Source of the DNA: Bacteroidia bacterium
Lineage (GTDB): Bacteria > Bacteroidota > Bacteroidia > M30B66
Assembly (NCBI GenBank): GCA_018401705.1
Contig: JAGYKL010000017.1
Coordinates: 1 to 64,000 of the forward strand
DNA: 64,000 bases
Reading direction: 5' to 3'
Shown here: positions 1 to 64,000 of the stretch, in pieces
Numbering within the stretch: position 1 is the first letter of the stretch
How the letters are laid out: each line of letters opens with the position of its first letter
Program-made: the position numbers and the translations under genes
The notes under the pieces: model-generated
Told to the model about the DNA's origin: nothing
Database searches by the model: none
What the model saw: the letters and a program-made list of their open reading frames with translations, nothing else

Positions 1-2
1 GT

Positions 3-1391
3 TCATTTAACCATTTTACAAGAATGACTTCTGGTGTTTCCACAATTGGCTATACCCAAATAGAGTTTTCATTTTGGTGGATAGGAACAGGGGCAGATAA
101 TTCCAAAATGCAGCTCTATTACAGCACAGATAATGGAGCAAATTGGACACTTGTTGATAATCCGAATGGGGGTTATTTTAATAATTCTTTATGGCAATTT
201 CATACCGTTGGGCTCCCCCAATTTGACAATCAGCAATCACTGATGTTTGGTTTCAGACTGCGAAATCAAGATTCAAATCAGACTTATCCGGGGAATATCG
301 GTTTTGGCTTGGATAATATCCAATTAAGCGGGCTGAGCACGTCTCCGAATCTGATTGTTCTGGAAGAGATTAGCGATACCATATTATGTATGGGCGATAG
401 TCTGCGGTTATCTTTCAGTGCGAGTGGCAACTACGAAAATCAAAATTCCTTCATTGCAGAGCTCTCCGATGCGAATGGTTCATTCCTGAATCCTTTAATC
501 ATTGGTTCTTTAACTTCAACAAATTCGGGCATTATTGATGCCGTTTTACCCGAAACCGGATTGGCTTCAGAGCAATATAAAGTCCGCATTCGCAGTAGTA
601 ATCCACCTGGGGAATCAGAATCTTTTTTGCCAGATTTAATGATTGGACTGAGAGATACCATTGAATTGGTTTTATTTCCTGATATAGACAGTTATTTTTG
701 TGAAAACGGCTCTGTGACTATTCTTGCCCCCGAAGGATATTCAGAATATTTATGGTCAAATGGTATTAATTCCAATTTTATTGAAGTTAATTCTGAAGGA
801 TTTTACAGTGCCATTGCCAGAGCAGAAGGAGGTTGCATACTTGGAGTTTCAGATACCTTGTACATTGCTGAAGAAGGTTTTCCATCGGGAGCAATATCCT
901 ACAATCAAATTTCAGGCACTTATATAGTTCAATTTTCTGTAAACACTGAAAACACTTCTACTGTATCATGGGAGTATAATAATACCATTTTCGGCAATGG
1001 ATTCAATACCGAATTTGAATTCCCTTTCGATGGGACTTATAATGTAAAAGCTATGCTTGACGGGCCTTGTGGTTTTGACACTCTTCAAATTGATGTTGAG
1101 GTTATCAAATCTTTAGGCCTTGGCAGTTTATTAAAAACCTCGGGGTTTTCCTTTTACCCTAATCCTGCCGGTGAATTTTTATTTTTTGAAAAACCGAAGT
1201 CCTCACAAAACAGAAATTATCAAATACTTGTATCTGATTTATTTGGGAAGACATTGCGAACGTATTCTGCTAACGAATTATGTAATCAATTGTATCTTGA
1301 TTTAACCGGAATACCAAATGGAAATTATGTTCTTAGCGTTGTTCAGGATTTCCGGAGTGATAGCATGTTTTTTAGTGTATTGAAAAGATGA
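3..1391 (+). CDS. T9SS type A sorting domain protein, 3' part (5' end outside window)
   Basis: The reading frame is open to the left edge of the window, so the ATG at 24 is probably internal and the true start lies upstream. The visible part begins in a beta-sandwich segment of the kind found in secreted Bacteroidota proteins (FGFRLRNQDSN, GFGLDNIQLSG), continues through Ig-like repeats with lone cysteines, and ends in a type IX secretion sorting domain. That domain starts at the FYPNPAGE motif (about residue 385 counted from the ATG) and ends in GNYVLSVVQDF. Proteins with this domain cross the outer membrane through T9SS, the domain is removed, and the cargo is anchored on the surface or released. 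The substrate or ligand cannot be read from the sequence. Family assignment of the tail is firm; function is unknown. Confidence 0.85.
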   Translation, partial: SFNHFTRMTSGVSTIGYTQIEFSFWWIGTGADNSKMQLYYSTDNGANWTLVDNPNGGYFNNSLWQFHTVGLPQFDNQQSLMFGFRLRNQDSNQTYPGNIGFGLDNIQLSGLSTSPNLIVLEEISDTILCMGDSLRLSFSASGNYENQNSFIAELSDANGSFLNPLIIGSLTSTNSGIIDAVLPETGLASEQYKVRIRSSNPPGESESFLPDLMIGLRDTIELVLFPDIDSYFCENGSVTILAPEGYSEYLWSNGINSNFIEVNSEGFYSAIARAEGGCILGVSDTLYIAEEGFPSGAISYNQISGTYIVQFSVNTENTSTVSWEYNNTIFGNGFNTEFEFPFDGTYNVKAMLDGPCGFDTLQIDVEVIKSLGLGSLLKTSGFSFYPNPAGEFLFFEKPKSSQNRNYQILVSDLFGKTLRTYSANELCNQLYLDLTGIPNGNYVLSVVQDFRSDSMFFSVLKR

Positions 1392-1446
1392 CGTGACTAC
1401 GTGCACTCAAGTCGCAATGGTGTTTTCGGATATTTAATTGTCTATG

Positions 1447-1667
1447 CCTAGCGGATCAGATGTTTTTATTTTGAAATATACCCCGATGGTAATTTTATCG
1501 CGGAGAAGCGAGTAGGATGAACAGAAGTGTTCAATCTAACTTCTGCTGGCGACTTTGATGCTTTTATTTTCAAGCTTAGTGAAGTTGTAACTGGAGGATC
1601 TGATAATACAAGCATATTGCATGACTTGAAGGAAGCATACTATTCAGATGCCCGAAATAGGGGATAG
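1447..1667 (+). pseudogene. decayed fragment of a repeat (beta-propeller-like) secreted protein
   Basis: This stretch between two intact genes holds two short segments that look like SBBP/NHL-type propeller repeats: one reads SGSDVFILKYT and, after a one-base frame change, DGNFIAEKRVG then a stop; the next reads SAGDFDAFIFKLSE. Such repeats normally follow one another in secreted Bacteroidota proteins. There is no start codon, the frame is broken and the run ends at a stop near 1667, so I read it as a relic, perhaps of a gene once adjacent to the preceding T9SS cargo. The remainder of 1392-1810 contains a GC-rich inverted segment around 1770-1800 and nothing else I recognise. Confidence 0.45.
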
Positions 1668-1810
1668 AAAATAATCATTGATTTTATTGCTCAAAGTAGT
1701 GACCTAAAATCTCGATAATATTAGGGATTGCTTGGCTGAGCGATTGCAGCTAGGTGCCATGCACCGCGTAAAGCGCGACCGCGAGTAAGCCTCGCGGGCA
1801 GCCCCAAATT

Positions 1811-2365
1811 TCACTTTTTCCAACAAGTATCCAGATGATCATTCACGAGGCCTGCGGCTTGCATGTATGCATAGCAAATTGTGCTTCCCACAAATGTAAA
1901 GCCTCTCTTTTTCAAAGCTTTGCTCATTGCATCACTTTCGACGCTAGTTGCAGGCATCCTTTCCATAGAATTACGAGAATTATTGATAGTAATCCCATTT
2001 ACAAATTGCCAGATATAAGCATCAAAACTGCCATATTCTTCCTGAATTTTTAAGAAGGCCTTTGCATTTTTAATAGTTCCAAAAATCTTAAGCCTGTTTC
2101 TTATTATACCGCTATCGAGCATGAGAGCTTCGGCATAAGAATCAGTAAATTGAGCTACCTCAACGGGATTGAACTCCGCGAAGGCTTTTCTGAACCCTTC
2201 TCGCTTATTGAGGATTGTTTGCCAACTTAGACCTGCCTGAAAGCTGTCGAGAACAATAAACTCAAAGTGTTTAAGATCATCATGAACGGGAACTCCCCAC
2301 TCTTCATCGTGATACTTCATCATATTTTCAGAGGCTAAACACCAATTACAGCGAGACTTTTCCAT
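1811..2365 (-). CDS. tag: DNA-3-methyladenine glycosylase I
   Basis: Cytosolic base-excision repair enzyme of the Tag family, which removes 3-methyladenine from alkylated DNA. The 184-residue product has the expected layout: CNWC near the N-terminus (zinc-ligand cysteines), YHDEEWGVP, the FEFIVLDSFQAGLSWQTIL segment, and a C-terminal HLDTC that supplies further zinc ligands. I chose the ATG at 2365 (MEKSRCNWC) because family members begin a few residues before the CxxC; an ATG at 2389 would add eight residues. It is transcribed divergently from the secreted-protein gene that starts at 2426. No operon partner is seen. Assignment is strong by motif and length (E. coli Tag is about 187 residues). 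Confidence 0.93.
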   Translation of the reverse strand: MEKSRCNWCLASENMMKYHDEEWGVPVHDDLKHFEFIVLDSFQAGLSWQTILNKREGFRKAFAEFNPVEVAQFTDSYAEALMLDSGIIRNRLKIFGTIKNAKAFLKIQEEYGSFDAYIWQFVNGITINNSRNSMERMPATSVESDAMSKALKKRGFTFVGSTICYAYMQAAGLVNDHLDTCWKK

Positions 2366-2398
2366 GTGATAAAAATAGGTGTTAAGCACTAGTAAAGC

Positions 2399-2406
2399 TA
2401 TATTTG
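2399..2406 (+). promoter_or_regulatory. candidate Bacteroidota -7 box (TATATTTG)
   Basis: A full match to the TAnnTTTG consensus lies 19 nt before the ATG at 2426 on the plus strand, in the divergent gap with tag. No clear -33 TTTG is visible, so support is positional only. Confidence 0.35.
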
Positions 2407-2425
2407 ACGAGCAAAATCAGCATGC

Positions 2426-3940
2426 ATGCGTGCAATACTTCTCATTCTTATAATTTGCTCGAATGTTTTATTCGGACAGGAATCTGTGCAAATAAGCTTT
2501 GACACACTTTACAGCATCCCCGGCACTGGCAAACCCAGCAGTCTTTCAGACTTATCGGCAAAAACCCAAGTAAGAGTTACGCCAGATAGCCTCGTTTTTT
2601 CGCTAATTGTCAAGGACAATGACTTAAAAAGCGGGAGTGATATTGAGAACTCAGACAGGGTTGAAATATGGTTTGGTTACCCTTGGCTTGACTTTGCAGA
2701 TTTTATAATTGGGGGAGAAGGCAATGAGACTCGAATTTTTAGAAATACTGCCGAAGCGGGTGATAATGCCGATGTTAAGAGGTTTCTAAATGACGGAGAT
2801 TATCCTGAAGGAAAATTGGTTCATCCTGAGAGCGGAGCGCTGGTTCAACCAGATGTTCCTAAAAGAGAAAGCTTAAAAAGAGACTTAGTTTTTGCGGGAT
2901 TAGTAAGGTTAATTTTTAAGATTGATGGCTCGGCAATAATCCATGCAAATCGTGAAAATTATTTAGCGTTTGAGAATCAAACGGGATATAAAATTGATGA
3001 CTTTTCAAAGTATGCTGCATACTCTAGTCTTAAAACAGAGGATGGTTATATAATGGAAATAAGATTGAGTAATCGTTGTTTGGGATTTGCTCGGCCTGAA
3101 GTAATGAATAAGATTCGCTTAGCAGTAGACGTTTATGATGTTGATGCAAAGGCTGGGGAAGCTAAAGCGATTTCTACTGCAAAGAACCGCTATTATGCAC
3201 GTTCATTCTACATGAATGAGATTGAGTTGCCATTTAAGATGAACATTAAACTTTCTGATTTTCCATCGGAAATGGTATCCAGTTTGAAAATAAATCAAGA
3301 TGCTGTTTGCACAACTCAAGGATGGGAAGGCTTTGGAATAAGCTCTGGTAGTATTGTATATGCTAAAGATTTAATCTCAGAGACTGGTTTGCAGGAATTC
3401 TACTTTCATAAAACGACTCATCTTTATTCGAAGATTGACAAGCCTTTTAATATTGAACGAATAGACATCACATACGATGATCTTAGCATTTTTAAACAGC
3501 ACGAAGTTTATTTGAAAGTTGGTGAGAATGTAATTTCGGGAAAGAAATACAGATACACGGGTATTGAAAAAAACTCATTCTTTTATTTGCCAAAGAAAGT
3601 TTCAGATACCTCTTTTGTTATAGCTCTTTATGATTACGAAGCCGTTGACCCACTGGGCTTTGGCGAGTTTGGCCATACTGCTGATGAATTCATTTACGTT
3701 TTGGAGATAGGTCCGAAAGGACAGAAATCTGTATTCAATTCAGGTCAAAGACTAGAAGCTGCAAAGAGTGTAGCTTTGGGCGAAGAACCACCTTTAATAG
3801 TGAAAGATGTAAAATCGCTTGATTATGAGTGGACCGAAGGAGGACAAGGAATTAGCATTAAAACAAAGGGGATAAAAAAAGAGGGGAATCGAGAAATAAT
3901 TTTTAAACGAGATTCACAAGGTAATTTCGTGCTCCAATAA
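2426..3940 (+). CDS. secreted protein with CBM9-like/sugar-binding-like N-terminal domain
   Basis: The 504-residue product starts with a signal peptide (MRAILLILIICSNVLFGQ). Residues about 25-260 carry a pattern seen in CBM9/DOMON-like beta-sandwiches: SLIVKDNDLKSGSDIENSDRVEIWFGYP followed later by LRLAVDVYDVDA-type text (IRLAVDVYDVDAKAGEAK). This resembles modules that bind carbohydrate or decorate secreted enzymes. No catalytic motif and no T9SS sorting tail are visible, so export to the periplasm is likely. The next gene, an S46 peptidase, follows closely and the pair may be co-transcribed. The domain assignment is an inference from pattern and is only moderately secure; the C-terminal half is unrecognised. 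Confidence 0.6.
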   Translation: MRAILLILIICSNVLFGQESVQISFDTLYSIPGTGKPSSLSDLSAKTQVRVTPDSLVFSLIVKDNDLKSGSDIENSDRVEIWFGYPWLDFADFIIGGEGNETRIFRNTAEAGDNADVKRFLNDGDYPEGKLVHPESGALVQPDVPKRESLKRDLVFAGLVRLIFKIDGSAIIHANRENYLAFENQTGYKIDDFSKYAAYSSLKTEDGYIMEIRLSNRCLGFARPEVMNKIRLAVDVYDVDAKAGEAKAISTAKNRYYARSFYMNEIELPFKMNIKLSDFPSEMVSSLKINQDAVCTTQGWEGFGISSGSIVYAKDLISETGLQEFYFHKTTHLYSKIDKPFNIERIDITYDDLSIFKQHEVYLKVGENVISGKKYRYTGIEKNSFFYLPKKVSDTSFVIALYDYEAVDPLGFGEFGHTADEFIYVLEIGPKGQKSVFNSGQRLEAAKSVALGEEPPLIVKDVKSLDYEWTEGGQGISIKTKGIKKEGNREIIFKRDSQGNFVLQ

Positions 3941-4027
3941 TTTCAGATGAGCTTGAATAACTTATGCGGGTTGTTTCTTGCTTTGATTTGGACGTTATTT
4001 GCGGTTGAATTTATCCAAAACCAATCT

Positions 4028-6214
4028 ATGTTTAAAAGAATATTGGTAATCGGGCTGGTTATTACTGGTCTGTTATCTCAGCAAACCAAGGCAGATGAAG
4101 GCATGTGGCTGCCATTACTGGTTAAAAGACTTAATCATGCAGACATGAAGAAAATGGGCTGTAAGCTTTCTGCAGAAGAAATTTACAGTGTTAATAAATC
4201 AAGCCTGAAAGATGCCGTTGTAATGCTTAGCGGAGGTTCATGTACGGCTGAAGCAATTTCTTCAGAAGGTTTATTACTAACCAATCACCATTGTGGTTAC
4301 GAAGCTATTCAAAGCAACTCAACTGTTGAGCATGACTACCTTACTGATGGTTTTTATGCTAAAACAAGGGCAGAGGAATTACCTACAGGAGGAATTACAG
4401 CATCTTTTCTAATTCGTATTGAAGATATGACTTCAAGAGTGCTTGCTGAGTTGAACGACTCAATGAGTGAAACAGAGAGAAATGCAAAGGTTCGTCAACT
4501 TTCAAAAACAATTGAATCTGAAGCAATTGAAGGCACACATTACGATGCAGCTTTAAGGAGTTTCTTTGAAGGCAACGAATACTACCTATTTGTTTATGAA
4601 ACATTTACGGATGTTCGTTTGGTTGGCGCTCCACCTGAATCAGTAGGAAAATACGGAGGAGATACAGACAATTGGATGTGGCCAAGACACACTGGTGACT
4701 TTAGTATGCTACGCGTTTATGCAGGTCCTGACAATAAGCCAGCTGAATATTCTCCTGACAATGTTCCATTTAAGCCTCGTCATTTTTTCCCTATCTCTTT
4801 AGATGGTGCAAAAGAAGATGATTTTTCAATGGTGATGGGTTATCCAGGTCGTACTGATAGATATCTTACTTCTCATGGAATTCAAATGGCATTAGACATC
4901 AGCAATCCGGCTGTTGTTAAGGTTCGCGATAAGAAACTTAAGTTGATGAAGGAAGATATGGATGCAAGTACAGATATCCGTATTAAATATGCAGCAACCT
5001 ATGCTCAAACTGCTAATTACTGGAAGTATTTTATTGGTCAAAGCGAGCAGTTAAAGAACAATGGAGTGGTAGCTAAGAAGCAGGAACTTGAAAAGAAATT
5101 CCAAAGTTGGGCTGGGCAAGATCCACAAAGACAAGCTAAGTATGGTTCTGCGTTAAGTGAAATCGATCAAGCTTATAGAGATTTACGTGATGTTACATTA
5201 AACAGAACTTATCTAAATGAAGCAGTAATAAGAGGTGCTGCGGTTCCGTTTTTCGCTTACCAAATTGGTCAGTTGCAGGCTGTTATGGCTGACTCAACAA
5301 ATCCTGGTGCTCTAGCAGAAGCAATAGCTGAAGTTCGTCCTGAGGGTGATATGTTTTACAAAGATTATAACATGCCTACAGATCGTAAGTTGTTAGGAGC
5401 TATGTTAAAAATGTACTATGAAGACATTCCAAAAGATCAGCAGCCAGAAATTTTAGATTCGCTATATAAAGCTTATAATGGTGATTTTGCTGCTTACGCT
5501 AAGGACCTATATGAGAAAACAGTATTCTCAAGTGCAGCTAAGTTTAATGCCTTCCTTGATGCTCCTGATGCTGCTGTTTTAGAGAAAGACCCGGCCGTTA
5601 TGCTAAGCAATGCATTCTTGACAAATTACTTGACTAAATTCAGACCTGCAATTGGAGAGATTCAAGCTAGACTAGATAAAGGAAACAGAGCTTTTGTAGC
5701 TGGTTTACGTGAAATGATGCCTGACAAGAATTTCTATCCGAATGCTAATTCAACTATGCGTTTAACATATGGTAAAGTAGAAGAATATGAACCACGTGAT
5801 GCAGTTGAATACGAAGAGTATACAACCCTAAAGGGTGTGATGGAAAAAGAAGACCCAACTAATCCAGAATTCGTTGTTCCTGCTGGCTTAAAAGAACTTT
5901 ATAAGAAAGGCGATTACGGAATTTACGGGCAAGATGGAGAACTTCACACATGTTTTATTTCTACAAATGATATTACTGGAGGTAACTCTGGTAGTCCGGT
6001 TATTGATGGCAAAGGTCAACTTATTGGATGCGCCTTTGATGGTAATTGGGAAGCAATGAGCGGTGATATTTTCTTTGAAGATAAGATACAAAGAACTATC
6101 TCAGTTGACATTCGCTACATCCTTTTTCTAATTGATAAATTAGGAGATGCTGGTCATATCGTTGATGAGATGAAGCTTGTAAGAAAAGGCAAGGAAGTAA
6201 AACGCAAAGGATAA
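4028..6214 (+). CDS. S46 family dipeptidyl-peptidase (DPP7-like)
   Basis: Periplasmic serine exopeptidase that removes dipeptides from peptide N-termini, a key step of peptide use in Bacteroidota. The chymotrypsin-like triad is visible: His in TNHHCG (about residue 88), Asp in the TDNWMWPRHTGDF region, and Ser in GGNSGSPV (about residue 654). The pocket segment FDGNWEAMSGD (about residue 671) has glycine where DPP11 enzymes carry arginine, which suggests DPP7-type preference for hydrophobic rather than acidic P1 residues. I chose the ATG at 4028 because it opens a good signal peptide (MFKRILVIGLVITGLLS); an upstream ATG at 3947 would place 27 extra hydrophobic residues ahead of it. Length of 728 residues fits the family. 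A hairpin terminator follows. Confidence 0.93.
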   Translation: MFKRILVIGLVITGLLSQQTKADEGMWLPLLVKRLNHADMKKMGCKLSAEEIYSVNKSSLKDAVVMLSGGSCTAEAISSEGLLLTNHHCGYEAIQSNSTVEHDYLTDGFYAKTRAEELPTGGITASFLIRIEDMTSRVLAELNDSMSETERNAKVRQLSKTIESEAIEGTHYDAALRSFFEGNEYYLFVYETFTDVRLVGAPPESVGKYGGDTDNWMWPRHTGDFSMLRVYAGPDNKPAEYSPDNVPFKPRHFFPISLDGAKEDDFSMVMGYPGRTDRYLTSHGIQMALDISNPAVVKVRDKKLKLMKEDMDASTDIRIKYAATYAQTANYWKYFIGQSEQLKNNGVVAKKQELEKKFQSWAGQDPQRQAKYGSALSEIDQAYRDLRDVTLNRTYLNEAVIRGAAVPFFAYQIGQLQAVMADSTNPGALAEAIAEVRPEGDMFYKDYNMPTDRKLLGAMLKMYYEDIPKDQQPEILDSLYKAYNGDFAAYAKDLYEKTVFSSAAKFNAFLDAPDAAVLEKDPAVMLSNAFLTNYLTKFRPAIGEIQARLDKGNRAFVAGLREMMPDKNFYPNANSTMRLTYGKVEEYEPRDAVEYEEYTTLKGVMEKEDPTNPEFVVPAGLKELYKKGDYGIYGQDGELHTCFISTNDITGGNSGSPVIDGKGQLIGCAFDGNWEAMSGDIFFEDKIQRTISVDIRYILFLIDKLGDAGHIVDEMKLVRKGKEVKRKG

Positions 6215-6236
6215 TCTACCACATTCTTTGCTGGTT

Positions 6237-6267
6237 AAAGCGGAATCTATTTGGTTCCGCTTTTTTT
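6237..6267 (+). terminator. intrinsic terminator after the S46 peptidase gene
   Basis: A nine-base-pair stem (AAAGCGGAA paired with TTCCGCTTT) with a 9-base loop is followed by a T run, 23 bp after the stop codon at 6214. Confidence 0.8.
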
Positions 6268-6316
6268 ATGCAATAAAGTTTCTTTGATTTACGCTTTGCT
6301 TAAGTAAATCAGCTCG

Positions 6317-6928
6317 ATGAAAAATATTGTTTTCTTTTTGTTGTTCATTCCATGTTTGCTTTCAGCGCAGTCACCCGGTAGATTCTCACTTGGAGTTCGA
6401 TCCACAGCAAGTTTGTTTAATGATGGAGATGCCAGCGATGCAGGCTATGGAGCAGGTGGACAATTTAGAATAAGGCTATCAGAAAGGATAAATACCGAAT
6501 GGTTTGCCGACTTCCTCACAAGTGGCTCAACGAATCTTGGGTATAGAAACGATGCTCACATTGGTTGGTCGGTAATGTATTATTTAAGAGATACTGAGCA
6601 ATTTACCCGAAAAATCACTCCTTATGTTATTGCAGGTCATTGCTTTGACTATACGAGAGTTAAGGCTTTTATTGACCCCGATATTCAGTTTATCCAGGAG
6701 CAAAAAACTGAAGCTTCACGATGGAGTTCGGCAGTTCAAGCCGGATTAGGCTCTCACTATAATTTAACTCCAAGGCTAGATGTTTCACTTGCGGCCCAAT
6801 ACATGATGCATTTTGGAAAGCATATTCATATTGAAGGAGACTTGCCAGTGCCGTATGTAGTTGAAGAAGACCATTCTGGAATCGAAGGGCATTTGCTCAT
6901 TTCATTAAGTATGAATATAAAGCTTTAG
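6317..6928 (+). CDS. outer-membrane beta-barrel family protein
   Basis: A 203-residue protein with a clear signal peptide (MKNIVFFLLFIPCLLSAQ) and an alternating hydrophobic/polar strand pattern ending in an aromatic/hydrophobic C-terminal strand (HLLISLSMNIKL), typical of small OmpA/OmpW-like barrels. Glycine-rich turns (GYGAGGQFRIRLS) and the phrase YVIAGHCFDY fit strands of a porin-family barrel. Ligand and role are unknown. It is followed after 3 bp by a second, unrelated-looking barrel gene on the same strand, so the pair probably forms an operon. I see no OmpA peptidoglycan-binding domain. Confidence 0.7.
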   Translation: MKNIVFFLLFIPCLLSAQSPGRFSLGVRSTASLFNDGDASDAGYGAGGQFRIRLSERINTEWFADFLTSGSTNLGYRNDAHIGWSVMYYLRDTEQFTRKITPYVIAGHCFDYTRVKAFIDPDIQFIQEQKTEASRWSSAVQAGLGSHYNLTPRLDVSLAAQYMMHFGKHIHIEGDLPVPYVVEEDHSGIEGHLLISLSMNIKL

Positions 6929-6931
6929 GTT

Positions 6932-7498
6932 ATGCGTATTCTGATTCTGCTTTTACTTGTTTGCCTATCGGCAGGAAATTCAATTAGCCAAATATCAAAA
7001 ACTCATGGACTAAGGGCGATGGCCACTTTTAGTGCGGGTTACATGTTTGGAATTCAAGAGACAGTGAGCTCCTTAAGCGGCGACATTGAATTTTACTTGA
7101 ATGAGAAAGTTTCTATTCAAGGAGAAGGAAGCATCTTCTTAAGCAGTTTTGCTTCTCAATCGAGGGTAAACAATAACAATCAGCTTTTTGGTGGAATAAA
7201 CTATCATTTTACAGAAAACAAGAAAGCCGATGTCTTTCTTGGGATGCAACCTGGAATATCATTCTTCAAATTGAATAATCTTAATCAAGCGCCCGAAATA
7301 AATACGAATCCTGAGGTAATTCCTTTAATCAGTTTTTCAGGAGGATTGAACTACTATGTTGGTTCTATCTTTCATTTCTTTATTCACGCCAGATACATTC
7401 AAGGACAAACTATTGGCAATCCCCAAGCCCGTTATTCGATAAATGAGCTTAGGTTATTAGCTGGTTTAGGCTTTAATTTAGGAGTGAAAAAACCCTAA
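6932..7498 (+). CDS. outer-membrane beta-barrel family protein
   Basis: A 188-residue product with signal peptide MRILILLLLVCLSAGNSIS and about eight amphipathic strands; GGINYHFTENKKADVFLG and SGGLNYYVGSIFHFFIHARY are typical barrel strand-turn-strand text. It starts 3 bp after the preceding barrel gene and presumably shares its transcript. Its stop overlaps the 3' end of the convergent PPK2 gene by four bases. No specific function can be inferred. Confidence 0.68.
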   Translation: MRILILLLLVCLSAGNSISQISKTHGLRAMATFSAGYMFGIQETVSSLSGDIEFYLNEKVSIQGEGSIFLSSFASQSRVNNNNQLFGGINYHFTENKKADVFLGMQPGISFFKLNNLNQAPEINTNPEVIPLISFSGGLNYYVGSIFHFFIHARYIQGQTIGNPQARYSINELRLLAGLGFNLGVKKP

Positions 7499-8235
7499 AC
7501 TATTTCCTGAGGATACCTCATATTGAGTGATTCAAGTCTTTCAACAACAGCTGTTGAGATTAAATAATCGCGATACCATTTATCATCTGCCGGAATTATT
7601 TGCCAAGGTTCAGCTTCAGCACAAGTCTCAAAAATATCTGCAAAAGCCTTTCTGTATTCGGGCCATAATTTCGCTTCTGCAAGATCAGAAGATTTATACT
7701 TCCAACGTTTTTCAGGATCTTCTAAACGTTGATCAAAACGCCTGCTCTGCTCCTCTTCAGAGATATGCAGATAAAACTTTAAAATCTGCGTTCCACTATC
7801 TTTCAATAGCTGCTCCCAAGCATTGATGTGATTATAGCGTCTTTTTACTTCATCCATGTCAATCCAATTTTTAACTCTTGGCACCAGAACATCCTCATAG
7901 TGTGAGCGATTAAAAATCTGAATCATTCCCTTAGCAGGAGCGTGACTATGAATTCGCCAAAGAAAATCATGCGCTCTTTCTTCTTCTGTAGGAGCTTTAT
8001 AGGCTTTAACTCGGCAACCCATTGGATTCACTCCATTAAAAACGCCTTTCACTGTTCCATCTTTTCCTGAAGCATCCATTCCTTGCAAAACGATTAGAAC
8101 AGAATGTTTAGACTCGGCAAAAAGCAAAGGTTGAAGCTTGCGAAGTTTCTTTCTTAAATCGTCGGTTAAGTCTTTGATTTCATCTTTATCAAGCTCTTCA
8201 GGAGCTGTTGTTGGCAGTGATGTGAAGTCTTCCAT
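7495..8235 (-). CDS. polyphosphate kinase 2 family protein
   Basis: A 246-residue cytosolic kinase of the PPK2 superfamily, which moves phosphate between polyphosphate and nucleotides. Walker A is GMDASGKDG (about residues 52-60), the lid/Walker B region is FNRSHYEDVLVPRV, and the C-terminal PADDKWYRDYLIS segment is a family signature. The enzyme lacks the duplicated domain of class II PPK2, so it is a single-domain class I or III type; class III members phosphorylate AMP and ADP. I cannot decide the nucleotide preference from sequence reading. It stands alone and converges on the barrel operon. The upstream TACTTTTC is a one-mismatch -7 element. Confidence 0.9.
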   Translation of the reverse strand: MEDFTSLPTTAPEELDKDEIKDLTDDLRKKLRKLQPLLFAESKHSVLIVLQGMDASGKDGTVKGVFNGVNPMGCRVKAYKAPTEEERAHDFLWRIHSHAPAKGMIQIFNRSHYEDVLVPRVKNWIDMDEVKRRYNHINAWEQLLKDSGTQILKFYLHISEEEQSRRFDQRLEDPEKRWKYKSSDLAEAKLWPEYRKAFADIFETCAEAEPWQIIPADDKWYRDYLISTAVVERLESLNMRYPQEIV

Positions 8236-8416
8236 AGTTCGAAAAGTAATATAGAGTGATATTCGATTTTAAGGCTTACGTAAGAAATTAAAAAACAATA
8301 GAACTTCGCTAATTAATGAAAATCAATAGAATAAAGGAGTACTTGTTCAAAACTTACTCAATCATAACGCTTCTGACTCTTTTTAATCACTTATATTTAA
8401 TAAAAAATTAAAATTA

Positions 8417-11077
8417 ATGAAGAATATCGCCATCGTTGTTTTAATACTGTTGCTATCCATGAGTCTGGAAGCTCAATTTCTTGAAACGCTTTCACTAGGT
8501 GGTAATAGTGAAAGCTTGTCTGGTGAGCTAATTTCTGCAGATTTTAATAACGATGGAATAAATGAAATTCTAAGGATGGGTAATGGGAGTTGGGCATTAT
8601 GGTCAAATGCTGAACAAGTAATGAATTATAGTAGAGTCTATCGTTTTACAAGCGATAATTATGTATTAAACGTATCGAGCAAAGCGTTTGACATGAATGG
8701 TGATGGATTGTTAGATATTGTCTTGGGTTTTGTCATTCCAAGAGATAGCGCTACCGGGCTTCTAATCAGAAATTTAGACACATCATCTGGATTGGACCAA
8801 AATATTCCTGCTTTTTATAACCAAGAATATGAGGCTGGCCCAGGTCCTCCTCCAGGTCCTCCTCCAGTGTATTATGCTCAAGGAGTTATTCAGGTGCATA
8901 TTAATTTGGGTAATTTAAATTTTGCTCCGCCAAAGAGACTTGCACAGAACCTTGGTTTCCTTCTAGATATGGAAGTTGCCAATTTAAATTTAGATGATGA
9001 AATAGAAATTGTGGCTTTATCAGCTCGACCTGAGGAAATTGATGATCTTTATACTGAGTTTGGCATTTGTATTGGGAACTTTAATGATTACCAGCCTTCC
9101 TTGCTTATTTTGTCTGAGCACACCTTCAATGACACCCTATTGTCAACTGTTACTGTAATATCAGATAGTACGAGAACTATTAAACATATAGGTCTCACCG
9201 ATATGAATGAAGATGGATTTGAAGACCTGATTGTGGCAAGCTTACCTTCAGGTAATATTGGGATCTACAATAACCTTGGTAATTTAAGTTTTGCTTTAAG
9301 CGATTCACTTATGATTTCTTCTGGAAGGATAGGCGATATGCGGCTAATTGATTTAAATCATGATGATAAGGAAGATTTAGTTTACAGTGGAAGGTTGAAC
9401 GAGTATTTTAGTCATGTTTCTGTAGGCCTATCTCAGGATGGGAATTTTAGTTACCCTCAGCTACAGATTGATTCTATTGAAAATTGGTTGCACCGTCAAA
9501 TTATTTTTGAGGATATTAACGATGATGAATATCCTGATTATATCTCCAGAAGCACATACGCTTGGGAGTATAAAGCAAATTTGCAGGATGGAACTTTCGA
9601 TACTTCAAAAATTCATTTACTTGATTTATATTCCACTTATTTTGAGTTACATATTGCAGATTCAAACTCTATTAATGATTTCATTCAGTATGGGACAGTA
9701 TCAGCTTCATCGAACTTAAGCACAGCTATTTATTCGTTTTATAATGTTGACTCTAGTCAAGAACTTATTTATGACATTGTTAGTCCTAATGAATTTGTTT
9801 TTCCGGAAGATTTTCTAGTTGTAGATGTAAATGGTGATGGCGCTCAGGAAATTATAGTAGCCTCTGAGAGAAATCCGGTTCTAAGTTCTATTCACCTTAA
9901 CATAGAAGACACCTTGATACAACGCGAGATATTAGCTTCAAATCTATATGGAGCTAGGTCGGTGGTTAGTGGAGACTGGGACCTAGACGGTGATATTGAC
10001 TTAGCCTATTCGACTTTTTCTGGAAACTCTCTGATGATTTCTTACAATGAATCTGAGAGTCAGTTTAGAGACACACTAATTTTAAATTCATCTTTAACGA
10101 GTTCTCCCAAATTACTCTCTGGCGATTTTGATGCCGACGGCGATATTGATTTAATTATGTATCCACGTGGAGCAAACAATAGGCCTTTTATTCGATTATA
10201 TAGGAATGGTGGAGATGGGAACTTTTCAAGTTTTGAGGAACTCACTGATTCTGTATATTATTCAAGCGGAGATATTTTATTTCATGATTGGGATGGTGAT
10301 AACTATCCCGATATATTTTTTCAAAGAAGCTCTATTCTTGTTTATTACAGAAATCTTAACGGAATCGGTCTCGCCTCACCTGACACTTTAATTTCAGCTT
10401 GTAATAATTGCAATTCCTTTGCTTTCGGCGATTTCAATCAGGATAATTTAGTTGACTTGTATTTCAAATCAAACAGTGCAGTTCATATGGTTTTGCTTAA
10501 TCAAGGTGAGGGAGCAGAATTTATTGCAGATACTCTTGTTACTTTAAATACCGGTTTCTCACTTGTCCTTGTAGAAGATCTTAATTTTGATAATACACCT
10601 GATTTGTTAATTGCAAACAACGACTCTTTGCAGTTATATGGCTATTTGCTTGGACAAGCAGAATCGGGAAGCTTTGAGCAACTTGGAAGTTTTGAAGAGA
10701 GGATTGGTATTCTTGAGATTGCTGACTTAAACCAAGATGGCCTAAAAGACTTATATGGTAGATATCAAAGCTCTCACGAAGTCTTCTGGTTATTCAGAGA
10801 CCCAGGAGGCGTTCTTCCATTTAGCAAACAACCTCCGGAGAGCAGCATTTTTGCATTTCCAAACCCCGGAAGTGGACAATTTCAAGTTATGTCGGCGGCA
10901 GATAATCCTATAGAAAAAATAGAAGTTCTGAGTATGGACGGGAAATTTGTCAAGTCAATTGCGTTTGCTCCAAGCTCTAAAGTTCAATTTAATTTAGCTG
11001 GGATAAATGGGATGTATCTAGTTCGAGCACACACACTAAAAGGAATTGAACACACCACAATAGTTAACTCGGATTAA
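8417..11077 (+). CDS. FG-GAP repeat protein with T9SS type A sorting domain
   Basis: A secreted 886-residue protein. After the signal peptide (MKNIAIVVLILLLSMSLEAQ) come many FG-GAP/VCBS-type repeats with calcium-loop motifs of the DxDxDG kind: DMNGDGLLDIV, DMNEDGFEDLIV, DVNGDGAQEIIV, DWDLDGDIDLAY, DFDADGDIDLIM, DWDGDNYPDIFF, DFNQDNLVDLYF and DLNQDGLKDLYG. These build a beta-propeller of the integrin alpha N-terminal fold. The C-terminus (from FAFPNPGSGQF) is a T9SS sorting domain ending in IVNSD. A low-complexity PPPGPPP stretch lies near residue 150. Probably surface-located; the ligand is unknown. A 180-bp AT-rich gap precedes the gene and contains TATATTTA as a weak promoter candidate. 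Confidence 0.9.
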   Translation: MKNIAIVVLILLLSMSLEAQFLETLSLGGNSESLSGELISADFNNDGINEILRMGNGSWALWSNAEQVMNYSRVYRFTSDNYVLNVSSKAFDMNGDGLLDIVLGFVIPRDSATGLLIRNLDTSSGLDQNIPAFYNQEYEAGPGPPPGPPPVYYAQGVIQVHINLGNLNFAPPKRLAQNLGFLLDMEVANLNLDDEIEIVALSARPEEIDDLYTEFGICIGNFNDYQPSLLILSEHTFNDTLLSTVTVISDSTRTIKHIGLTDMNEDGFEDLIVASLPSGNIGIYNNLGNLSFALSDSLMISSGRIGDMRLIDLNHDDKEDLVYSGRLNEYFSHVSVGLSQDGNFSYPQLQIDSIENWLHRQIIFEDINDDEYPDYISRSTYAWEYKANLQDGTFDTSKIHLLDLYSTYFELHIADSNSINDFIQYGTVSASSNLSTAIYSFYNVDSSQELIYDIVSPNEFVFPEDFLVVDVNGDGAQEIIVASERNPVLSSIHLNIEDTLIQREILASNLYGARSVVSGDWDLDGDIDLAYSTFSGNSLMISYNESESQFRDTLILNSSLTSSPKLLSGDFDADGDIDLIMYPRGANNRPFIRLYRNGGDGNFSSFEELTDSVYYSSGDILFHDWDGDNYPDIFFQRSSILVYYRNLNGIGLASPDTLISACNNCNSFAFGDFNQDNLVDLYFKSNSAVHMVLLNQGEGAEFIADTLVTLNTGFSLVLVEDLNFDNTPDLLIANNDSLQLYGYLLGQAESGSFEQLGSFEERIGILEIADLNQDGLKDLYGRYQSSHEVFWLFRDPGGVLPFSKQPPESSIFAFPNPGSGQFQVMSAADNPIEKIEVLSMDGKFVKSIAFAPSSKVQFNLAGINGMYLVRAHTLKGIEHTTIVNSD

Positions 11078-11109
11078 TAGAATTAGAAAAAGCAGCTAGT
11101 TTTGTAAAC

Positions 11110-12648
11110 TCACCCTGCCCAATTCTCTCTATCCAAACTGCGCAATTGAATAGCTTCTGCTAAATGATGTGTCTTTATTGTTTCCGAAGCTTCCAGATCT
11201 GCAACTGTTCTTGCAACTTTTAGAATTCTGTCGTAGGCTCTAGCCGAAAGAGATAGTCTTTCCATGGCTGTTTTCAATAGTTGATTGCCACTAGCATCAA
11301 TACGGCAATGTTTTCTTAAAAGGTGAGAAGTCATTTGGGCATTGCTGTAGATTCCTGGTAAATCGCTGTATCTGGCTTTTTGAATTTCTCTTGCTTGAAT
11401 GACTCTGTTTCTAATTGTCTCACTTCGCTCGGAAGGCCGTACAGCTGAAAGTTCATCAAATTTTACAGGAGTAACTTCAACATGAAGGTCAATTCTGTCG
11501 AGTAAAGGTCCTGAAACTTTATTGAGGTATTTCTGCACGGTTCCGGGAATGCACAAACAGTCTTTTTCAGGGTGGTTGTAAAATCCACACGGACAAGGGT
11601 TCATTGAAGCTACAAGCATAAAGCTGGCGGGATATTGAACACTCATTTTTGCTCTTGAAATTGTAACAATCCTGTCTTCGAGAGGTTGGCGCATGACTTC
11701 TAGTACGGTTCTTTTAAATTCGGGTAATTCGTCAAGAAAAAGCACTCCATTGTGAGCTAAGGAAATTTCGCCTGGCTGAGGGTTGCCTCCACCTCCAACA
11801 AGCGCTACATCTGAAATTGTATGATGAGGACTTCTAAACGGTCTTTTGGTAAGTAGGCCAAGGTGCTTTGATAGTCTTCCGGCGACTGAATGAATTTTTG
11901 TTGTTTCAAGAGCTTCCTCCAATGAAATTGGGGGAAGAATACCCGGCAAACGTTTAGCCAACATTGTTTTGCCTGCTCCCGGAGGACCAATTAACAACAC
12001 GTTATGACTTCCCGCGGCAGCGATTTCCATAGCTCGCTTGATATTCTCTTGTCCCTTCACGTCAGCAAAGTCAACCTCCCCCTCTTCCGTTACAAGTCTA
12101 AAAACATTTGCTGTATCAATAGAAACTGGCTCTGGATTCGTTTCACCAAAAAGAAAGTCAGCTACATTCTTAAGAGAATCAAACCCATAGACATCTAAGC
12201 CTGAAACTATAGCTGCTTCGTGAGCGTTTTCTACAGGGAGAATAATCCCTTTAAAACCTTCTTTTTTTGCTTGCACAGCAATTGGAAGGGCACCTCTCAC
12301 CGGCATTAGGCTGCCATCGAGCGAAAGCTCACCCATTAAAACAAAATCGGATAATCTATGCGAAGGAATCTGCTCAGAAGCTGATAAAATCCCCATGGCA
12401 ATGGGTAAGTCGTAGGCAGAACCCTCTTTTCGAATATCTGCCGGTGCCATATTAATTACAATCTTCTTTCCCGGCATACGAAAACCTGAAACTGCTAAAG
12501 CTGACTCAATTCTTTGCTGACTTTCTTTGATTGCGTTATCCGGCAATCCTACAAGGAAGAACTTGATTCCCTGAGCTACGGCAACTTCAATAGTAATTGT
12601 TGTAGCTCCAACGCCAAAAACAGCGCTGCCAAACACTTTAACAAGCAT
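11110..12648 (-). CDS. YifB/ComM family Mg-chelatase-like AAA+ ATPase
   Basis: A 512-residue cytosolic AAA+ protein. Residues 1-170 form the Lon-protease-like N-terminal domain ([18 protein letters not shown]), followed by the Mg-chelatase AAA module with Walker [10 protein letters not shown] (about residue 222), Walker [11 protein letters not shown], sensor text ASMNPCPCG and a C-terminal Mg_chelatase_C domain ([19 protein letters not shown]). ComM of naturally competent bacteria is a branch-migration helicase that helps integrate incoming DNA; orthologs occur widely in non-competent bacteria, so competence is not implied here. Length is usual for the family. No operon partner. Confidence 0.93.
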
Positions 12649-12881
12649 AATTTAAGATTTAATAATTATCATTCCTGCTTAAGCACAGGCTAATTGAATG
12701 CTAATTACGAAATCTCTAAGGAAAACTCATCAAATGGTGGATAACTAGAATTGGGCTATCAAAATAAGAACATCAAATATACTTTAGAGCCTTTTTTAAT
12801 GTCGGCATTCTTTAGTAATGAATTTCGCAATCTGAGCATGAACAAGAAAAAACTTAGGATTTACTTAAAGACTGCAAAAAA

Positions 12882-14012
12882 TCAAGAGACGCTTTTATTT
12901 CTGCTATAGAATGAATACTTGGCTCTAATGTTTTCTAAGTTAATAGCAAACCAAGCAAATAAAGTAGGTATAAGCACATAAGACATTCGAATATGAACGC
13001 TCAAGAGAAAATTGATTGCCATATAACCGAATGCTACAACAAGAATAACAATCAATGGCGAGTATGTTTGTCTTAAATTGAGTAATAGAATTAATGTCGA
13101 GAGCAGAATTAAGCTCAGAAGTGGGCCATTCACAAGAATATTTACGAGAGTTGAAGGCCTCTGCTTATAGTAGGAATATGGGTAATTGAAGAAAAACCTA
13201 CCGATATTACAGAATACATTTTTTACAAAAGCCTGAGGTTTTGCCTTGATGTTTTCCATGGCGACTCTTTTAAATTCTTCATCGCGCTTTTCGTATTTAA
13301 AATTCTTCACTATGCCTCGAATCTCTTCTCCGTGGGTCTTTTCAAATCCGATTTTAGCTTCGGGAACACCAATGGCTGAATTAAATGAATAATCCATATA
13401 CTCACCATATTCATCTGGAGCTGGGTTAGACATCCAATAAAGACTCATTCCCCCAGATGCTGCCCAATAAAATACCTTACCCGATTTATAATAAGTATAT
13501 GAAAGCCAAGGCAAACAGAAAAGGAGAGATAAGGCAAACATTTTAGACATCTCAAGAAAGTATGTGTCCTTTTTAATTACCAGATAATAAAGGATAAAGA
13601 AGAAAATGCTAACAGTTATTATATACCCATAAACAATCTTAACCATCACTGTAAAAGCAAATAGCAAGGCTAAAATTAAAATATCATATTTTCCTTTAAC
13701 CTTTTTGAATAAGTAGTAGATGATTAAACAAGACAAAAACACAATTGGAATTTCTGTCATAATTAATGGAAGGTTTTTCCAAAGAATGAAGTAGTTAGCA
13801 AAGGCAAGAAATGCTACAAATGCAACACTTTTAGAAACAACAAACCTTAGTGCTTTATAAAAGATAATTAACGAACTCGACAATAACAGAGCGTTTAGTA
13901 ATCTTATGGGAGTTACCGGATCTTTAAAAAACAGCACAAAAGGCATCAACATCATTGGATAGCCTGGACCATTCCAAAGCCACATATCCTTATCATCAGG
14001 AGTAAATTGCAA
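12882..14012 (-). CDS. membrane glycosyltransferase (GT39/ArnT-like), 5' end damaged
   Basis: Polytopic membrane protein with about nine hydrophobic segments and the luminal-loop text DMWLWNGPGYPMMLMPF that marks GT39/ArnT-like enzymes, which transfer sugars from polyprenyl-phosphate donors at the periplasmic face. The coding frame continues upstream of the TTG at 14012 (the text SKDRNLIGDENRYLVHANC belongs to the first loop) but meets a stop at 14099. The expected N-terminal transmembrane helix appears instead in another frame just upstream (GFLFILPVIYSAVVLIF), so a frameshift has probably separated it. The product as read lacks helix 1 and the acidic residue that usually follows it. Likely a pseudogene or a sequence error; it precedes nothing related on the same strand. 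Confidence 0.6.
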   Translation of the reverse strand: MQFTPDDKDMWLWNGPGYPMMLMPFVLFFKDPVTPIRLLNALLLSSSLIIFYKALRFVVSKSVAFVAFLAFANYFILWKNLPLIMTEIPIVFLSCLIIYYLFKKVKGKYDILILALLFAFTVMVKIVYGYIITVSIFFFILYYLVIKKDTYFLEMSKMFALSLLFCLPWLSYTYYKSGKVFYWAASGGMSLYWMSNPAPDEYGEYMDYSFNSAIGVPEAKIGFEKTHGEEIRGIVKNFKYEKRDEEFKRVAMENIKAKPQAFVKNVFCNIGRFFFNYPYSYYKQRPSTLVNILVNGPLLSLILLSTLILLLNLRQTYSPLIVILVVAFGYMAINFLLSVHIRMSYVLIPTLFAWFAINLENIRAKYSFYSRNKSVS

Positions 14013-14711
14013 ATTCCATAAACAATTGGCATGAACGAGGTATCTATTTTCATCACCTATGAGATTTCTATCTTTGGAAAAATTAACACTACTGCACTAT
14101 AAATAACAGGTAGAATAAAAAGAAATCCACAACACTGTTGTGTTGTTAGTTCGATTTAAAATTCCAGAAATATAATTAACTAAAGATTTGGAGTTGCTAT
14201 CCGGATTTTTTATCATAATAATTTTATTATCAAATAGTTGATTGAATTAAAAGCTCCTTCTTTTTATTTAAAAATCATTGTTTTGTGAAATTCCCCGTAA
14301 TGATATTGATTATTTTAATGGTTGCCTCATTAAAACAAATGATATATATAATCTCATAATTGATTCTGAGTTTTGACAATTCAAATGTAAATAATTCACT
14401 TTTTCACTTTGGCTTAAATTAGAGTCAGTCTCCTAGCGATAACGACAACTCACTTTAAAGATTCTAGTGTAATAGGCTTGTTGAGAGAATAATTATGAAT
14501 GAATTCACTTAACCTTTATGGCAGTATTATTTAGAAGGAGATGCAAAGTTTCTATCCAAAACAACCATCTTAATGAGTCAATTAACCTTAATAATGATGA
14601 ACAGAAAAGCTGAATTAATTCTCAAGAAATCAGTGCCTTAAACTCAAAAAGCTTAATTTTGGATTCTACAATTATCGTTCTCTTCCTGTTTGATCAAAGC
14701 ATCATTCCATG
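14013..14711. other. AT-rich gene-free stretch
   Basis: About 700 bp without a convincing gene. The first 150 bp hold the frameshifted first helix of the neighbouring glycosyltransferase on the minus strand and a small inverted repeat (ACAACAC/GTGTTGT) near 14128-14146. The rest is AT-rich with short open frames that show no recognisable protein text. No tRNA-like or terminator-like structure stood out. Confidence 0.5.
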
Positions 14712-15290
14712 CTAAGCTTGAAACCTCTCGATAAGACCAATTAAGCAATGAATAACTTTAATGTGTATTTCTTGAGCACGATCAGCAAATACACTTTTAG
14801 GACTCCTTATTTCTACATCACAAAGGTCCGCCATTTTACCTCCGTCTTTTCCTGTGAGGCCAACTATAAGCATATTGTTCTTTTTAGCTTGTTCAATGGC
14901 ATGAATGACATTCGGAGAGTTTCCGCTAGTGCTAATGGCAAGAAGCACGTCACCGGGTTTGCCTAAAGCCTGAACATATCTGGAGAAAACAAATTCGTAG
15001 CCATAATCATTACTAACACAGGATATATGACTTGGGTCGGAGATTGAAATTGCAGCAATCGGCTCTCTATCGTCTCTAAATCTTCCGCTGAGCTCTTCGG
15101 CAAAATGCATAGCATCGCACATTGAACCACCGTTTCCGCAAGAAATAATTTTTCCTCCGTGAAGGAGAGATTTATGCATAAGAGCCGCGGCTTCTTCAAT
15201 TAAACCCAAGGTTTCTTGTGAACTCAGGAATTGATTGAGAACCTTTGCCGCTTCTTCGAGTTCATTTTTTATGTATTGCTGATGCGTCAT
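14712..15290 (-). CDS. gmhA: phosphoheptose isomerase (SIS domain)
   Basis: A 192-residue SIS-fold enzyme that converts sedoheptulose 7-phosphate to D-glycero-D-manno-heptose 7-phosphate, the first step of ADP-heptose synthesis for LPS core. The phosphosugar-binding loop [19 protein letters not shown], the STSGNSPNV loop and the C-terminal Q-E-I-H-I-K-V-I-H helix (metal/catalytic His) are all visible; length equals E. coli GmhA. It overlaps the upstream 121-residue gene by four bases (ATGA), and a WaaE-like glycosyltransferase lies just before that, so the three genes look like one LPS-core operon. Confidence 0.92.
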
Positions 15291-15652
15291 TCTTCGTCGT
15301 AAGGTGTAAAGATAAATCCTGCATTATCCGTTAATAAAGCAAACACGCAAACAAAAGATTCGGGATTTTTATAGTTTTTCCTGAAATCATCAAGTTTATC
15401 TTCGAGAACTACTTTTCGTGCCACAAATTCTTCGAGTGTTGAAGCGAAGATACTCCATTCAAGTGCCAATTCTTCCTTGTCGATAATCATTTTACCCATA
15501 GTTGAGTGCTCTCTAGTAGCAATAAAAATGGGGTATTTACTTACTTTATGATTGAGAATTTCCTCAGCAATTTCGCGGATAGATTCTTTATAAATCTTGA
15601 GGTTTTGTTCTAATTCGACAAGCTCCTCTTTGTATTTTTCTAAGTTGAGCAT
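15287..15652 (-). CDS. conserved-looking small protein in LPS-core operon
   Basis: A 121-residue protein with an N-terminal coiled-coil-like segment ([25 protein letters not shown]) and a C-terminal part ending FIFTPYDEE. No signal peptide or membrane segment. I do not recognise the family. It sits between the WaaE-like glycosyltransferase (6 bp upstream) and gmhA (ATGA overlap), so it is translationally coupled to the latter and probably serves the same process or is simply co-expressed. Confidence 0.7.
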
Positions 15653-15658
15653 TCTGTG

Positions 15659-16420
15659 TTAGTTCTTTGAATTTTGATATAAATCTTTCAATTTCACATA
15701 TTTAAGAAATGTGTAATATGCAGAAAATCTGGCAATCACCCATCCGGCATAGCCGTCAAGAAAACCAAAACGAAGCACATAATCTCTAAAAAATGCGTAG
15801 GGCGGTCTTATTCTTTGGTTAAAGAAACTAGCTTTTCGTCCTTCATTAAAATATGCTTTTGCGGCTATAGAACTAAAATAGTCCAGTTTAGCGGTGTGTT
15901 CAGCAATTGTATTATAGGAATAATGTAAAAGGTCGCCCTTTATATGCTGAACTTTCTCATCATTTATTGGCATAGCCTTATCGTGTGGATTAACTCCCGC
16001 CCATCGTACTTTTCTTTTATCGAACAAGCGAAGTTTCACATCTGGGTACCAGGATCCATGTCTAATCCAGCTGCCGCAGTAGTTATTCAAGCGGTTCATT
16101 GAGTAACCTACAGTTGGCTGGGATGCCATTATTCTTTTTATGGAATCTTTTAGTTGTGCAGACAGTTCCTCGTCAGCATCAAGAGATATTACCCAATTAT
16201 AAGAAGCTTGGTCTAATGCAAAGTTTTTTTGTTCAATATGACCTTTAAATTCATTCTGAATCACTTTTGCCCCAAGCGATTTAGCAATCTGAACAGTATT
16301 ATCTTTTGAACCTGAATCAACCACAATTATTTCTTGCACAACCGAGCTCAATGAGTTGATGCAACGTTCGATATTTCTTTCTTCGTTGTAAGTTATGATA
16401 ACGGCTGAAAGCTTCTCCAT
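15659..16420 (-). CDS. family 2 glycosyltransferase, WaaE/KdtX-like
   Basis: A 253-residue cytosolic or membrane-associated GT-A enzyme. The start LSAVIITYNEERNIERCI, the nucleotide-sugar motif VVDSGSKDNT, the DADEEL metal-binding motif and the RLFDKRKVRWAGVNPHD segment match WaaE/KdtX-type transferases that add a sugar to the LPS inner core. The C-terminus (FFRDYVLRFGFLDGYAGW) is a typical amphipathic anchor. It leads the operon with the small protein and gmhA. The sugar transferred cannot be told from sequence. Confidence 0.88.
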   Translation of the reverse strand: MEKLSAVIITYNEERNIERCINSLSSVVQEIIVVDSGSKDNTVQIAKSLGAKVIQNEFKGHIEQKNFALDQASYNWVISLDADEELSAQLKDSIKRIMASQPTVGYSMNRLNNYCGSWIRHGSWYPDVKLRLFDKRKVRWAGVNPHDKAMPINDEKVQHIKGDLLHYSYNTIAEHTAKLDYFSSIAAKAYFNEGRKASFFNQRIRPPYAFFRDYVLRFGFLDGYAGWVIARFSAYYTFLKYVKLKDLYQNSKN

Positions 16421-16436
16421 AAGAGGTCAAACCTAC

Positions 16437-16470
16437 ATAAAAAAAGCCCTTCCACGAATTGGAAGGGCTT
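16437..16470 (-). terminator. intrinsic terminator after the XRE regulator gene
   Basis: A ten-base-pair stem (AAGCCCTTCC with GGAAGGGCTT, 16444-16470) and 7-base loop is followed on the minus strand by a T run (A run at 16437-16445 on plus). It lies between the stop of the XRE gene at 16492 and the glycosyltransferase start at 16420, separating the two transcripts. Confidence 0.8.
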
Positions 16471-16491
16471 AGATTTTTAAAGACAAACTGA

Positions 16492-17004
16492 TTAGCTCAA
16501 TAAATCAATTATGCGCTCTAAACCTTTGTTGTAGTTTGTAATTTGATTTCCATCTAATCTTTTGGTAGCTAAACCAGATGAAACCTCCTTTAAAACATCT
16601 ATAAAAGAGTTAATGTTCACATTATTATTTTCGAACATGTTTCTCACCACTGCTTTGGTGTTTAATTCTTTACTTTCATCATAAAGGTTGATGATTTTCT
16701 TAAGTAAAGCTACTTCAGCATCTGCAGTTCCTGAAGAATTAGACGAATTAGAAGACCCTCCTCCAGGGATGTTAAGTCTTTTATCTAATGAATCTGTTTC
16801 TCCATTCAGATATCTTATGAAGTCATTCAGTTCAATATCAAAAATCTTAGCTAAATCAGCTAATCTATTTAGGCTAAGTTTTGTAACTCCTCTTTCAATT
16901 TTGGAGTAAGCGCCTACTGTAATACTCAAAGCCTTGGCCACGTTCTCCTGGCTCATGCTCTTTGATACACGAATTAATCTTAATCGTTCTGCTTGTTTTT
17001 TCAT
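16492..17004 (-). CDS. XRE family transcriptional regulator
   Basis: A 170-residue cytosolic DNA-binding protein. Residues about 8-62 form a Cro/C1-type helix-turn-helix (RLIRVSKSMSQENVAKALSI then VGAYSKIERGVTKLSLNRL). A serine/asparagine-rich linker (GGGSSNSSNSSGTADAE) joins a C-terminal part with a weakly helical character that may be a dimerisation or sensing unit. It is divergent from hemA, and two direct repeats overlap its promoter candidate, which suggests autoregulation. Targets are unknown. The gene ends before a strong terminator, so it is probably monocistronic. Confidence 0.85.
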   Translation of the reverse strand: MKKQAERLRLIRVSKSMSQENVAKALSITVGAYSKIERGVTKLSLNRLADLAKIFDIELNDFIRYLNGETDSLDKRLNIPGGGSSNSSNSSGTADAEVALLKKIINLYDESKELNTKAVVRNMFENNNVNINSFIDVLKEVSSGLATKRLDGNQITNYNKGLERIIDLLS

Positions 17005-17029
17005 GATTGTCTTTAGATGGTTGCGTTCA

Positions 17030-17069
17030 CAAAAATAAGTATAATTAACGAAATAGGTATAAATTATCG
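17030..17069 (-). promoter_or_regulatory. promoter and candidate operator of the XRE gene
   Basis: On the minus strand TATTTTTG (17037-17030) matches the -7 consensus 25 nt before the ATG. Two adjacent direct repeats of about 18 bp overlap and flank it: AAATAAGTATAATTAACG (17033-17050) and a copy with GGTATAAA (17051-17069). A related element in the opposite direction (AATACTTATACTATTCG) is at 17252-17268. Spacing and overlap fit an autoregulatory operator; this is inference. Confidence 0.4.
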
Positions 17070-17365
17070 CTTAGATATCTATCTATAATTAAAATAATCT
17101 CACATCACCCTTAAAATTATTTTTATCTATCTCATTATATGACATTTACAGAAACTCATTCAGTGAACAAAATGCTAATAAAATATATTTATAACCCAAT
17201 AGAGTTATGTATAATTGCATAGTCTCAGGCAATTTATGTTGCTTTTGGTGCAATACTTATACTATTCGCACCTAGCATACTTTAGGCAATTATTTATAAT
17301 TGATACAAATAACAATACAGCAGGCCCTTTGACAATTTGGTGACAAAGAAAAGTGGCCCTTAAGA

Positions 17366-17373
17366 TACTTTTG
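17366..17373 (+). promoter_or_regulatory. candidate -7 box of hemA (TACTTTTG)
   Basis: Full TAnnTTTG match 19 nt before the TTG start at 17393. A TTTG lies 26 nt further upstream, wider than the usual 17-23 nt spacing, so the -33 element is uncertain. Confidence 0.45.
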
Positions 17374-17392
17374 TATTGTTAAATTTTCTCGA

Positions 17393-18619
17393 TTGAAAGA
17401 GTTTAGAGTTATAGCATTTACGCACAGAAAAACGCCACTCGATCAGGTAGGTAAATATCATTTAAACGATGAAGAAAAACTTCAGCGTTTAGAAGGTCTT
17501 AAAGCCTCATTAAACCTCGAAGAACTCATTTACATAAGCACTTGCAACAGAGTAGAGTTCGTTTTTCTATCTGATGCTAATCTCAATGAACAATTCCTGA
17601 ATAGCTTTTTTGGAGCATTCTTGAAAAGCAAAGATGAAATTAAAGTAGCAAAAGCTATTGAAATGGCTCAAGTTTATTCTGGGCCAGCTGCTGTAAATCA
17701 TATTTTTCAAGTTGCAGCATCATTAGATTCTTTGGTTGTAGGAGAAAGAGAAATTCTTACTCAAGTTAGAACCGCTTTTGAATACAGTATTTCAAACGGC
17801 TTGGCTGGAGATGCAATGAGAGTAGTTTTGAGAAAGCTCGTGGAGTCATCAAAAGAAGTTTACACCAATACACCTATCTCTAAAAATCCTATCTCGGTAG
17901 TTTCACTAGCTTATCGCCAATTAAGAGATCTTAAAATAAACAAAAATGCCCGTTTCCTAATTATCGGAGCCGGACAAACAAATACAAACCTCAGCAAATA
18001 CCTTCAAAAGCACGGGTTCACAAATTTTACAGTTTTTAACCGTGGTATCGAGAGGGCTCAAGATCTTGCCGAAATGCTCAATGGCAAAGCTCTACCCCTC
18101 ACAGAACTTGATAACTTTGAAGAAGGCTTTGATGTTCTGGTTACTTGCACTGCAGCATCAGATTACTTAATAAATCCCGCTCTTTACGAGAAATTGCTTC
18201 AAGGAGATATTTCAAATAAGGTTGTAATTGACCTTGCCATACCTTACGATATTCACCCCGAAGTATACAACTCGTTCAATACAACTCCCATTTTGGTTGA
18301 AACACTGAAAGAGGCTGCTGAAGAAAATCTAGCCTTACGCCGAGATGCTCTAATTGATTGTGAAGTAATTATTCAAAAACATATTCTTGAATTCGAAGAA
18401 ATGATAAGGACCCGTCGTGTTGAAAGAGCCATGAAGGAAGTTCCCAGAAAAATTAGAGAAATCAACGAAAAAGCCATTAATGAAGTTTTTGCACGTGAAC
18501 TCGAAACACTCGATGCTTCATCACGCGAAACTCTTGACAAAATGCTTCAATACATCGAGAAGAAGTACATTAGCGTTCCCATGAAAATGGCCAAGGAAAT
18601 TCTCCTTGAAAAACACTAA
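17393..18619 (+). CDS. hemA: glutamyl-tRNA reductase
   Basis: Cytosolic NADPH-dependent enzyme that reduces glutamyl-tRNA(Glu) to glutamate-1-semialdehyde, the first committed step of C5 haem synthesis. The catalytic cysteine lies in STCNRVEF (about residue 50), the conserved GEREILTQVRTAFEYS segment follows, the NADPH-binding Rossmann motif is FLIIGAGQTNTNLS, and the C-terminal dimerisation helix ends with MKMAKEILLEK. Length 408 is usual. The start is TTG (MKEFRVIAFTHRKTPLD aligns with family N-termini and no ATG lies upstream in frame), with a short leader. The hemC-hemD fusion follows after 8 bp, forming a haem operon. Confidence 0.94.
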   Translation: MKEFRVIAFTHRKTPLDQVGKYHLNDEEKLQRLEGLKASLNLEELIYISTCNRVEFVFLSDANLNEQFLNSFFGAFLKSKDEIKVAKAIEMAQVYSGPAAVNHIFQVAASLDSLVVGEREILTQVRTAFEYSISNGLAGDAMRVVLRKLVESSKEVYTNTPISKNPISVVSLAYRQLRDLKINKNARFLIIGAGQTNTNLSKYLQKHGFTNFTVFNRGIERAQDLAEMLNGKALPLTELDNFEEGFDVLVTCTAASDYLINPALYEKLLQGDISNKVVIDLAIPYDIHPEVYNSFNTTPILVETLKEAAEENLALRRDALIDCEVIIQKHILEFEEMIRTRRVERAMKEVPRKIREINEKAINEVFARELETLDASSRETLDKMLQYIEKKYISVPMKMAKEILLEKH

Positions 18620-18627
18620 ATCAATTC

Positions 18628-20187
18628 ATGTCTGCAACAATTATTATTGGATCCAGAGGCTCTGACCTGGCTCTTTGGCAAGCTCATTACACCAAGAATT
18701 TACTGGAAGCAAAGGGACAAACTGTTGAAATTAAAATCATAAAAACCCAGGGCGATAAAATTCAGCACCTCTCATTTGACAAAATGGAAGGCAAAGGTTT
18801 CTTCACCAAAGAACTTGAAGATTGCCTTCTTTCGGGAGAAATTGATTTAGCAGTTCACTCACATAAAGATTTACCTACTACAAATCCCCCGGGATTAAAA
18901 ATAGCAGCAGTTTCATACCGCGAAAACTGCTCAGAAACTTTACTAATCCGCCCTGAAGCATACGACCCAATTGCAAAATTCAGATTGAAGGCTTCAGCAA
19001 TTGCAGGTACTTCTTCTCACAGAAGAAAAAGTCAGCTTTTGCACCATCGGCCCGACTTAATCATTAACGATCTTAGAGGAAATGTGCCCACAAGAATCGG
19101 GAAACTTATTGATAAACAGTACGATGCAATTGTTTTGGCTAGCGCCGGATTAAAACGCTTGAACCTTCAACCTGAAGGACTTATTCAATTTGAGTTATCA
19201 CCAATTGACTTTATTCCTGCTCCGGCTCAAGGGGTTCTGGCATATCAGATTAGAGAAAATGACAGCACTCTCGAGGCAATTGTAAAGCAACTTCATAATG
19301 AAGATGTTTATCGTTGTATTTCTGTTGAGAGGGGTGTTTTAAATCGCCTCGACGGCGGATGCCAACTGCCTTTGGGTGTTTATTGTGAGGAAGACAGCCG
19401 GGGTTTTCACTCTTATGCATCCTTGCAACCTCTTGATGGAAAGGCTTATCGAAGGTTTTATCATTTTTCTGAATCATCAGAAAATCTGATTGATAATTTA
19501 ATTCAAAGGCTTGAACGTATTGAAAATAGAAGCGTGTACATCTCCCGCGAAGCGGAGGAAGCTAACCTGTTTCTTAAACAATGCAATTCATTTGGATTTA
19601 AAACGCATGCTCAAGCGCCGTTAATAGCTGAAACGCTTGAGGTTAATCACATGCCTTTTACTGAATGGGTTTTCTTTAGCAGCCGAAATTGCGTAAAGCA
19701 TTTCTTTGAACAAGAACTCATGATTCCTGAAGTTGCTGCTGTTGCTGCAATGGGCTCGGGCACTGCCGAAGAATTGAAGAAGCATGGCATTTCTGTTTCC
19801 TTTGAAGGTGAAGATGGAAAAACTGATGAAACAGCAGCTCGCTTTCTAGCTCAGGTTAAGGGCAAATCTGTACTTTTTCCAGTAGGAAACTCAAGCCTGA
19901 GGACAGTTCAAAAAGCTTTGGAAAAGGAAGTTGAATGCCACGATATCCTCGTTTACGAGCAGAAAGCTAATCCTGAATTCAAGGCTGTTGATGCACATAT
20001 ATATGTATTCACAAGTCCGGCTCTATTTGATGCTTATCCTGATAAATCACAATTGCAAAATGCTCAGCTTATTGCAATTGGCGAAACTACAGCACAGGCT
20101 ATCCGTAATGCTGGATTTAAGAATGTGCACGTTGCCAGAAGCACGAATGAACAGGCTTTAACAGACCTTGTCTGCGGATTACTCTAA
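18628..20187 (+). CDS. hemC-hemD: hydroxymethylbilane synthase / uroporphyrinogen-III synthase fusion
   Basis: A 519-residue bifunctional protein. Residues 1 to about 300 are HemC: GSRGSDLALWQA, TQGDKI, HSHKDLPT, GTSSHRRKSQL, and LDGGCQLPLG whose cysteine (about residue 248) would carry the dipyrromethane cofactor. Residues about 305-519 are a HemD-like domain (VFFSSRNCVKHFFE, FPVGNSSLRTVQKAL, FTSPALFDAYP, AIGETTAQAIRNAGF). HemC joins four porphobilinogens into hydroxymethylbilane; HemD closes the ring with inversion of ring D. Fusion puts both steps on one chain, so the unstable bilane could be passed directly. It follows hemA by 8 bp. Its 3' end overlaps the convergent amidohydrolase by nine bases. 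HemD sequences diverge strongly, so that half is assigned partly from position. Confidence 0.9.
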   Translation: MSATIIIGSRGSDLALWQAHYTKNLLEAKGQTVEIKIIKTQGDKIQHLSFDKMEGKGFFTKELEDCLLSGEIDLAVHSHKDLPTTNPPGLKIAAVSYRENCSETLLIRPEAYDPIAKFRLKASAIAGTSSHRRKSQLLHHRPDLIINDLRGNVPTRIGKLIDKQYDAIVLASAGLKRLNLQPEGLIQFELSPIDFIPAPAQGVLAYQIRENDSTLEAIVKQLHNEDVYRCISVERGVLNRLDGGCQLPLGVYCEEDSRGFHSYASLQPLDGKAYRRFYHFSESSENLIDNLIQRLERIENRSVYISREAEEANLFLKQCNSFGFKTHAQAPLIAETLEVNHMPFTEWVFFSSRNCVKHFFEQELMIPEVAAVAAMGSGTAEELKKHGISVSFEGEDGKTDETAARFLAQVKGKSVLFPVGNSSLRTVQKALEKEVECHDILVYEQKANPEFKAVDAHIYVFTSPALFDAYPDKSQLQNAQLIAIGETTAQAIRNAGFKNVHVARSTNEQALTDLVCGLL

Positions 20188-21369
20188 TTCTTTCAGAACC
20201 AACCAGGCCATTAGTCCAATGCCTGTTTCGAGAGCTTTTTCATCAATATCAAAGCTTGAAGTATGCACGCCTGAGGTATGTTCCCCTTCGGGGGAAGAAG
20301 TGCCAAGTCTATAAAAACACACAGGATATTCCTGCGCAAACCAAGCGAAATCTTCGGCAGTCATTCTTATATCTAAAGGATGTACATGCTCTTCTCCAAG
20401 AAATTCTCGCGCAGCCAGGATGCATGAATTGGTAAAATCAACATCGTTATCAAGCACTGGATAACCTTTGCGAATATCTACCAAGGCGGTTACGCCATGT
20501 GCTTTGCAGGTAGATTGAATAATTTCGTGAATAAGCTCGTGAGCTTTTGCTCTCCAAACTTCCTCGAGTGTTCTAAAAGTGCCCTGAAGTTCAACTTCAT
20601 TTGGAATTACATTCGTTGCGCCTGCAGCTATTACTCTGCCAATTGAAAGAACAGAATGCAAACCGGGCTGGGCGATTCGAGAAACAACTTGTTGCAGTGC
20701 AACAATCACTTGAGCTGCAGCAAGAACAGGATCTTTAACTGTATGAGGCAAAGCTCCGTGCCCGCCTTTTCCTATGATTTTAATGTGAAGTTCATCAGTA
20801 GAAGCCATGTATTTGCCCGGCCTAAAGCCTACCGAACCTGCGGGTAAAGCTGGGTATACATGCTGAGCAATAAGCTTTCCGGGATGATTATTTTTAAACA
20901 CACCTTCTTGCATCATGAGCTTGGCTCCTCCCGGCAATTGCTCTTCGCCAGGTTGAAAAAGCAAATTCACTTTCCCTTTCCACCTGTCTTTGAGCATGTT
21001 AAGGATGATTCCTGCACCTAAAACACAAGCACTATGGACATCATGACCACAGGCATGCATAAGCCCCTCATTTACAGACTTGTACTCCGCATTGCCATCT
21101 TCAATTATTGGTAAAGCATCCATATCGCCGCGAAGCGTGATGGTTTTACCTTCAGAATTGCCATTAATGCCGGCAAGAATACCAGTTTCAACCCACGAAG
21201 TTCTTTCTGTAATTCCAGCCTCATCAAGCTTTAGCTTCAAATACTCAGACGTTTGAAATTCCTTAAAAGAAATCTCAGGATGCTTATGAATATGCCTTCT
21301 TACATCCCGCACCAGCGGAAAAACTTCAGCAGCAAGCTGCTTTACCTGCCTGATTAATTCAGCGTTCAT
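20179..21369 (-). CDS. M20 family metallo-amidohydrolase
   Basis: A 396-residue M20D-type metallopeptidase relative (N-acyl-amino-acid or hippurate hydrolase-like). Visible signatures: HKHPEISFKEFQTSEYL near the N-terminus, metal-binding ACGHDVHSA (about residue 100), the PGEEQLPGGAKLM segment with the catalytic glutamate, the QHVYPALPAGSVG loop and the C-terminal MTAEDFAWFAQ. It hydrolyses amide bonds of acylated amino acids; exact substrate not inferable. No signal peptide, so cytosolic. It overlaps the start of the downstream TauE-like gene by four bases (ATGA), indicating co-transcription. Confidence 0.88.
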   Translation of the reverse strand: MNAELIRQVKQLAAEVFPLVRDVRRHIHKHPEISFKEFQTSEYLKLKLDEAGITERTSWVETGILAGINGNSEGKTITLRGDMDALPIIEDGNAEYKSVNEGLMHACGHDVHSACVLGAGIILNMLKDRWKGKVNLLFQPGEEQLPGGAKLMMQEGVFKNNHPGKLIAQHVYPALPAGSVGFRPGKYMASTDELHIKIIGKGGHGALPHTVKDPVLAAAQVIVALQQVVSRIAQPGLHSVLSIGRVIAAGATNVIPNEVELQGTFRTLEEVWRAKAHELIHEIIQSTCKAHGVTALVDIRKGYPVLDNDVDFTNSCILAAREFLGEEHVHPLDIRMTAEDFAWFAQEYPVCFYRLGTSSPEGEHTSGVHTSSFDIDEKALETGIGLMAWLVLKELE

Positions 21370-21755
21370 TTTGAGAAAATCATTTTAAGAGCAAGTAAAA
21401 GCATTACCACACCAAAAATTCGCTTCATCAGAAGCTCATCTATATTTAATGAAAGCTTAGAACCCAGAAAGGCTCCAAGTACAAATGTTATCCCTATTGT
21501 TACGCTATAGTTAAAATGGAAATTTCCTGACTTGTAATAATTGTAAGCGGCCAAAAACCCAACTGGCATGAGCAGCATTCCAATAGATACGCCCTGAGCT
21601 TCGTGTTGAGAAAGTGCCAGAAAATAAACCAATGCAGGAACGATTACTACGCCCCCGCCGATTCCAATCATCCCGCTGGCAAAGCCTGCGAAAAGACCGA
21701 TAATTGCAAGTGTAATTACTGTTGTTAAATCCATAGTCTTTTTGGCGTTTTTCAT
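21366..21755 (-). CDS. TauE/SafE (TSUP) family membrane protein, half-size
   Basis: About 129 residues with four predicted membrane segments and the family motif GMIGIGGGVVIVPALVYF. Full-length TSUP permeases (anion or sulfite/sulfonate exporters) have about 250 residues in two such halves; this one corresponds to a single half, a form seen in some bacteria that must act as an oligomer. I chose the ATG at 21755 because it opens just before the first helix; the upstream frame to 21842 reads through the 3' end of the neighbouring gene. An ATG at 21734 is also possible. It overlaps the amidohydrolase gene at its 3' end. Confidence 0.78.
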   Translation of the reverse strand: MKNAKKTMDLTTVITLAIIGLFAGFASGMIGIGGGVVIVPALVYFLALSQHEAQGVSIGMLLMPVGFLAAYNYYKSGNFHFNYSVTIGITFVLGAFLGSKLSLNIDELLMKRIFGVVMLLLALKMIFSK

Positions 21756-21756
21756 G

Positions 21757-24700
21757 TTAAAAATCTGTTGAAAGTGATAAATAGATGATTGCCGGAAGCA
21801 AAGAGCCATCTTCGATGCCACGGGCATAGTCAACTCTAACAAAGTAACCTAGGATTCTGGTTCTAATGCCAAAGCCCAGACCTGCTACGATTGGCTCCCG
21901 TTGATTTTTAAGAATCACTGTGATTGGTCCGCTGGTAATTGTTTGCTGATTGAAGGTATTGTCTTCTGAATATGGAGAACTACCTGTAAATGCAGTCCCT
22001 GCATCGGCAAAACCGATAGCCTGCATAGAATTGAAGAAATCTGAGCGAAGCGGAAATTTCGAGAAGAACTTCATAAAATTCCAGCGTAATTCGGTGTTTA
22101 TCACAGCGAAGCTGGAACCATTTCTGATGTTTTGAAAAAAGCCTCTTACGTTGGTTCCGAGAGTTTGAAATATGTAGTTCTGACTTTCATCCACATTCAC
22201 TGAATTGTCGAAACGAGGAATAAACCAATTATCAACGCCTCCAAGATAAAATAGCAGTTTATTGGGCCCAAATGACGAAGCTCCGGCAAAACGTGTTGCC
22301 CAAATCATTTCGCGCATCACTCTTCCGTAATTTCTAACATCCAGCCCGGCAATTGTAACATGTGTTCCGGTTTCATCTATTCTTCTGAAATGTTCTACAG
22401 TTGCTTTTGCGCGCATTCCGGTGAACATATTCAGCCCAACAGGAAAAGAATTATCCCAAACAAATTCGGCTTTTGCCTGAGCCCAATTCTTGAACTCGTT
22501 TGGGCGATTGAGATTAGCCAAATCGGTTGACAAATAGACGGTTCTATCGTTTCTGTAAGCAATGCTTCCTTCAAGGCGAGCCACTTCGTTAAAAGGATAA
22601 GACAGTTTAGCGCTTGCCGTATGCAGCATTACCCGAGTTCCATCCTGAATTCCTGATTGAATACCCTGACGGTGAAACACAAAGCTGTGATCAAGCCTGT
22701 TTTTCAAGGATTCAAAGGCGAGCAAATATTCGTTGCCATTTAAATTTCCTGCTAACCTTATCCCGCCGGTTAGGCGGTAATCCTCGAATAAATCGGAAGT
22801 TGCAAACCTAAATAATCCATTCACCGAAGGGTTAAAATAGCCCCCCGAAGAAAAGGGCTGATAAGTTTGATTGAGGAAACTGCGGTCGATGCGTGTAACA
22901 AGAAACTCAGGATAATAAGCGGTTTCGTAAATCCTCTGTCGCGATAATCTGAACCTGGAGCTGTCATTTTGAGGCTTTTCCAGTTCGGCAACCTGGACTT
23001 GTTCTTCTTCGCCTTTGCCAAAGACAACGATGCGTTTTACTTTCGTTTTAGACTTGCGAATATCATCATTGCGCACTGTTGCAGGCTTCGCTGCAGGAAG
23101 AATACGTTTAGCCGGCGACCAGGAAGCATGCGGTAATTCATTAGTGTAGGTTTTCCTAACTTCGTCTGTATTACTCAAAAGAAGGCGGTTTTTTATAGCT
23201 CTTACCGAAGTGCTCAATAACTTAGTATCATGAATGGCAAAGCTTTGAACAGATTCAGTAGAATTGCTAAGCGCCTCAGATTTAAGGAAATAGTTATAAT
23301 GAATAATTGTGTCGACCGCCACAACAGCACTATCGAATGAGGCAGTATAAACATTACTTAAACCGTTGGCATTACTCAAATATGCTAGAGTTCTTGCTCC
23401 GGTAATTTGCGGACTTCTTTCGTCAACATTTGGAGTTTTAGTCAAACGTTTCAGGTTAAAATCATCCACATTTACTTGAAACAAGTCATGATTATTTGAA
23501 GGAATTAGCGGAATATCTCCTGCAATTGAGAGAGAATCTTTAGGTCTATTTGAGCTAAATACTATGCTTTTGCCATCGGTGGTCCAAGAAGCATCTCCTT
23601 CGTCCCATTCATCAGAAGTGATTGTTTCAAAGGTGTTAGCGATATTATTGAAAATAAATAAATCAACTTTCCCGTCTTTTAGCGCGGTCATGGCGAATTC
23701 CTTTCCATTTGGAGCTATATCGAGATGAATGATTTTCTGCACTTCGTCAATAAATTTACGCTCAGTTTCGCCACTCAGAACATTGTAAAAATTGAGCCTC
23801 AAGCGTCCTTTAAATTCATCGGTATAAACAAAAAGTTCATTGTTTGGATGCCAAGTGTTAACAGGAAATGAGGTATCATTAATATTGGGCAAACGCCTGC
23901 CAAACTTGATTTTCCCAGCCTTTTTAGATTGAGAAACATCCACGATTCTTATGATGCTCTTCCCTGCTTCGTTACTAACATAGCTTAAGTATTTTCCATC
24001 ACTGCTAAACGCAGGATTGAGATACAATAAGTTACGTCGATTTTTGCCCGAAAGCAGTTCTCCCGGTAAGTTGGCGAAAAGGTTTCTGGTAGGATAGTAT
24101 TTCTTGTCATAATAATTTATCCACTCTTGAGTTAGTCCTTTCAAATCAAGACCCAAGACATACTGAAAGCCATTTTCGATACTTCTGGTGATGCGGGTCA
24201 TTTCAATAATATCTGAAATAACCTTCTCACCGTAGGTATTGGCTATGTAATGCCAAATAGATTCTCCTGCCAGTAAGGCATCCTCGCCTTCGAGTCGGTT
24301 GAACTTGAAATATCTTCCACTGAGCATTCCATCTTTTAGCCAGCTATCGGCATTGGTTGTCCAGGGGCGACTCATGTATCTCACCAATCCTTTGCGATAC
24401 CAATCGGGAATATTCATTAGCGTTGAGCTACGCAAACGTTCTCTAAAATCACTCCCAAAAAGAAATTCATTCAACAGTGCTTCGGCAATTCCTGAGCGAA
24501 TTTGCTCAATAAATTCAGCCTGACTCCCTGTGTGATAAAGTAGTATTTTATGGTCAACCAGCTGAGTTGTTCCCCCCAGATTTACACCTTTAGAACCCAA
24601 TCCAACATTGGTTTGCTTTAGGTTAGACAATCGGTCGAAGACCAGAAACTGCATGCGATTTTCCATGCTGTAATCGAACCACTCTTCATACTCGGGCAGG

Positions 24701-24912
24701 GCTTTTTCGGCAGTTTCTGCAACACGCTTAGAAAGCTCTTTTCCGCCGGCAAAAAAGTAGACATCATACCTCTGGTAGCGGTAATACGACCAGATGATTG
24801 ACTTGTATTGAATTCTATTTTTACCAAAATCCATCACAGAGCCATTGTAGAACTGAGCTTGAAGCAGGCCACAATTGCAAAGGAGTAAAATGGAAAAAAG
24901 AATACGATTCAT
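21757..24912 (-). CDS. TolB-like beta-propeller and outer-membrane beta-barrel fusion
   Basis: A 1051-residue envelope protein with signal peptide MNRILFSILLLCNCGLLQAQ. Residues about 25-260 resemble the gluzincin peptidase-MA-like domain (YDVYFFAGGKELSKRVAE; later IPDWYRKGLVRYMS), but the expected HExxH is replaced by IAEALLNE, so it is probably inactive. Residues about 290-560 hold TolB/WD40-like repeats (NPAFSSDGKYLSYVSN, GKSIVFSSNRPKD). Residues about 660-1051 form a beta-barrel resembling surface-antigen/BamA-type strands and end in YLSLSTDF. This layout suggests an outer-membrane protein that presents a propeller to the periplasm. It overlaps nothing upstream and is divergent from the MBL gene. 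Role unknown. Confidence 0.8.
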   Translation of the reverse strand: MNRILFSILLLCNCGLLQAQFYNGSVMDFGKNRIQYKSIIWSYYRYQRYDVYFFAGGKELSKRVAETAEKALPEYEEWFDYSMENRMQFLVFDRLSNLKQTNVGLGSKGVNLGGTTQLVDHKILLYHTGSQAEFIEQIRSGIAEALLNEFLFGSDFRERLRSSTLMNIPDWYRKGLVRYMSRPWTTNADSWLKDGMLSGRYFKFNRLEGEDALLAGESIWHYIANTYGEKVISDIIEMTRITRSIENGFQYVLGLDLKGLTQEWINYYDKKYYPTRNLFANLPGELLSGKNRRNLLYLNPAFSSDGKYLSYVSNEAGKSIIRIVDVSQSKKAGKIKFGRRLPNINDTSFPVNTWHPNNELFVYTDEFKGRLRLNFYNVLSGETERKFIDEVQKIIHLDIAPNGKEFAMTALKDGKVDLFIFNNIANTFETITSDEWDEGDASWTTDGKSIVFSSNRPKDSLSIAGDIPLIPSNNHDLFQVNVDDFNLKRLTKTPNVDERSPQITGARTLAYLSNANGLSNVYTASFDSAVVAVDTIIHYNYFLKSEALSNSTESVQSFAIHDTKLLSTSVRAIKNRLLLSNTDEVRKTYTNELPHASWSPAKRILPAAKPATVRNDDIRKSKTKVKRIVVFGKGEEEQVQVAELEKPQNDSSRFRLSRQRIYETAYYPEFLVTRIDRSFLNQTYQPFSSGGYFNPSVNGLFRFATSDLFEDYRLTGGIRLAGNLNGNEYLLAFESLKNRLDHSFVFHRQGIQSGIQDGTRVMLHTASAKLSYPFNEVARLEGSIAYRNDRTVYLSTDLANLNRPNEFKNWAQAKAEFVWDNSFPVGLNMFTGMRAKATVEHFRRIDETGTHVTIAGLDVRNYGRVMREMIWATRFAGASSFGPNKLLFYLGGVDNWFIPRFDNSVNVDESQNYIFQTLGTNVRGFFQNIRNGSSFAVINTELRWNFMKFFSKFPLRSDFFNSMQAIGFADAGTAFTGSSPYSEDNTFNQQTITSGPITVILKNQREPIVAGLGFGIRTRILGYFVRVDYARGIEDGSLLPAIIYLSLSTDF

Positions 24913-24946
24913 GATGGCAATGGTGGTAAAAGTACGAAAAGCCCCT

Positions 24947-24954
24947 TATTTTTG
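24947..24954 (+). promoter_or_regulatory. candidate -7 box of the MBL gene (TATTTTTG)
   Basis: Full TAnnTTTG match 11 nt before the ATG at 24966, within the 53-bp divergent gap; the opposite strand carries TACTTTTA about 14 nt before the start of the propeller/barrel gene. The two candidate promoters overlap back to back. Confidence 0.35.
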
Positions 24955-24965
24955 GGGATTTGAAG

Positions 24966-25613
24966 ATGCTTCACTTACATCATTTTACATTTAATCCTTT
25001 TCAGGAGAATACCTGGCTCATTTGGAACGATAGTTTAGACTGTATCATTATAGATCCGGGCTGTTATAGCGTTACTGAAAAGCAGGAATTGAAAGCATTT
25101 ATTGAAGCTAACAATCTCAAGCCGATTAGGTTAATTAACACGCATTGTCATATAGATCATGTTTTGGGTAATCCTTTTGTTCATAAAACGTACGGCTTGC
25201 AGCCGGAAATTCACCCGAATGAGAAACCTATTTTGGATGCCGTTGAGCAATATGGTCAAATGTGGAATATTTATTCAGAGTCTCAGCCTGAGCCAGTTTG
25301 CAATTTGGATAAGGAAAAAGAAATTGTTTTGGGTGATGAGAAACTAGAGATTGTTTTTACTCCCGGCCATGCGCCCGGGGAAGTTTCCTTGATTAGCCAC
25401 AAACATAAATTCATCATTGCCGGTGATGTGCTTTTTAGAGAATCTATTGGGAGGACTGACTTACCGGGAGGAAATTTTGAAACACTTATAAAAAGCATCA
25501 AAGAGAAACTCCTGATTTTGGATGATGATTATGAGGTTCATTGTGGTCATGGGCCGAGTACGACTATTGGGCATGAGAGAAGGAATAATGGGTTTTTGAG
25601 AGAACCAATTTAG
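24966..25613 (+). CDS. MBL fold metallo-hydrolase (glyoxalase II-like)
   Basis: A 215-residue cytosolic metallo-beta-lactamase-fold hydrolase. The binuclear metal site is visible as THCHIDHVLGN (about residues 60-66), with further ligands in TPGHAPGEVSL and the Asp of IAGDVLFRESIGRTDLPGG, and the final His in VHCGHGPSTTIGHER. The small size and GRTDLPGG loop match the YcbL-type hydroxyacylglutathione hydrolase-like group. The specific thioester substrate is not clear. The ATG at 24966 aligns with family N-termini (HHFTFNPFQENTWL); a TTG six bases upstream is less likely. The hairpin repeat array begins 30 bp after its stop. Confidence 0.9.
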   Translation: MLHLHHFTFNPFQENTWLIWNDSLDCIIIDPGCYSVTEKQELKAFIEANNLKPIRLINTHCHIDHVLGNPFVHKTYGLQPEIHPNEKPILDAVEQYGQMWNIYSESQPEPVCNLDKEKEIVLGDEKLEIVFTPGHAPGEVSLISHKHKFIIAGDVLFRESIGRTDLPGGNFETLIKSIKEKLLILDDDYEVHCGHGPSTTIGHERRNNGFLREPI

Positions 25614-25645
25614 TGGATGATTAAGAGTCACTCATTCTGCTTTTT

Positions 25646-26262
25646 CGACCTCTCCCCCCTGTCTGCAGCAGGCAAGCGACCCCTCTCCTCAAGGAGAGGG
25701 AAGGTCATAGATTTTTTTCGCTATTTAAGTCTCTCATATGGCTTCATCGACCTCTCCCCCTTACCCCCTCTCCTTGAGGAGAGGGGGAGAATATTGATAG
25801 AATTTACATGATTTTTTGTCCCTCTCCTATCACCTTCAACCTAAGACCTCTCCTTGACGAGGCAAGCTCCTCATAAACAAGGAGAGGGGGAGATAATTGA
25901 TAGAATTTACATGATTTTTTGTCCTTGTACTTTCACATTTGACCTCTCCCCTTGCCCCTCTCCTCAAGGAGAGGGGGAGAAATAACTTAAAAAGTTTGAA
26001 TGATATCAAGTCTCTCCCCTATCATCTTCGACCTCACCCCCAGCCCCCTCTCCTCAAGGCGATGGTGAGATAATTGATAGAATTTACATGGTTTTTTGCC
26101 TTTCTCCTATCACCTTCGACCTCACCCCCCTGCCTGCAGCAGGCAGGCTGCCCCCTCTCCTTGACGAGGCAAGCTCCTCATAAACAAGGAGAGGGGGAGA
26201 AATAACAAAAAAGCTTGAATGATATCAAGTCTCTCCCCTGTGGGGAGAGATTTAGAGAGGGG
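25646..26262. repeat. array of seven GC-rich hairpin repeats with nested palindromic inserts
   Basis: Seven units share a core such as CCCCTCTCCTCAAGGAGAGG that folds into a long hairpin: about 25646-25700, 25748-25790, 25845-25893, 25941-25980, 26029-26070, 26118-26200 and 26230-26262. Two kinds of insert interrupt them. A palindrome containing CTGCAGCAGGCA lies in units 1 and 6, and a segment ACGAGGCAAGCTCCTCATAA sits in the hairpin loop of units 3 and 6. Spacers also repeat: GATAGAATTTACATG follows units 2, 3 and 5, while TTGAATGATATCAAGTC follows units 4 and 6. The array grew by duplication. Unit 7 overlaps the last codons of the convergent T9SS gene. I see no gene in the array; open frames through it are low-complexity. 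Confidence 0.9.
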
Positions 26263-27727
26263 TCACAACCACCTTCTCAACCACCACCACCTCAATGCCC
26301 TGCATAACCCGACAATAATAAATCCCTTTTGCCAATCCGCTTAGATTTAATGTATGTGTGCCGATACCTGAGAATTGCTCGTTTTGGATGAGGCGGCCTG
26401 TGGCGTCTAGGAGTTGGGCAGTGTATGGTTTACCATTTTGTTCGATATCAATTTTAAGCCAATCTTGAGCAGGATTGGGGTAAATGGTAACGGCATCAGG
26501 TAGTGGCATATCTCTAACTCCTACCTCACAATCTTGTGGGTCGAGGCAGCCGTTGGCATCAAGTTTAACTGCCCAAGCATCTTGACCGCTCAATACTGCA
26601 TTGCAGGCGCCAGCAACCAACAAACCGCCATCTGATGTTTCTATAAAATCAAGAAAAAAATCTGAAGATGGACCAAAATCATATTCCTTTGCCCACAACA
26701 TATTACCCAATGAATCGGTTTTCATGATATAACCGGCATTTACAGTTGTCGTATTTATTCCAACAGCAATAATCCCTCCGTCTGAAACACGTCTGGCTAT
26801 ATAATTATCAGTATTAATAATTCCTGAATAAGTTTTATTAAAAATCAAACCGCCGTTATCATCAATCATAATAATTTTAGGATGTACAATTGAACCAAAC
26901 TTATATCCTGCAATTAATAATTTATTTGGCCCATAGCGAGAAATATCACCTTCAAACAATTGAAATACATTAAAGGAAGATTCTAAATCTCCATCTGAAT
27001 CTAAATTAACAATTATAACACTAAGTCCTGATGCCGTAAAATCAGGCCCTCCAGCATTGCATAAAATAAAGCCACCGTCTTCCCTTTCAAGGAAGCCATT
27101 TGTAACTTCTACAAATTCTATGTCTATAACATTTTCATTTAACAACTCCCCTTCAGCACTCAATTTTAAAAAAACTACATCAAATGGGTCTTCTTCAAAT
27201 TCAAAATCAATTGCTCGTGTTGCTGTTAAAGCTATTGAACCATCAGAGGTCTCCATAATGTAGCCTGGTGTATCAAACCACAGAGAATCGTGATGATAAT
27301 AGCTCCATAATGTATCACTAAAATCCGGAGATATTTTTAATACAAAAATCTGATTTCGGCCAGCAGCAATGCCTTCTAAGCCAAATTGACTGCGCGTATT
27401 GAGCACAAGTAAATTCCCATCTGAACATCGGGCCGCATTGCAGAAAGCATAAAATCTTCTGTTTGGGTCATGCTGGAGATTGTCAAGAATAATTTCTCCC
27501 TGATTATTGATTTTAGTAAATCGGTGATACCCCCCTTCATTAATAAACAAACTTGAACCTGCGCTTGGAAAAAAATACTCTTCATTTTCTAATTCAATAA
27601 TCTTTTTTATATGACCAGAGAAACGGCCTGTATCGGGGTAATTGATAGAAAATGTTGTTGGTTGAGCTAAACAAAAATCAACTAAGCTTAAAACCAAAAA
27701 TGAACAGAAGAAAAGCTTCTTTATCAT
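26252..27727 (-). CDS. secreted beta-propeller-like protein with T9SS type A sorting domain
   Basis: A 491-residue exported protein: signal peptide MIKKLFFCSFLVLSLVDFCLAQ, then repeated blades of the kind ETSDGSIALTATRA, REDGGFILCNAGG, VSDGGIIAVGIN and ETSDGGLLVAGACNA, each with the phrase (E/S)DGG, which form a propeller-like body. The C-terminal sorting domain starts at VTIYPNPAQDWL and ends VVEKVVVTPL. The last residues and stop codon are encoded by unit 7 of the hairpin array, so the original 3' end may have been altered by the repeat. The start codon overlaps the stop of the upstream 143-residue frame (ATGA). Ligand unknown. Confidence 0.88.
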   Translation of the reverse strand: MIKKLFFCSFLVLSLVDFCLAQPTTFSINYPDTGRFSGHIKKIIELENEEYFFPSAGSSLFINEGGYHRFTKINNQGEIILDNLQHDPNRRFYAFCNAARCSDGNLLVLNTRSQFGLEGIAAGRNQIFVLKISPDFSDTLWSYYHHDSLWFDTPGYIMETSDGSIALTATRAIDFEFEEDPFDVVFLKLSAEGELLNENVIDIEFVEVTNGFLEREDGGFILCNAGGPDFTASGLSVIIVNLDSDGDLESSFNVFQLFEGDISRYGPNKLLIAGYKFGSIVHPKIIMIDDNGGLIFNKTYSGIINTDNYIARRVSDGGIIAVGINTTTVNAGYIMKTDSLGNMLWAKEYDFGPSSDFFLDFIETSDGGLLVAGACNAVLSGQDAWAVKLDANGCLDPQDCEVGVRDMPLPDAVTIYPNPAQDWLKIDIEQNGKPYTAQLLDATGRLIQNEQFSGIGTHTLNLSGLAKGIYYCRVMQGIEVVVVEKVVVTPL

Positions 27728-28155
27728 TTTGAAACAATGATTTTAAATGATTGCTTCTTAATGAAATCAGGTCCAATAACATTACAAAAGTATATTCCAT
27801 CAGCAAATTCTTGCATATTTAAACGCTCGCTGAATCGAGCACCGCTTACATTTACCTTTCTCGAGAGCATTAAGCGCCCCGAAATATCAGTGACTTGAAT
27901 GGTGTATTTACCTTCAACTAAATTATTTAAATCTAAAGTAAAAATTCCTTGACTTGGGTTTGGATAAATCTTTATTTCTTCATCACCTTGTTCGGCAAGA
28001 ATAGTTTGTTGTTGATTTCCGGCAATCCTCGCAGAAATGCCATCATCAATGGCAGGATGAAGATGGTAAATAGTATCGCCTCTTAAAGCTCTAGCGGCTA
28101 TTGCAAAAATCTGCATTTCGTTTACAGAAGTGCTATGTAGTAAGTTTGTTTTCAA
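27724..28155 (-). CDS. T9SS C-terminal fragment protein
   Basis: A 143-residue frame made mostly of a sorting domain (IKIYPNPSQGIF at about residue 61 onward, ending KKQSFKIIVSK). The preceding 60 residues (FAIAARALRGDTIYHLHP) resemble the segment just before the sorting domain in the large beta-helix protein upstream (LNAIAFQDPSVAGEGVYLAR). No signal peptide is present and the only start is a TTG; the same frame is open upstream to a stop near 28234. I infer a 3' remnant of a larger paralog. Overlaps the next gene by four bases, so it may still be transcribed. Confidence 0.6.
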   Translation of the reverse strand: MKTNLLHSTSVNEMQIFAIAARALRGDTIYHLHPAIDDGISARIAGNQQQTILAEQGDEEIKIYPNPSQGIFTLDLNNLVEGKYTIQVTDISGRLMLSRKVNVSGARFSERLNMQEFADGIYFCNVIGPDFIKKQSFKIIVSK

Positions 28156-28237
28156 ACGGATTGCATTGTTTACTAACGTAAAGATAGAGCAATACGCTAA
28201 TTATTATAGCAATAATCGAAACTTACGCGAGTTTAGT

Positions 28238-28385
28238 TAAGCTTAACGATTTTCTCAGTTAGCACAAGCTCCTCACCCTGCATAACCCTGCAATAATAAA
28301 TGCCTTTTGCCAAACCGCTAAGATTTAACGTATGTGTGCCAATGCCTGAAAATTGTTCGTTTTGGATGAGGCGGCCGGTGGCGTC
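28238..28385 (-). pseudogene. orphan copy of a T9SS sorting-domain tail
   Basis: This stretch encodes, without any start, the last 49 residues of a sorting domain. Its first 37 residues (from DATGRLIQNEQFSG to YYCRVMQG) are identical to those in the tail of the gene at 26252-27727; it ends in LTEKIVKLN and a stop at 28238. It begins at the very base where the stop codon of the upstream T9SS gene (28385) ends, in another frame. It is a displaced 3' cassette left by duplication or recombination. Confidence 0.8.
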
Positions 28386-29689
28386 TATTTCATCACAACA
28401 ATCTTCTCGGTTAAAATAAATTCTGAGCCTTTAAAAATGCGACAGTAGTATATACCCGGAGCATAACCTGAAGTTGGGATAGCTGCGCTTTCAGTGATTT
28501 CTTGAATATGTACTAACTGACCTACACTATTAAAAAGTGCCATGTTTAGCAATGGTCGTTCATCACCAGTGTAATTAATTAAAAAGTTCTCTTTGCTGAT
28601 GGTGTTGCTTATGAACAGCTTTAAAGGCTCGAATGGAGGCGGCAAGGGTTGGCGAACTTTTACGTAAACGGTATCCCAAGCATACATCTTGCATTGCAAG
28701 CTCCGTAAATAATAAGTTGAACTTTCTGTAGGGCTTACCTCTAATGACAAGCCTGCTCCAACTGCTGCTGTTGTATCTTCTGCAAACCAAACTTGCTCTT
28801 CGGCTATTCCACTGGCGCTTAGAATTACAGAATCGCCAACTACTATTTCAGAATAGCTGCTTGAGACAATAATATCAGGAATTTCAATTAACTCTACATC
28901 ATCTATATATTGGTAGCAGCTTGCGCCTGTAAACTGACTTTGCCAAAACTTGTCCAGATCTGAAATAAAATCGGATGAAACGCTATTACCTGGATAAAGG
29001 TTTCCTATAATGAAATATTGCTCACCACCAGAAGCAATATAAGGTTCTGTTGATTTCATCCAGTTCGATGTATCTGAAAACATTTCCATTGAATCTGGAC
29101 GCATATTCAAATCTGGAGTTATAATAATTGCTCCAGATGGATTTTCAAATGGAGGAGAAGTTTTATAAAACTTCACACCAATTTTATCTACAACCAAATA
29201 AGTTGAGTAATTTGAATCAAGTCCTTGAGTATACTTTAAATATAAGGAAGCGCCTTGACTTACATAAAACGAAAAGCAATATTTCTTGTTTGCTTCAAGA
29301 CTACTAGATAAACTGCCAATAAGGTATTCTCTCGGCAAATTCGAAATGCTAATAGAGCTAAACTCTTTAACACCAAAAAAATAACCGGCATAGTTTTCTC
29401 CCGAATGTGGATATTGAAATCCTTGCCAATTTAAGGGCACAGAATTGTCAATGCATTGATAATTAAACTCTCCATCAGTATAATTGCAAGTTGCCATCAA
29501 ATCTGGAGTGTCAATTCCATTCCAAAAGTTAACATACTCAAAACCCAAGTTCGCCGTTCCTATATAACAATTTGTAAAGCATGTATCAATTTGTTCAAAC
29601 CCCGGGTTATTAACTAAATTCTGAGAAAAGACGTTAGTGCTTACTGATAATAAAATCAGCCAAATTCGATTTCTTATCCAATGAATCAT
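28385..29689 (-). CDS. secreted protein with T9SS type A sorting domain
   Basis: A 434-residue exported protein (signal peptide MIHWIRNRIWLILLSVSTNVFS). The mature start LVNNPGFEQIDTC and the text EYLIGSLSSSLEANKKYCFSFYVSQG match a carbohydrate-binding-like beta-sandwich common in T9SS cargo. Around residue 275-345 is an Ig-like module (VSPTESSTYYLRSLQCKMYAWDTVYVKV). The tail GIYYCRIFKGSEFILTEKIVVMK is a sorting domain, though the usual YPNP start is degenerate. Its start overlaps the stop of the upstream large gene by four bases. It is directly followed by the orphan tail copy. Function unknown; surface adhesion or polysaccharide binding is plausible. Confidence 0.85.
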   Translation of the reverse strand: MIHWIRNRIWLILLSVSTNVFSQNLVNNPGFEQIDTCFTNCYIGTANLGFEYVNFWNGIDTPDLMATCNYTDGEFNYQCIDNSVPLNWQGFQYPHSGENYAGYFFGVKEFSSISISNLPREYLIGSLSSSLEANKKYCFSFYVSQGASLYLKYTQGLDSNYSTYLVVDKIGVKFYKTSPPFENPSGAIIITPDLNMRPDSMEMFSDTSNWMKSTEPYIASGGEQYFIIGNLYPGNSVSSDFISDLDKFWQSQFTGASCYQYIDDVELIEIPDIIVSSSYSEIVVGDSVILSASGIAEEQVWFAEDTTAAVGAGLSLEVSPTESSTYYLRSLQCKMYAWDTVYVKVRQPLPPPFEPLKLFISNTISKENFLINYTGDERPLLNMALFNSVGQLVHIQEITESAAIPTSGYAPGIYYCRIFKGSEFILTEKIVVMK

Positions 29690-32600
29690 TGACTTTGAAT
29701 AATCAATTTGCCTTGCATTAAAAGCTCATTTTTTAATTCTATTTTATAAATATAAACACCCGCTGACAAACTTTTAAATGAGTACGATTGAGTTCTGGTT
29801 TCTTGCACTCCTTTAAAGATGGTTCGTCCTGTAATATCAGTCAAAGTAAGCAATACTTTAGATTCAGGGTCAAAATTCAAATCAACAACAAAAGTACCAT
29901 CGTTGGGGTTTGGATATACAATTGGCAAAATTGAATTAGAATTTTCTTCTTCAGTGAGTATTTGGCTCAATCTCGCCTGACTTTCAGGTTCAATAACAAT
30001 AGTGTCTAAAAGCATTCTGGCAAGATAAACCCCTTCTCCTGCAACGGACGGGTCTTGAAATGCTATTGCATTTAATGCAATGCTGTCGGCGTTGCTCAAA
30101 GTATACCTGCCTTTCAGCCAGGAATTGTAATAAACATTTAGTGCCTGTTTTGATTCAACATCTCTTTGATGAAGAGGTGTGATTCTATCGTTTTCTGCAA
30201 TCAGGTTATTAATTTGACTACTCGTCCATTGATTAATAGCCGCTGCTATCAAACTATCATTATCATTGTACAAGGTACTTAGCGAATCTAGCATGAGTGA
30301 ATCGGGGCTTAATCCATTTGAACTGAACTGCAGAACAAATTGTTTTATTGAAGGTAAATCTAAGCAAGCTTCAAAGAAGTTTTGGTACAAAGTATCGCTA
30401 GGGTCTGATAAATTTAACCAAGTACTGTCAGTGTAAAACGTTTCAAATACATATTCAGCCAAAGAAAAATACTCTGCAGCACTTGTATCGGTAAGGAGTT
30501 CAGGGTTAACCAAACTTACAATATTACCAAACAAGCTATCTCGTTCACCAACTCGTTTACTTTCAAAGAAACTAGAACGCCCGTGAAGAGTACAATTAGA
30601 TAAAGTGCCACACTCCGGAATACTGGATGTTAAATAAGGCCAAGGTTGAAAAGGTGGTGGGTTTGAATTAAAAGGTGCCACATTCACATTCGCTAAACTT
30701 TGTGCGTTTTGATCAAGAAAGTATTCACTGGTGTAGCCACCCACAGAACCATAATACCATTTGTGAGGTCCTCCATTTAAACTTAGTTGGCCTTTAATTC
30801 TCATACTGTTTAAGCTTGCATCAATCCATCGATTGTCGAATGGATCCCCGGTACTGGTATTTTGATCCCCAAAAATCGCATTTCTAAGGCTCACACCCTG
30901 ATATTGACTTTCAAAAAACTCGTTGCATTTAATCTTCATGTTATTTGAAAGGTTCTGAACTGTTAAGCCAGAAGCAAAATAGGAAATCTCGTTCTCACAA
31001 ACAATATTGTTTTTGCTATCTTGAATTAAGATACCATTGTTTTGACTTTGAAGCCAACTTGGACTTATTGCTTGACTTGGTCTATAAACGTTGTTATTAA
31101 TAATATTTACATCGTTAGATTTGATGGAGGATATACCTTGTTGAGAGGATATTATTGGGCTCATGAAAATCGAATTACCCTCAATGTTACCATAATTACT
31201 AGACATTACTTTGACCCCTATTCCTCTAGCGTTTAAGTCTGTAATTGGCACTTGCTGTCCAATTGTATTTGATTGAATGTTATATGGCTCAAAAGCAACA
31301 GCTATTGGTATTTGAATTTGATTGAATGGCCAATAATTTAAAGTTATGAAAGTCCATTGTATAGATCCAATTGCTGCAAATGAGATAGCGTTTCCAAACT
31401 TCCAATTATTATTTTGCACAACAGTATTAAAAAGATTGTTTGTGACATCTATATCTGCGGTGCAGTTTTTCATAACAATGCCATTAGCAAATCCCTGAAT
31501 ACTATTGTTATCAACCACAACATTTTGAGCGAATGTTGTATTGCTTAGTGATAAACCTGCAGAACTTACACCAAATATTCCAACAGCCGTATTACTTCCG
31601 GAATAAAAATCGAAAGGGTAGGCAATATTGTCAAATTCATTGTACTGAATTAGTATGTTTGTTTTAGTGGTGCTGCTTATGCCTAGGTATGATAAATTCT
31701 TATTATTAATCTTTATTCCAAATTGAACATCTTTGAACGTAGAACCCGACACATCAATATAGCCTCCTGCATTAAAACTAGGAGTGCTTAGATATGAATT
31801 CTCACCATAAATACCACAGCCTGCAAATTCATTATTCATTGCAGAATAAGGAGCTAAAGTGCTGCTTGCATCATACCAAATGGGATTTACATAGTTTCTA
31901 ATTTTAGAGAAATCGTTTTTAAAAGCCACAATTGATGATGATAAACTGCGAATACCGCAATATGCATTTTCAAAATCATTACTTTCAATTGTGACGTTGT
32001 TAACAAGCTGTAAATCAATACCGAAATTGGTAATAAAAGGCACAAAACCGGCATCCTCACAATCAGTTTCATTACTCATTAAGCTTAAAGTACCACCAAA
32101 TACTGGATTAGACGACGCATTACACAAAAAGTCATTTCCAGTAATTACCGCACTATTTAAATAATTGCTATTACGTATTCTAATGTGCGTAATATTTTGA
32201 TTAAATACGTTGTTCTGAATGGTAAAATCGGGTTGGTTTACAAGGTATATCCCTGTGTAAGCATCTTCTATTTTTGAATGTGACATATTTATAGAACTTC
32301 CAACTGCACCATTCACAATTATGCCGTTCCAAAGTTTACCATCGCAAGAATGCAAATACGAATCATTTTGAATTACTAAATCCTGTGGGAAGTCGCCATT
32401 AAATAATACTCCGCCACATTCTGAAAACAAAAGCTCTGAGTCTGTAATGGTTAATTGACCCACATCGACAATCAGGTTACCAACGATACTTACTGTTCCT
32501 AAGATAGAATTATCCATAGTGACAGATATACCTGCCGGAGAGCTTGTATAGCTAGAACCATTTAATGGTGATATGCTTAACCATTGAGCCAATTCAGTCT

Positions 32601-33654
32601 TAACAGAAGGGCTATTTGTTGAAGAATTATTTAAAAAATCTGTAATTTGGGGATTTACAAAAGTTTTATATGTTCCTTGACAGCATAAATATGTAGTGAT
32701 CGTTTCAGTGTAAGAACAACCTAAAGTTGTTGTGTAAGTAACACTAATTTGCCCTTCAATCAATTCGCCCCAGTCAACCTCGATACAACCATTTTGGTTG
32801 CTTGTAATTGTTGCACCTTCAGACACTTCAAAGCTGAATGTTCCGCTAGCAGTTTGTGAAACTGAATAACAATATTCTGTGCTTTCACACATATTGTTTG
32901 ATCCATCAATTGAAAACTCAGGATCTTCATCAAATATAATAGTAATTTCATCTAATGCACTGCATTCATTGTCAGAGTTTTGAATAGACACATCACAACT
33001 CACTGAAATCGATGAAACATTACTTGGCCATGAAGTAATTTCAATGGAGCTACAATCTGGATTACCGCAAGGAAAATTTACATTTACTCCAGAAGGGATT
33101 GACCAATTGTATGTCAGTCCATCAATTGGGCATGTTGGTTGAAGAATTATTGGTAATGAGGTATTACAAACTACGATATCATCACCTAAATCCAGAAGGG
33201 GAACGAGTTTAAAATCATCTAAATAAACTCTTGAATTTGGCGTAGTTGGATAATCCAATAATGCAATTGAGAGGCCGTTTAACGGTTGGGAACCATTGCA
33301 GAATACATCTGCCTGAAAACATGTTGTAACTTTGTCCCAAGGTTCGGCACTTTGATTCAAACCAAAATCTTCAAGCACTGTGAGAAAACAACACCCATTA
33401 TAATCAAATTCAGGAACGTCATAGTTGCTAGCCCAAAGTTCAAGCCGGCCTATATTTGGCGCAACACAATTAGTATGCTTGACATAAAGTTCAGCATAAT
33501 AAGTTCGCCCAGGTTCAAGTTGAGGAATTTTAACCTGTATTTGTTCATTATTAAATAATGAAATATATCTGTTCCCTGTTGGAAATCCGCCTATCTGATT
33601 AATTTGTTGCGACCCAGTAAAATTATTCGGAATGCCATTCTGATAAAAAGTCAA
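29686..33654 (-). CDS. large right-handed beta-helix protein with T9SS sorting domain, 5' end disrupted
   Basis: The frame gives 1322 residues but lacks a signal peptide; its TTG start lies inside a beta-sandwich domain whose beginning is in another frame upstream. Order: sandwich (to about residue 155, VYLDDFKLVPL), Ig-like modules with cysteines (155-320), a long parallel beta-helix region rich in N-x-F/I turns (about 380-960: YTGIYLVNQPDFTIQNNVF, GIFGVSSAGLSLSNTTF, GILIQDSKNNIVCENEI), a helical linker, and a sorting domain from VYPNPNDGTFVVDL to the end. Beta-helix proteins of this kind bind or cleave polysaccharide or act as adhesins. No catalytic motif is recognised. Export would require the missing upstream part. 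Confidence 0.75.
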   Translation of the reverse strand: MTFYQNGIPNNFTGSQQINQIGGFPTGNRYISLFNNEQIQVKIPQLEPGRTYYAELYVKHTNCVAPNIGRLELWASNYDVPEFDYNGCCFLTVLEDFGLNQSAEPWDKVTTCFQADVFCNGSQPLNGLSIALLDYPTTPNSRVYLDDFKLVPLLDLGDDIVVCNTSLPIILQPTCPIDGLTYNWSIPSGVNVNFPCGNPDCSSIEITSWPSNVSSISVSCDVSIQNSDNECSALDEITIIFDEDPEFSIDGSNNMCESTEYCYSVSQTASGTFSFEVSEGATITSNQNGCIEVDWGELIEGQISVTYTTTLGCSYTETITTYLCCQGTYKTFVNPQITDFLNNSSTNSPSVKTELAQWLSISPLNGSSYTSSPAGISVTMDNSILGTVSIVGNLIVDVGQLTITDSELLFSECGGVLFNGDFPQDLVIQNDSYLHSCDGKLWNGIIVNGAVGSSINMSHSKIEDAYTGIYLVNQPDFTIQNNVFNQNITHIRIRNSNYLNSAVITGNDFLCNASSNPVFGGTLSLMSNETDCEDAGFVPFITNFGIDLQLVNNVTIESNDFENAYCGIRSLSSSIVAFKNDFSKIRNYVNPIWYDASSTLAPYSAMNNEFAGCGIYGENSYLSTPSFNAGGYIDVSGSTFKDVQFGIKINNKNLSYLGISSTTKTNILIQYNEFDNIAYPFDFYSGSNTAVGIFGVSSAGLSLSNTTFAQNVVVDNNSIQGFANGIVMKNCTADIDVTNNLFNTVVQNNNWKFGNAISFAAIGSIQWTFITLNYWPFNQIQIPIAVAFEPYNIQSNTIGQQVPITDLNARGIGVKVMSSNYGNIEGNSIFMSPIISSQQGISSIKSNDVNIINNNVYRPSQAISPSWLQSQNNGILIQDSKNNIVCENEISYFASGLTVQNLSNNMKIKCNEFFESQYQGVSLRNAIFGDQNTSTGDPFDNRWIDASLNSMRIKGQLSLNGGPHKWYYGSVGGYTSEYFLDQNAQSLANVNVAPFNSNPPPFQPWPYLTSSIPECGTLSNCTLHGRSSFFESKRVGERDSLFGNIVSLVNPELLTDTSAAEYFSLAEYVFETFYTDSTWLNLSDPSDTLYQNFFEACLDLPSIKQFVLQFSSNGLSPDSLMLDSLSTLYNDNDSLIAAAINQWTSSQINNLIAENDRITPLHQRDVESKQALNVYYNSWLKGRYTLSNADSIALNAIAFQDPSVAGEGVYLARMLLDTIVIEPESQARLSQILTEEENSNSILPIVYPNPNDGTFVVDLNFDPESKVLLTLTDITGRTIFKGVQETRTQSYSFKSLSAGVYIYKIELKNELLMQGKLIIQSQ

Positions 33655-34602
33655 AATCAGTTATTTCAAAAACTTCTGAATTAAAAACTACCTCTGAGCA
33701 AATTTCTCGGCTTGCAAACACGACATGCAATAAAACATCAACAGTATTTGGATCAAAATCAACTAATCTTATTGGGCAACTTTCAGGTTCTCCATCCATC
33801 CATATAACCATTGAAATCTGCTATATTCGATGGATCTGAGCCAAGTTCAAATCCAGGATTGTAGATCATATTGCAAGGGTCTTCGGAAACAAGGCCTTGC
33901 CTCTGCATCCTTAAAAATCATCGTACCAAGCTAAGTTTTCCAAGCTCTTTGCAGCAAAACCTACATTCACAGAATCTGTATTTATAATTAAAATCTTCTG
34001 GAGAAAACAAGAAAATTGACCCGTTGAATTCTCGAAATAAAAGTCGTCTTTAGCTGATAAATGCTCCGGTAACAATTGAGTTTTTGATTGTTAATTTTCC
34101 GTTTATGAACCAAAATATTTTGCTGTATGATTTGTAAAATGACTGAATGCGAGAATTTTCAATAAGTAAATCTCCATCCACATAAAAAGCTAAAATATTT
34201 AAACTTGTATCTGTACCTAAAGCAATATTGGCATTGCTGATTGTATCAGTTGCAATTTGAAAAAGTCCAGAGCTTAGATTGTCGATAAGTATCGTATTAT
34301 CAAGGTATAAACCTTGAACATCAGCGACAGAAACGAAAACATGGCTTACAAGTGAGTCCACGCATTTATGCTGAGTGTGTATCAGCTATAAAACACCATT
34401 ACTCTCATAAGTAAGGAGTCGTGGTTACTAAATGCTTTGATGCCAGATTGCCTTTTACTGCTATAAAGTTTTGAAGGTTTATCGAATCATTACTAAAAAT
34501 AGCAATGCTGTCTGGAAAAATTGAAATTAAGAATTTGACTTGGGTGTTGATGCTATCTAAAAATAATTGCTTGAATAAAATCGGAATCGATGCAACCTTC
34601 AA
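33640..34602 (-). pseudogene. frameshifted middle part linking two T9SS-cluster genes
   Basis: Read in successive frames, this region encodes continuous protein text: a PKD-like segment (DSIAIFSNDSINLQNF, then KCVDSLVSHVFVSVAD), a beta-helix-like segment (NILAFYVDGDLLIENSRI), DDFYFENSTGQFS, then DPCNMIYNPGFELGSDPS and NGYMDGEPESCP, joining the sandwich domain of the gene at 29686-33654. At least six frame changes or stops interrupt it. Two sit on simple repeats: three copies of ATGG near 33797-33808, where removing one copy restores the frame, and a run of five T near 33650. Either the original gene ran from 37243 to 29686 as one very large cargo, or two genes have decayed. Confidence 0.75.
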
Positions 34603-37243
34603 TTGTTAAAACAGTGGCATTGAGGGTGTCTCCATCTTCAACTGTGTGTGTCTTGTATTTATTACTTTCCCCATGCTGCTTCAACACCCCATTCACATAA
34701 AACTTATAATTATATTGATTTGCTGGTGATGCTGTAAAAGTTGCCAGATAACCTTCTATGAGGGTATCGCGATTGGCGCTTAATTCTGCTTGAAGGCTGC
34801 ACACCCCACCCAAATTCAAAATAGCAGGATATGAGGTGATGGCAGCAGTACTTTTTACATTTCCATTGGTGCTTGTGCCTGAGTAAGCAGCATTGCCTTT
34901 ATCCTTCCAAGTGCTGCCATCCCAAAATGCTACGGAGGCATCTACGGGGGATGTGCTGTAACAAGGATTATTATCCCAACCTAAGCTTGGTGTTGTATTT
35001 TGTGTACCGAAAGTTCTGCCGATATTCCAATACCCACAGCGATTTATAAAGCCAATGCTGGTGTCTTTAGCTGTACGACTATACAAGGAATCCGGATCTT
35101 CCGGGATGTATTCAACTTTAAATGTGCTGTTTGATGCTACGGCATCTAGAGTTACAGGAGCATACACTCCGCCGCCGCCGACTGGATAAGTAAAGGCACT
35201 TGTGCCATACCTAAGCATGGGACCTTCTACATACGAACTGTCAGAACCTCCGGTAATGCTAGTGCCTAACGAAGCTACAAAGTTGTTTCCTGCCGTTGGC
35301 TTCATGATACCTTTTTGAAGGTTTAGATTCAAAGCTAAAGTGAGAGGCAAATCTATCATTAGATCTCCACTTGGTTTATCTACTGCTAAACGCACAAAGG
35401 TTGTACTTAGCGAATGACCTCTTGAGATGGTTTGATTGCCTGTACCATTAAAGCTGAAATAATTGTTGGTTTGCCCAAAGGCATGGGTGCCGGTAATATG
35501 TAAATCTTTCTTGAAATGATGAGGGCCTACATAACCAAATTCAAATGCTCCACTGCCACTTCTATCATAAATTACATCATTATGATACATACACGCTGCA
35601 CCTGAATAGTTAATTTGCCAAGTACCACTGCTGTGGGTCGATTTAAATGAAACCGGTCCATAACAAGTGAGATTGCCGCTACCCTGATCGGTAATATTGC
35701 CGGTTTTAATTAATGTTAATGAATCTGCATAGGTTCCACCTTGAATCATAATGGATGGAAATTCAGCTTTGAATTTTCCTAAAAATGATGAGCCTGCTCC
35801 CAGTGTTAAACGATTACCACTCCCTGTAGATGTTAAGTCTATCATTGAAGTGCCTAATTGATTATAATGGGTAAAGGTAATTCCTCCACTAAGGTTGGTG
35901 TAACTTAATGTACCTCCGCTTTGATGATTTAATCCACCAAAATAAATATTTCCTCCTGTTGAATTGATGGAAATATCGCCTGTTAGATTTAGTCTGTTAG
36001 CACCCATAATACCAATTGAAATTATTCCATTTGAAATAATTGTCTCTAAGTTACCGTTCATGGTATTCCCTAAACCACCACGGCAAAAAGATAAGTGTCC
36101 AGTAGAGGTGTTCTCTAAAGTCACATCTTGGTAAGAATCGCCAAAACCACCATCTAAGTAAAAGGAGCCACTTCCCGAATTTTTAAAATGCACAGCCCCA
36201 CTTGCTGTGATGGGTCCTGTGCTTTGATTTATGCCACTTCCTGTTTTTTCTAATTGACTAAAACCTTGAAATTCACATGCATGAATAAAAAAGTTTGAAG
36301 CTGAAAGACTAAGGCTATCTTCAAAAACAGATTCATTGTCCAACAAAAAGGAAGAATTTCCGCTTAAGCTTAAATATGTGGGAACGGCTACTGTTGAATT
36401 TAAAAATTTAACTTGACCTAAATCAAATCCACTTGTATCAATGCCAAGAGAAGCTGTAGAATCGAATAAACAATCTCGAAATTCAATTACAGAAGTGGAA
36501 AAAGTTCCAACAGCTGAGCTGTTTGATGAGAGCTTTACCAGGTTTAAAAAAGTTGTTGTTGAACTACTACTTCCAATTCGTATTCCTGAGGCAGCAGCAG
36601 ATGCTCCTCGCTGAAATAAAGTATATCCCTCAAATCGATTGCCATAAGATGATGTTCCAAAGATAAGCTCTCTGCCACCATTGGAAACAGCAAAAAGACT
36701 ATCTTCAAATACATCAGGATTTATAGAGCCGAAAATTAAAGGGCCAGAGCCTGATTGGATAATATGAGTTACCCCTTCAAAGGTATTTCCACCAGAACTT
36801 ATACTAGAAGACCCGGTGTATTCTAAAGAAACTTCGCCTTGATAGGTACTTGATGTTGTAATGATGGATGAACCCAAAGCACTTACGTCTACCAAAAATG
36901 TTGAAGAACTTGCATTGAAGGAGCCCGTTAAAAGTTTTCCATTTGAAACACTGCAAGAAGTAAATGAACCTGTGCCACTTACTGTTAAGGTATAAGTATT
37001 TAGGTCTAAGGTTGAACTGCTGGATAAGGTGAGCGAAGCAACTGTTCTATTGCCATCTAACACAGGCTGATTGGTTGTACTTGTAATGCTTACTGCATCG
37101 CTAGTAGTAGGCACTCCGCTGGGCGACCAATTGCTTGAAGTTGCCCAATCGGTGCTGCTTGAGCCCGTCCAAGTGTAGGATGTTTGAGAAAAACCATTCA
37201 GACTCAATAGCCCAAAGAGTAAAAAGAAGGTAAAGAATTTCAT
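34553..37243 (-). CDS. large secreted repeat protein (adhesin-like), 3' end frameshifted
   Basis: An 896-residue product with signal peptide MKFFTFFLLFGLLSLNGFSQ and the phrase WTGSSSTDWATSSNWSPSGVP, the usual first module of Bacteroidota adhesin-like cargo. Residues about 100-640 are serine/threonine/glycine-rich with irregular beta-helix-like repeats (GSGSFYLDGGFGDSYQDVTLEN). A further domain (FTYPVGGGGVYAPVTLDAVAS, SLGWDNNPC) precedes a module ending CIDSDFIQAIIFR. The frame stops where the protein text continues in another frame (DSINTQVKF), so the true C-terminus, including any sorting domain, is lost or lies further on. Probably a surface protein; ligand unknown. First large gene of the minus-strand cluster. 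Confidence 0.8.
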   Translation of the reverse strand: MKFFTFFLLFGLLSLNGFSQTSYTWTGSSSTDWATSSNWSPSGVPTTSDAVSITSTTNQPVLDGNRTVASLTLSSSSTLDLNTYTLTVSGTGSFTSCSVSNGKLLTGSFNASSSTFLVDVSALGSSIITTSSTYQGEVSLEYTGSSSISSGGNTFEGVTHIIQSGSGPLIFGSINPDVFEDSLFAVSNGGRELIFGTSSYGNRFEGYTLFQRGASAAASGIRIGSSSSTTTFLNLVKLSSNSSAVGTFSTSVIEFRDCLFDSTASLGIDTSGFDLGQVKFLNSTVAVPTYLSLSGNSSFLLDNESVFEDSLSLSASNFFIHACEFQGFSQLEKTGSGINQSTGPITASGAVHFKNSGSGSFYLDGGFGDSYQDVTLENTSTGHLSFCRGGLGNTMNGNLETIISNGIISIGIMGANRLNLTGDISINSTGGNIYFGGLNHQSGGTLSYTNLSGGITFTHYNQLGTSMIDLTSTGSGNRLTLGAGSSFLGKFKAEFPSIMIQGGTYADSLTLIKTGNITDQGSGNLTCYGPVSFKSTHSSGTWQINYSGAACMYHNDVIYDRSGSGAFEFGYVGPHHFKKDLHITGTHAFGQTNNYFSFNGTGNQTISRGHSLSTTFVRLAVDKPSGDLMIDLPLTLALNLNLQKGIMKPTAGNNFVASLGTSITGGSDSSYVEGPMLRYGTSAFTYPVGGGGVYAPVTLDAVASNSTFKVEYIPEDPDSLYSRTAKDTSIGFINRCGYWNIGRTFGTQNTTPSLGWDNNPCYSTSPVDASVAFWDGSTWKDKGNAAYSGTSTNGNVKSTAAITSYPAILNLGGVCSLQAELSANRDTLIEGYLATFTASPANQYNYKFYVNGVLKQHGESNKYKTHTVEDGDTLNATVLTIEGCIDSDFIQAIIFR

Positions 37244-37300
37244 AAGCTAATGAGTTTTATGGAGTCTTTATAAGAATTGAGTGGTAATGAAAGGCAATAA

Positions 37301-37732
37301 TTAATTGAGCATTCCGGTGTATGAGCCAAGAACTGCTCCTGTTGAAGAAAGAGCTTCAAGGCGCAGGTAGGCGAAGTCGCGGTTCACAAACTGCCCCAAT
37401 GCAAACTGACACATGATGCCTGTTCTTGAAAAGGATAAAAAGGCAGACCCAACTTCGCCCGAGAAATTAAAGCTATGATTTAGAATATCTGAAGCACCTT
37501 CTTCAGTACCTAGCTTAACTCTAATAGAAGCTATACCTGAAGTATCAGAAACCTCGCAAGAGAGTCCTTTTGCTACCGATGTTACAAGTTCAAGATTGCC
37601 GTATTCATCGTAGGTTGAGTCAACTTGAACATCTGTAGAAATACTTTCCACAAACTGAAAATTGATGCTTTGAGCTAGAGAGGTATTAATTGAAATTACA
37701 GCTATACATATATATAGTAAAATTGTTCTCAT
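37301..37732 (-). CDS. small secreted protein of unknown function
   Basis: A 143-residue protein with a signal peptide (MRTILLYICIAVISINTSLAQ). The remainder alternates hydrophobic and polar residues in a beta-sandwich manner (SIRVKLGTEEGASDILNHSFNF, YLRLEALSSTGAVLGSYTG) and has two cysteines. No sorting domain, so it is likely periplasmic or carried with a partner. It lies 57 bp upstream of the large adhesin-like gene on the same strand and may be co-transcribed. Ahead of it is a -7-like TACATTTA (37761-37754) and a run of nine C on its coding strand. Confidence 0.65.
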   Translation of the reverse strand: MRTILLYICIAVISINTSLAQSINFQFVESISTDVQVDSTYDEYGNLELVTSVAKGLSCEVSDTSGIASIRVKLGTEEGASDILNHSFNFSGEVGSAFLSFSRTGIMCQFALGQFVNRDFAYLRLEALSSTGAVLGSYTGMLN

Positions 37733-37753
37733 ATCATTTAAGTTTGATTGTCT

Positions 37754-37795
37754 TAAATGTAGAGAAGCATTATCGGTTTAATGTTAGGGGGGGGG
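37754..37795 (-). promoter_or_regulatory. candidate promoter with upstream poly-C tract
   Basis: On the minus strand, TACATTTA (37761-37754) has one mismatch to the -7 consensus and lies 21 nt before the ATG at 37732. Twenty-five nt further upstream is a run of nine C (nine G on plus, 37787-37795), next to where the -33 element should be. Such a homopolymer is unusual in this AT-rich sequence. Confidence 0.35.
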
Positions 37796-37923
37796 TGAAT
37801 TAATTGTTATGGAATTGTTAAGGGCCAAGTCTTTTAAATGAACTTAAAAACAATCAGGAGGTATTTCGAAATCAAAAGAATGCCTATTGAGACGCGATTA
37901 GCTTAAGAGCCGTTGCTTTGCAA

Positions 37924-38079
37924 ATGCCGTTTGACATTAACGCAATAAACAAAGGTTTTTCTTCGATAAATGAGATTGGGACGATTGACAAAAGCCGAAT
38001 TATTAAGGTGCTTGGAGAAATTAGTAAAAAAGAAATTATTCGATGTAAAGCTATTATTCAAGAAGCTTTAGTCGACTAA
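37924..38079 (+). pseudogene. C-terminal remnant of a MazF/PemK-like toxin
   Basis: A 51-codon frame (ATG 37924, stop 38077-38079) contains SINEIGTIDKSRIIKVLGEI followed by KKEIIRCKAIIQEAL. This matches the final third of MazF/PemK endoribonucleases, which read like LEQIRTIDKQRL followed by an amphipathic helix. The N-terminal SH3-like barrel with its RNA-cleaving residues is absent, and no antitoxin gene is adjacent, so it is probably a dead fragment. The rest of 37733-38067 shows no other gene. It overlaps the 3' end of the convergent lipoprotein gene by 12 bp. Confidence 0.5.
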
Positions 38080-38691
38080 AACAGAATCACCTTCCACAAT
38101 CTGAGTTGTATCTTTATTAAAAACCAAAGGACGAGCTTCCATCATCTTTTCAAGCACAAATAATGCTCCTGCCTTGGAAGCAGCGTTTTGTGGAATTGCA
38201 AAGAAAACCTTGTTTTCGGGAGAACTTCCTTGCAGCGGAACTGCAAAACCTTGAGTCAACACCCCATCAGAATACCTAAAAACATCAGCCGAAGTATCAA
38301 AAGTCTTTGAAATTGGAAGAAGTCGGTCAAAAGGGCCAAAAAGCCACTCACGTTGTAATGCCATTTCTAAATCTTTTCCCTTTATTGATACAATAGATGC
38401 ATTTGTTTCCAGTTGAAGAGAATCACGGATTGCATCCGGCGTTAAGCCGAAAACACTCACAATAAGATTTAATCTCGAAAAACTTGAGTCTGAATCTTCC
38501 TGAAATAATTCAGCCCAAAGCTCAAATTCTTCTTCAGGAACAAGCACTCTGATATTGCTAGCCCTTGCATCTGTGGTTATTTCATACCAGTTAAGTTTCC
38601 TTACATCGCGCTGTTTGCTTGGTTTGCAAGAAGAAATAAGCGATAAAATAATTGACGTAAAAAGTATTGAAAACAGTAACCGATTTTTCAT
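38068..38691 (-). CDS. putative lipoprotein of unknown function
   Basis: A 207-residue protein with a lipoprotein signal: MKNRLLFSILFTSIILSLISSC, where LISSC is the lipobox and Cys22 or so would be lipidated. The mature part contains a segment AIPQNAASKAGALFVLEKMMEA that loosely recalls the C-terminal part of extracellular solute-binding proteins, but the length is too short for that family and I do not assign it. It is divergent from pdeM and ends over the MazF-like remnant. Confidence 0.6.
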   Translation of the reverse strand: MKNRLLFSILFTSIILSLISSCKPSKQRDVRKLNWYEITTDARASNIRVLVPEEEFELWAELFQEDSDSSFSRLNLIVSVFGLTPDAIRDSLQLETNASIVSIKGKDLEMALQREWLFGPFDRLLPISKTFDTSADVFRYSDGVLTQGFAVPLQGSSPENKVFFAIPQNAASKAGALFVLEKMMEARPLVFNKDTTQIVEGDSVLVD

Positions 38692-38753
38692 GTGTGCAAG
38701 TTAACCATGATGCAGCTTATTTAGTTCAATTTGAACTTAATTTGCAATTGCAG

Positions 38754-39416
38754 ATGATTGAGTCGGAGCTTCAATTTAAAGAAATAAAGTTTGGTGGTGT
38801 AAACATGCTTTTACTTCCAGAAAAAGCTGTTTTTATGCCCGAAACTCAAAGTCTTTTAGTTGCTGATACTCATTTCGGCAAAGCAACTCATTTCAGAAAA
38901 GCCGGAATTCCTGTGAGCGACATGGTTTTTGTTGATGACCTCGAGCGCTTGAGCTCTGTTATTCAGAAAACCTCAGCCCTGGAACTCATCATTTTGGGCG
39001 ATCTTTTTCATTCTGACCATAATTCTGAATGGGAACGCTGGGGCGATTGGATTAAATCCTCAGGTTTGAAAAAAGTAAGACTCGTTCCCGGTAATCACGA
39101 TAAAGCAATTCTGAAATTACCTCCTTTGGAGGGATGTCAATTTGAAACTCCCTTGATGATTCAAAATAATATTGCTCTGTCTCATGAAGATGTGCCCTGC
39201 GATTTGCCTCTGATTCATGGTCATATTCATCCATCTGTCAGCCTGAAAGGCTTAGGAAAACAAGCAATTAAACTTCCCTGTTTTCATGTTTCAGAAACCA
39301 GAATGGTTATTCCTGCTTTTGGAAGCTTCACCGGCACGCATGCCGTAAAACCAAGAAAGGGTGACAGAGTTTTCGTTGTGCATCAGAACCTTATTCACGA
39401 AAGTAAATTGAAATAG
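38754..39416 (+). CDS. pdeM: ligase-associated DNA damage response endonuclease PdeM
   Basis: A 221-residue calcineurin-like metallophosphoesterase. Metal-binding motifs are visible in order: LLVADTHFGKATHFRKAGIP, GDLFHSDHNSEW, VPGNHDKAI and HGHIHPS. The THFGKATHFRKAGIPV block is diagnostic for the PdeM group, which in many Proteobacteria and Bacteroidota sits beside an ATP-dependent ligase and an Lhr-type helicase; no such partners lie in this window. I chose the ATG at 38754 since the upstream frame to 38667 overlaps the divergent lipoprotein gene. It converges on the vWA gene, with 3 bp between stops. Confidence 0.88.
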   Translation: MIESELQFKEIKFGGVNMLLLPEKAVFMPETQSLLVADTHFGKATHFRKAGIPVSDMVFVDDLERLSSVIQKTSALELIILGDLFHSDHNSEWERWGDWIKSSGLKKVRLVPGNHDKAILKLPPLEGCQFETPLMIQNNIALSHEDVPCDLPLIHGHIHPSVSLKGLGKQAIKLPCFHVSETRMVIPAFGSFTGTHAVKPRKGDRVFVVHQNLIHESKLK

Positions 39417-39419
39417 ATA

Positions 39420-40559
39420 TTATTTGCGCGACTGATTCTTGATTTCATCAAGCAAGACTCGTTCAGCCTGTCTGGATTTTTTCACTTCAACAACATTGCC
39501 TCCTCCAAGTTTGCTTAAAGATTGTAACATATCAAGGCCTTCGTCTTTACTTCCAAAAGCTACGATGGTCAAAAAGATTGGAGATTCTTTGTCGTTTGCT
39601 GCTTCTTCAATCAATTTTCGCTCTTTTCCACTTACTCTAAAAGCCCCGTCGGTTGCGAGAATAATGCGGTTATTTCCTCCTTTGATGTAGCTTTCTTTCG
39701 CCAAACGATAAGCTTTTTGCAAACCTTCACTGCCTGCAGTTTTACCTCCTGCCTGCATGGTGTCTATGTTTGCGTAAATCTCGTTCTTAAGGTTACCACT
39801 GCTTGGTTTTACCACAATCTCAGCTGCTGTTGAATATGCCACAACACTAATTTTATCGATTGGCCTAACGGGTTGAAGCAGCGTGTATATCGATTGTTTT
39901 AGCAAGGGCAACTTGTCCTCACTTTTCATTGAACCTGAAATATCTACAAGAAAGATAAGGTTGTTGGCTTTGTACAATCGCTCGTCGAGTTCTGTAAACA
40001 CATCTGGATTTGCAGGTGTTGTTTCTTCAATTTGAAGGGGCTTTTGAGGTTTAATCTCAGGTGTTTCCTGCCTTTGCGCAGCCAATGGCTCTATGGCGAT
40101 TGGCTCAAGTGCAATGATTGTTCTTGCACCACTTGCTCCAATATAAATTTGCTCAGTTTGAGGTGCATAACCGGCCGCCTTCACTTTAATTTCATAAGGC
40201 CCAATTGGAATTGTATTTTTTGAAATGCCATTATTTATTGGCCTGTCGGCCGATTCGTTTCTGATTGTTGACCTATAATTTAGCTCAGCAAGAGGAATTG
40301 GTTTTCCGGTTATTGCATCAGTTATTACCACTTCGTGGGATGCCAAAACGGGAATCATTGCAGCTTGGGATTTCTGATTGGTTTTTGGTTCAAAGTTCAC
40401 GCAAGCAGCAAGGTCATTACCAAGGAGCTTCATCAATTCCCCTTTGATTTTTATTTTTTGAGGCTTATCTGAAGCTGTGTGTAGCAAACTTATTTCCTCT
40501 GAAATCCTTCCGCGTTTAGCGGTATATAAAAAACGCAAATGAAGCGTATCGCCGGGCAT
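39420..40559 (-). CDS. von Willebrand factor A domain protein, 5' end truncated
   Basis: The 379-residue frame starts at an ATG inside a domain: codons upstream (TWADSPKGIDIYTTSKIMPGD) continue the beta-sandwich text PGDTLHLRFLYTAKRG until a stop near 40624, and no signal peptide is present. The region from about residue 75 to 155 is a carboxypeptidase-regulatory/PEGA-like module (VVITDAITGKPIPLAEL, PYEIKVKAAGYAPQTEQIYIG). Residues about 200-379 are a vWA domain with MIDAS motif DISGSMKSED. Such proteins are usually exported; this copy lacks its export signal and is likely a 5'-truncated gene. It abuts the decayed genes at 40855-41864. Confidence 0.75.
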   Translation of the reverse strand: MPGDTLHLRFLYTAKRGRISEEISLLHTASDKPQKIKIKGELMKLLGNDLAACVNFEPKTNQKSQAAMIPVLASHEVVITDAITGKPIPLAELNYRSTIRNESADRPINNGISKNTIPIGPYEIKVKAAGYAPQTEQIYIGASGARTIIALEPIAIEPLAAQRQETPEIKPQKPLQIEETTPANPDVFTELDERLYKANNLIFLVDISGSMKSEDKLPLLKQSIYTLLQPVRPIDKISVVAYSTAAEIVVKPSSGNLKNEIYANIDTMQAGGKTAGSEGLQKAYRLAKESYIKGGNNRIILATDGAFRVSGKERKLIEEAANDKESPIFLTIVAFGSKDEGLDMLQSLSKLGGGNVVEVKKSRQAERVLLDEIKNQSRK

Positions 40560-40854
40560 TATTTTTGAAGTTGTGTAAATGTCAATGCCTTTGGGCGAAT
40601 CGGCCCAAGTAAATACAACCTTATCTTAAGAAATTTTCAATATTAACATAGAACGCAAAGAGCGGCAGCTCCAGCTTTTAAAATCAAGTGTATTGGGTTC
40701 AATTTCAAGATTTTGTGCATTATTCGGGCAAAATAAAAAATATCAAATACCACTCAGAAAATTCTTCATGCTCAATTAACGCAGGTACAACTTAAGCATG
40801 TTATTCAACCTTTTCTCGTAAAACGTGTTTATTATTTCAAGTTTCTCTTCCATG

Positions 40855-41300
40855 ATTAAGAAAGGCAATTATCTCTCCGAAGTTTGAATTCCCCGATCAG
40901 CATGAGCAGGTTATTCATTTAACAGATTTCAAAGACAATAAAAATATAGTTATTTTCTTCTTTGAATCGTCTTGCTCCCGTTTGTATTAATGGTGGAAGC
41001 ATTTAACAAGGCATATTCTCAGTTTAGCGACTTAGATACTGTAATTATAGGCGTGAGTTCAGATGATGTTATCTCATGGTAGCCACTGCAAAGCGTAAAT
41101 TGCATTTTCTCTTGTGTCTGACATAAGTCAGCAATTAAGAAAACTGTTCATGTTAGACCGCGATTTGGCTCGCTACCCGGAAGAGTAACTTATGTAGTGA
41201 TAAAAGAGTTAATCCAAAACGTGATTTCCTCGGTTTTTGAGAGCAGTGCATGTTGAAGAAAGTTTGAAAAGCATTCGTGAACTCGAAATTCAAATGGGCA
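40855..41300 (+). pseudogene. decayed Bcp-type peroxiredoxin
   Basis: In successive frames this reads as a thioredoxin-dependent peroxiredoxin of the Bcp/PrxQ kind: ISPKFEFPDQHEQVIHLTDF, KDNKNIVIFFF, then a different frame with VEAFNKAYSQFSDLDTVIIG and VSSDDV, then SDISQQLRKLFMLDRDLARY, RVTYVV and finally HVEESLKSIRELEIQM. At least four frame changes and stops occur, and the region expected to hold the peroxidatic cysteine (normally TPGCT) reads ESSCSR. Not functional as written. Confidence 0.8.
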
Positions 41301-41302
41301 GG

Positions 41303-41864
41303 TATTGATTACGGCTCTAAGCTAGCCGGAACAACTGTAGTTTGTGCTGTTGACGAAACTCTGCGTTGCATATTTTACGCATCCGGTTAAAGAGGTTCAG
41401 ATGCTGATACATTTATCAGGAAACCGTTCTAAAACATAATATTCCTGAAATTTTCCTAGATGCTCCTTTGTCGCTTCCAGGAAGTATTTTGGCAAAGGAG
41501 ATTCCTATTTCTATCGACAAGCCGATATTGAACTTAAAGCTATGTCGCCCATGTTTTGGGTGGATTAACTGCGTGCAATGCAACTTAAAGAGATTTGGAT
41601 GCTTTGAATATTAAAGTGCATGAAACATATCCTTCGGCTTTGGTTAAGCAATTAAATTTTCAGCATTATTCAAAAAAGGGAGATAAAAATGAGCTTGCCC
41701 TTTTCCTGCAAAACCTTCAATTAAATGGGCTTACCTGGGATGCAACAAAAATCCTGAACTGGCATCATGTTGATGCTCTTTTAGCTGCTTTTTCTGGCTA
41801 TCGTTTCTTTAATAATCAGGCTATAATGATTGGCAATCCTGCCGAAGGCCTTATTATTTTTTAA
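41303..41864 (+). pseudogene. decayed RNase H-fold nuclease (DUF429-like)
   Basis: The text GIDYGSKLAGTTVVCAVDE, IPEIFLDAPLSLPG, YFYRQADIELKAMSPMFW and the C-terminal stretch ETYPSALVKQLNFQHYSKKG to HHVDALLAAFSGYRF matches predicted nucleases with an RNase H-like fold, whose first beta strand carries GxDxxx and whose middle carries xDAPLSLP. It is broken by an in-frame stop after FYASG, by a frame change near 41430 and again near 41510, and by a stop after FWVD. Only the last 89 codons (41595-41864) are one open frame. It follows the peroxiredoxin remnant directly. Confidence 0.75.
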
Positions 41865-44275
41865 AATAAAAGACTCACTGAGAACTTAACAAAGATGTTC
41901 TTTTTCCAGTCTTTATTAGTAGTTGCGCCATAGCGATAAAGCGCACCAACGCCGTAACCGCCGCCACTGAGTTTTATTAAATTGTCTATAGCCAAACCTG
42001 CTTCAAACAAGCCTTTAGAAGGTGCAACTGCCTCAATCAATTGCTGGCTAACTCGATTGCCATCACTCAATTGACCTATCATAGCATTGTGAAAAATACT
42101 AAAGTCGGGCTTAAATGTCTTTATCTTGAACAGTGAACCAATTTGATGTTGAAAAAAGAATGAAGCGTATTGGTCACTCACAAATGCATTCATATCATAA
42201 GTGCCGAATGTATTTGTTGAGATAACCGGAAAATTGCTCCCTTTTCGGTAGTTACTGCGAATGTTGAACAAGCGTGAATAAGGTATTTGTCCATCAATAT
42301 AACCGGCATTAAATTGAAAAAGACTTTTACCAATGCGCCTGAAAGTGATACTGTGTTCTGCAACAAAATCCACCCGGCTATATGTATTTGCCCCGCCTAA
42401 ACTTAAATCATTGGCATGCATTATTTGCAGGTAAAATACCGGGTTGGGAGTAGACATAGGCAACTTGAGATTGCCATTTCTATAAAAACTTTGTTTGTAT
42501 GAATAAACAAATGAAGCTCCCGTTTCGAGCCATGAAAATCGGGTATTTTGAGGTAAATCTTTATAGGAGTAATCATATCTTGGTGAAACATGAACCTGAT
42601 CGGCAAAAAGGGTAGTATGCATATACCGAAGCCATCTAAAACCTAGCGAAGCGGAGGTTTTTTCTTCCATATCCATTCGGCCAACATTCAATTCTCGAAA
42701 CACTTCAGCTCGCTGCGGCTTTCTGAAATTCCGTATTTGCGCTCCTCCACTTTCATGAACATCATTACTCCATGCTAAACGTAATGTTAACTCTGATTTT
42801 GGATGAAGATAAACCTGAGTTTCAACGCCATATTTTAAAGCTTCATCTTTAAAGCCATAAGCAAGGAAACCTCCAAACGCGAAGCGTTTTGATAACCTAT
42901 CATTTGTTAAACCACCTGCCCCAAGCCTAAAGCCTTCATAAGTATTGTATCTGGCAATTTTAGTAATATCCAGATTAAACCATCTAATGGGAACAAAGCC
43001 TTGACTTAGGTATTCAAAGGCTTTCAGTTTCCTTTCAACATTTTCGGCCTTAAAAAGGCTATCCATCACCAGATAAGTATTCTTTTCAATATCTGTGAGG
43101 TCTTCAATTCTAATATCTCGCCAAAACATAGTGTCTTTTTTAGCTTTAGAATCAAGCACATCAAGTTCTACTTCGTCAAATTTTGAGCGAGGCAAATTCG
43201 GGTTTAAATCAACATTGCTAACATACGTTCTGCTCTCACCCACGAGTTTGTAACCGGGCATATTAACTCCATTGAAAACGAGGCTGGTTATGATTTGCTC
43301 CGGAAACCACAGTCCATTTGCTTGCTTTTTATACTGTTGCCTAATGTTCATGCTTGTTGGAGCATCTTCCTGAATTGGGTCGGCTATAACATGACTTATG
43401 GCATAATCGGGAGCGTCAATATAAATAACACCTTCTAGAGCTTTAAATGTTTTACCCTTGCGGGGATGAAAATGAATGAGGTAAGTGGTGTCTCTTCCAT
43501 TAAACAGGGTGTCTTCAAGACTAAAAAAGTAGATGCTTTCACTATTTCGGCTAATCGGATTTATATAATCGATGCCCGATAGATTGATGAGTGGCTCATA
43601 AAAGGAAAAAGGTTGAAATTTGAGAGCCAGCATAAAAATAGAAGCTTGTTCTAGGCCTGAAACTCTTGAGCCAAGGACTTCTTCTTTTACTTTTCCATTG
43701 CGTTGATACCGTTTATTAGACGATTCAATCATAAACAAATGTTGAAGCGCAAAAAGGCTGTCGGCTTCATGTAAATCTTGTTGATCTTGTTCAGATTTTG
43801 CTGTGAAAGAGCTGTCCTTTTTTCCCGTAAGCACAAGTTTATTATAAGTTGAGCAGCTGTATTCAGGGAGTTTTTCATGGTTGTTTTGGTCACGCCTAAG
43901 CCAAGTTTCTCGAATAATTCGGTGAGCCGGATTTTCTCCGGCGATTATATTTACCTCATTGAGTTTGAATTCGCTGGCTGACAGCTTAATAGTGATTTTC
44001 CCCTTCGGGGGATTTGTGAAACTTAGCGAGGTTTTTGCATAACCCACATAACTTAAGTCAATTACACAAGGAAAAGTTGCTCCTTGAAGAATGAATTGAC
44101 CATCAATATCGGTCATTGTGCTCAAAACTGGGTTTCCTTTAACCGAAATACTAACAAATGCCAGAGGAGCAGAATTAGCCGAATCTTTAACAATACCCCG
44201 AATTTCTTGCGCTTTTATTGAAAGTGCTGCAACAAGCATCAATAAAGCGAATACAAAGCTTTTTCTAAGAATCAT
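41861..44275 (-). CDS. DUF5686 and carboxypeptidase-regulatory-like domain outer-membrane protein
   Basis: An 804-residue protein starting at ATG 44275, which opens the signal peptide MILRKSFVFALLMLVAALSIKA; the upstream frame to 44398 overlaps the divergent kinase gene and is not coding. Mature residues about 25-105 form a CarboxypepD_reg-like domain (IRGIVKDSANSAPLAFVSIS, GQFILQG), as in SusC/TonB-dependent receptor N-termini. The remainder is DUF5686 (LNEVNIIAGENPAHRIIRE, VIYIDAPDYAISHVIADP) with a C-terminal beta-barrel (FGGFLAYGFKDEALKYGVETQVYL) ending in FVKFSVSLLF. Outer-membrane location is likely; the exact role of this Bacteroidota family is not established. It converges on the DUF429-like remnant. 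Confidence 0.9.
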   Translation of the reverse strand: MILRKSFVFALLMLVAALSIKAQEIRGIVKDSANSAPLAFVSISVKGNPVLSTMTDIDGQFILQGATFPCVIDLSYVGYAKTSLSFTNPPKGKITIKLSASEFKLNEVNIIAGENPAHRIIRETWLRRDQNNHEKLPEYSCSTYNKLVLTGKKDSSFTAKSEQDQQDLHEADSLFALQHLFMIESSNKRYQRNGKVKEEVLGSRVSGLEQASIFMLALKFQPFSFYEPLINLSGIDYINPISRNSESIYFFSLEDTLFNGRDTTYLIHFHPRKGKTFKALEGVIYIDAPDYAISHVIADPIQEDAPTSMNIRQQYKKQANGLWFPEQIITSLVFNGVNMPGYKLVGESRTYVSNVDLNPNLPRSKFDEVELDVLDSKAKKDTMFWRDIRIEDLTDIEKNTYLVMDSLFKAENVERKLKAFEYLSQGFVPIRWFNLDITKIARYNTYEGFRLGAGGLTNDRLSKRFAFGGFLAYGFKDEALKYGVETQVYLHPKSELTLRLAWSNDVHESGGAQIRNFRKPQRAEVFRELNVGRMDMEEKTSASLGFRWLRYMHTTLFADQVHVSPRYDYSYKDLPQNTRFSWLETGASFVYSYKQSFYRNGNLKLPMSTPNPVFYLQIMHANDLSLGGANTYSRVDFVAEHSITFRRIGKSLFQFNAGYIDGQIPYSRLFNIRSNYRKGSNFPVISTNTFGTYDMNAFVSDQYASFFFQHQIGSLFKIKTFKPDFSIFHNAMIGQLSDGNRVSQQLIEAVAPSKGLFEAGLAIDNLIKLSGGGYGVGALYRYGATTNKDWKKNIFVKFSVSLLF

Positions 44276-44321
44276 CGGGCGTGAAGATAATACGCAATTA
44301 TATTGTTTTCTTTTCTGCTCG

Positions 44322-47300
44322 ATGGTTTGGTTATTTTTGTTCAACATTTTAACCAGCTTGAAACGTGTAGCCCTTACTTTATGTTGTTTATCTGTCATTG
44401 TTTTGGCACTGGTAGAATATACTTATGTTCAAAACAATCTGCCTGGTTTTGATGCGCAACAGAAAGTTTTATCAGAGCACATCAGTGCTCGAAAAGCAGA
44501 GCTTATTACAACAGCCGCCTCATTTGAGGCTGATGCATGTAAATCAATTGATGCTTACACTAAATTTCCTCAGAAATGGGATGAACTCTATCTTGATAGA
44601 GGTTTTTTCTTCACTGGATATAGCTCTGAGAAAGTCTTTTTCTGGACAAATAACTCATTCCCTGTTTCTGAAGAGCAGGTGCGTGAACGCTCAGAAAATA
44701 CCCTGTGGAAATTAAAAAATGGATGGTATATAGCTCACCGCGATACTTTTGGACCCTGCGTTGTTTTGGGTCTAGCATTAGTAAGAGCTGAGTATTCTTA
44801 CCAAAACGATTACCTCAATAACTCATATCCGTTTTTAAAAGACTTTCCTGCAGAGGCAAACCTTTCGGCCGATAGCATCGAAGGGGCCTTGCCTATTCAA
44901 TTGCAAACAAAAGAAGCTGTTGCATGGCTTATCCCAGCAAAAGATGAACTAGGCATTTCAAAGAGCAGTTCGTTTTTTTCGCTTTTTCTTGCCATTGCCT
45001 TTCTATTTTTAACGTTTTCAGTTTATCTGGCTTCAGTAACTTTTTTAAATCAAAAAAGCACCTTCGGCTTGATATTGATTTGGTTTTTGGTAGTTGGTCT
45101 TAGGCTGCTTCTCTTTTTTACAAACTTCCCCAGCTCTATATATTCATTAACAATCTTTAATCCCAGTGAGTATGCTGCGTCGAATTGGCTGCCCACCTTG
45201 GGAGACCTTTTCCTAAACAGCCTGTTGCTGGTATTAACAACTTTTCTTCTTTATCCATTTATAAAAAGGACAACTGCAAAATATAAAGGTAACAATATCA
45301 TTATCCCTGCTCTTGCATCAGGTCTTTGGTTTATGCTTGCTTTACTCGTTTCTGAAAGTATCGAGGGCCTCATCATTAACTCAAGCATTTCGCTTGACAT
45401 TAGAGATGTTCTAAGTCTTACCGTAAGTAGCTATTTTTCATTTCTTATTATTGGTCTGCTTTTCGGCAGTCTCTTCGTTTTTCTGCATGCATTTATCAGT
45501 GCATTAAGCGATTCAGGTTGTGGATACAAACGTTTCCTTGCTATACTTTCAATTGCCATTCTTCCGGCAATTGCTTATTCAGCATTACATCAGTTGTTTA
45601 TTCCTTTTGTTTTCTTCCTAGCCATAATAGTATTATGCTTTGTAGCTTTAAAGGGAAAGGAGCAAATGACATACAGCTTTCTTATCGCACTGGTAAGTGT
45701 TTTTGCTGCATTAGCAACATACTTAATTTTACAGCATTCATCACAGCGTGAAAAAGACCGTCGGAAATTATTAGCAGTAAAAATCTCAGCCGAACGAGAT
45801 CCAATTGCAGAAAGCCTCTTCTTAGAAACCGAACAAAAACTACTCACCGATACATTATTAAAATCATACTTAAAACCGGGTCCACTGCCCGTTGGTCAGG
45901 TTAGAGACTTAGCTCAACTCTATTTTAATGGTTATTGGGAGAAATACAGTATTACTGTAAATGTATTTGGGGCAGACGAATGCCCAATGACGGCACTTTA
46001 CACAACCACAGTTAAAGATCCGCTAACATTTGACCGCCTGATTGATTCGGTTGGGATGTTCACCTTAAGTGAAAGATTCTTCTTCCTCGATAATGGCTCA
46101 GGACGAATAAGTTACATGGCTCGTTTGCCTATTTTCAATAGTGAGGGAGATATTTTCCCCCTGGGCACTCTGTATATTGAGTTTCAAAGTCGTTATACTC
46201 CTGAAGAGATCGGTTATCCCGAGCTTTTGCTTGATAAAATGGTGAAAACCCGCACCGACCTCAGTACATATAGTTATGCCAGATATAATCGAGGCAGACT
46301 AGTGAGTCATTATGGTGACTTTCCATATGAGCTCACTGATTTATTATTTGAAAAAGATAATCCTGAAGAATTTGAATTCAAAGAAACCGGTGAGTTTAAT
46401 CACCTAATCTATAGACCAGCTCCCGGTTCTTTAGTGGTTTTGAGCAAACCACTTCAAGGAGTTTTGCAAATGCTAACTCACTTTTCTTATTTGGTGCTTT
46501 TCTTTAGTTTTTTGGCATTGATTCCATTAGGTGCTAACAAGCTTCTGCGCGACAGGCGCTTAGGTCCGATAAGCTTCAAGAGGAGAGTACAGTTGTCAAT
46601 TGTATTGTTGCTTTTTCTCTCTTTGATTCTCATAGGTGGTGGTACGATTGTTTACATCATCTCAAATAGTAACCAAAAGAATATCAGCAATATAAGTGAG
46701 AAGATTCACTCATTGCTTATTGAAACCGAATACATTTTGGGTAAACAAACAGAGCTGGTTCAGTCGAATGCCGACGACCTAGCTTATGCACTAACCCGTC
46801 AGGCAAATGTGTTCTTTTCTGACATTAACATTTATGATACGGATGGAAATCTTTATGCATCATCGCGCTCAAAGATTTTCGAGGAAGGGCTCATATCAAA
46901 GAAGATAAACCCTGAGGCATTTTATTTTCTATCAGCTCGTCGGAGCAGTGAGTACATTCATCAGGAAACGATTGGCGATTTGCAATATGCTTCGGCTTAC
47001 GTCCCGCTTAGAAACTTTGAGAACAAAGTAATTGCTTACCTCAATCTACCTTATTTCGCAAGACAAGATGAACTGAGAAAAGAGATTGCCACTTTTGTTG
47101 TTGCTATTGTTAATATATATGTATTGCTTTTGGTTTTGGTGGTTATCACAGCCATCTTCTTATCTAACACAGTAACCGCGCCTCTTAAATTAATTAGAGA
47201 AAAACTAAGTCAGATTCGTTTAGGAAAGAAGAATGAAATCATAGAATGGCGAGGCAATGATGAAATTGCTGATTTGGTTGCTGAGTATAACAGAATGGTG

Positions 47301-48020
47301 AATGAGTTAACAGAAAGTGCTGATAAATTAGCTCGTTCTGAAAGAGAAACCGCATGGCGGGAGATGGCCAAGCAAGTGGCTCATGAGATTAAAAATCCAC
47401 TAACACCAATGAAGTTGAGCACTCAAATGCTCAAGCGAGCTTGGGATGATAAAGCTGAAGGCTTTGATAAACGATTAGATAGATATACTCAGAATCTTAT
47501 TGAGCAAATAGACACCCTAAGTCATATTGCCACAGAATTCTCAAACTTTGCCAAGATGCCTAAAATGAAGTCAGAAAGAGTTGATTTGCAGGCATTGCTC
47601 ACCAGTGCAGTTGAGTTTCATCAAGGTGAAGGAGGAGTAAAGATTAATTTTGAAAAGGAGCTCTTTTTTCCGACGAATGTCAACACAGATAAGGAGCAGA
47701 TGCTTAGGGTATTTAATAATTTGCTTCGAAATGCCATTCAGGCAATTCCTGAAGATAGGGAAGGGGAAATTCAGATTCGTTTGCAACAGCAAGGCATGAA
47801 TTATCTATTAAGTATTGCCGACAATGGCAGTGGAATACCTGAAGAATTGAAGGATAAAATATTTTCACCAAGTTTCACTACTAAGAATGGCGGAATGGGA
47901 TTAGGCCTTGCCCTGGTGAAGAATATTGTAGAGAATTCGCAGGGTAAAGTTTGGTTTGAGTCGACTGAAGATTTGGGCACAACCTTTTTCATAGAGCTTC
48001 CTGTATTTACCGAGAGCTAA
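44322..48020 (+). CDS. very large NtrY-like sensor histidine kinase
   Basis: The 1232-residue product starts at ATG 44322, just before the first membrane helix (LKRVALTLCCLSVIVLALVEY). It then has an extracytoplasmic domain (about 35-200), a block of seven or eight helices (about 210-480), another extracytoplasmic domain (about 490-715), three more helices with a loop sensor of about 180 residues, a HAMP-like segment (PLKLIREKLSQIRLGKKNEI), a HisKA domain with phospho-acceptor His about residue 1021 in VAHEIKNPLTPMKLS, and a HATPase_c domain (NNLLRNAIQA, DNGSGIPEEL, GGMGLGLALVKNIVE). The HEIKNPLTPMKLS form marks the NtrY-type group. No response regulator is adjacent. Divergent from the DUF5686 gene over 46 bp. 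Confidence 0.9.
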   Translation: MVWLFLFNILTSLKRVALTLCCLSVIVLALVEYTYVQNNLPGFDAQQKVLSEHISARKAELITTAASFEADACKSIDAYTKFPQKWDELYLDRGFFFTGYSSEKVFFWTNNSFPVSEEQVRERSENTLWKLKNGWYIAHRDTFGPCVVLGLALVRAEYSYQNDYLNNSYPFLKDFPAEANLSADSIEGALPIQLQTKEAVAWLIPAKDELGISKSSSFFSLFLAIAFLFLTFSVYLASVTFLNQKSTFGLILIWFLVVGLRLLLFFTNFPSSIYSLTIFNPSEYAASNWLPTLGDLFLNSLLLVLTTFLLYPFIKRTTAKYKGNNIIIPALASGLWFMLALLVSESIEGLIINSSISLDIRDVLSLTVSSYFSFLIIGLLFGSLFVFLHAFISALSDSGCGYKRFLAILSIAILPAIAYSALHQLFIPFVFFLAIIVLCFVALKGKEQMTYSFLIALVSVFAALATYLILQHSSQREKDRRKLLAVKISAERDPIAESLFLETEQKLLTDTLLKSYLKPGPLPVGQVRDLAQLYFNGYWEKYSITVNVFGADECPMTALYTTTVKDPLTFDRLIDSVGMFTLSERFFFLDNGSGRISYMARLPIFNSEGDIFPLGTLYIEFQSRYTPEEIGYPELLLDKMVKTRTDLSTYSYARYNRGRLVSHYGDFPYELTDLLFEKDNPEEFEFKETGEFNHLIYRPAPGSLVVLSKPLQGVLQMLTHFSYLVLFFSFLALIPLGANKLLRDRRLGPISFKRRVQLSIVLLLFLSLILIGGGTIVYIISNSNQKNISNISEKIHSLLIETEYILGKQTELVQSNADDLAYALTRQANVFFSDINIYDTDGNLYASSRSKIFEEGLISKKINPEAFYFLSARRSSEYIHQETIGDLQYASAYVPLRNFENKVIAYLNLPYFARQDELRKEIATFVVAIVNIYVLLLVLVVITAIFLSNTVTAPLKLIREKLSQIRLGKKNEIIEWRGNDEIADLVAEYNRMVNELTESADKLARSERETAWREMAKQVAHEIKNPLTPMKLSTQMLKRAWDDKAEGFDKRLDRYTQNLIEQIDTLSHIATEFSNFAKMPKMKSERVDLQALLTSAVEFHQGEGGVKINFEKELFFPTNVNTDKEQMLRVFNNLLRNAIQAIPEDREGEIQIRLQQQGMNYLLSIADNGSGIPEELKDKIFSPSFTTKNGGMGLGLALVKNIVENSQGKVWFESTEDLGTTFFIELPVFTES

Positions 48021-48050
48021 ATCGTTCTATCTTCGCTCCAAATTTGAATC

Positions 48051-48848
48051 ATGGCTCTTTATTTCCACGGAAATGCTCCTGTTAAATTTCAGCATCAATA
48101 TCGCGTAACGCGCGATTACATTATTCCTTATCTCGAGAAGTATGATGGTATAAAACCCGGCATGCAGGTTCTTGAAATTGGCTGCGGTGAGGGTGGTGTT
48201 TTAAAGGCTTTCGCCGGATATGGTTGCGAGTGCACCGGAATGGACCTTTCAGAATCTAAGATTGAGCATGGTAAAGAACTCCTGGCGGAGGATGAGGATG
48301 GCAAAAGAATCCACCTTTTTAGTGCCGATATTTATGATCAGAGCACCATGGATGCTTTTAGCGGAAAGTTTGATTTAATCATATTAAAAGATACCATCGA
48401 ACATATTCCTGATCAGGATAGAGTGATGAAGCAATTACCCATATATCTTAAAAAAGGGGGTAAGATGTTTTTCGCTTTCCCTCCATGGCGCATGCCATTT
48501 GGAGGACATCAACAAACGGCAACAACCAAGCTGGGTCAAGCTCCCTGGATGCATCTTTTTCCGCGCTCGATTTACCAATCATATTTGAGAAAAGCCGGAG
48601 AGCCTGAACCAACGGTTGTTTCGCTAATGGAAATCTACGATACCGGAATTTCTATCAATCGATTTGAAAAAATCCTTCGTGAAACGAATTATAAAATCAT
48701 CAACCGAAGGTTATATCTAATTAATCCAATCTATCGCTTCAAATTTAATCTTACTCCAAGGCCACAGTTTGGCATATTGGCTGCGATTCCTGTTTTAAGA
48801 GATTTCGTTAGCACAACAGCTTATTACCTGCTTTCGGTAGAAGAATAA
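48051..48848 (+). CDS. class I SAM-dependent methyltransferase
   Basis: A 265-residue Rossmann-fold methyltransferase. Motif I is VLEIGCGEGGVLKAFAGYGC (about residues 39-50), followed by the acidic residue of TGMDLSESK, motif IV LIILKDTIEHIPDQD and the post-strand GGKMFFAFPP. The C-terminal third carries FNLTPRPQFGILAAIPVLRD. The substrate is unknown; comparable methyltransferases modify lipids, quinones or sugars. It follows the kinase gene by 30 bp on the same strand, with TATCTTCG (48028-48035) as a one-mismatch -7 box of its own. Confidence 0.85.
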   Translation: MALYFHGNAPVKFQHQYRVTRDYIIPYLEKYDGIKPGMQVLEIGCGEGGVLKAFAGYGCECTGMDLSESKIEHGKELLAEDEDGKRIHLFSADIYDQSTMDAFSGKFDLIILKDTIEHIPDQDRVMKQLPIYLKKGGKMFFAFPPWRMPFGGHQQTATTKLGQAPWMHLFPRSIYQSYLRKAGEPEPTVVSLMEIYDTGISINRFEKILRETNYKIINRRLYLINPIYRFKFNLTPRPQFGILAAIPVLRDFVSTTAYYLLSVEE

Positions 48849-48849
48849 G

Positions 48850-49614
48850 CTATATGCTTGAATCATCAGCTGCATAAGAATGCATGCTTAACATGAGCTG
48901 TGTCAAAAGTCCCGGGTCGGTTTCAAGCGCATTGCCAACAACCACTAAATCAGCGCCGGCATAGATTGCCATACCCAATTTTTCGGGAGAATCAATTCCA
49001 CCTCCCACGATAAGTGGTACTTGTAATTCGCTCTTAACTGAATGAATCATCTCAGGAGGAACAGGCCATTTTGCTCCACTTCCTGCTTCAAGATAAATTA
49101 ATTTCATACCAAGCATTTGCCCTGCTAAAGCAGTTGAAAGTGCCAGTGACGCATTTTCTCTTGGTAAAGGCTGGGTCTGACTCATATATGCAACCGAAGT
49201 CAACTTACCGCTTTCAACAAGCATGTAACCAGTTGGTATTACTTCTATGCCCGAAGCGTGAAGTTCCTGAGCAGCAAGAACGTGTTTTCCAATAAGCAAA
49301 TCTGCATTTCTTCCTGAAATTAAACTTAAAAGTAAGAGAGCATCGGCTCCGGGATAAAACTGTGCTTCGTGGCCGGGAAATAAGACAACAGGACATTTTA
49401 GCCCAGATTGTTTAATAGTGTCAACACAGGGCGGAACCTGAGATGCATTAGAAGTTGAGCCTCCAACAAAAATCAAGTCAGGTGGCGTTTCCATAGCTAT
49501 CCCAAGCAATTGATTAAGCCTGTGGGGAGTTACTTTTCCGGGGTCAATGAGCACTGCCAATAATGGTCGGCCAATGGTTTTTGATTGAAGTATGAAGTCT
49601 AAGATTTTGCTCAC
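48850..49614 (-). CDS. geranylgeranylglyceryl/heptaprenylglyceryl phosphate synthase family
   Basis: A TIM-barrel prenyltransferase of the GGGP-synthase/PcrB family, which joins a polyprenyl diphosphate to sn-glycerol-1-phosphate. Seen: LLAVLIDPGKVTPHRL at the N-terminus, FVGGSTSN, VVLFPGHEAQFYPGADALL, EVIPTGYMLVESG, KLIYLEAGSGAK, PLIVGGGIDSPEKL and VVVGNALE. Family proteins start a few residues before the LLAVLIDPxK segment, so I place the start at GTG 49614 (MSKILDFILQ), giving 254 residues. Longer frames with ATG at 49683 or up to 49746 add residues without family likeness. Bacteroidota carry such homologs of archaeal lipid enzymes; the chain length is not evident. Converges on the methyltransferase gene. 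Confidence 0.85.
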   Translation of the reverse strand: MSKILDFILQSKTIGRPLLAVLIDPGKVTPHRLNQLLGIAMETPPDLIFVGGSTSNASQVPPCVDTIKQSGLKCPVVLFPGHEAQFYPGADALLLLSLISGRNADLLIGKHVLAAQELHASGIEVIPTGYMLVESGKLTSVAYMSQTQPLPRENASLALSTALAGQMLGMKLIYLEAGSGAKWPVPPEMIHSVKSELQVPLIVGGGIDSPEKLGMAIYAGADLVVVGNALETDPGLLTQLMLSMHSYAADDSSI

Positions 49615-49618
49615 GGGG

Positions 49619-49626
49619 CAAATATA
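49619..49626 (-). promoter_or_regulatory. candidate -7 box of the GGGP-synthase gene (TATATTTG)
   Basis: Full TAnnTTTG match only 4 nt upstream of the GTG start at 49614, which would give a leaderless or nearly leaderless transcript. If a longer upstream start is correct this match is coincidental. Confidence 0.3.
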
Positions 49627-49994
49627 GTTTTCAGCGCTTTTAATTTTTAAAAATTGTGTGATTTCATTTCGATTTCTTCTCATGCATTGCATGAAATGAT
49701 AGCAAAACCAAGCCAATTTAAGCCTTATGGGCAGTATTTCGCCCAAACCTTACTTCTAATGACGGCTGTGAATAGGCTTATTTAAAGAGCGTGAAACTTG
49801 AATAAGGTTCTGATAAATAGGAGGATAGGTGTTTAAAATAAGCGAGCCATTTGACCAGATTCTTACAGGTGTAAAGCAAAGGCTAAATGCCCAAAACTCT
49901 AGCTATGGGCCTGAACGTACTGAGTAATAGCCTAAGAAATCTACAAAACTCAAATGCCTTTGGACAACTCATACCACACCAAAATCCGATCATT

Positions 49995-52900
49995 ATGAAC
50001 GGCAAAAGGAAAATTTTAAGTACTTGTGTGGTCTTGTTGGTTTCAAGCTGGATGTCATTGCATGCCCAGCTAGTTACAACAGGAAGTGGGACTGTTTCGG
50101 CCAATGCTCTTGTAAATAACATCATTGGTTCAGGTATCACATTTAGTAATGCTTCATATACTGGAAAGCCTGTAGCGGTTGGTACTTTCAACGGTGCAAG
50201 CTCCAATATCGGACTAAACTCTGGGGTTATAATCACCACCGGACATATTAACGTGGCTCCGGGACCTAATGATAATGGAGGTGCAACTTATAGTAATAAC
50301 GGGCCAAGCATTCCTGAACTTCAGCAATTGGCTCAATCAAACACACTCGACGGGGCTATTCTTGAATTTGACTTTGTGCCTCAATCAGATTTTGTTAGCT
50401 TTAGGTATGTTTTTGCATCTGAAGAATATAACGAATATGTATGTTCTGAATTTAATGATGCATTTGCATTCTTCATCACCGGACCTGGCATTACAGGTGC
50501 CGAAAATCTTGCATTAGTTCCTTCAACCACAACTCCGGTAACGATTAACACTATTAATAATGGTAGTGTTGGAGCTTTGGGAAGTATTACGAATTCTCCG
50601 TGTATCTTAGGAAATTCGGCGTATTTCGTTGGAAATACTCAAAATACAGTTCAGTATGATGGTTGGACAACCGTACTTACTGCAAGTCGCACAGTAGTTC
50701 CTTGTCAAACGTATCACATCAAATTAATGATTGCAGATGGGGCTGATGATATTTTTGATTCGGCTGTATTCTTAGAAGAAAACTCTTTTAATGCTGAAAC
50801 TTTTACGGTTTCAGTATCTACATTTTACAATGATTCAACTGTTTATGAAGGGTGTACAGATGCAACGGTAACAGTTAGTCGCCCAGATGCAGATCCAACA
50901 CCTTTAACAATTTCATATACCGTTGGCGGAACTGCAACTCCGGGCGTTGACTATGCTGCACTTCCTGGAACAGTTACAATTCCTGCAAATCAGTCGAGCG
51001 TTACATTTTCTATCGAAGGTTATGCCGACGGTATAACTGAAGGCACTGAAACTATCATAATCAATGCAAACACTGCTTGTGGAGTGATTCCACAGGTGAT
51101 TTTTCTGGAAGAAAAGCCACCTGTGAGTATTTATGCACCTGATGTCTCTATCTGTAATGGACAAGGACCTGTAGTTGTTAATGCTACTCCTTCGGGTGGA
51201 GTTCAACCTTATTCGTATTCATGGAACACCGGTGAAACGTCTTCTTCCATAAGCGTTAATCCTGCGTCAACAACAGTATATACTGTTACGATAACAGACT
51301 TTTGCGGAACAACATCTCAAGCTCAACCTATCGTTGATATTGCAAATGCACCTACAGCGTCAATTAGTGCACCTCCTTTTGTTTGTTCGGGAGTACCCGT
51401 AACAGTAGCTTACACAGGAACTGCTTCACCTGCAGCTACATACATTTGGGATTTTGATAGTCCATCAAGTGTAAATAGTGGCTCAAGTCAAGGTCCTTAC
51501 CAAGTGAGCTGGGATTCTTCAGGAGTGAAAATAATCACCTTGCAAGTAATTGCGAATGGATGTTCTTCTAACGTTGTGAGCACTCAAGTGCTAGTTAATC
51601 CAACTCCAACAGCCGAATTTGTTGTAGATCCTGTAGTTTGTGCCGGGCAAACAACTACCATCACTTATACCGGAACTGGTACCGATGGCGGAGGTTATGG
51701 CTGGGGTTTCCCTGGTGGTGTAATTATTACCGGTGGTAGGAGAGGTCCGTTTGAAATCAGATGGGATTCAGTTGGTGTTTACGGAGTTACTCTCACAGTA
51801 ACAGAAAATGGTTGTGAATCGCCCGGAAACGAGGTTTTTGTAAATGTTCAACCAACACCAACTTCTGATTTTACCGCCGAAACTCCCGTGTGTGTTGGCG
51901 AGCCATCAACTATCTCATACAATGGAACAGCTTCATCAACTGCCACCTACAATTGGAATTTTGCAGGAGGAATGATTGCCAGCGGCAGTGGTCCCGGACC
52001 TTATGAAATTGTTTGGAATACTCCTGGAACAAAAGACGTATTTCTTTCAGTCACAGAAGCTGGTTGTTCCAGTAACATCACCACACAACAAGTTATCGTA
52101 AATAATATTCCTACGGCTAACTTTACCGTTGCTTCGCCAGTTTGTGCAGGGCAACCAACTACTGTTACTTATACAGGAAGTGCAAATAATAATGCTCAGT
52201 ATGATTGGAATTTTGGCTCAGCTACCGTTATTTCTGGAGCTGGACAAGGACCATACACTATTTCATGGCCAAACCCTGGAACTTACCCCGTAAGTTTATC
52301 TGTAACCAGAAATGGTTGTACATCAAATCCTTTTATCGAATCAGTTGTTGTAAATGCCATTCCAACAGCTCCTTTCACAGTTGAAACACCTGTTTGTGTG
52401 GGTGAAGGTGCTGCCATAGCTTTCTCTGGCGTGGTGCAACAAGGTGCCGTTTTTAATTGGGATTTTACCGGTGGTGAAATTCTAAGTGGGCTAGGGGCCG
52501 GACCATTTGAGGTTTACTGGCAAACTCCCGGAACTAAGCAAGTAACTTTAAGTGTTACTTCCCCGCAAGGTTGTCCATCACCTCCAACAACACAGCCTAT
52601 TGTAGTTAACCCTACACCAACTTCGATTTTCAATGCAGAAACACCTATTTGCCTAAATGAATCATCAACAGTAACATACACTGGTTCAGGCAACCCTTCT
52701 GCTCAATATACTTGGAACTTCAATGGTGGAAACATCCTTTCCGGATCAGGGCAAGGTCCATTTGAAATCCAATGGGGAACTCCCGGAATAAAAACACTGA
52801 CAGTCCAGGTCGAGGAAAATGGATGTATTTCACCTCCAACTACTCAACAGGTAAATGTTTTACCATTGCCAACGGGCTTCTTCACTACAGTTTCACCAGT

Positions 52901-55166
52901 CTGTGCTTTTAGCACAACTTCAATAACTTATTCAGGAAATGCATCACCAGGTGCTTTCTTTAGCTGGGATTTTGATAATGGTATAATCGTAAGTGGCTCA
53001 GGGCCTGGACCAATTCAAGTTTATTGGGAGTCTCCGGGACCCAAAAGCATAAGATTAGTTGTAGAAGAAAATGGTTGTAGCTCATATGAAGAAGTAAACA
53101 TTGTAAATGTTAATCCGATTCCTACAAACAGCTTTAGTGCAACATCTCCGGTTTGTATTGGAGAAGCATCAATAGTAAATTATACTGGAAATGCTCTCAG
53201 CAATGCAAACTTTGTTTGGGATTTTGGCGAAGGAACAGTTCTTTCTGGAGCAGGCGATGGTCCTTTTGAAGTTGTTTGGGATAGTCCCGGTCAAAAAGAA
53301 ATAACACTCAATCTGAGTCAGTTTGGCTGTCCGGGTCCTGAAGCTGTGCAAACAGTTCAGGTGAATCCAATTCCAACATCTCCTTTTATTGCTGATGAAA
53401 GGGTTTGTGTTGGAGCTTCGGCTACAATAACTTACACAGGAACAGCAGGTCCTTTAGCTAATTATAATTGGAATTTTAATGGAGGAGTGATTGTATCTGG
53501 TTCAGGGCAGGGGCCTTTTCAGGTGTATTGGAATACTCCCGGAATTAAAACAATCACTATGAGTGTGGTTGAAAATGGCTGCCCTTCAACTCCATCAACC
53601 GCTCAGGTTGAAGTAATTCCTTATCCTACTTCTGACTTTACTGCAGTTCCCTTGGCATGCCAAGGATACTCAACCACTGTTACTTATACAGGAACATCTT
53701 TGCCAGAAGCAATATTTGATTGGAGCTTTGCCGGTGGAGAAATTGTTTCAGGTTCAGGTGCTGGTCCATATCAGATTTCTTGGGAAACAATTGGAGATAA
53801 GACACTTACACTTACTGTAAATCAATATGGCTGTGAGTCAGATCCTTCTGAAGTCGTTCTTAACGTTGCACCTACACCTGAAGCTTTAGCTGGTGATGAT
53901 CAATTGGTTTGCCCGGGCGATGAAGTTCAATTGGGCTCACCTACGGTGGATATTTATGAATATTCTTGGACTCCGGCAACAAATCTGGATAACCCAACTA
54001 TTGGAAATCCTATCGCTGTTCTTGAGAATTTCAGCAATGAAATTGAGGTTACTACTTTTATAGTTGCTACAACACTTGGTAATTGCACGGCTTACGATAC
54101 CGTTGACGTTAGTGTTCAACCATTGCCGCAGGCATGGTTTGATTCACCTGTAGGACAATGTTTACAAGGCAATAGTTTTGACTTTAATCTAGGTGGCAAT
54201 TTTAGTGAGAATGCTCAATTTGACTGGAACTTTGGTCAATTCGCTAATCCTACTGCAAGTAATATTCAATCGCCTCTGGATGTAGCTTTTGGAACTGTTG
54301 GAACACATATCATTACACTTCAGCTTCAGGATTGGGGATGTGCAAGTCCGGTTTATACCGATTCGGTAGTAATTTATCCTATGCCATTAGCTCGTTTCGA
54401 GGCTGATGATGTTGAGGGTTGCCCTCCATTGAATGTAACGTTTACCAATCTTTCTTCCGAATTTGGTAATCCCCAGTATAACTGGGACATGGGAGATGGT
54501 TTCCAAATGGAAGGATTTATTCCGGTGCATGCATACAATGAATCAGGGAATTATTCGGTAACTATAACTGTAACTACTGAACAGGGTTGTTCAAGTGAGT
54601 ACACAGCTCACTCTGCAGTAACAGTTTATCCAAAGCCGGATGCAGGCTTTAAGGTAAATCCGCAGGTGTTAACAACTGCGCATCCTTTGGCAAACATCAT
54701 TGACCAATCTTCTGGTGCAATTTCATGGGTTTATACCCTAGGCGATGGAACAAATAGTTACGAGAGAAACTTTACTCATAATTACTTTGAACCAGGTGAG
54801 TATGCTCTTTCACAAAGAGTTACAAACCAGTTTGGATGTCAGGATGTGGCAATTTATCAGCTCAAGGTTGAGCCTGTAATGACATTCTTTATCCCGAATG
54901 CTTTCACACCAAATGAAGACGGAACAAACGAGATTTACAAATGTGAAGGGCTCAACATTGAGGATTTCAGAATGGAGATCTACACACGCTGGGGTGAATT
55001 AGTTTTCGAATCAAACGACATCGACTATGGTTGGAACGGAAGAAAATTCAATGATCCAAATCGTCCGATGTCGCAGATGGATGTATATGCTGTAGTAGTG
55101 TATGTGCGTGATAACTCTGATTTACCAATGCGAAGGATTGATCACCGTGTTACTTTGGTGAGGTAA
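49995..55166 (+). CDS. giant choice-of-anchor-L / PKD-repeat protein with gliding-motility C-terminus
   Basis: A 1723-residue secreted protein starting at ATG 49995 with a signal peptide ([20 protein letters not shown]). Residues about 30-270 are a choice-of-anchor L domain ([37 protein letters not shown]), next a Calx-beta-like module ([31 protein letters not shown]), an Ig-like segment, ten PKD-like repeats, further PKD modules, and the gliding-motility-associated C-terminal domain ([20 protein letters not shown] to DHRVTLVR). That tail is a T9SS type B sorting signal. Likely a cell-surface or matrix adhesin. The neighbouring giant (55845) has the same start and end modules. No catalytic domain is seen. 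Confidence 0.92.
51351..53870 (+). repeat. ten tandem 84-residue PKD-like repeats
   Basis: Within the giant protein, ten units of about 252 bp follow without gaps (2520 bp). Each begins with a PTxxF/I segment, has a Cys in a PVC-type motif (APVC, SPVC, ETPVC), the phrase YTGxA, a tryptophan-containing NWxF segment, GPGP or GQGP and ends with an NGC-type Cys. The cysteine pair in each unit could form one disulfide per repeat. Sequence divergence between units suggests old, not recent, duplication. Confidence 0.9.
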
Positions 55167-55773
55167 TTTCCTTTCTCACAAACACAAGCCAAGAATCATT
55201 GTCTGGCATAAGCCATTCAAGTAAAAAAGTTCTTCTCCCTTCGGGTAGAAGGATGCTTCCTTCAAAAGTGCCTGAGTGTATTGAATCGAAATTATAGATT
55301 CTCAGGTTGCTTTTAAATTCCAGCGACCTTCTGCCATATGCTTTGTAGAGTGATTCTTTGGCTCCCCAAAAAATTTGCAATGCCGACTGTTGATCTTTTG
55401 ACCTGGCAAGAAGTTCTATCTCTTCTGAATGCAGAATTCGTGGAGCAATTTTCTGTAATTGAAGTCGCTTGTGTTCTATATCAAGTCCTTGAAGATGTAG
55501 TGAAGAAAAAGAGAGGAATAACCACTTATTTGTGTGACTTATTGAAACATATCCCTCTTTTCCTTGAGGCCAGGGTTTCCCAAATTCATCATATTTAATG
55601 CTAAAGCCAAAGTCATTAAGGGTTTTGAAATATTTTCCACTAAGTTCTCTCGACAAACTTTCTCCTTTACTTAAAGGCTTATGGTCAGTGAGTTGAATTC
55701 CCACAAGGCTGCATTCATCGCGTTGAATGCGTAAGATGTTTGGGATTCGATCTTTAGTAGATATAATAGTCAC
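55150..55773 (-). CDS. 4'-phosphopantetheinyl transferase family protein
   Basis: A 207-residue Sfp/AcpS-superfamily enzyme that moves phosphopantetheine from CoA to a carrier-protein serine. The signatures are [11 protein letters not shown] (metal-binding Asp/Glu, about residue 117), [15 protein letters not shown] (about residue 160) and YVSISHT in the middle. The start is a GTG. It sits between two giant surface-protein genes and overlaps the 3' end of the first by 17 bp on the opposite strand. No polyketide or peptide synthase is nearby, so it probably serves a fatty-acid carrier elsewhere. Confidence 0.88.
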
Positions 55774-55844
55774 TGTATCTTAGTAAAAGTTTAGGGAAAC
55801 AGTATTTTTTTGATTATTTTTACGCGTTAAATAAAGCTTTGCCC

Positions 55845-58800
55845 ATGGCAACAAATCTACGTAACTATTCAGTTCTCATTTTAATTCTCCTTTTTTCTGT
55901 TTTTAAATCAGAGAAAGCAGCAGCACAGTTTGACGTTGACACGAGTCTGACAAACAATGAATATATCAATAATCTTGTTGGTTTAGGTGTTTCATTTGGC
56001 AATGTTCAGTTTCAGGGCGACGGACAAGCTATTGGCTATTTTACAGGAGCAAGTAATAACCTTGGTTTTTCGAGTGGAATTATACTTTCAACAGGCCCTG
56101 CTTCTGCGGCAGACGCAGCAGATCCCGGCTTTGGATTTTTGGAAAATGGACTAACGAACATTCCTGAATTAGCTGGATTTGTTCAAAACTGCTTCACTCC
56201 TGGAGCAACCAACGATGGTTTGATTCTTCAATTTGACTTTGTTCCTCAATCATCGCCAGTTAGTTTTCGGTACATTTTTGCCTCTGATGAATACCCCACA
56301 TATGTTTGTTCTCAGTATAATGATGCATTTGCATTCTTAATTAGTGGTCCGGGAATTATTGGAGAACAGAATCTTGCAGTTGTGCCAGGAACAGGCGATC
56401 CTATAACGATAAATACCATTAATTCAGGTGCTGTTGGGGGAGCAGGCGACCCTGGTAACGACCCTTGCATTCTTACAAACTCACAATATTTCAATCCGAA
56501 TGGCCCTGCCGATTTGAGTTATGGTGGATATACCAATGTAATGACTGCAGTTGCAGATGTTACTGCTTGTGAAACTTATACTTTAAGATTAATTATAGCC
56601 GATGGATGCGATTCTTCTCTTGATTCAGCGGTTTTTTTAGAAGCTAACTCATTTGGAGCAGCTCCAATATCAATCGCCCAAACAACACTTAATGGAGATT
56701 CTCTTACTTATGAAGGTTGCGCTCCTGCTACGTTGATTTTCTCGCGTTCCGAGCCTGACCCATTTGATTATGTTTTCCCATTCACACTTGCAGGTACAGC
56801 AATTAACGGTGTGGATTACCAACAGGTGCCTCCGTCTGTTACTATTCCTGCGGGACAAACCTCGGTTACACTAGATATCATAGGTTTAACAGATGGAGTA
56901 GTTGAAGGTACCGAAACTATTGAGTTAAATTATGAAACTGTTTGCGGAACGATTTCTACGTTAATTTATATCACTGAGCCGCCTGCATTAGTTGTTACTC
57001 CAGATCCGGCTCCATCTCTTTGTGGTGGTCAGGGTCCTGTTACAGTTTCAGGTATTGCCAGTGGAGGTGTACCAGGATACACATATTCTTGGTCAGATAA
57101 TTTAGGAACTGCTACATCAGCAGATGTGAATCCATTTGCTACAACAACTTACGTTTTAACTGCAACAGATTTTTGTGGTGTTGAAGCCTCTGCAAATATC
57201 ACTGTGCCGGTAGGCACTACACCCGAGGTTCCTGTGATTGATCTTCCTCTTGATCCTATTTGTGAGCAAGAAACGATTAATATTAGTGCTTCCACCACGA
57301 CTCCAGGAGCAGATTTGTATTGGACTGGTCCGGATAATTTTACTGCTGATGCTGTAAATGCAATCCAAATTCCCAATGCAACTGTTCTCAACGATGGTGT
57401 TTATTCGGTGTATTCATCATTAACAGGATGTAATAGCGCTCCTGCATCTGTAACAATGACAGTTAAACCAAGACCTTCAAATCCGGTAATTAATACTAAT
57501 TCACCTGTTTGTGAAGGCACTCCAATTAATCTAACAGCTGCCGTTTTACCTGCTAATTCAATAATTAGTTGGACAGGTCCAAATAGTTTTGCAGCTAATG
57601 GTGCAGCAGTTACAATTGCTTCCGCTACTATGGCAGATGGAGGAATCTATGCAGCAACAGCTACTTTAAATGGCTGTGATGCAAATGCAGCTGGAAGTGC
57701 CTTAGTTGTTGTAAATGACACTCCTGATGCACCAGCAGTAACTGCTAATACTCCAGTTTGTGCAGGCTTTGATTTGAATCTCTCAACCACAGTTACAGCA
57801 GATAGCTACAATTGGACAGGGCCTCAGTCATGGACAGCTACCCAACAAAATTCAACGCGTCCAGCAATGACTGCTTTAAATGCTGGTCAGTATTCTCTGG
57901 ATATCACAATTAATGGATGTACAAGTCCTGCATCTCCAATTAATGTTCAGGTAATTGATGCATCATTCTTACCTCCAATAGTTTCAAACTCCCCTGTTTG
58001 TGAAGAAAGTCCATTGACTTTTTCAACACCTACAGTTAACGGTGCACAGTATTTTTGGAGTGGTCCTAATTCATTCACAAGTAATGATGCTGATAACGAG
58101 ATAGGTATCACAGCCGAGCTAAATGAAGGTGATTATTCTGTTTATTTAGTCATTGGTGCATGCACCACAGCAACAAATACTTCAACACTTTTAATTAATC
58201 CAATTCCAGTTGCTGATGCTGGATTAGACATACAGATTTGTTCACTTGAAGATGGTCAAATCGGAGCAGATCCTGTTCCAGGATATTCTTATTCTTGGTT
58301 CCCTGCAGATAGTTTGAATTCTGCATCTATTTCTAATCCAACAGTAAACATTGGAAATATTGGTGGTCCGACTGATAATCTCATTTATACACTAACTGTA
58401 ACTGCAGGAGGTTGTTCTAATACTGATGATGTTCTCGTTGAAGTTAGACCGCAGCCAATTGCTTCATTCACGACTCCAGACCCACAATGTTTCGAAGGAC
58501 ATTCATTCGATTTCTATGGTGAAGGTAATTGGGAATCAGCAGATCCAAGATTTGTGTGGGATTTTGGTCCTTGGGCAACGCCCGATTCTTCTTTATTAAG
58601 AAGTCCAGAAGGTGTAACATTTTCCGCTACAGGTTTACACCTAGTGCGCTTTACAATCATTGATCAAGGTTGCGCTAGTAACACTTTTATTGCTCCGGTA
58701 AATGTTAAGAAAATGCCTGTTTCAAATTTCACAGCTAACACAATTACTGCTTGTGAACCTTCTTTGATTTTATTTGAGAACCTCTCAGATAATGAAGGAA

Positions 58801-59492
58801 GTCAAATGGAATATCAATGGAATTTTGGAAATGGCATCAGTTCCAATGCTGCTAATCCAACTGTTCTGTTTTCAAATCATGGTAAATATGATGTGGAGCT
58901 AGTAGTTGAAGGAATTAACGGTTGTGTTACTGATTATGTTATTCCAAACATGATTACTATTAATCCAACCCCGCAAGCAAGATTCGAAGCTAATCCGTTA
59001 CTTACAACTATTGTTGAGCCTGAGATTACGTTTAACGACTTATCTGTGCTTGCCGACGAATGCATGTATGACATGGGTAATGGAGATACTGTTTTCACGT
59101 TCAACCATGTTTATACTTATCCTGATACCGGATCTTATATAGTTTCTCAAATATTAACGAATGCCCAAGGATGTCGTGATACAGCTTATGCTGATATTCG
59201 AATTGATTTAGGCTTTAAAGTTTATATTCCTGCTGCATTTACTCCAAATGATGACGGATTGAATGACTTATTTATGGTTTACGGTGAAGAGTTTACCGAT
59301 TATTCGATTCAAATCTTTAATCGTTGGGGACAAATGCTATATCAATCGTTTGATTCAGACAATGGATGGGACGGAAAAACTAGGCTTTCAGACGAACCTG
59401 TTCAAGGTGGAGTATATGTTTACTCAATCAAACTGAAGGATAAATACGGTTTACCTTACACCTACAGAGGAGAGGTAACAGTTTTGCGTTAA
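55845..59492 (+). CDS. giant choice-of-anchor-L / Ig-like repeat protein with gliding-motility C-terminus
   Basis: A 1215-residue secreted protein starting at ATG 55845 (a TTG six bases upstream is less likely). The signal peptide is NYSVLILILLFSVFKSEKAAA. Residues about 30-270 form a choice-of-anchor L domain (NNLVGLGVSFGNVQF, ASDEYPTYVCSQYNDAFAFL), then a Calx-beta-like module (AGTAINGVDYQQVPP), then four Ig-like repeats of about 80 residues each with the pattern NSPVCEGTPINLT and a WTGPNSF-type aromatic core (57218-58200), further PKD-like modules (YQWNFGNGISSN), and a gliding-motility C-terminal domain (YIPAAFTPNDDGLNDLFMVY to EVTVLR). It is a paralog of the preceding giant with different central repeats. 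Confidence 0.92.
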   Translation: MATNLRNYSVLILILLFSVFKSEKAAAQFDVDTSLTNNEYINNLVGLGVSFGNVQFQGDGQAIGYFTGASNNLGFSSGIILSTGPASAADAADPGFGFLENGLTNIPELAGFVQNCFTPGATNDGLILQFDFVPQSSPVSFRYIFASDEYPTYVCSQYNDAFAFLISGPGIIGEQNLAVVPGTGDPITINTINSGAVGGAGDPGNDPCILTNSQYFNPNGPADLSYGGYTNVMTAVADVTACETYTLRLIIADGCDSSLDSAVFLEANSFGAAPISIAQTTLNGDSLTYEGCAPATLIFSRSEPDPFDYVFPFTLAGTAINGVDYQQVPPSVTIPAGQTSVTLDIIGLTDGVVEGTETIELNYETVCGTISTLIYITEPPALVVTPDPAPSLCGGQGPVTVSGIASGGVPGYTYSWSDNLGTATSADVNPFATTTYVLTATDFCGVEASANITVPVGTTPEVPVIDLPLDPICEQETINISASTTTPGADLYWTGPDNFTADAVNAIQIPNATVLNDGVYSVYSSLTGCNSAPASVTMTVKPRPSNPVINTNSPVCEGTPINLTAAVLPANSIISWTGPNSFAANGAAVTIASATMADGGIYAATATLNGCDANAAGSALVVVNDTPDAPAVTANTPVCAGFDLNLSTTVTADSYNWTGPQSWTATQQNSTRPAMTALNAGQYSLDITINGCTSPASPINVQVIDASFLPPIVSNSPVCEESPLTFSTPTVNGAQYFWSGPNSFTSNDADNEIGITAELNEGDYSVYLVIGACTTATNTSTLLINPIPVADAGLDIQICSLEDGQIGADPVPGYSYSWFPADSLNSASISNPTVNIGNIGGPTDNLIYTLTVTAGGCSNTDDVLVEVRPQPIASFTTPDPQCFEGHSFDFYGEGNWESADPRFVWDFGPWATPDSSLLRSPEGVTFSATGLHLVRFTIIDQGCASNTFIAPVNVKKMPVSNFTANTITACEPSLILFENLSDNEGSQMEYQWNFGNGISSNAANPTVLFSNHGKYDVELVVEGINGCVTDYVIPNMITINPTPQARFEANPLLTTIVEPEITFNDLSVLADECMYDMGNGDTVFTFNHVYTYPDTGSYIVSQILTNAQGCRDTAYADIRIDLGFKVYIPAAFTPNDDGLNDLFMVYGEEFTDYSIQIFNRWGQMLYQSFDSDNGWDGKTRLSDEPVQGGVYVYSIKLKDKYGLPYTYRGEVTVLR

Positions 59493-59517
59493 TCGCTAGG
59501 TAAGTTTCTCTTGGGAA

Positions 59518-60339
59518 TTAATCTTTTGAATCTTCTTCCTTGCCTTCTTGAATGTTTTCAGGCTCAGATGAGATAGATGTGCTTCTGGTTTCTATTCCTT
59601 CCCTAAGAAGCGAATCTTTCAGTGATTGAATTGAATGGCCTTCTTCTAAGAAAAAGTGGCCTGAAACTATTCCGTCAACATTTGTGACTTTAAAAGCCTC
59701 AATAAAATCTTCTTCCTTTCTGGCACCGATAGAAACGAGCAGCGGAACTCTTGTATTGTTTCTTATTTGCTTAAGTATCTGTTCTACAGCTTCTTTATCT
59801 CCCTCTGAACGAGCAATAGTGGATACAAGAATTTCGCCAGCTCCTCTAAGCTGAATCATCTCAATCCAGTTTAATAAATCTATCTCAGTACGCGATTTTC
59901 CTCCATTGAGATATACTTTCCAAGCCCCAAAGGTTTGGCGTGTGTCAACTGCAACAAGCAAAGAATTGCTTCCATATTTACTCGTGATTTTGTTAATCAA
60001 AGCAGGATTTCTAACTGCAGCAGAGTTAACATATATCTTCTGAATTCCTAATTTGAGCATATCTTCAACATCAGTCACAGAATGAATTCCACCTCCAAAA
60101 GTGATAGGGATTTTAAGTGTATTTACTGCATCTTTTAAAAAACGACTTAGGTTTCTTCTTTTTTCTGAGATGGTAGTAACATCCATTATAATCAGTTCTT
60201 CCGCTCCCTGAGCTTGAAAAGCCTTGGCTTTTTCCATCGCTTCATTGTAGTCAAGAACATGTTGCCTCGTTTCTGTTTGGGCAAATTGACCATCAGATGT
60301 ATAGATGCTTGGTATGATACGTTTTACTTGTGATTCCAT
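59518..60339 (-). CDS. HisF-like TIM-barrel protein lacking one catalytic Asp
   Basis: A 273-residue TIM-barrel protein related to the cyclase HisF. HisF-like text: RIIPSIYTSDGQ, AKAFQAQGAEELIIMDVTT, TFGGGIHSVTDVEDMLKLG, LLVAVDTRQTFGAWKVYLNGG, GAGEILVSTIARSEGD, PLLVSIGARKEEDF. Canonical HisF needs two aspartates: Asp11 in the CLDVKDG segment and Asp130 near the AIDA strand. The second is kept (VAVDT) but the first position reads Tyr (SIYTSDG). No HisH or other histidine gene is adjacent, and the C-terminal tail is acidic (EEDSKD). It may act in another pathway, as WbuZ/HisF2-type homologs do, or be a degenerate paralog. A -7-like TAAATTTG lies 8 nt before the ATG. Confidence 0.8.
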   Translation of the reverse strand: MESQVKRIIPSIYTSDGQFAQTETRQHVLDYNEAMEKAKAFQAQGAEELIIMDVTTISEKRRNLSRFLKDAVNTLKIPITFGGGIHSVTDVEDMLKLGIQKIYVNSAAVRNPALINKITSKYGSNSLLVAVDTRQTFGAWKVYLNGGKSRTEIDLLNWIEMIQLRGAGEILVSTIARSEGDKEAVEQILKQIRNNTRVPLLVSIGARKEEDFIEAFKVTNVDGIVSGHFFLEEGHSIQSLKDSLLREGIETRSTSISSEPENIQEGKEEDSKD

Positions 60340-60394
60340 CTTAAGGGCAAATTTAATCTATTTCAGTTCGCAACGTTATTGATAAAAGAGCTTG

Positions 60395-60424
60395 TTGTTT
60401 TAGAATGAAGAAACCGTACATTCG
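60395..60424 (+). promoter_or_regulatory. candidate promoter of the POT transporter gene
   Basis: TTG at 60395-60397 is followed after 19 nt by TACATTCG (60417-60424), one mismatch from TAnnTTTG, with the spacing expected for the Bacteroidota housekeeping sigma factor. The transcript would start about 36 nt before the ATG at 60466. Confidence 0.45.
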
Positions 60425-60465
60425 CATTTGTCATTTTTTTAAAACTATCCAATTAACACTAAAAT

Positions 60466-62187
60466 ATGAGCGAAACAGCTACAACCGGACACCCAAAAGG
60501 ACTCTATCTGTTGTTCGTAACAGAAATGTGGGAGCGCTTTTCATACTATGGAATGCGAGCCCTATTTGTGCTTTTTATGACAAAAGCACTTCTATTTGAC
60601 AAAGAATTAGGATCTCAGATTTACGGAAGTTATACAGGCTTAGTTTATCTAACACCTCTAATTGGGGGGTACATGGCCGACAGATATTGGGGAAATAGAA
60701 AATCAATTATTATTGGAGGTATATTAATGGCTATTGGTCAGCTGTTTATGTTTTTTGCAGGTACATTTTTTCAGGACGTAGATTTGGCGAGCTTACTGAT
60801 GTATTTTGGATTAGCGTTCTTAATCTTTGGGAATGGTTTTTTCAAACCTAATATCTCTACAATGGTAGGTCAATTGTATCCTGAAAATGATTCCAGAGTC
60901 GATTCCGCTTTCACAATCTTTTACATGGGAATAAATCTAGGCGCTTTTATTGCTCCTTTGGTTTGTGGCTATCTTGGCGATACTAAAAACGCAGCCGATT
61001 TTAGATGGGGCTTTCTAGCTGCATGTGTGGGAATGTGCATTAGTCTTGTGCTTTTCATAACTCTTAAGAATAAATATGTTGTTACTCCAGATGGAGTACA
61101 AATTGGTGTAAAACCAAATCAAGCCAGAACCGTAACCACCGGAGAGCCTGAAGTGAAGGTTTCAAAATCTGTTATGGCTGTTTGGGTTGGTATTTTTCTG
61201 GTATTATTCGCATTGCTGTTCTTTGTTCTTGAAGTAGATATTATCGGTTGTTTTATTTTTTCACTCACAATATCAGCTCCGGGGTTCATTATTTCTGATC
61301 CTTCACTCACTCCCATTGAACGTTCCAGAATCTGGGTTATTTACATCATTGCATTCTTTGTGATATTTTTCTGGGCAGCTTTCGAACAAGCGGGTGCTTC
61401 TCTTACTTATTTTGCTGAAGAACAAACTAACAGAAATGTCCTTGGATATACTGTTCCTGCCTCTTATTTTCAAAGTATTAACGCACTGGCAATCGTAATC
61501 TTTGCCCCAATCTTTGTTTGGCTTTGGGGCTTTTTGGGCAAGAAGAAAATGGAGCCGGCTTCTCCATTTAAACAAGCACTTGGTTTATTTCTACTTGCAG
61601 TAGGATATTTGGTTATCGCTTTTGGTGTGCAAGGTCTTCAGCCAGGAGTGAAAGTAAGCATGATTTGGTTAGTGAGTTTATATACAATTCACACCTTAGG
61701 TGAACTTTGTCTTTCGCCAATTGGACTTTCAATGGTGAATAAACTTGCTCCTGCAAAATTTGCATCCCTGCTTATGGGTGTTTGGTTTCTTTCCACTTCT
61801 GCGGCAAATAAATTTGCCGGAACTCTTAGTGGTTTATATCCGGAGCCTGTTGTTGCAGTTTCTACCATTCAGGAAATTGAAAGTAATAATAGCATAACAC
61901 TTCTTCCAGAAGCATTTAAGATTGACGATGCTCAAGTAGTCGATAATCAGAAAGTGATTCCTATGGAAAAGGTGATGATTACAGCTATTAAAGATGAAGC
62001 TGTTAAAGAAGATGTTAAGAAAATAGTTGAAAGTAGCTTGGTTAAGAACCCTAAATTCTTTGTAGGCTTTGAAATTCTTACACTCTATGATTTCTTTATG
62101 CTGTTTGTGTTTATGGCTGGTGCAGCTTCTGTGGTATTATTCTTCTTGAGCAAGAAGATGCTATCAATGATGGGCGGAATTAGATAA
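60466..62187 (+). CDS. proton-coupled peptide transporter (POT/PTR family MFS)
   Basis: A 573-residue inner-membrane protein with 12-14 helices that imports di- and tripeptides with protons. The signature EMWERFSYYGMRALF (about residue 20) contains the ExxERFxYYG motif; FGNGFFKPNISTMVGQLY and the FYMGINLGAFIAPL helix are the PTR family patterns. Near the C-terminus an extra polar segment of about 70 residues (SNNSITLLPEAF to SSLVKNPKFF) extends a loop before the last helices. It fits the peptide-using lifestyle implied by the S46 dipeptidyl-peptidase at 4-6 kb. It ends before a strong terminator and has its own promoter. Confidence 0.93.
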   Translation: MSETATTGHPKGLYLLFVTEMWERFSYYGMRALFVLFMTKALLFDKELGSQIYGSYTGLVYLTPLIGGYMADRYWGNRKSIIIGGILMAIGQLFMFFAGTFFQDVDLASLLMYFGLAFLIFGNGFFKPNISTMVGQLYPENDSRVDSAFTIFYMGINLGAFIAPLVCGYLGDTKNAADFRWGFLAACVGMCISLVLFITLKNKYVVTPDGVQIGVKPNQARTVTTGEPEVKVSKSVMAVWVGIFLVLFALLFFVLEVDIIGCFIFSLTISAPGFIISDPSLTPIERSRIWVIYIIAFFVIFFWAAFEQAGASLTYFAEEQTNRNVLGYTVPASYFQSINALAIVIFAPIFVWLWGFLGKKKMEPASPFKQALGLFLLAVGYLVIAFGVQGLQPGVKVSMIWLVSLYTIHTLGELCLSPIGLSMVNKLAPAKFASLLMGVWFLSTSAANKFAGTLSGLYPEPVVAVSTIQEIESNNSITLLPEAFKIDDAQVVDNQKVIPMEKVMITAIKDEAVKEDVKKIVESSLVKNPKFFVGFEILTLYDFFMLFVFMAGAASVVLFFLSKKMLSMMGGIR

Positions 62188-62206
62188 ATAAATATTTGCA
62201 ATATTC

Positions 62207-62241
62207 AAAAGGCAACAAATGATTATTTGTTGCCTTTTTTT
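62207..62241 (+). terminator. intrinsic terminator after the POT transporter gene
   Basis: A 14-bp perfect stem (AAAAGGCAACAAAT with ATTTGTTGCCTTTT, 62207-62238) with a 4-base loop and trailing T run follows the stop at 62187. Confidence 0.85.
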
Positions 62242-62259
62242 ATACCAAAGCTTAATATG

Positions 62260-62267
62260 TATCTTTG
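62260..62267 (+). promoter_or_regulatory. candidate -7 box of the thioredoxin gene (TATCTTTG)
   Basis: Full TAnnTTTG match with only 3 nt to the ATG at 62271. If used, the message would be leaderless. The same octamer occurs before the downstream kinase gene. Confidence 0.35.
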
Positions 62268-62270
62268 AAT

Positions 62271-62795
62271 ATGCGTTACTTATTATTACTGACTTTTTTA
62301 ATTACAGCGCTTTTTTCAAAAGCACAAACTGAGTCAATTAATTGGATTAGCTTCTCTGAAGCAATGGAACTTTCTAAGACCCAACCCAAGAAGGTATTTA
62401 TCGATATGTATACTAATTGGTGTGGCTGGTGCAAACGAATGGATCAAACAACTTTTGCTAACCCTGACGTGATTAAATACATGAACGAGCATTTTTATCC
62501 GGTGAAGTTCAACACTGAATTAGAGGGCCCGATTACTGTTAAAGATTCAACGTATAAAATCAATCCAGCTTACGGCAGAAATGGTACTCATGAGCTTGCT
62601 GTTAGACTCCTTAATGGGAAACTATCATACCCAACATTTGTCTTTCTGGATGAGAAGTTTAACATTCTTAGTCCAGTTCCTGGATACCAGAAAACAGATC
62701 AGATTGAACCTATTCTAAAGTATTTTGGAGATCAGAATTATCTTGAAAAGTCGTGGGTCGAATTCAGTGAAGCATTTAAAGGCAGCTGGCAGTAA
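62271..62795 (+). CDS. secreted thioredoxin-family protein
   Basis: A 174-residue periplasmic thiol-disulfide protein. Signal peptide MRYLLLLTFLITALFSKAQ; active site WCGWCK in VFIDMYTNWCGWCKRMDQTTF (about residue 57); the cis-Pro loop is SYPTFVFLDEK. It resembles the thioredoxin_7/DUF255-like group that reduces disulfides or assists cytochrome and secreted-protein maturation. Start chosen at ATG 62271; the TTG six bases earlier belongs to the promoter element. A terminator lies directly upstream, so it forms a new unit with the kinase that begins 29 bp after its stop. Confidence 0.85.
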   Translation: MRYLLLLTFLITALFSKAQTESINWISFSEAMELSKTQPKKVFIDMYTNWCGWCKRMDQTTFANPDVIKYMNEHFYPVKFNTELEGPITVKDSTYKINPAYGRNGTHELAVRLLNGKLSYPTFVFLDEKFNILSPVPGYQKTDQIEPILKYFGDQNYLEKSWVEFSEAFKGSWQ

Positions 62796-62810
62796 GTTAG
62801 GCAACAAAGA

Positions 62811-62818
62811 TATCTTTG
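62811..62818 (+). promoter_or_regulatory. candidate -7 box of the second kinase gene (TATCTTTG)
   Basis: Full TAnnTTTG match 6 nt before the ATG at 62825; no -33 TTG at the expected distance. Possibly coincidental. Confidence 0.3.
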
Positions 62819-62824
62819 ACTGGA

Positions 62825-63814
62825 ATGCTTAATTTAAAATCCTTGCTTTTTAAAGATACACCACGTTCACTGCTTATATTCTATGTATTAGTAGTTTACG
62901 TCTTTCTTCAATTTTGTTGGTGGTCGTATTTGCTATTCGATTTGAATGCAGAGATTTTGGTTCTTAGGGAGCAACTGGCTCGTTTTTCGGGAGATGCTCA
63001 GCTAGGTGCCGAAAACATTTTAAAAGAGAAAATAGCGCAAAAGCGCTTGATGATTTTTGGCGAAGGAATAGTGTTTCTCCTACTGCTCTCACTGGGTATG
63101 ATGCAAACTAGGCGCTCCTTTAGAAGAGAAACAAATGTTGCTCGTCAACAAAAGAACTTCTTACTTTCTGTAACTCATGAGTTAAAATCTCCAATTGCTT
63201 CAGTTAAATTATACCTTCAAACACTTAGCAAACGAGAGCTTAGCAGAGAGAAACAGCAAGAGCTATTGTCAAAAGCAATAGAAGAAGCCAACCGATTAGA
63301 TCAATTGGTAGAAAATATCCTGCTGGCAAGCAGAATAGATAATCATAACTTTCAACTAATTGAGGAAGATATTAATTTAGGTGAGTTTCTCCACGATTTC
63401 ATTGACTCATTCGAGCTTAAAGCTCATAAACCAATTCTCACAAATATCGCATCCAATATTCATATTTCCGCCGACAGGCATGCATTGCATTCAATCTTTA
63501 GTAATTTATTCGAAAACGCAGTTAAATATTCAGGCGAGGATTTAAAAATTGAACTGAGTCTTTCACAAGTTGGCAATACAGCTAATGTTATTATTAAAGA
63601 CAATGGCATTGGTATTTCCGATGAAGATAAACTACGAATTTTCGATAAGTTTTATAGAGTAGGAAATGAAGAAACCCGCAGAACTAAAGGCACTGGTCTG
63701 GGCCTCTTTATTGTAAATTATCTTGTAAAAACTCAAGATGCCCAAATTGACGTGTACGATAATTCGCCGAAAGGAAGCATCTTTGAACTCAGATTTAATG
63801 TTCTTGACGCATGA
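62825..63814 (+). CDS. sensor histidine kinase
   Basis: A 329-residue membrane kinase. Two helices (LLIFYVLVVYVFLQFCWWSY and FGEGIVFLLLLSLGMM) flank a short extracytoplasmic loop, then a HisKA domain with phospho-acceptor His about residue 118 in LSVTHELKSPIASVKLYL and a HATPase_c domain (NLFENAVKYS, DNGIGISDEDKLRIFDKFYR, GTGLGLFIVNYLVK). No HAMP domain is seen. A response regulator is not adjacent in the window. Its stop overlaps the start of gpmI by four bases (ATGA), so gpmI is translationally coupled to it. Start chosen at ATG 62825. Confidence 0.9.
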   Translation: MLNLKSLLFKDTPRSLLIFYVLVVYVFLQFCWWSYLLFDLNAEILVLREQLARFSGDAQLGAENILKEKIAQKRLMIFGEGIVFLLLLSLGMMQTRRSFRRETNVARQQKNFLLSVTHELKSPIASVKLYLQTLSKRELSREKQQELLSKAIEEANRLDQLVENILLASRIDNHNFQLIEEDINLGEFLHDFIDSFELKAHKPILTNIASNIHISADRHALHSIFSNLFENAVKYSGEDLKIELSLSQVGNTANVIIKDNGIGISDEDKLRIFDKFYRVGNEETRRTKGTGLGLFIVNYLVKTQDAQIDVYDNSPKGSIFELRFNVLDA

Positions 63815-64000
63815 CAAATAAAAAAGTAGCACTTTTAATTCTTGATGGATGGGGAATTGGAAACGGAAAGCATTCTGACGCTATTCGCAATGCAAGAACT
63901 CCAGTTATGGATAAACTTCAAGAAGATTATCCTAACTCTACTTTAAGAACAGACGGATTAAATGTTGGTTTGCCCGAAGGGCAGATGGGGAATTCTGAAG
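63811..64000 (+). CDS. gpmI: 2,3-bisphosphoglycerate-independent phosphoglycerate mutase, 5' part
   Basis: Only the first 63 codons are in the window. They read KKVALLILDGWGIGNGKHSD then AIRNARTPVMDKL and PEGQMGNSE, the unmistakable N-terminus of GpmI: LILDGWG carries the first metal-binding Asp and QMGNSE the catalytic Ser. The enzyme interconverts 3- and 2-phosphoglycerate in glycolysis. It starts inside the stop of the kinase gene (ATGA). The remainder lies beyond the right edge. Confidence 0.93.
   Translation, partial: MTNKKVALLILDGWGIGNGKHSDAIRNARTPVMDKLQEDYPNSTLRTDGLNVGLPEGQMGNSE

Follow-up and report, generated by a model that had tools for sequence, protein, structure and literature searches.

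The best known member of the class II intrastrand-triplex motifs, whose strand order was defined by Holder et al. 2015, is the BoxC/PIT/TM_ECO repeat (PMC4666352). Single-stranded TM_ECO forms a triple helix in vitro, no stable triplex was found in vivo in E. coli, TM_ECO loci are more variable between E. coli strains, and in E. coli MG1655 the motif was reported to be always intergenic (PMC4666352). Other described systems share part of this anatomy or behaviour with the locus reported here: the GTAG/CGTC REPs and their REP-associated tyrosine transposase (RAYT) (PMC3733652, PMC6006769), which are small dispersed palindromes found in clusters and inverted pairs; the Rickettsia palindromic elements (RPE), which are mentioned in PMC3733652 as palindromes lying in frame in protein genes; and whalefall-1 (Rfam RF01762), described as a non-coding RNA from whale-fall samples only (PMC2864571).

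The window analysed here, a 64,000-nucleotide stretch of a contig from a Bacteroidia bacterium, contains an array of seven GC-rich units at 25644-26262, sited between the 3' ends of two convergent genes. We give a probability of roughly 0.72 to the reading that intrastrand-triplex-type DNA repeats of the BoxC/PIT/TM_ECO class make up this array, in a variant with palindromes in its loops, and that it grew as an unstable repeat slipped or recombined. The left neighbour gene (24960-25613, plus strand) belongs to the metallo-beta-lactamase superfamily (PF00753) and stops short of the array. The right neighbour gene (26252-27727, minus strand) encodes a T9SS C-terminal sorting domain (PF18962); its TAA stop codon, read from 26254 to 26252, falls inside unit 7, which also encodes its last residues, TPL. 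An earlier note on this DNA had described seven hairpin units, two repeated spacer types, a position between convergent 3' ends and a stop codon supplied by the array, and all of these features were recovered.

The motif lies on the minus strand in units 1 to 6 and on the opposite strand in unit 7, with a start-to-start spacing inside the array of 88-103 nt. Unit 1 (25644-25702) is triplex-type with 9-nt stems, and its loop 2 (25657-25680) contains insert A; the triplex scan placed it at 25648-25700 with mismatch 0 and loops of 2 and 24 nt. Two insert-free units, unit 2 (25748-25789; 11-nt stems) and unit 4 (25940-25979; 10-nt stems), each have loops of 2 and 3 nt and fit the published triplex definition with 0 mismatches. 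Unit 3 (25847-25893) is a hairpin whose loop 1 (25856-25878) contains insert B, and it has no adjacent third strand. Unit 5 (26029-26069) is decayed, retaining the purine arm and mirror tail beside a mutated pyrimidine arm, and was not detected in the triplex scan. Unit 6 (26117-26199) has 11-nt stems with 0 mismatches and carries both inserts, A at 26130-26150 (loop 2) and B at 26162-26186 (loop 1), while unit 7 (26228-26264, plus strand) is triplex-type with 9-nt stems and loops of 3 and 3 nt. Spacer type 1 lies between units 2 and 3 (25788-25846) and occurs again after units 3 and 5; spacer type 2 lies between units 4 and 5 (25978-26028) and occurs again after unit 6.

Read on the motif strand, an intact unit consists of a pyrimidine arm, loop 1, a purine arm, loop 2 and a tail that mirrors the purine arm. 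Unit 2 provides an example, its purine arm, loop and tail reading AGGAGAGGGGG-TAA-GGGGGAGAGGT. A triplex scan of the 64 kb required stems of 8 nt or longer, loops of up to 6 nt and a GC content of 50% or more, and tolerated one mismatch. Exactly three motifs were returned, units 2, 4 and 7, all with 0 mismatches, and none was found in any of 20 dinucleotide shuffles of the window, so that their number lies well above chance. Under the ITxF class II definition, which calls for Y-R-RH stems of 6-15 nt and loops of 1-6 nt and allows a single mismatch, only these three of the seven units qualify strictly; units 1 and 6 qualify with longer loops, and units 3 and 5 fall outside the definition. Despite its two inserts, unit 6 retains three perfect 11-nt stems, with loops of 25 and 21 nt; folded as single-stranded DNA, it was predicted to form a hairpin, a second hairpin and a free tail (z -4.97).

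Judged by their sequence, the intact units are class II intrastrand-triplex motifs of the BoxC/PIT/TM_ECO class (purine motif); this assignment was made because a mirror-image third strand is present, a feature overlooked in the earlier note. The likeness extends to the order of the three strands, the GC-rich purine motif, a single T in many third strands, the short loops of units 2, 4 and 7, dispersed copies and inverted pairs. The differences are in stem register, loops, arrangement and location. Stems in the window, compared by eye, are CCCCTCTCC(T)/(A)GGAGAGGGG or TCTCTCCCC/GGGGAGAGA, so that the register is CCCCTCTCC in the window and CCCTCNCCC in TM_ECO, and the window units did not match the strict TM_ECO pattern CCCTCNCCC-N3-6-GGGNGAGGG-N3-GGGNGAGGG. 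Loops in the window are enlarged by palindromes, whereas the published TM_ECO search used loops of up to 6 nt. Unlike TM_ECO, which is entirely intergenic in E. coli MG1655, the units form a tandem array and some copies lie in frame in genes.

Two kinds of palindrome occupy the loops. Insert A (TGCCTGCAGCAGGCA type; CTGCAGCAGGCA) lies in loop 2 of units 1 and 6, and insert B (ACGAGGCAAGCTCCTCATAA) in loop 1 of units 3 and 6. The inserts thus lie at defined positions inside the units, as the earlier note had proposed; the single common site that it had assumed gives way to two different loops. Its suggestion that palindromes were duplicated together with their units was supported as well. A 47-nt block containing insert B is present in both unit 3 and unit 6 (25847-25893 and 26154-26200, 100% identical). 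The spacers after the two copies of this block differ, type 1 behind unit 3 and type 2 behind unit 6, a sign that units have recombined or undergone conversion with one another. Inserts in loop 1 and loop 2 also occur in other copies in the source genome. The insert A palindrome was also observed alone, outside units, at C13:36499 (L044), C36:14264 (L046), C89:79168 (L051) and C28:21975 (L054), and may be a repeat in its own right.

Related units or the bare hairpin were found at six further places in the source genome: C12:71288, C12:140690, C18:20105, C24:8558, C36:6006-6129 and C56:27982-28743, a count obtained from pattern searches. The dispersed hairpin family suggested by the earlier note, which had named an absence of copies elsewhere in the genome as grounds for rejecting it, was therefore upheld. 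The hairpin pattern with loops of up to 31 nt gave 20 matches in the source genome, some of them overlapping, compared with 1 for the reversed control. The block consisting of a unit, spacer 1 and a unit with insert B is present also at C12 and C24, and so probably predates the array. At C56:27982-28743 (L035), about seven inverted pairs form an array of their own, with stems unlike those of the window; in the second member of each pair the stem reads CCCTTTCCC, loop 2 contains an GCCGAGCCCAGCGAGGC-type insert and the tail, GGGATAGGGG, matches the stem.

Across 692 nt, the right-hand part of the array plus the coding end of the T9SS gene shares 76% identity with C24; at C18 the T9SS end, beside its own unit, shares 86% identity over 152 nt (window 26014-26695 compared with L407 and L406). 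From these identities, the unit and the sorting-domain end may have travelled, or undergone conversion, as a pair. The ends of T9SS genes at C9, C18 and C24 were seen to be alike in DNA, and each adjoins or enters a hairpin unit.

In the phylum sample, the motif with loops of up to 31 nt was present in 48 of 198 genomes and 42 of 103 genera, and the reversed control gave 0. Among the matches listed, the hairpin and tail occurred on many viral-catalogue and genome contigs, and the phyla represented among the genome contigs listed were Bacteroidota, Proteobacteria, Chloroflexi, Cyanobacteria, Planctomycetes, Acidobacteria and others. In 88 distinct strings taken from the matches listed, loop 2 was either 3-9 or 13-29 nt long when measured from the 7-nt core, with none between. 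For 21 of the 29 long loop 2 sequences listed, the inverted repeat was equalled by at most 5% of shuffles; among these same matches, loop-2 palindromes tended to be genome-specific. When 13 loci of relatives found by the hairpin alone were inspected by eye, a tail like CCTCACCC/GGGTGAGG, or its equivalent, was present on one side in all 13. Contigs from Xanthomonas, Dyella, Deltaproteobacteria and others (L226, L266, L257, L241, L296) showed GGGAGAAGG, a GC-rich palindrome and then GGATGAGGG, that is, a different stem, a loop-2 palindrome and a matching mirror tail with one T.

The relation between tail and stem was compared across 1125 distinct purine/pyrimidine hairpins in the DNA examined, a set biased by the search pattern, 498 of which carried the mirror of their own stem within about 31 nt; the mirror of another stem was found in 44 on average. 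For stems without the searched word, the own mirror was present in 66 of 203 hairpins (26 distinct 8-mers), compared with a control mean of 7.2 and a maximum of 16 in 500 draws, and a direct copy was present in 13; the 66 include same-family copies, many of them from L112, so that the effective number is smaller. Purine-rich DNA is also partly symmetrical on its own, which weakens the comparison. The tracking of the stem by the tail is support for, not proof of, a constraint on three strands.

Some copies lie inside genes. At C12:140690 the units are in frame in leuS (peptide LTPSPSPQERGEG...; PF13603, PF00133), and five of the 13 relatives' loci found by the hairpin alone lie in open frames with Pfam matches, namely a family member's leuS, ftsY, an NAD-dependent epimerase gene, a LuxE-like gene and a gene for an Lhr-type helicase. 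The leuS frame at C12 (L405, C12:137300-141700, minus strand) was observed to end early, after SGFTDLR; leuS-like sequence seemingly resumes in another frame, perhaps because of a frameshift or an assembly error. DUF559 (PF04480) lies in frame beside the editing domain in leuS of both the source genome (L036, C12:139000-142500, minus strand) and the family member (L062). The units lie on different sides of the DUF559 insert in the two genes and so look like separate insertions. This arrangement resembles the in-frame palindromes of Rickettsia; the description of RPE in PMC3733652 mentions no triplex anatomy, and it is by this description rather than by sequence that the two are set apart.

The earlier note had also considered copying by a REP-type transposase. 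Elements of the REP/BIME type copied by a RAYT would, like the units, be dispersed, clustered and palindromic at about 40 nt, and Y1_Tnp genes are present in the source genome and many relatives. However, the genome search returned two Y1_Tnp genes, one truncated and neither with a unit nearby, and in surveys of the source genome and relatives only one of 60 Y1_Tnp loci (L381) had units within about 1.5 kb. Several genomes carry copies and gave no match in the Y1_Tnp search (G023, G256, G264 and G238). The foot of the hairpin reads CCTC[AT]CCC or GGGGAG, and the GT[AG]G or CGTC tag is absent there, although GT[AG]G is required for canonical REPs (PMC6006769). Identity with GTAG-type REPs was ruled out by these foot sequences and the 1/60 linkage. 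Compared with GTAG/CGTC REPs, the units lack both the GTAG/CGTC end and a linked Y1 transposase, and possess a mirror-image third strand. What still speaks for RAYT copying is a gene at C21 that resembles a truncated RAYT-like protein, and we consider this origin unlikely. That gene (C21:2023-2220, L039), a seemingly truncated RAYT-like Y1_Tnp gene, was observed to have no hairpin repeats nearby.

Equally improbable, in our estimate, is a function as a bidirectional transcription terminator, or as a stabiliser of mRNA ends, for the two convergent genes. The position of the array between these genes and the strength of its hairpins agree with such a role, which the earlier note had proposed. 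A consensus scan of 25500-26400 found no intrinsic terminator, defined as a GC-rich stem with a T-run directly after it, and the claim was not sustained. Relatives of the unit also lie in frame inside genes, and the E. coli relative had neither promoter nor terminator activity according to earlier work cited in PMC4666352.

Instead of a DNA element, the units could represent a structured non-coding RNA akin to whalefall-1. Units 1 and 4 match RF01762 over its full length at 22.2 and 20.6 bits, and the long-loop units share its order of hairpin, second hairpin and tail. The shared features are the hairpin TCTCTCC/GGAGAGA, a second hairpin and the tail AGGGTGAGG, and the order in the RF01762 model, ending in the tail AGgGuGAGGAC, is that of a unit with a long loop 2. 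Every match in the window, however, lies below the gathering cut-off of 37 (units score 16-22 bits, the best 22.2), and membership of RF01762 was dropped on these scores and kept as a likeness. The units also occur in tandem arrays, in many copies per genome and in frame in genes on either strand, and the tail of the RF01762 model itself mirrors its hairpin arm, as fits a DNA triplex. Unlike the units, RF01762 was described as an RNA confined to whale-fall samples. We regard the RNA reading as very unlikely, and propose that whalefall-1 is related to the triplex-type units with a long loop 2. Long-loop units of relatives scored higher against RF01762: 34.8 bits at the locus L353 and 38.5 bits in one of 149 genomes of the class, which passes the cut-off; other sub-threshold matches had different stems and matching tails. 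Rfam microRNA and snoRNA matches, with E values of about 0.3-3, were attributed to chance. That the array is no more than a local tandem repeat, as its spacing might suggest, is refuted by the related units at six other places in the source genome and by the spread of the motif through the phylum sample and many phyla.

If the array is a cluster of triplex-type DNA repeats, slippage or recombination of an unstable repeat is the most likely route by which it grew. As a single strand, for example at a replication fork, a unit would fold into a hairpin with the purine tail as third strand. The folded unit would hinder replication or repair and leave the locus prone to slippage and recombination, and blocks of roughly 90 bp, each a unit plus its spacer, would be duplicated to give the array, carrying insert B along. 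Such a mechanism is in keeping with the instability reported for TM_ECO loci in E. coli (PMC4666352). The loops would tolerate extra palindromes because these leave the stems undisturbed. Each unit would then be a passive or selfish repeat, able to end up at gene ends or in frame in genes.

More tentatively, and with somewhat more doubt than confidence, we suggest that the BoxC/TM repeats, the units of Bacteroidota and other phyla that have a palindrome in loop 2, and whalefall-1 belong to a single superfamily of DNA elements under selection for mirror symmetry of three strands. The third strand would change with the stem, loop 2 would serve as a slot for exchangeable palindromes, and the elements would have reached gene ends, and in-frame positions within essential genes, with no known transposase. 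The motif class itself was already known. A literature search, with subscription papers outside its scope, found neither the exact Bacteroidota form nor a paper on the Xanthomonas-type form with a loop-2 palindrome; for the Proteobacteria form it pointed to PMC4666352. As far as the literature searched extends, what is new is the presence of palindromes in the loops, the arrangement in tandem, the occurrence of copies in frame and the resemblance to whalefall-1; parts may have been described before in subscription papers.

Should the third strand indeed change with the stem, this would be comparative evidence that a triplex, beyond a hairpin, is maintained in cells, a sign that in vivo footprinting in E. 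coli did not give. Whalefall-1, a curated candidate RNA, may be a DNA repeat instead, as its likeness to the units suggests. The in-frame copies, in leuS, ftsY and further genes, would represent a natural protein insertion element, comparable to the Rickettsia palindromes.

Follow-up and report, generated by a model that had tools for sequence, protein, structure and literature searches.

HisF serves as a model of how barrel enzymes evolve, and relatives of it have been put to other uses. PriA and other repurposed HisA/TrpF barrels changed function after the loss of pathway genes and serve histidine, tryptophan or specialised metabolism; the protein analyzed here would represent a change of function within the same superfamily, although neither the histidine nor the tryptophan pathway was found in its host. 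The WbuZ and AglZ/HisF2 proteins (NCBIfam models TIGR03572 and NF038364) are paralogues related to HisF whose genes lie outside the his operon, and the majority lack Asp11, as does our protein; in contrast to the clade described below, HisF2 genes adjoin a HisH gene and their products retain the second phosphate site. Extra hisF2–hisH2 copies occur in Bacteroidota and Chlorobiota (PMC8305728). These are likewise additional hisF genes outside the his operon in the same superphylum, but they are described together with hisH2 (PMC8305728), whereas our gene stands alone. For HisF itself, catalysis is attributed to two residues, Asp11 and Asp130 (PMC11350729, PMC5919458), the two sites for the phosphates of the substrate PrFAR are placed at T104 and A224 (PMC10115891), and the exchanges G20A, T21G, N22A, F23A and G30A are reported to reduce turnover while K19A does not (PMC11350729). 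Within the literature searched, there are few descriptions of natural HisF descendants that lie outside glycan loci and have had their active site dismantled, and no description of a HisF paralogue of the present kind was found in the open-access papers covered. The clade can be regarded as a natural experiment, in which a close relative (genome G007) still has the original enzyme, and it makes testable why cells keep a biosynthetic barrel after its pathway has been lost.

A divergent HisF paralogue with an intact reading frame

We analyzed a stretch of 64,000 nt from the Bacteroidia contig JAGYKL010000017.1 (the window). The gene of interest occupies positions 59518–60339 on the minus strand, with an ATG start and an intact open reading frame for a protein of 273 aa (P0001). 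Pfam His_biosynth matched residues 7–233 with 160 bits (cut-off 23.6), which bears out the HisF-like barrel that a preliminary description had assigned to this position from the sequence alone; no further Pfam domain was found in the protein, and TrpF (PF00697) was absent from its Pfam matches. The best NCBIfam models were hisF (TIGR00735), WbuZ and AglZ/HisF2 with 175.4, 166.7 and 134.8 bits, and none of the respective cut-offs (294.55, 299.7 and 310 bits) was reached. Two further orthologs scored 183.3 and 162.2 bits with TIGR00735, again below the cut-off, which the canonical HisF of G007 passes with 334.8 bits. As tested, the protein belongs to neither HisF, WbuZ/HisF2 nor TrpF.

The AlphaFold2 model (mean pLDDT 87.9, pTM 0.83) best matched HisF structures in Foldseek, and its VIA-align superposition on 1thf gave a Z of 30.8 and an rmsd of 1.9 for 235 aligned residues. 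In this prediction the protein has the (beta-alpha)8 fold of HisF; the comparison has no power to separate HisF relatives from one another, as the top matches are all HisF or HisF-derived designs. With HisF (PDB 1THF) it shares the whole barrel fold, about 32% identity, Asp51, Asp130, Gly80-81, Asn103 and the pattern of the beta5 hairpin. It differs at Asp11, the KGxNF motif, Asp98, Asp176-Gly177, Gly202, Gly205, Ser225 and His228, and also in the absence of an adjoining HisH gene and of a detectable his pathway.

Orthologs were found in one family-level lineage

Orthologs, 52–64% identical to P0001 depending on the alignment, were found in 8 of the 10 genomes of the family, the same 10 genomes representing both family and order. 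When 395 genomes of the class were searched with a profile of the eight orthologs (A1), the orthologs scored 433–472 bits and the next best match 201 bits; among 395 genomes of the phylum only that of the window passed 1e-60, so that at these thresholds neither set yielded an ortholog from outside the family. A scan of GTDB contigs returned 27 sequences: seven orthologs, whose metagenome-assembled genomes carry Bacteroidetes or Chitinophaga in their titles, and 20 other relatives; it relied on exact peptide patterns and could therefore miss diverged orthologs. As far as searched, the clade is thus restricted to a single lineage of family rank within the class. The two family genomes lacking the gene are G007, in which the his operon is present and the syntenic slot holds no ortholog either, and G009 (73% complete), which showed neither a his locus nor an ortholog nor a POT match. 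Since the POT match is missing as well, the corresponding region of G009 may simply be absent from the assembly.

For phylogenetic analysis we used hand-chosen subsets of 107 collected sequences. The eight orthologs formed one clade (100/99), apart from the HisF2 clade (99/90) and from HisA, and this clade was recovered (100/100) when HisA and HisF2 were left out. Its stem was very long, 1.71 changes per column in the first set and 3.64 in the second, and for this reason we distrust the deep placement of the orthologs next to HisA in the first tree. AU tests, on a set that left out HisA and one very long HisF2-like sequence (L003), rejected neither a joint clade of the orthologs and the HisF of G007 (p 0.263) nor one of the orthologs and HisF2 (p 0.134). 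In a kinase comparison G007 stood a little further away from the window (46% versus 53% identity), a difference too weak to place G007 in the family. The preliminary description had cited WbuZ/HisF2 homologs as showing that the fold can be reused in sugar modification. Membership in WbuZ/HisF2 was not supported: the cut-offs were missed, the clade is separate in the tree, no HisH lies beside the gene, and the residues that separate HisF from HisF2 (Thr149, Ala128, Gly144 and Ser201) are of the HisF type in all eight orthologs; sisterhood with HisF2 was, however, not formally rejected by the AU test above (p 0.134).

The cyclase active site is dismantled while one phosphate site is kept

We compared residues at functional positions between the eight orthologs, 35 canonical HisF and 8 HisF2 sequences, using Thermotoga maritima numbering. 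The 20 other GTDB relatives, 15 of which were used in alignment A2, are biased towards sequences that keep the hairpin pattern, and the counts were therefore redone on these 35 HisF, a residue-inspected subset of the class matches that had not been chosen by pattern. At the position of the catalytic Asp11, the general acid of HisF, we observed Tyr in seven orthologs and Phe in one, compared with Asp in 35 of 35 canonical HisF; the HisF2 proteins have Leu (six), Ile (one) or Asp (one). In P0001 this residue is Tyr13 (codon 60301–60303, minus strand), so that the replacement of Asp11 by Tyr read earlier from the sequence held in the alignment with T. maritima HisF, and no ortholog places an Asp there. 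The general base Asp130 corresponds to Asp132 (codon 59944–59946, minus strand) and is retained in 8/8. Lys19, Gly20 and Phe23 of the loop-1 KGxNF motif are absent from the orthologs. Asp98, which we take to be a HisH contact in HisF, is not retained.

The two phosphate sites fared differently. Asp51, Gly80-81, Asn103 and Ser/Thr104 are kept, along with Asp130, in all eight orthologs, and Gly82 in seven (Ser in one). Asp176, Gly177, Gly181, Gly202 and Gly205 are not retained: the end of beta6 and loop 6 (residues 173–183; 59791–59823, minus strand) has lost Asp176-Gly177 and carries an invariant Arg177. The Ser225 position, Ser in 35/35 canonical HisF, is His in 8/8 orthologs (His228 of P0001; codon 59656–59658, minus strand). 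HisF2 proteins retain Asp176 in 7/8, Gly177 in 8/8 and Ser225 in 6/8 cases, while the orthologs keep none of the three. Of the two phosphate sites of HisF the orthologs thus keep one. Judged by these residues, the T104-side (beta3/beta4) site is kept, though not flawlessly in view of the one Ser at Gly82, and the surroundings of A224 are rebuilt. The earlier statement that the phosphate-binding and second-Asp regions are kept is accordingly right for Asp130 and the beta3/beta4 site and wrong for the site formed by beta6, beta7 and beta8, which is lost. Glu46 and Glu167 are retained in 8/8 orthologs and the Lys99 position holds Lys or Arg; these three are the ammonia-gate residues of HisF, for which a protein without any ammonia chemistry would have no obvious use, and their retention weighs slightly against the view that this chemistry has been abandoned altogether.

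The distribution of constraint along the barrel differs from that in HisF as well. Mean pairwise identity in beta1-alpha4 was 0.67 for the orthologs and 0.72 for canonical HisF, whereas in beta5-hairpin-alpha5 (residues 125–165) it was 0.79 versus 0.53 and in beta6-alpha8 0.48 versus 0.65. The most constrained part of the orthologs, residues 127–158 of P0001, is encoded at 59866–59961 (minus strand). These values indicate that the selective load has moved from beta6-alpha8 to the beta5 hairpin. For two ortholog pairs we obtained dN/dS values of 0.041 (G002/G004) and 0.064 (G003/G005), three other pairs tried being saturated. Reading frames are intact in 8/8 genomes and 83 columns are invariant across the eight sequences. 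The clade is under strong purifying selection, and the gene is clearly still needed by its hosts; a pseudogene is ruled out by dN/dS and the intact reading frames.

Histidine and tryptophan genes in the source genome and its family

The preliminary description had noted neither a HisH glutaminase nor a his operon nearby, and by eye we likewise found no HisH or his gene near P0001 among the open reading frames listed for the window. The source genome (3.74 Mb in 95 contigs, estimated 98.5% complete) contains three full-length-type PF00977 matches, namely P0001 and two genes on other contigs. Both of these are HisF2-like and each adjoins a HisH (222.9 and 207.5 bits, cut-off 105.4), so a search for the true hisF and hisH elsewhere in the genome yielded two HisH genes beside HisF2-like neighbours and no canonical hisF. 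One HisF2-like protein passes the AglZ/HisF2 cut-off (330.7 versus 310 bits). The other (L003, 1405–2193) comes nearest to the WbuZ model with 227.2 bits (cut-off 299.7) and is very divergent; its branch in the tree spans 3.33 changes per column.

Canonical HisF, HisA, hisD, trpF and trpC were not found in the source genome. In 14 control genomes the searches for PF00977, trpF and trpC were positive throughout and that for hisD in 13; as the latter missed Bacillus subtilis, the absence of one gene alone is no proof, and here missing HisA, trpC and trpF agree with missing hisD. Judged by gene content, the source organism would make neither histidine nor tryptophan. An argument against a lost HisF function would have been the absence of any other hisF from a histidine prototroph; it does not apply, because with hisD and HisA also not found the organism is not a prototroph on this evidence. 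The same 9 of the 10 family genomes yielded no hisD, trpF or trpC. In G007 canonical HisF, HisA and HisD are encoded in a his locus, where HisH and additional his genes were recognised by eye. The link between the paralogue and auxotrophy is therefore to be read as one evolutionary contrast (G007 versus the rest of the family), not as many.

A conserved POT neighbour and a promoter-like box

P0001 is flanked by POT transporter and secreted CHU_C/PKD genes and does not lie in a polysaccharide locus with a HisH. Divergently beside it is a POT/PTR2 peptide transporter gene (60466–62187, plus strand; PF00854, 204 bits), and a POT gene takes this position in 8/8 orthologous loci. The spacing was 92–126 nt in the seven loci whose start was placed by motif (in G004, at the ATG nearest to it); in G001 it was about 220 nt. 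Not all genomes have the same POT paralogue at this position. G006, whose other flank is different, keeps the pair of HisF-like and POT genes. G007 has POT genes, a kinase gene and a phosphoglycerate-mutase-like gene in the same order, with no HisF-like gene before the first POT.

Upstream of the HisF-like gene we observed a promoter-like TAnnTTTG box (60348–60355, minus strand) that starts 16 nt before the start codon. In 8/8 orthologs such a box begins 15–17 nt upstream of the start codon, compared with a mean of 0.26 and a maximum of 3/8 in 2000 rounds of composition shuffles. This motif, which we take to be the -7 box of Bacteroidota, suggests that the HisF-like gene is transcribed from a promoter of its own, with a very short leader.

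On the other side of the gene, giant secreted PKD/CHU_C proteins with a type IX secretion signal are encoded at 49887–55166 and 55839–59492 (both plus strand). Between them lies a 4'-phosphopantetheinyl transferase gene (55150–55773, minus strand), and several orthologous loci have a similar layout.

A proposed new function for the barrel

Taken together, we interpret P0001 as a neofunctionalised HisF paralogue and give this explanation as a whole, including the mechanism below, a probability of about 0.5. That the orthologs are no longer the cyclase and are nevertheless still selected is very probable. We regard the cyclase role as lost with high confidence, since none of the orthologs retains Asp11, the motif of loop 1 or the second phosphate site, and no pathway was found that the enzyme could serve; with Asp98 gone too, the earlier judgement that canonical cyclisation is unlikely finds strong support. 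HisF converts PrFAR and ammonia to imidazole glycerol phosphate (ImGP) and AICAR; from the established chemistry of this enzyme we infer that the protein would be unable to form ImGP from PrFAR, with its two phosphates. It may instead bind a singly phosphorylated metabolite. In the mechanism that we tentatively propose, at somewhat less than even odds, such a small molecule would be held by the kept beta3/beta4 site (Gly82-84, Asn105 and Ser106 of P0001), while the conserved beta5 hairpin (WKVYLxGGKSRTEID) would close over it and Asp132, Arg177 and His228 would touch it, in a pocket deduced from the alignment to T. maritima HisF. A new reaction in a peptide-fed metabolism seems to us slightly more likely than a pure sensor: Asp53 and Asp132 have been retained, and at pocket positions polar residues not present in HisF have become fixed. 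It is unlikely, in our view, that after the loss of histidine and tryptophan synthesis the barrel, its substrate site half kept, came to couple a phosphorylated metabolite to peptide feeding via the neighbouring POT transporters.

A non-catalytic sensor or regulator that works with the POT array, for instance by binding a phosphorylated purine- or amino-acid-related ligand and acting on uptake or its expression, would fit the loss of Asp11, the divergent POT gene in 8/8 loci (including G006 with its different other flank) and hosts that look like histidine and tryptophan auxotrophs and plausibly depend on peptides. Yet the adjacent POT is not one paralogue throughout, Pfam shows no additional domain in the protein, plain synteny may preserve neighbours, and G007 has POT genes without the HisF-like gene; we regard such a sensor as unlikely, with perhaps one chance in a few. 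Far less probable is a HisF2/WbuZ-type partner in sugar amidation, supplied with ammonia by a HisH whose gene lies at another locus of the genome. Seven of eight HisF2 proteins also lack Asp11, the source genome has two HisH proteins, Glu46 and Glu167 are retained, and a joint clade with HisF2 survived the AU test (p 0.134); against this, the clade is separate from HisF2 in the tree and has lost Asp98 as well as the HisF2-kept Asp176, Gly177 and Ser225, the WbuZ and HisF2 cut-offs are missed by more than 130 bits, and each HisH adjoins its own HisF2-like gene.

Two further readings have hardly any chance of being right. A stand-in for TrpF or HisA might be expected from the kinship of HisA, HisF and TrpF as related barrels and from the missing trpF in 9 of 10 family genomes, but trpC and hisD were not found in the same nine, so there would be no pathway for such a replacement to serve, and we reject it. 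The presence of the gene where the his pathway was not found could also mean that it is decaying after the rest of a his operon was lost, a view contradicted by the low dN/dS (0.041 and 0.064), the intact frames and promoter-like boxes in all eight loci and the 83 invariant columns.

Other features of the window and related loci

No tandem repeats were found at 49000–64000. A PcrB-family barrel (geranylgeranylglyceryl/heptaprenylglyceryl phosphate synthase-like) is encoded at 48850–49746 (minus strand) and accounts for a weak His_biosynth match at C9:48889–49059. In G002, a HisF2-like protein that keeps Asp11 (L145, 6252–7022 of G002:C67) lies in a locus with sugar-biosynthesis-like genes; it is unlike the other HisF2 proteins of the family, and its contig is possibly a contaminant. 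Finally, the window encodes a HemC-HemD fusion of 519 aa (18628–20187, plus strand), in which the porphobilinogen deaminase domains PF01379 and PF03900 are followed by uroporphyrinogen-III synthase (PF02602).
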